Shown here: piece after piece, positions 1-22,278 of the stretch
Layout of the letters: every line of letters starts with the position of its first letter
Numbering within the stretch: position 1 is the first letter of the stretch
Origin: a virus
Reading direction: 5' to 3' (one strand)
Length of the DNA: 22,278 bases
Virus record (IMG/VR): IMGVR_UViG_3300043468_000198
Coordinates: 1-22,278 of that record
Made by a program: the position numbers and the translations under genes
Notes under the pieces: generated by a model
Database searches by the model: none
What the model saw: only the letters and a program-made list of their open reading frames with translations
What the model was told of the DNA's origin: nothing

Positions 1-441
1 GAATGGGTTGAGGCTTGGTGCGATCTCGTTCGCAAATGGAAGCCGATGGCGTGGGCGGAGGAAACCGGGCAGATCAAGTCCGGCGTCGGGCCGTTTCTTG
101 AACGCCGGGCGCATGAGAAGCAAGCCTACTGCGTCCGTGAGCAATTCCCGACGCGCGGCGACAAGGCGGTTCGCGCTCAGTCGATCCGTGGCCGGATAGC
201 GATGCGAGGCTTACGGATACCGAAAGACGCGCCGTGGCGGGCAGACTTTGAGTCGGAGCTTCTGCGGTTCCCGGCTGGCGTTCACGACGATCAGGTTGAT
301 GCGCTCGGCCTTGTCGGCCAGCTTTTGGATCAGATGCTTGCTGGCGTAAAGCCGAAGCAGAATGTCGCGCCTGCAAGAGACAGGTGGGACAGAAAACGAG
401 ATTTCGATGATGGCGAAGATTACGACTGGAAAGCCGTTTAA
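1..441 (+). CDS. Terminase large subunit, C-terminal part (5' end outside window)
   Basis: The reading frame is open from the first base and ends at TAA 439-441, giving about 146 residues of the C-terminus. The segment HDDQVDAL followed by a hydrophobic helix is the signature seen at the end of the RNase H-like nuclease domain of phage terminase large subunits, where the Asp residues help bind the catalytic metals. The enzyme drives DNA into the procapsid with its missing N-terminal ATPase and cuts the concatemer with this nuclease. The stop overlaps the portal start by one base (TAATG), and terminase-portal adjacency is the usual order. The charged C-terminal tail (about the last 25 residues) is typical of the portal-docking end. 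The identification is firm for the family. The packaging type (headful or site-specific) cannot be judged from this piece. Confidence 0.85.
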   Translation, partial: EWVEAWCDLVRKWKPMAWAEETGQIKSGVGPFLERRAHEKQAYCVREQFPTRGDKAVRAQSIRGRIAMRGLRIPKDAPWRADFESELLRFPAGVHDDQVDALGLVGQLLDQMLAGVKPKQNVAPARDRWDRKRDFDDGEDYDWKAV

Positions 442-2273
442 TGGCTGAAGACACGCTCGACGTATCCCGTCTCGTTGAAATGTTTGAGGCAAGCGAGGAC
501 GCGAGCTACGACGCGCGCCTGAATGCCGAGCGCGACCGCGATTATGTAGACGGCATACAATATACAGCCGAAGAAATCGCCGCGTTCAAAAAGCGCAAGC
601 AGCCGCCAATCGTCATCAACCGCATCAAGCGCAAGGTCGATTTTCTCAAAGGCTACGAGCAGAGCCAGCGGGTTAATCCTCGCGCCTTGCCGCGCACTCC
701 AGCCCATGAGAACGACGCAGACGGCTGCGAGCAGGCGTTGCGCTATGTGGCCGAGGATCAGCGGTTCGACCACAAGCGCAGCCGCGTTTGGGAAAACCTT
801 CTGATTGAGGGTATGGGCGGTTATTCGGTCGGCGTGAAGCCGCAGCCGAACGGCGAAGTCTCAATTGAGATCACCTCGATCCCGTGGGATCGGATGTTCT
901 ATGATCCGCATTCCTCCGCGCCCGACTTCTCGGATGCGGCGTATCTGGGTCTTGTTCGCTGGGTCGATTACGACGAGGCGGCGGCGCAGTATCCCGACGC
1001 AAAAGACATGCTGTCGTGGACGCTATCGGATAGCGCCAACAGCGACACCTATGACGACAAGCCTAAATACCGGATATGGGCCGACAACAAGCGCAAGCGC
1101 GTCCGTATATGCCAAATCTGGATCAAGCGGCAGGATCAGTTTTTCTACGCCGAGTTTACCAAGGGCGGAATTCTAAAGGCTGGCCCGTCGCCTTACGTCG
1201 ATGACAAGGGCGAGTCGGATTGCGAACTGATCTTTGGCTCGGCTTACGTCAACCGGGACAATGACCGCTACGGCATCGTCCGGGAGATGATCGGCCCGCA
1301 GGATGAGATCAACAAGCGTCGCTCGAAGGCTCTGCATCTTCTGAACACCAATCAGGTGATCGCGGAGCAGGGCGCGGTTCGCGACGTTGAAAAGGCTCGC
1401 CGCGAGATGGCCCGGCCCGATGGCTGGGTTGAGATTTCGCCCGGCTATTCCGACAAGATCAATATTCAGACGCGTCTTGATCTCGCAACAAGCCACATGA
1501 GCCTGTTGCAGGAGGCCAAGAACGAGATCGACATGATGGCTGGCAACATTGCTCTACAGGGCAATGCGGCGCAGTCAGCGGCCTCTGGCAAGGCGATCAT
1601 CGCAAGCCAGCAGGGCGGCGCGATGGAAATAGCGCCGATTATGGACGCCTTGCGGGATATGGACATCCGCGTTTTCCGCGCCATTTGGAACCGCATTCGT
1701 CAGTTCTGGACCGCCGAGAAGTGGGTCCGCATTACCGACGACGAACGCAATATCAAATGGCTCGGCCTGAATATCGATCCGATGCAGGCGCAAATGCTTG
1801 CCATGCAGAACCCGGAAATGGGCGAGCGGATTGCGGGTATTGTTGGCAATATCGCCCAGCTTGACGTTGATATTATCATCGACGACGCGCCGGACGGCAT
1901 TACGCCGCAGCTTGAACAGTTCCAGAGCCTTGTCGAACTCAAGAAAATGGACGCGATGGGCGAGATGCCTTTCCGCGCGATTGTCGCCGCTATGCCTAAC
2001 CTGAAAAACAAGGATCAGGTTTTGGCGGCTATGGATCAGGCCAAACAGCCGCCGCAAGACCCGGTGGCCATGCAGGCGCAGCAGATGGCGATGCAGCTAC
2101 AGGCCGCCAAGGCGCAGGCCGACATTTACAATACGAACGCCAGCGGCGCGCTGAAAGAGGCGCAGACGCAAAAGACGCTTATGGAGGCGCAATTAGCGCC
2201 GGAGAAGGTGATCAACGACCGCTTCAAGCAGGTCTCGCCTCCGCAGATTTCCGCTCAGCCGCAAGGCTTCTGA
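441..2273 (+). CDS. Portal protein, P22 gp1-like
   Basis: This 610-residue protein should form the dodecameric ring at the capsid vertex through which DNA is packaged and ejected. The N-terminal segment with VINRIKRKVDFLKGYEQSQR, followed by an Arg/Pro-rich stretch, is characteristic of P22-type portals. The middle contains the expected DEINKRRSKALHLLN region and a later QGNAAQSAASGKAI segment. The last about 100 residues are rich in Gln, Ala and Met and look helical, as in the barrel/crown helices of this family. P22 gp1 is 725 residues, so this is a somewhat shorter version with a reduced barrel. It starts at ATG 441 within TAATG, suggesting translational coupling to terminase. The family assignment rests on recognised sequence pattern and gene order. 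Confidence 0.9.
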   Translation: MAEDTLDVSRLVEMFEASEDASYDARLNAERDRDYVDGIQYTAEEIAAFKKRKQPPIVINRIKRKVDFLKGYEQSQRVNPRALPRTPAHENDADGCEQALRYVAEDQRFDHKRSRVWENLLIEGMGGYSVGVKPQPNGEVSIEITSIPWDRMFYDPHSSAPDFSDAAYLGLVRWVDYDEAAAQYPDAKDMLSWTLSDSANSDTYDDKPKYRIWADNKRKRVRICQIWIKRQDQFFYAEFTKGGILKAGPSPYVDDKGESDCELIFGSAYVNRDNDRYGIVREMIGPQDEINKRRSKALHLLNTNQVIAEQGAVRDVEKARREMARPDGWVEISPGYSDKINIQTRLDLATSHMSLLQEAKNEIDMMAGNIALQGNAAQSAASGKAIIASQQGGAMEIAPIMDALRDMDIRVFRAIWNRIRQFWTAEKWVRITDDERNIKWLGLNIDPMQAQMLAMQNPEMGERIAGIVGNIAQLDVDIIIDDAPDGITPQLEQFQSLVELKKMDAMGEMPFRAIVAAMPNLKNKDQVLAAMDQAKQPPQDPVAMQAQQMAMQLQAAKAQADIYNTNASGALKEAQTQKTLMEAQLAPEKVINDRFKQVSPPQISAQPQGF

Positions 2274-2391
2274 GCCAAGGAAGAGCCGTCGCCGGGCTAC
2301 ACGGGCGATAGAGGTTCGCAAGCCTCACTAACTTGCGTCCGTCGCCGGGACATCGGGCGGCTCGTGACCTTCACGTAAACAGGATCAGTGC
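2274..2391 (+). other. Portal-scaffold intergenic region, candidate structured RNA leader
   Basis: This is the largest plus-strand gap in the head genes, and I see no ORF in it. It contains several complementary segments. GTCGCC at 2288-2293 can pair with GGCGAT at 2304-2309. CGCAAG at 2317-2322 can pair with CTTGCG at 2332-2337, competing with GAGG 2311-2314 / CCTC 2323-2326. GTCGCC at 2341-2346 can pair with GGCGGC at 2356-2361. GAGCC 2283-2287 / GGCTC 2359-2363 could close the whole as a multibranched fold. The 11-base word CCGTCGCCGGG occurs twice (2286-2296 and 2339-2349), so the first and third hairpins look like copies of one another. I recognise no named riboswitch or ribozyme. A translation regulator of the scaffold or an RNA processing site is possible; all of this was paired by eye. 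Confidence 0.4.
2376..2387 (+). promoter_or_regulatory. Ribosome binding region of scaffold gene (shared 12-base leader)
   Basis: TAAACAGGATCA lies just before ATG 2392 and supplies an AGGA Shine-Dalgarno core seven bases from the start. The same 12 bases recur before the tail-collar gene at 16027-16038. This supports the chosen scaffold start. Confidence 0.5.
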
Positions 2392-3201
2392 ATGTCAGAC
2401 CTCGATGACATCTTGTCATCGGGTGGAGAACCTGTGTCTCCGCCCGCTCCAGAAACACCGCAGGCAGAAGCTCAACAGCCGGAAGCCAATCAGACCGTGG
2501 CCGAAACGCCGCAGTCTGAGGAAGCAACCGACGAGCAAAAGATGGTCCCTGTAGCCGCGCTTCAGGCCGAAAGACAGAAGAGCCGGAAATATACGGAACA
2601 TCTCGCGCAGGTTGAGAAAGAACTTGCGGAACAGCGGCAACAGTTCAGCCAGTTGCAGCAATGGTTGCTCGCCCAACAGCAGGCGCAACAGCCAAAGCCG
2701 CAGGTTCCCGATTTTTGGGAAGCTCCTGAGACCGCGATTGATTATCGCGTTCAGCAGGAAGTGGCTCCGATCAAAAGTCTACTCCAGAAGCAGCGGGAAG
2801 AATTCTCAATGCTTCAGGCCGTGGACAAGCATGGTCAGGAAATTGTTGACGCGGCGTTTTCGGAAATGCGTTCCCGGATGGCTTCCGATCCTTACGGCGT
2901 GAAGCCTGACTACGACCGCATCATGTCGTCGCCGCACCCGTATGGCGCGTTGGTTGACTGGCACAGAAAGCAGCAGGCTCTCGCCGAGATCGGCTCCGAT
3001 CCGGCTGCCTATCGCGAAAAACTCAAAGCCGAATTGCTTGCCGAATTGCAGCAGCAGGCTCCGGCGGCTCCGTCCGCTCCGAGTCTGAACCTGCCGAGCA
3101 ATTTCGCAGCGGCGCGCAACGTCGGCGCTCGCAGCGGGCCGAATTGGTCCGGTCCCGCACCAATCAACGACATCTTCGACCGAGCCCGAAAAGCCGGTTG
3201 A
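2392..3201 (+). CDS. Scaffolding protein (procapsid assembly)
   Basis: This 269-residue acidic, Gln-rich protein lies between portal and coat, the position of scaffold gene 8 in P22. It begins with a low-complexity Pro/Glu/Gln segment (about residues 1-50). A predicted coiled coil rich in Gln, Glu and Leu follows (about 55-110). The tail is short and Ala/Pro-rich and ends in NDIFDRARKAG, resembling the basic helical coat-binding end of many scaffolds. The protein should guide coat polymerisation and then leave the capsid. Sequence identity to named scaffolds cannot be shown here; the call rests on composition, coiled coil and position. The start follows an AGGA ribosome binding site and a 118-base gap that may carry regulation. 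Confidence 0.75.
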   Translation: MSDLDDILSSGGEPVSPPAPETPQAEAQQPEANQTVAETPQSEEATDEQKMVPVAALQAERQKSRKYTEHLAQVEKELAEQRQQFSQLQQWLLAQQQAQQPKPQVPDFWEAPETAIDYRVQQEVAPIKSLLQKQREEFSMLQAVDKHGQEIVDAAFSEMRSRMASDPYGVKPDYDRIMSSPHPYGALVDWHRKQQALAEIGSDPAAYREKLKAELLAELQQQAPAAPSAPSLNLPSNFAAARNVGARSGPNWSGPAPINDIFDRARKAG

Positions 3202-3216
3202 TGAAAGGAATTCAAA

Positions 3217-4317
3217 ATGGCTGATACGCAGGTTGCGTCGGGCCTTACTGTAGAACAGTGGGACGACCAGTTCTTCCGTGAATATCTTACGGATAACCGC
3301 TTTTCCGAGTCCATGGGCACTGGCGAAAACGCCATTGTTCAGGTCAAGGAAAACCTCACCAAGAAGCCTGGCGACCGCGTTAATTTTGCGCTCGTCAACA
3401 AGCTGACCAATGCGGCGGTCACTGGCCGTTCGACCATGGAAGGCAACGAAGAGGATATGTCCTCGCGTTCGTTCCCGGTCACGGTCAACAAGCGTCGTAA
3501 CGCCGTCCGCGTTGCTGAGATCGATGAACAGTATTCGGCGATCTCGCTGCGCTCGGCTGCCCGCCCGGTTCTTATGGACTGGTCGATGAAAGACACTGAA
3601 GACCTGATCGTCCGGGCTTTGGCGTCGATCAACGGCACGGCCTATGGCTCGGTGTCGGAAGCGAACAAGGACGCTTGGCTTGTCGATAACGCTGACCGTG
3701 TTCTGTTTGGCGCTCTGCGTTCGAACAACTCGGCCAACGATCACTCGGCCTCGCTGGCGAACTGCGACACGACGGCGGACAAGCTCAATGCGGCGGCTGT
3801 TTCCAAGATGAAGTCCATCGCGGAGACGATTGCTAACCCGCTGATCCGTCCGATTCGTTCGACCTCGAACAAGGGTCGTCGTTACTACATCATGTATGCT
3901 CATCCTTTTGCGTTTAACGACCTTAAGGCTGACACGACGATCACGACGGCCCAGCGTGAAGTCATGCTTCAGATGGAGAACGAGCGTCTGTTTGAGGGCG
4001 GCGATCTCTATTGGGATGGCGTCATCATCAAGCAGGTCGAGCAGGCTGTGACGGCTTGGGACTTCGGCACGGTTGGCGCTTCGTCGGCCAAGGTTGTCGG
4101 CGCGTTCCTCTGCGGCGCGCAGGCTGTCGGCACGGCTTACGCCCGCCGCTGGCGCACGACGACCGAGGAGTTCGATTACGGCGACAAGCACGGCGTTGAG
4201 GTGTCGGCGATTTACGGCATCGAGAAGCTGCGCTTCGGCTCCGGCACGAACGACACCGACGATTACAAGGATCACGGCGTCGTGACGGGCTATTTCGCGA
4301 CCGCTGGCCTCGCGTAA
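3217..4317 (+). CDS. Major capsid protein, N4-gp56 family
   Basis: This 366-residue protein is the HK97-fold shell subunit of the N4-gp56 coat family. Recognisable parts are the N-terminal VEQWDDQFFREY segment, the loop with KPGDRVNFALVNKL, the VTVNKRRNAVRVAEIDEQYS stretch, and the C-terminal DYGDKHGVEVSAIYGIEKLRFG segment. All are typical of this family. A clear AAAGGA ribosome binding site lies before ATG 3217. Codon use is strongly biased (GTC, ATC, GCG, CGT), as expected for the most abundant virion protein. It lies 15 bases after the scaffold gene and is followed by a strong hairpin at 4325-4351, a common arrangement that limits read-through from coat into less-needed tail genes. Identity is secure at family level. 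Confidence 0.93.
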   Translation: MADTQVASGLTVEQWDDQFFREYLTDNRFSESMGTGENAIVQVKENLTKKPGDRVNFALVNKLTNAAVTGRSTMEGNEEDMSSRSFPVTVNKRRNAVRVAEIDEQYSAISLRSAARPVLMDWSMKDTEDLIVRALASINGTAYGSVSEANKDAWLVDNADRVLFGALRSNNSANDHSASLANCDTTADKLNAAAVSKMKSIAETIANPLIRPIRSTSNKGRRYYIMYAHPFAFNDLKADTTITTAQREVMLQMENERLFEGGDLYWDGVIIKQVEQAVTAWDFGTVGASSAKVVGAFLCGAQAVGTAYARRWRTTTEEFDYGDKHGVEVSAIYGIEKLRFGSGTNDTDDYKDHGVVTGYFATAGLA

Positions 4318-4324
4318 CGATAAA

Positions 4325-4351
4325 GAGGGCGGGAGCAAGTCTCCCGCCTTC
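4325..4351 (+). terminator. Strong hairpin after coat gene, intrinsic terminator or attenuator
   Basis: GAGGGCGGGAG (4325-4335) pairs with CTCCCGCCTTC (4341-4351) as an 11-base-pair stem with one G-U pair and a five-base loop CAAGT. The stem is very GC-rich. The run after it is only mildly T-rich (CCATTTT), so termination is probably partial. It sits 8 bases after the coat stop and 20 bases before the gp4-like gene. Confidence 0.75.
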
Positions 4352-4371
4352 CCATTTTGGGAATTTGATCG

Positions 4372-4725
4372 ATGAAAACGGTCCGGGACGTTTGCCAGAA
4401 GGCGTTAATGTATGTTGGCGCTGTTGGCGCGGGCCAGCCGTATTCTGCCGAGGATTTGTCGGTCGCAAGTCAGGCTTTCAGGCCAATGCTCGATGAGCTT
4501 GCCGCGACTGACGTTTGCATGGTTTCGGTTCATCCAACCTTGGACGACGAGGAAGAAATACCGGACTATTTTTTCAATCCGCTGGCGCTCTTGCTGGCGA
4601 TTGAAATTTCGGCTGACTTTGGCGCACCTTACGATCCGGTCGCAAGAGAGTCGGCTATTCGGCGTCTCCGGTTGATCGCTTCCTCGCCTGCCTATGGCCA
4701 CCAACAGGCGGCGGAATACTACTAA
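4372..4725 (+). CDS. Head-to-tail adaptor, P22 gp4-like
   Basis: This 117-residue protein starts MKTVRDVCQKALMYVGAVGAGQPYSAEDLSVA. This is the standard opening of the small helical gp4-type adaptors that bind below the portal and prevent DNA leakage. The pattern continues with a second helical block (FRPMLDELA) and an FNPLALLLAIEISADFG segment near the middle. P22 gp4 is 166 residues; this shorter form resembles those of many non-enteric podoviruses. The start follows a weak GGGAA-type ribosome site and the coat hairpin. It ends in a one-base TAATG overlap with the gp10-like hub gene, its physical partner in the neck. It could be called a packaged-DNA stabilisation protein. Confidence 0.8.
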   Translation: MKTVRDVCQKALMYVGAVGAGQPYSAEDLSVASQAFRPMLDELAATDVCMVSVHPTLDDEEEIPDYFFNPLALLLAIEISADFGAPYDPVARESAIRRLRLIASSPAYGHQQAAEYY

Positions 4726-6167
4726 TGCCGCAGGCCGATATACCCTTCCCGCCATCGTCCAATCCCGGCCAGAAGCCCGGAGAAGGGCAGGGAAGGCTGG
4801 TCAACGCATTTTGCGAGCTTGACGGCGGCGTCAGGACATGGCGGCCTGTTCCGGGCCTCTCGCTGTTTTCTACGATCCTTTCCGGCACAACGCCGGTAAA
4901 GAATACGAGAGGAATGTTCGTCAACGGAACGCAGCTTTTTGTGGTTCAGGACGAAAAGGTCTTTACGATCTCGAAAGGCGGGTTCGTTCAGGAACTGACC
5001 TATACGACCGCACTTGCTGGCGATCTTCCCGGTAGTGAGCCGGTCACGATTGCGACGAATAACAAGTCTCCGACGCGGGACATGATTATCGTCACCGATC
5101 TTGGCGTCTATACCGTTGACAATGGCGTTGTTGAGGATTTGAGCGCGCCGAACCTTCCGGCAGTAAACAGTGTCAGCAGCCTCGACGGATTTTTCCTTTA
5201 CACGACGCAAGACGGCAAGGTTTACGCGTCCGAGCTAAATGATACGGCTGTCGAGGCTTTGAGCTTTGCGACGGCGGAGTCGAACCCGGACGGGCTTACG
5301 CGCGGGACGGTTCACGGAAACCAGTTCTTTGCCTTTGGGCCGAACTCGATTGAGGTGTTTCAGAACGTCGGTGCGTCGCCTTTCCCGCTTCAGCGGGTTG
5401 CGGTTATCCCGGTCGGCCTTTTGGGCGCGTGGGCGGTCGCTGGCAACGAAAGCGGCTGGCCGGACGATCAGCTTTTTGTCGCGACGGATTGCACGGTTCG
5501 CAGGCTCAAAGGCTACGATCCGGTTGTTGTGTCGAACAAGGACGTAGAGCGCGCGATTGCCAACGTATTCGACAAGTCAACGATCCGTGCCTTTGTCTAT
5601 GTGGCCGAGGGCAACCCGATCTGGTCTCTATCGTCCGAAACATGGACGTGGGAATATAACTGCGCGACCGGCTTTTGGCATGAGCGCCGCACCGCTGGCT
5701 TGAAACGATGGCTTGGCGAGTCGAGCGTCTATTTCGGCGACAAATGGCTCATTTCCCGCAAGGATAGCGAGCGGCTGCTGTATATCGACAAGGCGTCGAG
5801 CAAGGACGACACAACGTCGATTTCGATGACGATTGAGTCCGGGCCTGTAAAGGACTTCCCGTCGCGTGTTTTTGTCTCGGCTGCCTTTTTCGACTGGTCT
5901 ACCGGCAACGCGCCGCTTAACGGGCCTTTCGATACGTCGGACCCGGAAATTTCGATCTCTTGGTCTACGGACGGCGGCGGCGTCTGGAGCAACGAATACA
6001 TCGCATCGTCGCTTGGCCAAACTGGCCGCTATGTGGAGAGCGTGCGGGTTAACCGCGTCGGGCTCGCCAGCCGCAGCGGCATGAAGTTCCGCCTTATGAC
6101 GACGAGCCCGGTATACAAGACATTCCGTGGCGGTCGCTGTGAGTTCCAGTTGCGAGGTCCGGCGTGA
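4725..6167 (+). CDS. Tail hub / packaged DNA stabilisation protein, P22 gp10-like
   Basis: This 480-residue protein is almost the length of P22 gp10 (472). The opening segment, with PGQKPGEGQGRLVNAFCE, GVRTWRPVPGL and RGMFVNGTQLFVVQ, is the hallmark of the gp10 family. The body is beta-rich with repeated blade-like strands, consistent with the beta-propeller-containing hub of the P22 neck. Its role is to extend the gp4 ring and anchor the needle and fibres. It is coupled to the gp4-like gene by TAATG and to the giant fibre gene by a four-base GTGA overlap at 6164-6167. Apart from sequence pattern and order, I see no further functional residues. Confidence 0.85.
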   Translation: MPQADIPFPPSSNPGQKPGEGQGRLVNAFCELDGGVRTWRPVPGLSLFSTILSGTTPVKNTRGMFVNGTQLFVVQDEKVFTISKGGFVQELTYTTALAGDLPGSEPVTIATNNKSPTRDMIIVTDLGVYTVDNGVVEDLSAPNLPAVNSVSSLDGFFLYTTQDGKVYASELNDTAVEALSFATAESNPDGLTRGTVHGNQFFAFGPNSIEVFQNVGASPFPLQRVAVIPVGLLGAWAVAGNESGWPDDQLFVATDCTVRRLKGYDPVVVSNKDVERAIANVFDKSTIRAFVYVAEGNPIWSLSSETWTWEYNCATGFWHERRTAGLKRWLGESSVYFGDKWLISRKDSERLLYIDKASSKDDTTSISMTIESGPVKDFPSRVFVSAAFFDWSTGNAPLNGPFDTSDPEISISWSTDGGGVWSNEYIASSLGQTGRYVESVRVNRVGLASRSGMKFRLMTTSPVYKTFRGGRCEFQLRGPA

Positions 6168-9100
6168 GCGCGGATCAGGAAATCCTGCCTCCGCCGCCGC
6201 ATATCGCGCGGGTTGACAAAGAGGGCCGACCGTCAAAGGCGCAAATGGACTATGATGTCCGTTTGCAGAAAAATTTCAGCGAGAAGCAGGCTGAAAATGC
6301 GGCGGCATTGGCTACCGTTCAAACCAGCCTGCAAAACCAGATAACCAGTATCGACGCCGATCTCGCCGATGCGCGGCAAGATTTTCTGGATATTGCTGAA
6401 GTCGTAACAAACATTCAGTCCGAGGTAGATAATGCGTCAGCAGAACTGATTGTTTTGCAGGGCGCTTTTGCCGATGAGCAAACAGCGGTTGCTGGCGAGC
6501 TTACGTTAATCAACGCCAGAGTTGATGACACAGAGGCGTCGATAACTTCAGAGTCACTTGTTAGGGCTACGGCTGACACCGCGCTCGGAACAAGAATTGA
6601 CAACCTCGTTCTGACCACTGGCAATAACGCTGCGGTTATTATTGATCAGGAAGCGCAGGCCAGAATTGACGCCGATGACGCATTAGGCGTCAGGATCGAC
6701 AATGTTGTTGCCGATTTCGATGATCTGACCGCCGCTGTAAGCGATGAGACGACAGCAAGATCATCGCGAGACAATGCGCTTGCATCGAGAATAACGACTG
6801 TCTCTGTTGGCGCATCCCGCGTATATGTTCAGGACGATGCGCCGTCATCGTTTGGCAGACTTGTCGGCGATGTTTGGTTTGAGACAGACTCTACGCCGAC
6901 CGCATATAAGCCGTATTACTGGACCGGCTCGGCATGGGCTGACAATAGCGACGGCACATACAAGATCGGGCAGATCGCTGTCTTGTCGAATGACGTGACG
7001 GCTCTGCGAGACACTGACAAGGCTCTTGTTCGCAGTGTAACGCGCGGCATTGCCTCGATGTCGCGGGTTTACACGGAGGACAACGAACCGTCAGGCGTCC
7101 GGCAGCCGGGCGATGTCTGGTACGACACCAACGACGGTTACAAGCCATACGTCTGGGCGCAGGTAAACGGAACCGGCTCGTTCGGCTGGCGAGACAACAC
7201 CAACGGGACATATAAATTCGGTGCAATCGCGTCGTTTGAGAACAGCATTTCGGCGCTTGTAACAACGGTCGGAGACAATACGACCGGGCTCGTAAAGCAG
7301 GTCAACGACCTGAATGTCACAATCGGAGACGCAAGCTCCGGTCTCGTTCAGACGACCAATGTTCTGGTTTCAACGGTCGGCAACAATACAAGCGGTCTTG
7401 TCCAACAGGTTAACAGCCTGAACAGCACGGTCGGAAACGTAAATACTGGCCTCGTCCGTGACGTTTCAACGCTTTCAACGAAGGTTGGAGACAATTCGTC
7501 CGGCTTGGTTCGTGATGTATCGACACTAACTGCAACAGTCGGTAATAGCACATCCGGTCTTGTTCGTGACGTAACGGTTCTGAATAACAAAATCGGCGAT
7601 GAAACGACCGGCCTAGTTAGAGATGTCACGACGCTTAGCGTTACGGCAAATCAGAAACGGGTCTATTATCAATCCTCGCAGCCAACCGCTCCCGCGAATT
7701 CATCCTTTTTTAATGGCGACGTTTGGATCGACTCCGACGACGGCAACAAGCAATATGTGTGGAACGGCTCGTCCTGGACGAACAGTAGCGATAGTCGGTT
7801 TGGAACTATCACTAAAGTTTATCGGCAATCAATACAGCCAGCAGGATCGGTTGTTGGCGACATTTGGTTTGATACTGCTAACAATAATAAATCCAAATAC
7901 TGGAATGGTTCTTCTTGGGTAGATACAAGCGATACCAGACTGAATAATATACCGGCGCTATTCAATCAGACCAGCGCTCCAAGCTCAGCCGGGCGAGTTG
8001 TCGGAGACTTGTGGTTTGATAGCGATGACGACAACAGACTGTATTTCTGGAATGGGTCTATTTGGGACGACGTTAGCGACGGTCGTATAGATTATATCAC
8101 ATCGGTATACAGACAGCCTAACCAGCCTACAGGCTCTGTTACAGGCGATGTTTGGTTTGATACAGATGACGGCAACAAGGCGTATTATTGGACCGGTAGC
8201 GCATGGGCTGACACAAGTGATGTCCGTCTAGGAAACATACCGGCAATCATAAGCCAAATTAGCCCTCCGTCTAGTTCGGGCAGAGTAATCGGTGATCTCT
8301 GGTTTGATACTGACGATAATAATCGCCAATATATATGGAACGGATCGGCTTGGGACGATGTAAGCGACGGTCGGATTGATCTTATTCCGACCGTTTACCG
8401 TCAGGATGACGAGCCGTCTGGAAGCGTTGTCGGAGACATTTGGTTTGATACAAACGCAAATAATCGAGCCAGATATTGGACAGGAACGGCGTGGGAGGAT
8501 ACGAGCGACACGCGGCTTGGCACAATTCCGGCGATTATATCGGACTCCGCAGAGCCTACCAGCACGGGAAGAAATATCGGAGACATTTGGTTTGATACAA
8601 ATGACGGTAATCGACAATACTATTGGAACGGGATAGATTGGGTTGATAAAAGTGATGCGCGGTTTGATACTATACCAACTGTTTATCGGCAAAGCACATC
8701 TCCATCAGGCAAGGTAGTAGGTGATCTTTGGTTTGATACCGGAAATAATAATGCGCCATATTACTGGAGTGGAACAACATGGATTCCGATAGGTGATAAT
8801 AATAAAGCAACTGTTGCTTCTGTAACTGATGAAAAAATAGCGAGAGTTAATTCGGACTCCGCTATTGCACGATTGGTTACAACAGCCAGTGCGGGAACTG
8901 CTAGGGTATATGTTCAAGAAACACAGCCCGGCAATACATCTGGCCAGCCAGGGTATCCAAGGCAACGCGGCGACGTTTGGTATAATACCGCGATTGATCT
9001 AGCTACCCTCACTCCGAAATTCGAGCCTTGGGTTTGGGCTCCATCAAGTTCATCTTCTACAGACGACACATGGCGACTCAATACGAATGGCGCTTATTCG

Positions 9101-9550
9101 GTTTATATAGGCGCTCTTGCAACCGTTACGCAAAGTTCGAGCGCTGCTTATTCATTAGCCGATCAAGCAAATACAAATGCAAGCACGGCAGACGGAAAAG
9201 CTGTAGCGGCGCAATCAAAAGCTGATCAGGCGTTCACTAATGCTGGAACTGCTGATGGCAAAGCAGTTGCTGCTCAAAATACTGCCGATACAGCAAAGGC
9301 TCTTGCGGAGGGTGTAGCTTATCAATGGGTAGTCCAAGGGTCGATTGACGGTGTTCCAGCAGGATCAATCAAGCTGGCTGGCGGAAAATTCTACAATCAG
9401 TCAACCCAGCAATGGGAAACGAGAAGCAACTTTATCGTAGACGCGACACTTATTGTTGGCGTCGCGCAGTCCGTTGCCAAGGCGTCCGACGGCGTGACGC
9501 CGGTCATGAAAATTGACCTAGACGGCGGCACAATCACGATTTCTGACTAA
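6164..9550 (+). CDS. Giant repetitive tail fibre / needle-position protein
   Basis: The gene starts with GTG 6164 overlapping the gp10-like stop and encodes 1128 residues. Residues about 1-30 are a Pro-rich anchor and about 30-210 a long coiled coil. Then come two copies of a GDVWF/Y...YYW-type module, seven 18-residue TVGnntsGLV repeats, and eight more GDIWFDT...YWNGSAW modules. A divergent eleventh module and an Ala-rich stretch follow. The C-terminus, with residues like NFIVDATLIVG, resembles the end region of lambda J/DUF1983-type tail proteins. The gene occupies the place of the P22 needle gene 26, but the protein is several times longer. I infer a trimeric fibre with surface-binding modules rather than a simple plug. 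Codon use shifts to AT-rich within the repeats, suggesting a separate history. Confidence 0.75.
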   Translation: MSADQEILPPPPHIARVDKEGRPSKAQMDYDVRLQKNFSEKQAENAAALATVQTSLQNQITSIDADLADARQDFLDIAEVVTNIQSEVDNASAELIVLQGAFADEQTAVAGELTLINARVDDTEASITSESLVRATADTALGTRIDNLVLTTGNNAAVIIDQEAQARIDADDALGVRIDNVVADFDDLTAAVSDETTARSSRDNALASRITTVSVGASRVYVQDDAPSSFGRLVGDVWFETDSTPTAYKPYYWTGSAWADNSDGTYKIGQIAVLSNDVTALRDTDKALVRSVTRGIASMSRVYTEDNEPSGVRQPGDVWYDTNDGYKPYVWAQVNGTGSFGWRDNTNGTYKFGAIASFENSISALVTTVGDNTTGLVKQVNDLNVTIGDASSGLVQTTNVLVSTVGNNTSGLVQQVNSLNSTVGNVNTGLVRDVSTLSTKVGDNSSGLVRDVSTLTATVGNSTSGLVRDVTVLNNKIGDETTGLVRDVTTLSVTANQKRVYYQSSQPTAPANSSFFNGDVWIDSDDGNKQYVWNGSSWTNSSDSRFGTITKVYRQSIQPAGSVVGDIWFDTANNNKSKYWNGSSWVDTSDTRLNNIPALFNQTSAPSSAGRVVGDLWFDSDDDNRLYFWNGSIWDDVSDGRIDYITSVYRQPNQPTGSVTGDVWFDTDDGNKAYYWTGSAWADTSDVRLGNIPAIISQISPPSSSGRVIGDLWFDTDDNNRQYIWNGSAWDDVSDGRIDLIPTVYRQDDEPSGSVVGDIWFDTNANNRARYWTGTAWEDTSDTRLGTIPAIISDSAEPTSTGRNIGDIWFDTNDGNRQYYWNGIDWVDKSDARFDTIPTVYRQSTSPSGKVVGDLWFDTGNNNAPYYWSGTTWIPIGDNNKATVASVTDEKIARVNSDSAIARLVTTASAGTARVYVQETQPGNTSGQPGYPRQRGDVWYNTAIDLATLTPKFEPWVWAPSSSSSTDDTWRLNTNGAYSVYIGALATVTQSSSAAYSLADQANTNASTADGKAVAAQSKADQAFTNAGTADGKAVAAQNTADTAKALAEGVAYQWVVQGSIDGVPAGSIKLAGGKFYNQSTQQWETRSNFIVDATLIVGVAQSVAKASDGVTPVMKIDLDGGTITISD
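7265..7642 (+). repeat. Seven tandem 54-base (18-residue) repeats in fibre gene
   Basis: Seven consecutive 54-base units begin at 7265, 7319, 7373, 7427, 7481, 7535 and 7589. Each encodes a T/K-V/I-G, a polar triplet, T/S-G-L-V, a polar pair or triplet, then a V or L position. Gly and Leu-Val are constant, while the polar positions vary. The regular hydrophobic spacing suggests a repeated structural turn in a fibre shaft. Confidence 0.9.
7655..8818 (+). repeat. Tandem GDxWFDT...YWNGxxW modules with alternating 141/147-base units
   Basis: Eight modules start at 7655, 7814, 7955, 8102, 8243, 8390, 8531 and 8678. From 7814 the units strictly alternate between a 47-residue form starting K/S/T-VYRQ and a 49-residue form starting AII/ALF. 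This makes a 288-base higher-order repeat present three and a half times. Some stretches are identical at DNA level, for example 24 bases at 8431-8454 and 8578-8601. Similar modules flank the 18-residue repeats upstream (about 6815-7240) and downstream (about 8900-9115). Confidence 0.9.
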
Positions 9551-10029
9551 TGACAAAGCGCGTTCTCATCGGGAAGTTTCCTGACGGCGGCTATGGTATG
9601 CGGGTATCTGAGCCCGGATATGATGTGACATCAAACCCTGTAAATAATGAAAGGCTTGTATTTAGCTCTGACTGGCAGTCTCTGTTGCCTATTCATGCGG
9701 TCGGGACAATATCGGTCAATAATTCCACAGCATCGGCAAATTTCGCTGATCTGGGTTATATTCCTCACAGTTCGTCATTAGTGAAAGTTCTGACATCCGG
9801 TTGGCCTTCGGACTGGCAACAGTATGGAACGACAAATAGCATAGTGCGTCCGACCGAAACATATGGAATCGTAGGAAGCACGGTGAATATGTCTCAATTA
9901 TATGATTTTGGATATGAGGAGGATGATAACGACAGGCTTCAGATTAATGTGAAAAGCAACATGATAACGGTTTTTAGTAATTTGTCGGTTCAGGTGTATT
10001 ACACTATTTATAAATTAGTGGCTTTCTGA
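9550..10029 (+). CDS. Small tail-associated protein, paralogue of next gene
   Basis: This 159-residue protein opens MTKRVLIGKFPDGGYGMRVS and then EPGYDV. The next gene opens with a related module (RRVIIGKHP, GMWVSKPGVDA), so the two are paralogous at least at the N-terminus. The remainder is beta-rich, with many Ser, Asn and aromatic residues and no Cys, as expected of a virion surface protein. It follows the giant fibre gene with a TAATG overlap and precedes its paralogue with a TGATG overlap. Base composition is clearly AT-richer than in the head genes. I do not recognise a named family; a fibre tip or fibre-attachment role is inferred from context only. Confidence 0.6.
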   Translation: MTKRVLIGKFPDGGYGMRVSEPGYDVTSNPVNNERLVFSSDWQSLLPIHAVGTISVNNSTASANFADLGYIPHSSSLVKVLTSGWPSDWQQYGTTNSIVRPTETYGIVGSTVNMSQLYDFGYEEDDNDRLQINVKSNMITVFSNLSVQVYYTIYKLVAF

Positions 10030-11078
10030 TGCCGCGCCGGGTCATCATTGGCAAGCATCCGATCAATTCAAAATATGGTATGTGGGTATCAAAGCCGGGC
10101 GTGGACGCTGCAAGCTCGATTGAAGATGATCTTTTGCTCGACACGACAAAGTTTAATATACAGCCTTTATTAAAAGGAAGCATTACAGGTCCGGTTCTGA
10201 CAAAAAATGCTTCAAAATCGAACGAGAAGGGATACGAACAATCATTTTCACCGGCTACGCCCAGTGATGGTCAGATTTGCTATGAATACGACATATTATT
10301 CGGTGTGGATTACGGATTTATTCCGGCTTGCTTTGTAACATATAGCTCGACAGAGGGTGGCGAGCCATATCCTGCGGTATTGGTCAAAAGTGATCGGCTG
10401 ACGTTACAATATTGGAGGCAGCATCAGTCATATTATACTGGTCAGTTCCAGCAAGGTGGTTTTACAATTTATCAGTTTAATGCAAACGCGGCTCCGTCCA
10501 CATATCAGTTTGCGACCACAATTCATTATACAGTTTTCAATCAGCCCATAACAGATACGTATCCAACAGGTTCTGCGTCTGGCATAGATAGAGTGATCCT
10601 CTCCAAGGATAAAATAAAGATTTCAAGAGACGGTTATGATGTAAATACATCAACCGCTCCGCAGACATCGTTCAATGTTGATTTTAATTCCGCCGACAGC
10701 AACCAGCGCAAATATAGTGGCGTATTTATGCGCGGAACGGCTCGAACAGATACGGGAACATGGAGTTCAGTTCAGATTTCAAACAGGTTAATGTCGGGAA
10801 CGCAAATAGTCACCCGGAAATATATGACGATTCCGTTTGGGAAAACATTTTCTAGTCCGCCTCAAATACTTTATGCAATCAGACATTTAAATAATTTATC
10901 AGCAGGAGCGTATCAACGCTATTCGGCAATAAGAGCGGTTACAGGCGGAACAATCGGAACGGTTGTTTGGGTCTCTGCATCAACGACAGAACTCACACTC
11001 CGCGTCGATTACAACACATTTGGAACGGCTGTTGGAAATAAAGACTGGGAATTTTCCTACGTCGTCTTTCAAGCATAG
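10029..11078 (+). CDS. Tail-associated protein with internally duplicated domain
   Basis: This 349-residue protein appears to contain the module of the previous gene twice. The first copy is residues 1 to about 180, opening RRVIIGKHP...GMWVSKPGVDA. The second starts near residue 187 with DRVILSKDKIKISRDGYDV. The second half ends in an Ig/lectin-like beta pattern with Y/F-rich strands and a terminal WEFSYVVFQA. A GMWVS-type motif and the distal aromatic strand ending suggest a trimeric or lectin-like receptor-binding head, but that is inference. It starts at ATG 10029 inside TGATG. It shares the AT-rich composition of its upstream neighbours, and the composition returns to GC-rich at the next gene. 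Confidence 0.6.
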   Translation: MPRRVIIGKHPINSKYGMWVSKPGVDAASSIEDDLLLDTTKFNIQPLLKGSITGPVLTKNASKSNEKGYEQSFSPATPSDGQICYEYDILFGVDYGFIPACFVTYSSTEGGEPYPAVLVKSDRLTLQYWRQHQSYYTGQFQQGGFTIYQFNANAAPSTYQFATTIHYTVFNQPITDTYPTGSASGIDRVILSKDKIKISRDGYDVNTSTAPQTSFNVDFNSADSNQRKYSGVFMRGTARTDTGTWSSVQISNRLMSGTQIVTRKYMTIPFGKTFSSPPQILYAIRHLNNLSAGAYQRYSAIRAVTGGTIGTVVWVSASTTELTLRVDYNTFGTAVGNKDWEFSYVVFQA

Positions 11079-11087
11079 GTCATCGAC

Positions 11088-12155
11088 ATGAACATGAGTC
11101 TTATCGCCAACGCTATCGCCGCGCGGAACGCAGACGCTGCGGCGAGAGACGCGCAATCTACCATTATGGCCGGTCAGGATCGCTCTCTGGCGGCTCTTGG
11201 ACAGGGTTATAATACGGCGCGCGGAGACATTACGGGCGCGAACACGTCGGCTATCAACGCCATCAATCAGGGCGGCACGGCAGCGCAGGGTTTCTTTGAT
11301 CAGGGCCTTGATCGGTCGCTGTCGGCTCTGAGTGGCGGCTTTGATCGGGCATTTGGTGCGATGGATCGCGGATACTCGGATGCGACGGGTGCGGTCAATC
11401 GCGGGATCGACGTAAACCAGCCGTTCTATAATACCGGCGTTTCGGCTAATACGATGTATGGAAACGCGCTTGGCCTCGGCGGCGCGGGCGGCAACGAAGC
11501 GGCTGTTGCTGCCTATAAGGCAAGCCCTGGCTATCAGAATGCCGTTAATTCTGCGGTTGACACGATAGCGCGCAGAGCCTCGGCGCTTGGCGGAGTTGGT
11601 GGTAATGCGCTATCCGCCATCGGTGATTCCGTCGGTAAATTAGCTCTCGATGATTATGGTAGCTGGCTTAACCGTCTTTCTGGCGTGTCTGCGGCTGGTC
11701 AGAACGCCGCTGGCAATATGCAGAGCGGCTTTAATACGCTTGGGTCGGTCGCCAATAATTACGGGAACAACACGGCAAATCTCGCTACGAACCTTGGCAC
11801 GAATACCGCCAATCTTTACGGCAGCTACGGAACGAACTCCGCCAATCTCGCCAATAACAACGCGGGAAATATCGCGAACATTTTCGGCAATCAGGGAACG
11901 GCTCTCGGTAGCCTTGCGACGGGCTTCGGCACAAATCAGGCGAACGTCATTACTGGCGCGGCGAACAATTCGGCTGAAGCTGGCCTTCGTGGCGTTCAGC
12001 TTGGGAACGAGGCGTTTACGAGCGGCGCGGCGGCTTTGGATGCCCAGAACAACGCGGCGCAGAACAGGCGAACGGCGCTTGTCGGCGGAATTCTTGGCGC
12101 GCTCGGCGGCGTCGGGTCAGGGTTTGCGACTGGCTATGGGATGAGGGCTCGATAA
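11088..12155 (+). CDS. Internal virion / DNA ejection protein, P22 gp7-like position
   Basis: This 355-residue Gly/Ala/Asn-rich protein lies first in a block of three read as ejection proteins. The N-terminal half is helical and Ala-rich with repeated DRS/DRG-F spacing. Residues about 220-300 carry imperfect repeats of a G-T-N-x-A-N-L type. The C-terminus has a Gly-rich hydrophobic segment (about 331-352, ALVGGILGALGG followed by GSGFATGYG) suited to membrane insertion. These traits match phage proteins ejected into the envelope with the genome, although no specific homologue can be proven here. The start ATG 11088 follows AGGTC at a suitable distance; a second in-frame ATG at 11094 is also possible. 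The stop directly abuts the next start (TAAATG). Confidence 0.65.
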   Translation: MNMSLIANAIAARNADAAARDAQSTIMAGQDRSLAALGQGYNTARGDITGANTSAINAINQGGTAAQGFFDQGLDRSLSALSGGFDRAFGAMDRGYSDATGAVNRGIDVNQPFYNTGVSANTMYGNALGLGGAGGNEAAVAAYKASPGYQNAVNSAVDTIARRASALGGVGGNALSAIGDSVGKLALDDYGSWLNRLSGVSAAGQNAAGNMQSGFNTLGSVANNYGNNTANLATNLGTNTANLYGSYGTNSANLANNNAGNIANIFGNQGTALGSLATGFGTNQANVITGAANNSAEAGLRGVQLGNEAFTSGAAALDAQNNAAQNRRTALVGGILGALGGVGSGFATGYGMRAR

Positions 12156-13736
12156 ATGGTTGCATTCACCGGCTGGTCGAACGAAGGCGTCAATTCCCTC
12201 GCCAATAGCCTTTCCGGCCTTGGCCAGAGCTTTGGCAATGCGTATCTGAAAAATCAGCAGATGCAGCAAGAGCGTGAGCTTTTGTCTGACTTTGGCAAAA
12301 AATACACATCTGGCGATTTCGAAGGCGCAATGCAGTCGGCTATTGCGATGGGCAAGCCGGAACTCGCAATCGACATCAAGAGCAAAATTGATCAGCAGGC
12401 GGCTGATAGTCTGGCGATGGCTCCGATCTCAGGCGTTGGCGCGTCGCCTTTGGCTGCGGTTTCAAACCCGAATGATCCTCGCGGTATTCGTAACCTCAAT
12501 CCCGGAAATATACAGGATGGCGACTTTGCCAAATCGCAGCCCGGTTATGTTGGGTCGGACGGTCGATTTGCCAAATTCGACACGATGGAACATGGAGCCG
12601 CTGCAAACGCTTCGCTGTTGCAGAATTATGCCAATAAGGGCCTAAACACGGTCGAAGGCATTATTTCACGCTATGCGCCGCCAAGCGAAAATAACACCAA
12701 AAACTATATATTGAATGTGGCGCACGATATAGGCGTTGATCCGCGACAGCCTCTTAATCTTAATGATCCTGCTGTTATGGGTAAGCTACAGCAGTCAATA
12801 TTTAAGATTGAGAATGGGCAGAACGTCAACCTTGGCGGACAGCCGCAGCGCGTTCAGGTTGCAGACGCCTCCGGCGCGATCCCGCAGAGCGCAAATGTCG
12901 ATGCTTTAATCAAAAAGCGTGACAACATTGTTCGCGGTCTCTCAATGCCGGGTATCAGCAATAACGCGAGGCAATCCCTATCGGCGCAGTTGCAGGTCGT
13001 AAACAGCGACATTGAGCGGGCCGATAAAGTTTCGCAGCAACCGGGAATGCGGGTTCAGGCCGAGGCGGATCAGCGCGCGGTTTTGGCTGACCGTTACAAC
13101 TTAACCGGAGAAGCAAAACAGCAATTTGTCCTGACAGGAAAGCTGCCAAAAGAAGATCAGCAGCTTACGGCGGGTGATAGAGACGCAATCCGCACCGCCG
13201 ATGAGAATATTCAGGCGGCAAACAGTGTAATCGGCGCACTGACTCAGGCAAAGTCATTGAGTAAACAAGCCTGGGGCTTCCCAGGAGCCGGTGTCGCAGC
13301 AAAGGCTGGCTCTTTAGCCGGTAACGAAACAGCAATAGCGACGACTGAGCTTGATAATATGATCAGCGGTCAGGCGCTCGACTCATTGCGCGCGATCTTT
13401 GGCGGAAACCCGACTGAGGGTGAGCGCAAAATCCTGCTTGATATTCAGGGCTCATCGTCACAACCCGACGCAGTTCGTCAGAAGATATTTGACCGGGCTA
13501 TTTCTGCGGCCCAGAGGCGGTTGCAGTTTAATCAGGATCGAGCAAACGAACTGCGCGGCGGAACCTATTACAAGCCGCGCGATGGCTCGCAGCCGCAAGG
13601 CTCCGGCAACGTCACAGCCGCAAAGCCTATCCCGTCAAATATCCTCGAAGAAGCGCGTGCCGCGATCCCTCGGAAGGGTCGGGAGGCTGTCATCAATCTC
13701 TTGCGTCAGCAAGGGTTCGATACGAGCGGGCTCTAG
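12156..13736 (+). CDS. Ejection protein with peptidoglycan-lytic-type (structural protein P5-like) domain
   Basis: The 526-residue protein has an N-terminal helical part (about 1-105) and a recognisable domain at about 108-231. That domain opens RGIRNLNPGNI, continues GSDGRFAKFDTMEHG, then RYAPPSENNTKNYI and a terminal ENG. The pattern is typical of phage virion domains annotated as structural protein P5 or lysozyme-like transglycosylase. In an ejected protein this would locally open the cell wall during DNA entry. The rest (about 240-526) is helical and Gln-rich, with a small hydrophobic Gly/Ala stretch near 370-385. I cannot name the catalytic residue with certainty. Its last 102 bases are overlapped antisense by the minus-strand gene at 13635-14000. 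It starts immediately after the previous stop. Confidence 0.7.
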   Translation: MVAFTGWSNEGVNSLANSLSGLGQSFGNAYLKNQQMQQERELLSDFGKKYTSGDFEGAMQSAIAMGKPELAIDIKSKIDQQAADSLAMAPISGVGASPLAAVSNPNDPRGIRNLNPGNIQDGDFAKSQPGYVGSDGRFAKFDTMEHGAAANASLLQNYANKGLNTVEGIISRYAPPSENNTKNYILNVAHDIGVDPRQPLNLNDPAVMGKLQQSIFKIENGQNVNLGGQPQRVQVADASGAIPQSANVDALIKKRDNIVRGLSMPGISNNARQSLSAQLQVVNSDIERADKVSQQPGMRVQAEADQRAVLADRYNLTGEAKQQFVLTGKLPKEDQQLTAGDRDAIRTADENIQAANSVIGALTQAKSLSKQAWGFPGAGVAAKAGSLAGNETAIATTELDNMISGQALDSLRAIFGGNPTEGERKILLDIQGSSSQPDAVRQKIFDRAISAAQRRLQFNQDRANELRGGTYYKPRDGSQPQGSGNVTAAKPIPSNILEEARAAIPRKGREAVINLLRQQGFDTSGL

Positions 13737-14000
13737 TTTCTCGTCGAGGCTTTGGAAAAGTTCAATTTCATTAAAAAGGCAACACGCTGAGTAGATGGCG
13801 TGGCTCCAGAACGGAAACACGGTGAACCCGGCAACCACGAAATAAAAGTTCGCCGCGTTTTCGTAAGTCGCTGAAATACCGATCATCGACAGACCTTTAA
13901 TGGCTGCTTCAAACGCAAGCCATCCCAACGCCACGTACACAGCAATCTCAAACATACGAGTGACGATCCAGATGGGAATGTTTGACGCTTTACCTGACAT
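13635..14000 (-). CDS. Small two-helix inner-membrane protein, candidate superinfection exclusion or conversion gene
   Basis: This 121-residue protein is read against all its neighbours. Residues about 17-42 and 51-76 are strong membrane helices (VALGWLAF and FYFVVAGFTVFPFW cores). They are separated by a short SATYEN loop and followed by a charged C-terminal domain of about 45 residues that should face the cytoplasm. A Shine-Dalgarno TGAGGA (14010-14015 on the complement) lies nine bases before the ATG. The 235 bases at 13737-13971 hold no plus-strand gene, so the ORF explains an otherwise empty stretch. Its C-terminus overlaps the 3' end of the second ejection gene, and its start overlaps the 5' end of the third by about 29 bases. 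P22 carries the membrane exclusion gene sieA next to its ejection gene 16, which makes exclusion a plausible but unproven role. I recognise no family. Confidence 0.75.
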   Translation of the reverse strand: MSGKASNIPIWIVTRMFEIAVYVALGWLAFEAAIKGLSMIGISATYENAANFYFVVAGFTVFPFWSHAIYSACCLFNEIELFQSLDEKLEPARIEPLLTQEIDDSLPTLPRDRGTRFFEDI

Positions 14001-16029
14001 CGATCCGAATCCTCAGAAAAAGTCCGTCAAATCGTCAGGCATGTTTGAGGTTTTGCCCGATGTTGCGCCGAACCCGCGCGGTCAAGTCTGGCCTCCGCAG
14101 GTGGATTTTGAACCTACTACCGACGCCGAGAAGAAGCTAGCTGGCGAACTGCGGAACGTAGCCGACCGGGAGCTTCTTTCCATGGCTGGCGCGGAAAGCC
14201 CAGCTTACGCTGCAACCACGCAGTTTGCCAACACCATTGGCCTCAATATTCCGCGAAATCTTGCCGCCGCCATCCGGGCGGCTGGATCGGACGAGCGAAC
14301 CTTCCAGCAGGAATACGACTACCTCAAAAATGTAGACGAAGCGGCGGCCCGACAAAGCCCGCGCGCGGCGGTCGCAGGTATGGTCGGCGGTGCGCTAGGG
14401 CAGGGCTTGGCGCTGGCTCCGGCGGCTGCAACGTCGATGGCTGGACGGGCCATCCAAGGCGCTGCAATGGGCGCAGGGCTCGGTTACGCATCTGAGGCGC
14501 TGGATAGCAAAGACCCGACAAAAGCCGCACAGGCAGCCGGTTTTGGCGCTTTGGGCGGCGGTCTTGGCGTTCCGGTCGTTGAGGGCGCGGGCGCGGCGCT
14601 CGGAGCGGTCGCCCGTCCTTTCATAAACACCGCCAGCGGGCTCATTAACCCGGAAAGAGAGGCGGCCCGCCGTGTTGGTGCGGGACTGGCCGCCGACTTT
14701 GGCATGGGCGGCGAGAACCTGACGGCTGCGGAAGCCGCTGGAGCCGGGCGCAGAGGTCAGGAACTGGTCGTAGCCGACTTTGGCGGCGAGACGACCCGCG
14801 CTTTGGCCAGATCGGCGGCCAACACGTCGCCGGAGGCCCGGATGGCGCTTGGCGATGTCATTGAGCGCCGGTTTTCGACACAGGGCGACCGGTCGAGCGA
14901 TTTCATCAATTCGCTTGGCTCCGGGCAGTCCGCCGTCAATACCCTCGACCAGTTGCAGACGGCGGCGCGGGCGGCCAACAAACCGGCATACGCGCGAGCC
15001 TATAGCGATCCTGCCGGGCAGGCGGTCTGGAACGAAAATCTGGCCGATCTGATGCAGGCTCCGGCGGTTCAGGACGCGATCCGGGCCACAATGAAGACCG
15101 GCGCGAACAAGGCTGCCGCGCAAGGCTTTAAGGCTCCTAGAAATCCGTTCGTAGAAGACGCGAACGGCAATTTCGTCCTTCGCACGAACCCGGATGGCTC
15201 TACGGCAGTCCCGAATATTCAGTTCTGGGATTACGTCCAGCGCGATCTCCGCGACGCACAGGAAACGCTCGCCCGTCAGGGCGCGAAAGGCGCATCCAGC
15301 GACATCAAGGTTTTGCGAGACCAGCTTAATAGCGTTCTCGATACGACTGTCCCTGAGTTTGGAAAGGCGAGGGCGGGCGCTGCAAGGTTCTTTGGCGCAG
15401 AAGATGCGCTTGAAGCCGGGCAGAAGTTCGTCAAGTCGAAGCTCGACAATGCGGCAGCGGCAAAAGAACTTGCCAAAATGTCGAAAGCCGAACGCGACCT
15501 GTTCGCCGAAGGCTTTATCTCCGAAATGGTCAACGACGTTCGCAACATTGGCGACCGTCAAACAGTCATCAATAAAATCTACAATACGCCAAACGCTCGT
15601 CAGCGCGTCAACATGGCGCTTGGCTCGCAGCGGGCAAAAGAGCTTGAAGCGTTTCTGCATGTTGAGACTATCGCCGACCGGCTCAGAAATGCCGTTGGAG
15701 CTAACTCAACAACGGCGAGACAGCTTGCAGAAATGGGTCTTGCTGGCGGCGGAAGCGGCGCGTTGCTTGGCGCGGGCGCAGGCTATGCAAGCGGTCAGGA
15801 TGTTTCGACGGGTGCCATTGCAGGAGCTTTGTTCCAGCGTGGCGCAACCAAGATTGATGCTCGCGTCGCCAGAAAAGTCGGCGAACTTCTCGCATCAAAT
15901 AATCCCGCTGATTTTCAGAAGATCGTGCAAACGGCAATCAAAAACCCATCGGTCATGCGGGCGCTTAAAACATTTAATCTCAAGTCGATTAGCTCGGCCT
16001 CCGGCGCAGCATCGGAAGAACGCCAATAA
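13972..16029 (+). CDS. Large ejection (internal virion) protein, P22 gp16-like position
   Basis: From ATG 13972 this encodes 685 residues; an upstream in-frame ATG at 13900 is rejected because the added residues look random. ATG 13978 is an alternative start. The N-terminus carries a duplicated MF(D/E)xLPDxxPNP motif at residues 3-14 and 24-35. Gly/Ala-rich hydrophobic segments (about 130-215 and 580-620) could insert in or span membranes, while the middle is helical and charged. Length and Gly/Ala segments fit the gp16-type protein of P22 (609 residues) and similar proteins that form the trans-envelope channel. The ribosome binding site is weak. Its 5' end overlaps the divergent membrane gene, so expression of the two may interfere. 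Confidence 0.65.
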   Translation: MGMFDALPDIDPNPQKKSVKSSGMFEVLPDVAPNPRGQVWPPQVDFEPTTDAEKKLAGELRNVADRELLSMAGAESPAYAATTQFANTIGLNIPRNLAAAIRAAGSDERTFQQEYDYLKNVDEAAARQSPRAAVAGMVGGALGQGLALAPAAATSMAGRAIQGAAMGAGLGYASEALDSKDPTKAAQAAGFGALGGGLGVPVVEGAGAALGAVARPFINTASGLINPEREAARRVGAGLAADFGMGGENLTAAEAAGAGRRGQELVVADFGGETTRALARSAANTSPEARMALGDVIERRFSTQGDRSSDFINSLGSGQSAVNTLDQLQTAARAANKPAYARAYSDPAGQAVWNENLADLMQAPAVQDAIRATMKTGANKAAAQGFKAPRNPFVEDANGNFVLRTNPDGSTAVPNIQFWDYVQRDLRDAQETLARQGAKGASSDIKVLRDQLNSVLDTTVPEFGKARAGAARFFGAEDALEAGQKFVKSKLDNAAAAKELAKMSKAERDLFAEGFISEMVNDVRNIGDRQTVINKIYNTPNARQRVNMALGSQRAKELEAFLHVETIADRLRNAVGANSTTARQLAEMGLAGGGSGALLGAGAGYASGQDVSTGAIAGALFQRGATKIDARVARKVGELLASNNPADFQKIVQTAIKNPSVMRALKTFNLKSISSASGAASEERQ
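14010..14015 (-). promoter_or_regulatory. Shine-Dalgarno of the antisense membrane gene
   Basis: On the complement this reads TGAGGA, separated by nine bases from the ATG at 14000-13998. It supports translation of the minus-strand ORF and its chosen start. No convincing -10/-35 pair was found upstream of it. Confidence 0.55.
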
Positions 16030-16038
16030 ACAGGATCA
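16027..16038 (+). promoter_or_regulatory. Ribosome binding region of tail-collar gene (shared 12-base leader)
   Basis: TAAACAGGATCA begins with the stop codon of the large ejection gene and places AGGA five bases before ATG 16042. It is identical to the leader of the scaffold gene at 2376-2387. Confidence 0.5.
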
Positions 16039-16041
16039 AAC

Positions 16042-17199
16042 ATGGCTAACTACGTCCCGCTCAGCCTACAGCCGATCTTCTTTAACGGTCGGCCACAGGT
16101 TGGAGCCAAAATCTACGTCTATAACGCAGGCGGCAACACTCCGAGAGAGTGCTACTCTGACGGCGTTTCCGGCGCGTTGCACGCCTGGCCGCTTCTTTCC
16201 GACAGTAACGCCTGTATCCCGGCCTTTTGGGTTGGAGATGGCGACATCAAGATCGTCATTACGACGGCTGATAATCAGGTCATCCGCTCGGTCGATAATA
16301 TCCCGATTGTGTCGTCTGCGAGCGGTGGCGGCGGTGGTGGCGAAACGCCTCCGGCGACGGACATTCCGGCTGGCTTCATTATGCCCGCTCACATGGACGG
16401 ACCAGTAACCGGATGGGTCCGCTGCAACGGCAAATCAATCGGAAAAGCCGGTTCGGGTGCTACAGAACGCGCCAATGCCGACTGCTACGACCTTTTCGTA
16501 AAGCTCTGGCTCGAAGACGCGAACCTTTCTGTCACGGCTGGTAGAGGCGCAAGCGCAGATGCCGACTGGAACGCCGGTAAAATGATTTCTCTGCCCGACT
16601 ATCGCGGCAGGGCGCTTGTCGGCCTCGATGACATGGGATCGACCGCCGCCAATCGTCTGAGCGGCGCGACATATCTTGCCGGAAACGCAACGACGCTTGG
16701 CGCGACGGGCGGCGCTCCGACCGTAACGCTGTCTCTTGGTCAGATGCCTGTTCATGCTCATACCGGAACGGCCTCGGCTAGCGGCGAGCATACGCATACG
16801 AATACGGTCTCATCGGCGGGCAATCATAATCACGCCAACGCGAACACAAATACGACAGGCGAGCATTCCCACGGCGTTACCGATCCCGGCCACAGCCACT
16901 CGGAAAACCGCTTTACGGCAAATACAGGACTATACGCCGCTGGCGCATTTGGCGCACTCGGTAGTGGCAGCAATAGCCTAACCAACACCACATCCAGTTC
17001 AACAGGCGTTACGATTAACAACAATGGAAGCCATTTCCATTCCGTTTCGATGGATGACGCTGGCAACCATTCCCACACCGTGACGATAGCGAACTCTACG
17101 ACGCACACTCATACCGTGACGATTGCGAATTCTGGGTCGGGTGAGGCGCATAACAATATGCAGCCGTTTGTCCTGCTGACATATTACATCAAGCTGTGA
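16042..17199 (+). CDS. Tail-collar domain protein with His-x-His needle-like tip
   Basis: The protein has 385 residues. Residues 1 to about 90 resemble phage head-binding or attachment domains (PIFFNGRPQVGAKIYVYNAG). A Gly hinge at about 95-100 leads to a tail-collar domain (about 107-205, with IPAGFIMPA, GWVRCNG and LPDYRGRALVG), the fold of short-fibre proteins such as T4 gp12. Residues 238-357 carry eight H-x-H motifs in a Thr/Asn/Ser-rich background. In T4 gp37 and related fibres such motifs bind iron in the trimeric needle; the same is inferred here. The end (NNMQPFVLLTYYIKL) is the standard close of collar proteins. It likely acts as a receptor-binding short fibre. The gene starts 12 bases after the ejection gene. 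Confidence 0.85.
   Translation: MANYVPLSLQPIFFNGRPQVGAKIYVYNAGGNTPRECYSDGVSGALHAWPLLSDSNACIPAFWVGDGDIKIVITTADNQVIRSVDNIPIVSSASGGGGGGETPPATDIPAGFIMPAHMDGPVTGWVRCNGKSIGKAGSGATERANADCYDLFVKLWLEDANLSVTAGRGASADADWNAGKMISLPDYRGRALVGLDDMGSTAANRLSGATYLAGNATTLGATGGAPTVTLSLGQMPVHAHTGTASASGEHTHTNTVSSAGNHNHANANTNTTGEHSHGVTDPGHSHSENRFTANTGLYAAGAFGALGSGSNSLTNTTSSSTGVTINNNGSHFHSVSMDDAGNHSHTVTIANSTTHTHTVTIANSGSGEAHNNMQPFVLLTYYIKL
16753..17112 (+). repeat. Eight His-x-His codon motifs in collar gene
   Basis: The encoded stretch (residues 238-357) contains HAH, HTH, HNH, HSH, HSH, HFH, HSH and HTH. Most sit in a G-x-H-x-H or N-H-x-H-T context at irregular 8-20-residue spacing, with one gap of about 50 residues in the middle. 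A VTIANS phrase occurs twice at the end. Confidence 0.85.
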
Positions 17200-17206
17200 G
17201 GCGATA

Positions 17207-17545
17207 ATGTTTCATGCGCGGCTGCAACCGATCTCTAAAGGATCGGATTGGATCGAAATTGTCGAACTCGCTGACATAGAAACCGGAGAGCCTGTCGATT
17301 TCACCGGAGCGACGTTTAGAGTGACGCTCCGTCGGAAAGGCGACACAAGCCCGGAGATCACGGGAACAAGCTCAACTGGCGAAGTGATCTCTCCAGAAGC
17401 CGGTATCGTTCATATTCAGTTTCTGGCGTCTTCTCTCGGTTCGCTTGATCCGGGCGAATATGACATCGGCCTTAAAATTGAGCGCGACGGCTTCGCCGAG
17501 GCTCTGATCATCGGAACTCTGCCAGTTATAGACGGGATCGCCTGA
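17207..17545 (+). CDS. Small tail protein between two fibre genes, unknown family
   Basis: This 112-residue protein is mostly beta strand, with an Ig-like pattern: alternating hydrophobic strands, a DFTGATFRVTLRR segment, then LDPGEYDIGLKIERDG. This recalls small baseplate or fibre-adaptor domains that are common before tail fibre genes, where they often act as a connector for the fibre downstream. I cannot assign a named family. GAGG upstream of ATG 17207 gives a reasonable ribosome site. It lies seven bases after the collar gene, and its stop is one base before the giant fibre start, so the three are very likely co-translated. A connector role is inferred from position only. Confidence 0.65.
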   Translation: MFHARLQPISKGSDWIEIVELADIETGEPVDFTGATFRVTLRRKGDTSPEITGTSSTGEVISPEAGIVHIQFLASSLGSLDPGEYDIGLKIERDGFAEALIIGTLPVIDGIA

Positions 17546-17546
17546 C

Positions 17547-20500
17547 ATGACGCTTTTTACGACTTCTCGCCCGACGATCTCTGTTAAATCGGTCACGCGT
17601 TATCCGACCCGGATTACGACCAGCGCGGGCTTGTCATACAGCTACACGAACGGCACGCTCAACATTAGCCTTGATTATTCCGACATCCCGGATTCGGCGC
17701 AGATTTCTGATCCGACAAATTATACGACGGTTGTTTACAACAAAACGACCCAGCGGCTGGAAGAAGTCCAGCTAGACTATATCCCGACAACGGTTGTCGA
17801 AGACCCGGTTTATACGCGTGGCGACTCAAACTTCACTATTCCGAATGATTATCGGGTTCTTGCGCTTGTCGCGAATTTAACGGCCTCGCGGACGTGGACG
17901 CTGCCTTTGGCGGCCAATGTAACGTCCGGCAAAAGCATCTTTATTTTCGACAATGTTGGCGGCATTTCCGCTGTCAATACGCTTATTATCTCCGCTCCGA
18001 CCGGAAATACGATCAACGGCGCAGCCAGCATTACGCTTAGCAATGCCTTTGCTGGTATTACAATCGTCTCGAACGGCGGCACTCAATGGACTGCCGTTCT
18101 CACCAATGTTGACTCGGTTGGCGGCCTCGGAACCAATGTCGCAAACGCGCTCAAACAGCCGGTCAACGCGGCCAACGGCCTTGTTCGGCTTGACGGCAGC
18201 GGAAACGTCCCGGCGCTTAATGGCGCGGCGCTTACCAGCCTCAATGCCTCCAATCTTGGCTCTGGAACGGTCCCGGCAGCGCGTCTTCCCGGCCCGACGC
18301 TTTCGACCATTGGCGGCGTCAAGGCGAAGGCCGCCGAAACGTCGAAATTTGTCAACCAGATCGACACGGACGGCAGCGTCAATCTCGCCCGGCCAGCCGC
18401 AAGCGACATCAGCGGTCTAGCCGCATCTGCCACCACAGACACCACCAATGCCTCCAACATTAGCTCAGGGACGCTCGCAGTAGCCCGTGGCGGCACTGGT
18501 GCTACAGCAACTACCGGCACTGGCAACAACGTGTTGTCCACAAGCCCAACGCTTGTTACTCCGGTTCTTGGCACGCCCACTTCAGTTACGCTAACAAATG
18601 CTACTGGCCTCCCGTTGACCACGGGCGTCACAGGGACGCTCCCGGTAGCTAACGGCGGCACCGGGCTCTCTTCGCTTACGACCGGCTACATCCCGTATGG
18701 CAATGGGACGAATGCATTTCAGTCGTCAGAAGACGTCTCCTACACTGGATTGGCGCTCAAGATCGGCGGCGCATCAAGCACAGGATATGTGACAGTCAAT
18801 AAGGGAGCCTCCAACTCCAGCGGTTTCTTTGCGTCATTTGACCAATCTGGCGTGCGAAACGCTTACTTTGGTTATGCGCTGTCAACCGCTGTCTATGGCT
18901 CATGGGTAGAAGTCAACAAGCCTCTTCTGTTTGCTACGAATAACACTGAACGTATGCGTATTGATGGCTCTGGTAACGTAGCCATTGGAACGACCACGTT
19001 TTCAGCGGGCTCAAAACTTGAGGTTGCAGGGAACGCGGTATTAACTGCGGCGACATATGCATTTCTTGGTGTTAACAGCGGGGCTGTCCAATCTCAATTT
19101 GCGGCGAATGGCGGCGGAACAGTTGATGTCCGCGCTGTGTCAAACCACCCACTGACGTTCTTCACGAATAATACTGAGCGTATGCGTATTGATACCAGTG
19201 GTAGGGTTGGCATCGGCACAAGCTCTCCTACCGCAAGACTGACGGTGCTAAATCTAGGCACAACTGATCCGCGAGCTTTGGTGTTGCGTGGCCAGAGGAG
19301 TTTTGCTGCCGAGACGCATGGCGCAACGTCTCTTATCGCCTTGTCACAGGGAACGGAAGGTACGCACGATCTAGGTGCAATTCGATTTGAGCAAAACCCA
19401 AGCACCGCAGATGGTCACGGCGCTTTGGTCAGCTTTTTTGTCGGTGGAAACTCGTCTTCGTTCCCATCAAGCTCTGAGTTTATTAGAGGGACATCGATTA
19501 CCTCTTCTGTTGGTGTTGACAATGTTCAAATCCGCACAGCCGGTTCTGAGCGTATGCGCATAACCAATACCGGTAACGTAGGTATAGGGACGACTGCTCC
19601 GCTAGGAGCATTGCAGGTTTCAGGTGACATATACACATACTTTGGCGGCAACTCTGCTGGTTCTGGTGGTTCGTATTATTTTGGTATTGCAACATTCCCA
19701 ACCTACTCTCCAATGGCTGCAATCAAGGGTTCATTGGTAAATGCCGCTGGATCAGAGTTGCAAGGTGATCTTGTATTACAAACGAGAAGTTTTGGAACAG
19801 CAGGACAGTCACTTTCAGAACGTATGCGCGTCACTAATACCGGTAACGTAGGTATTGGAACGTCGAGCCCGCGCGCACCACTAGCATTTCCTTCAACCGT
19901 TTCAACTGCTGGTGTGCCAAACAAAATCCGCTTGTTCGATGATGGCGCATCAAATCTCTATGGCTTCAATGTCTCGTCTGGGCTCTTGGATATAATTGCA
20001 GGAACGGGCGGTGGAATTGCGTTCTATACCAATAATGCTAACGAGCGTATGCGTATCGATAACGCTGGCAACGTAGGTATCGGAACCACATCTACATCAA
20101 GTGCAAGAGTATCCATCAGTGGTGCAGGTTCAGCCGCTGCATTGATTTTAACTGGGCTAAGTTCGTCAAATTTGGTTGGCGATATCTACATCAACCGCTC
20201 GTCGTCAACTACCTCCATAGCTGCTGCACCAAATATATATTTCGCTGATGGAACGTATAACCGTGTAATTCAATCCGGCCAAGGGAACCTACAATTCTTC
20301 CGCTATACCACTTCGTGGATTGAGGACATGCGTTTGGACGCATCCGGCAACCTCGGGCTGGGTGTTACGCCGAGTGCTTCTGACGTAACAAATAAAGGGT
20401 GGTTTCAGGGCATAGGGTTTGTTCTTGGAACGCCGGGTAATGGCGGCCTAGATACATTATCGTTGGCTTCAAACGCATACAATTCGACAGGGTCAACATG

Positions 20501-21059
20501 GTTATATCGTGTAGGCGGCGCTAACGCCTCAAGATACGATCAATTTAGCGGCAGTCACAGGTGGTTCACCGCACCCTCCGGCACCGCAGGCAATGCCATC
20601 AGCTTCACGCAGGCGATGACGCTGGATGCTAGTGGTAACTTGGGTATCGGGACGACCTCGCCATCTGAAAGGCTCTCTGTCTCTGGTGCAATCGGCGCAA
20701 CAACAACCATCCGATCATCTGGCGCAACATCTGGCATCGGCTACGCAACCGGCGCTGGAGGAACGGTCACTCAGGCTACATCCCGCACAACCGGCGTAAC
20801 CATCGACAAGGTGTGCGGCCAGATCACACTTGTGTCAGCCGCTGGCTCAACATCGTGGCAGAGCTTCACGGTGACGAATAGTGCCGTGGCGTCCACTGAT
20901 ACCATTATTGTCAATCAAAAAAGTGGCACGGACTTGTATCAAATCTTTGTCACCAACATAGCTGCTGGCTCATTCAGAATTACTTTTGCGACCACCGGCG
21001 GCACCACGACTGAGCAGCCTGTCTTTAACTTCTCTGTCATCAAGGCTGTTGCAGCATAA
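17547..21059 (+). CDS. Long tail fibre with ERMRI-x-x-x-GNVGIGT repeats
   Basis: The protein has 1170 residues. The N-terminal about 70 residues probably attach to the virion. A Ser/Thr/Asn-rich shaft follows, with phage-fibre phrases GTLAVARGGTGA and GTLPVANGGTG (about 310-375). Seven modules then have the core ERMRID..GNVGIGT (two variants read MRLD and MTLD), interspersed with beta domains. The last about 125 residues (GYATGAGGTVTQATS, then TGVTIDKVCGQITL, ending NFSVIKAVAA) match a C-terminal domain found on many phage fibres, likely for trimerisation or receptor contact. No self-cleaving S74 chaperone domain is visible. It is probably the main host-range fibre. The start ATG 17547 lies one base after the preceding stop. 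Confidence 0.85.
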   Translation: MTLFTTSRPTISVKSVTRYPTRITTSAGLSYSYTNGTLNISLDYSDIPDSAQISDPTNYTTVVYNKTTQRLEEVQLDYIPTTVVEDPVYTRGDSNFTIPNDYRVLALVANLTASRTWTLPLAANVTSGKSIFIFDNVGGISAVNTLIISAPTGNTINGAASITLSNAFAGITIVSNGGTQWTAVLTNVDSVGGLGTNVANALKQPVNAANGLVRLDGSGNVPALNGAALTSLNASNLGSGTVPAARLPGPTLSTIGGVKAKAAETSKFVNQIDTDGSVNLARPAASDISGLAASATTDTTNASNISSGTLAVARGGTGATATTGTGNNVLSTSPTLVTPVLGTPTSVTLTNATGLPLTTGVTGTLPVANGGTGLSSLTTGYIPYGNGTNAFQSSEDVSYTGLALKIGGASSTGYVTVNKGASNSSGFFASFDQSGVRNAYFGYALSTAVYGSWVEVNKPLLFATNNTERMRIDGSGNVAIGTTTFSAGSKLEVAGNAVLTAATYAFLGVNSGAVQSQFAANGGGTVDVRAVSNHPLTFFTNNTERMRIDTSGRVGIGTSSPTARLTVLNLGTTDPRALVLRGQRSFAAETHGATSLIALSQGTEGTHDLGAIRFEQNPSTADGHGALVSFFVGGNSSSFPSSSEFIRGTSITSSVGVDNVQIRTAGSERMRITNTGNVGIGTTAPLGALQVSGDIYTYFGGNSAGSGGSYYFGIATFPTYSPMAAIKGSLVNAAGSELQGDLVLQTRSFGTAGQSLSERMRVTNTGNVGIGTSSPRAPLAFPSTVSTAGVPNKIRLFDDGASNLYGFNVSSGLLDIIAGTGGGIAFYTNNANERMRIDNAGNVGIGTTSTSSARVSISGAGSAAALILTGLSSSNLVGDIYINRSSSTTSIAAAPNIYFADGTYNRVIQSGQGNLQFFRYTTSWIEDMRLDASGNLGLGVTPSASDVTNKGWFQGIGFVLGTPGNGGLDTLSLASNAYNSTGSTWLYRVGGANASRYDQFSGSHRWFTAPSGTAGNAISFTQAMTLDASGNLGIGTTSPSERLSVSGAIGATTTIRSSGATSGIGYATGAGGTVTQATSRTTGVTIDKVCGQITLVSAAGSTSWQSFTVTNSAVASTDTIIVNQKSGTDLYQIFVTNIAAGSFRITFATTGGTTTEQPVFNFSVIKAVAA
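18948..20660 (+). repeat. Seven dispersed GNVGIGT-type repeats in fibre gene
   Basis: Seven coding repeats with the pattern ERMRI/V-polar-G-N-V-G-I-G-T are spread at unequal intervals, the last two with D-M-R-L-D-A-S-G-N-L and T-L-D-A-S-G-N-L. The DNA word cgtatgcg recurs in five of them, so homologous exchange between modules is possible. Confidence 0.85.
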
Positions 21060-21060
21060 C

Positions 21061-21067
21061 AGGAGAG
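21061..21067 (+). promoter_or_regulatory. Strong Shine-Dalgarno deciding the start at 21073
   Basis: AGGAGAG lies just after the fibre stop and about seven bases before ATG 21073. It rejects the longer upstream reading (ATG 20986) that would overlap the fibre gene. Confidence 0.8.
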
Positions 21068-21072
21068 AAACA

Positions 21073-21402
21073 ATGGCTATCACATATGACTGGCGGGTAG
21101 AGCAGATGGAATGCTACCCGCAACATGAAGGACACACGGACGTTGTGTTTACGGTCCACTGGCGCGTCAATGCGGCTGATGGCAACCATAACGCCACCAG
21201 CTACGGCAGCGTGGGCGTTACGCTTGAGCCGGATGCTGACTTCACGCCCTACGACAACCTGACGCAGTCTCAGGTCATTGGGTGGGTGAAGGATGCTCTC
21301 GGCGAAGAACAGGTTACTCGGATTGAAACCGCCCTTGATGGGCAGATCGCAGACCAGATCAACCCGCCGGTAGTTCGTCCGGCGCTTCCGTGGGTGGCGT
21401 AA
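21073..21402 (+). CDS. Conserved phage protein (DUF7936-like), fibre-cluster small protein
   Basis: The 109-residue protein starts MAITYDWRVEQMECYPQ and has the phrase VVFTVHWRV, a middle PYDNLTQSQVIGWVKD, and the ending QIADQINPPVV...PLPW-like. This is the pattern of a small protein widespread in tailed phages (DUF7936), usually just after fibre or collar genes. Function is not known; suggestions of a fibre-assembly or connector role rest on location. The start follows a strong AGGAGAG site. A TAATG overlap at 21400-21404 links it to the next small gene. Confidence 0.7.
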   Translation: MAITYDWRVEQMECYPQHEGHTDVVFTVHWRVNAADGNHNATSYGSVGVTLEPDADFTPYDNLTQSQVIGWVKDALGEEQVTRIETALDGQIADQINPPVVRPALPWVA

Positions 21403-21560
21403 TGGAAAACAAAAATCTTTCGATTGAGCTTCCGGTTGAAGCGTGGAACATCGTTATGAACGCGCTGGGTCAGCGACCGTATGTGGAGGTGTCCGCCGTG
21501 ATTGCGGAGATCAGGAAGCAGGCGGATGCGCAGACCGAAAAGCCTCCAGAAGATAGCTGA
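21402..21560 (+). CDS. 52-residue conserved phage protein of unknown function
   Basis: ATG 21402 overlaps the preceding stop (TAATG) and the frame ends at TGA 21558-21560. The product opens MENKNLSIELPVEAWNIVM and continues NALGQRPYVEV, with a charged C-terminal helix. It resembles a family of very short phage proteins found near the lysis genes, but I know no function. It has no Cys, signal or membrane helix. One-base coupling to both neighbours and a conserved-looking LPxEAW...NALGQRPY core make it a real gene rather than chance. Confidence 0.65.
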   Translation: MENKNLSIELPVEAWNIVMNALGQRPYVEVSAVIAEIRKQADAQTEKPPEDS

Positions 21561-21673
21561 TGCCAGAAGAAGACATTCGGTTTGTTCAAGGGCTGTGCCT
21601 CATCGGTGCGGCCCTTTTTCTTTTGCGCCTACTGCTTGACATCTGGCGCTTGGTTAGTCGGGAACTGCCATGA
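21560..21673 (+). CDS. 37-residue single-helix membrane peptide, candidate holin or pinholin-like
   Basis: ATG 21560 overlaps the preceding stop (TGATG) and TGA 21671-21673 overlaps the endolysin start by four bases (ATGA). The product has an acidic N-terminus (MPEEDI), one hydrophobic helix (about residues 9-27, LCLIGAALFLL core) and a basic end with W and two R. Position directly before the endolysin and a single membrane span suggest a role in membrane permeabilisation or lysis timing. An i-spanin or simple lysis accessory peptide is also possible. No named family is recognised. Confidence 0.55.
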   Translation: MPEEDIRFVQGLCLIGAALFLLRLLLDIWRLVSRELP

Positions 21674-22047
21674 CGAAGCTAAACTCCACAAGCATCGCCC
21701 GGATGCGAGGCGTTGATCCAAACCTGATCTCTCTTGCCAAAAAGGCTCGCGAGATTTCTCCGATCCCGTTCGAGATCACGGAGGGTATACGGACCAAGGA
21801 CCGGCAGGCGTATTTGGTCAAGACCGGCAAGTCCCGCACGATGAAATCCTACCATTTGCGCGGCAAGGCCATTGATTTTGTCGCTATGCCGGGCGGCAAG
21901 GTTTCGTGGAACATCAAGGACTACAAGACCATCGTGGAGAAGGCGTTTAAACCGGCTGCAAAGGCTCTTGGTCTCACTGGCGCGATCACATACGGGCTTT
22001 ATTGGAAAAGCATCGTGGACGGCCCACACGTTCAAATCGAAACGTGA
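21670..22047 (+). CDS. Endolysin, M15-family peptidase (VanY/Ply500-like)
   Basis: The 125-residue enzyme should cleave peptide bonds in peptidoglycan stem peptides (D,D- or L-Ala-D-Glu-type). The SYHLRGKAIDF segment gives zinc ligands His62 and Asp69, and DGPHVQIE gives catalytic Asp117 and zinc ligand His120. This HxxxxxxD ... DxxH layout matches the M15 family. EGIRTKDRQ (38-46) corresponds to the family's substrate-binding start. No signal peptide is visible, so export likely needs the holin-like partner. It shares a four-base overlap with the small membrane peptide upstream, a typical holin-endolysin pairing. Length and motif completeness suggest an active enzyme. Confidence 0.9.
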   Translation: MTKLNSTSIARMRGVDPNLISLAKKAREISPIPFEITEGIRTKDRQAYLVKTGKSRTMKSYHLRGKAIDFVAMPGGKVSWNIKDYKTIVEKAFKPAAKALGLTGAITYGLYWKSIVDGPHVQIET

Positions 22048-22052
22048 CCATC

Positions 22053-22232
22053 ATGGAAGCTGTGCGGTTTCTGATCGTTTCTATGATCTATACCGCCGTT
22101 CTTTTTGGGTTCGCGTTCCTATTGACCGGCTGCGCGGTTGAAGGCGCGGGTTTTGAGAATAGCGGGCGACACGCAAAGCCGGTTGTGTGTCGTGAGATAC
22201 GGCCCGGCTACACGCAATGCAGGAGTGAATGA
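22053..22232 (+). CDS. Small lipoprotein, candidate outer-membrane spanin (Rz1-like)
   Basis: The 59-residue product has an N-terminal hydrophobic signal (about 4-24) and a lipobox LTGC with Cys27, so it should be processed as a lipoprotein. The mature part is short (33 residues) and contains two further Cys (46 and 56) that could form a disulfide. In Gram-negative phages a small lipoprotein near the endolysin is usually the outer-membrane spanin. It is less Pro-rich than typical Rz1, and no i-spanin gene is visible in the window. It could instead be a lipoprotein moron. The start ATG 22053 is preferred over the in-frame 22002 ATG because it follows the endolysin stop by five bases. Confidence 0.6.
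   Translation: MEAVRFLIVSMIYTAVLFGFAFLLTGCAVEGAGFENSGRHAKPVVCREIRPGYTQCRSE
22221..22225 (+). promoter_or_regulatory. Shine-Dalgarno of the final partial gene
   Basis: AGGAG precedes three consecutive ATG codons at 22229, 22232 and 22235. Spacing favours 22232 (6 bases) or 22235 (9 bases). Confidence 0.55.
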
Positions 22233-22278
22233 TGATGCTTGTCGGATTTCGGACCTATATCGTTTCCGCCCTGACGGC
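22232..22278 (+). CDS. Start of a membrane protein, possible holin (3' end outside window)
   Basis: Only about 15 codons are present: MMLVGFRTYIVSALT. A short turn followed by a hydrophobic run after GFRTYIV is a common opening of small phage membrane proteins found with lysis genes. A TGATG overlap joins it to the lipoprotein gene. Too little remains to prove a holin. Confidence 0.5.
   Translation, partial: MMLVGFRTYIVSALT

Follow-up and report, generated by a model that had tools for sequence, protein, structure and literature searches.

A bulged-G hairpin conserved in phage scaffold-gene leaders: a structured RNA and possible translational operator

The 118-nt leader between the portal and scaffold genes of a phage head operon appears to be a structured RNA, built on a small hairpin with a single bulged G that is conserved in phage scaffold leaders, and this assignment was supported by comparative sequence analysis. 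The leader lies in the window, by which we mean the whole 22,278-nt stretch of viral DNA that was analysed, and the features discussed here are as follows.

441-2273, + strand: P22-type portal gene, upstream of the leader (PF16510, E 2.2e-106)
2274-2391, + strand: leader between the portal stop and the scaffold start (ORF table; homologous leaders)
2290-2307, + strand: HP1, bulged-G hairpin CGCC-G-loop-C-G(bulge)-GGCG (pattern, covariance model, covariation, fold)
2311-2337, + strand: H-type pseudoknot (S1 2311-2314/2323-2326, L1 2315-2316, S2 2317-2322/2332-2337, L3 2327-2331)
2343-2359, + strand: HP2, second copy of the bulged-G hairpin (pattern, covariance model, covariation, fold)
2363-2375, + strand: HP3, CGTGA-CCT-TCACG hairpin just 5' of the Shine-Dalgarno (SD) sequence (moderate support)
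2381-2384, + strand: SD sequence AGGA of the scaffold gene (sequence)
2392-3201, + strand: scaffold gene of 269 aa, probably the one under control (phrog_8865, E=0.001; position)
3217-4317, + strand: major capsid protein (MCP) gene, downstream (PF13252, E 2.1e-56)

Open reading frames and profile matches identified the window as a phage head operon whose head genes are of the P22 type. The ORFs at 441-2273 and 2392-3201 leave exactly the 118-base gap that a sequence-only reading of this DNA had placed between portal and scaffold. The 269-aa ORF is likely the scaffold, as judged from its place between the P22-type portal and MCP genes together with a weak match to the phrog_8865 "head scaffolding protein" profile; its homologue at locus L048 matched the same profile at 7.7e-29. 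The description of the late genes as packed within a few bases of each other was accurate for most of them, but gaps of 54 nt (4318-4371) and 163 nt (13737-13899) also occur. The former, which follows the MCP gene and contains a GC-rich hairpin, folds much better than shuffles (z -2.94), and P22 has an annotated stem-loop at the matching place after gene 5. The latter, in the later structural gene region, showed nothing unusual (z -0.53 for 13737-13880).

The two copies of CCGTCGCCGGG that had been noticed in the gap begin at 2286 and 2339, and the pattern CCGTCGCCGGGN{2,8}CGGGCG matched twice in the window and in none of 100 shuffles. The prediction that each copy could form its own hairpin agreed with the folding of the HP1 and HP2 regions singly, which beat shuffles with z scores of -3.23 and -2.43. 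The whole 118-nt gap, folded as a single sequence, was no better than shuffles (z -0.62), and the minimum-free-energy prediction for the window (-41.5 kcal/mol) was a long-range cross-pairing of HP1 with HP2, far stronger than the local fold (-19.8 kcal/mol, with pseudoknot stem S2 uncounted).

Homologous loci, designated by L numbers, were collected through the portal (80 viral loci kept of 86 encoding a portal relative) and, independently of the motif, through the MCP. The MCP search yielded 76 new viral loci, at least nine of which are contigs overlapping earlier sets (4 more of 80 kept had been fetched earlier), and 32 bacterial-genome loci. Redundancy removal left 166 scaffold leaders and 177 MCP leaders. 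In the viral contigs, the portal-scaffold gaps of the portal relatives carried the same motif, mostly twice. An alignment of 68 copies (A1) defined the unit as GY-CGCC-N-loop-N'-G-GGCG, that is, a stem of four pairs whose 3' arm has one bulged G, topped by the pair N-N', which closes a variable loop, 3-9 nt long. The CGCC-N..N'-G-GGCG hairpin occurred 216 times in the 166 non-redundant scaffold leaders, with 0.43 expected from shuffles, which do not model the relatedness of the sequences. At least one copy was present in 131 of these leaders; two copies are usual, and up to four in tandem were seen (L095, L097, and L113). At one copy (L333:17-54), an inner GTGTG/CACAC hairpin enlarges the loop while the outer bulged stem is kept.

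The sequence of the stem is nearly invariant, compensatory changes notwithstanding. Single-pair variants, in which one stem pair is exchanged for another Watson-Crick pair, numbered 24 in the scaffold leaders against 3.11 in shuffles (maximum 7), again with relatedness left out of the control; in the MCP leaders they were not enriched (7 against 2.71, maximum 9). When pairing was not required at the pair under test, the scaffold leaders held 203 consensus copies in the sense orientation and none in antisense. Double changes restored pairing in 9 of 12 cases at pair 9-28, in 3 of 4 at 10-27, in 10 of 11 at 11-26, and in 13 of 23 at 13-23, so that compensatory changes were found at four of the five hairpin pairs; pair 12-25 received no support from covariation (0 of 4 restored). 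Compensated stems include UGCC..GGGCA (L241, L245, and L277), AGCC..GGGCU (L244), CACC..GGGUG (L242, L281, and L283), and CGAC..GGUCG (L203, L312, and L315). The last type implies that the lower stem consists of pairs 9-28 to 12-25 and that the extra G adjoins the closing pair. A looser count, allowing up to two stem changes, gave 32 compensated doubles against 25.45 in shuffles; it was swamped by the GC-rich background, and the hairpin counts were made with a stricter skeleton. The MAFFT alignment of the variant copies (A4) placed gaps at the ends rather than in the loops and was consequently excluded from the pair counts.

Model searches gave a similar picture. A covariance model built from the A1 copies (R1) produced 120 matches at E<=1 in 79 sources, the best of them mostly members of A1 itself, and only 4 of the 120, none with E below 0.15, fell on the minus strand. 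Among matches to model R2 at 47 loci picked for their divergent leaders, four of five pairs had changed on both sides (15 cells against 1.9 in shuffles), a count that leans towards the structure to which the alignment was fitted; slid versions of the R2 pairing scored far below the true pairing. Taken together, the compensatory changes in homologous phage gaps, which exceeded chance and affected both the hairpin and the pseudoknot described below, and the sense-only orientation upheld the earlier proposal of a structured RNA, for which covariation had been named as a check.

We then considered which gene the array precedes. At the 152 non-redundant loci that contain a single scaffold gene and a single MCP gene, a search of 220 nt upstream placed the array before the scaffold alone in 117, before the MCP alone in 11, before both genes in 5, and before neither in 19, a group that includes arrays missed for lying beyond 220 nt, as in L095 and L175. 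Where the scaffold gene is relocated to a place before terL (L026 and L119), copies lie just upstream of it there too; in L119 the MCP gene also has a copy, and in L104 copies are found at the MCP only. With a position weight matrix (PWM; score >=16), the MCP-fetched viral set gave 88 matches just upstream of the scaffold and 19 elsewhere, two of these upstream of the MCP, and the bacterial-genome set gave 36 and 12, respectively. At least one copy was carried by 49 of 67 scaffold leaders in the viral MCP set, 22 of 29 in the genomes, and 58 of 64 in the portal-derived set. The same PWM scan of all loci then in the set returned 591 matches on the forward sequence against 132 on the reversed one. 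A pattern scan reached at least 120 loci, and among the 120 listed, 39 had a copy just upstream of a gene recognized by a scaffold or MCP HMM. Some of the remaining 81 matched within long GC-rich ORFs, and some are loci whose head genes have diverged; in five, an ORF begins 15-32 nt after the hairpin, and these ORFs could be identified as head genes only in part. The element keeps to head genes and is missing from most other genes of the phages. An ORF of about 190 aa without a Pfam match stands between the array and the MCP gene in L095 (2886-3464), L164 (2340-2909), L175 (6489-7034), and L154 (5751-6326, minus strand), and in L154 arrays precede both this ORF and the MCP gene.

In most of the loci listed, about 13-36 nt separate the end of the last hairpin from the start codon, leaving no room for another gene. 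Leaders with a short linker between the hairpins often have the last hairpin ending about 13-16 nt before the start; in those of the window type the distance from HP2 to the start is about 32-36 nt, and HP3 occupies part of it. Among 113 hairpin-hairpin linkers in scaffold leaders, 79 were of 12 nt or less, 5 of 13-21 nt, 28 of 22-45 nt, and 1 longer. Many short-linker leaders (L047, L049, L061, and others) have a terminator-like hairpin with a T-run between the portal gene and HP1.

The linker of the window had been read as a central pair of mutually exclusive hairpins. Both pairings are present, S1 as GAGG/CCTC and S2 as CGCAAG/CTTGCG, with loops TT and ACTAA; they fit an H-type pseudoknot and can therefore coexist, so that the supposed exclusivity was not borne out. 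An H-type pseudoknot of fixed topology passed in 30 of 47 long linkers (23 of 32 scaffold and 7 of 15 MCP), against 23 of 366 (6%) when the 3' strand of S2 was taken from another leader and 28 of 940 (3%) shuffled linkers. Both stems vary in sequence between leaders (e.g., CGATG/CATCG, CCGTG/CACGG, GCGTG/CACGC, and GGGACC/GGTCCC) and yet stay complementary. These data supported the prediction that long linkers fold as H-type pseudoknots.

A third hairpin followed HP2 in 24 of 32 long-linker scaffold leaders, compared with 32% of shuffles; the HP3 of the window alone was no stabler than its shuffles (z -0.01). The HP3 loop CCU could pair with the AGG of the window SD, and third-hairpin loops paired over at least 3 nt with the SD in 28 of 34 cases, but swapped partners did so in 61%, which leaves the HP3-SD pairing only suggestive. 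All five leaders with a CTAGG SD (L226, L229, L017, L216, and L027) have CTA in the loop, and these five may be related. As for the closing pair proposed earlier, GAGCC (2283-2287) and GGCTC (2359-2363) do occur, but homologues do not conserve the pairing between them: across 151 hairpin pairs, own and swapped complementarity were equal (mean 8.42 and 8.43), and this stem was dropped.

The hairpin was found in phages of cyanobacteria and in prophages of alpha- and betaproteobacteria, the bacterial-genome loci with matches including Sneathiella, Erythrobacter, Ruegeria, Pandoraea, Achromobacter, and Variovorax. It also occurs with other head genes. In L157, whose portal and MCP belong to phrog_1216 and phrog_1357, a single copy lies directly at the start of a scaffold gene matching phrog_8865 at 1.8e-4. 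Eight of 14 relatives of L157 (L328, L331, L333, and L336-L340) had a sense match at E<=0.2 upstream of the scaffold region and two (L329 and L330) a match at 0.54; the other four (L332, L334, L335, and L341) had no match there. Neither the two motif-bearing scaffold groups nor the two MCP groups matched each other as profiles (hhalign probabilities 2.0 and 2.3). Among named phages, the element is present in Pam5, Pan3, Pam1, and CBW1004C-Prop1. It was not found in the leader regions of 10 of the 12 named relatives searched (P22, KPP25, KLEP18-1, RHph_Y1_10, SopranoGao, BcepMigl, MW202512, AP1, PBC5, and phiARM81mr), and thus belongs to part of the portal/MCP family and not to all of it. SopranoGao (L208:3693-3902) and BcepMigl (L209:3606-3800), both without the hairpin, have a gene annotated as a CsrA-like regulator immediately before the MCP gene, possibly the protein equivalent of the RNA control. 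HNH endonuclease genes lie between the scaffold-region genes and the MCP gene in KLEP18-1 (L206:3184-3762, minus strand) and RHph_Y1_10 (L207:3250-3825).

The position of the leader makes dosage control of the scaffold plausible. We propose, with a confidence that stops just short of even, that this leader works in cis as a translational operator for the scaffold gene and would keep scaffold output in step with head assembly. During an excess of head proteins, a protein then available (the scaffold itself is the likeliest candidate, the coat protein the next) would bind the paired hairpins and block ribosome access to the SD a few bases downstream, and we infer that scaffold translation would be repressed in this way. 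A protein on the last hairpin of short-linker leaders would cover the SD; in window-type leaders, the block may act through HP3, by pairing of its loop with the SD. Scaffold synthesis would resume once the scaffold had been taken up into procapsids. The enrichment of the hairpin, its sense-only orientation, the compensatory changes, the pseudoknot, the link to the scaffold, the position, and the precedent of T4 gene 32 all speak for such an operator, as does the lack of a dedicated regulator shared by Pam5, Pam1, Pan3, and Prop1, among which the Pam5 proteins matched in the other three were portal, MCP, and NinB only. Against it count the predicted cross-pairing in the window, the weak HP3-SD pairing, the 19 of 152 loci without an array, and the 10 named relatives without the element.

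The ligand may be the scaffold, the coat, or a host factor. The near-invariance of the stem argues for a conserved partner and the restriction to head genes for a head protein, whereas the missing profile match between the two scaffold groups is awkward for the scaffold as ligand. That mismatch, which extends to the MCP families, together with a stem held nearly constant where compensatory changes are allowed and the spread over phages of cyanobacteria and proteobacterial prophages, would suit a conserved host factor (the ribosome, one of its proteins, or another RNA-binding protein) that binds the hairpins and tunes or enhances scaffold translation with no phage ligand. We regard this as improbable on balance, though deserving serious weight, since a general host factor leaves unexplained why the element is confined to head genes. 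An unlikely explanation is an mRNA processing or stability device, in which a processed 5' end is shielded by the hairpins and pseudoknot, or these form a nuclease site, so that the scaffold and portal messages differ in abundance. The terminator-like hairpins between the portal gene and HP1 (e.g., L037, L046-L049, L053, and L061) mean that the transcript may be cut or terminated there, but many leaders have no terminator, and the conserved small bulged-G stem, its closeness to the SD, and the frequent paired copies fit a protein site better. Very little probability attaches to a small-molecule riboswitch with HP1-pseudoknot-HP2 as aptamer and HP3-SD as expression platform: the pseudoknot and a possibly SD-sequestering HP3 resemble a translational riboswitch layout, but most leaders lack the pseudoknot (their linkers being of 12 nt or less), the sequences of its stems are free to vary, and the genes encode structural proteins and not metabolic functions. 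Equally remote is a DNA-level repeat (an operator, recombination, or mobile element) with no RNA function, which the GC-rich tandem direct repeats would recall but which the compensatory stem changes already disfavour, as do the exclusively sense orientation, the variability of the loops, and the location at the SD.

Extending the operator reading, one may tentatively suppose, although we think it rather doubtful, that a single bulged-G hairpin, alone or in tandem, serves as a common operator across dsDNA phages with different portal and capsid families, and that in the lineage of the window the hairpin pair and pseudoknot control an anti-SD HP3. If this were true, scaffold (or coat) synthesis would be adjusted to procapsid assembly by a portable sensor of head assembly. 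In any case, an RNA that recurs at the scaffold start, and sometimes at that of the coat gene, among phages from several groups of bacteria offers a concrete, mutable target for studying how scaffold is kept in step with coat. The hairpin is also a sequence tag for scaffold genes, which are too diverged for easy recognition by protein similarity (mean column identity 24% in the scaffold alignment A3).

The balance between scaffold and coat in tailed phages is an old question, of which P22 is the classic case: its gene 8 scaffold is autoregulated, with dosage controlled after transcription. The leader described here shares the portal-scaffold-coat position of P22, but P22 has a gap of only 13 nt between genes 1 and 8 (3880-3892), and there was no R1 match in its stretch 1-7500. 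Our literature searches did not return this autoregulation of gene 8. The coat-protein operator of MS2/R17 likewise consists of a small hairpin, adjacent to a start site, in which a single purine is bulged; here, the bulged G is on the 3' arm of a stem of 4+1 pairs, the hairpin usually occurs in two copies, and the phages are dsDNA phages. Two tandem small leader hairpins also make up the mini-ykkC (guanidine-II) riboswitch, whose loops are ACGR; the A1 loops are not, no Rfam match was obtained, and the genes downstream are not transporters or metabolic genes. Nor did the hairpin loops, variable in A1, contain the constant GGA of a CsrA-type site.

The search against RNA family models, proposed as a further check, gave nothing: Rfam 15 had no match for the window at the gathering threshold, none at E<=10 for 2200-2450, and none in 12 further motif-bearing loci, so the element would add a family absent from Rfam. 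No report of it was found in the literature searched, which included portions of PMC9382816, PMC2864571, and PMC8040213, and it may stand in the 2017 structured-RNA survey; the portions of PMC2629481 and PMC3741392 covered likewise held nothing on scaffold autoregulation. The element is probably a phage cis-regulatory leader RNA, with a layout unmatched by any described one in the part of the literature covered. The nearest likeness is to the translational operator of T4/RB69 gene 32, a pseudoknot in the 5' leader upstream of the SD whose topology is conserved while its sequence diverges, and which can seed autogenous repression (PMC535899). The window leader likewise places a pseudoknot ahead of a phage gene's SD. 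In contrast to the T4 operator, with its one pseudoknot and unstructured UUAAA repeats bound by an ssDNA-binding protein, the phage scaffold leaders have tandem bulged-G hairpins as the constant part, an optional pseudoknot, and a putative ligand, and the gene controlled would be a head scaffold (phrog_8865) rather than an ssDNA-binding protein.
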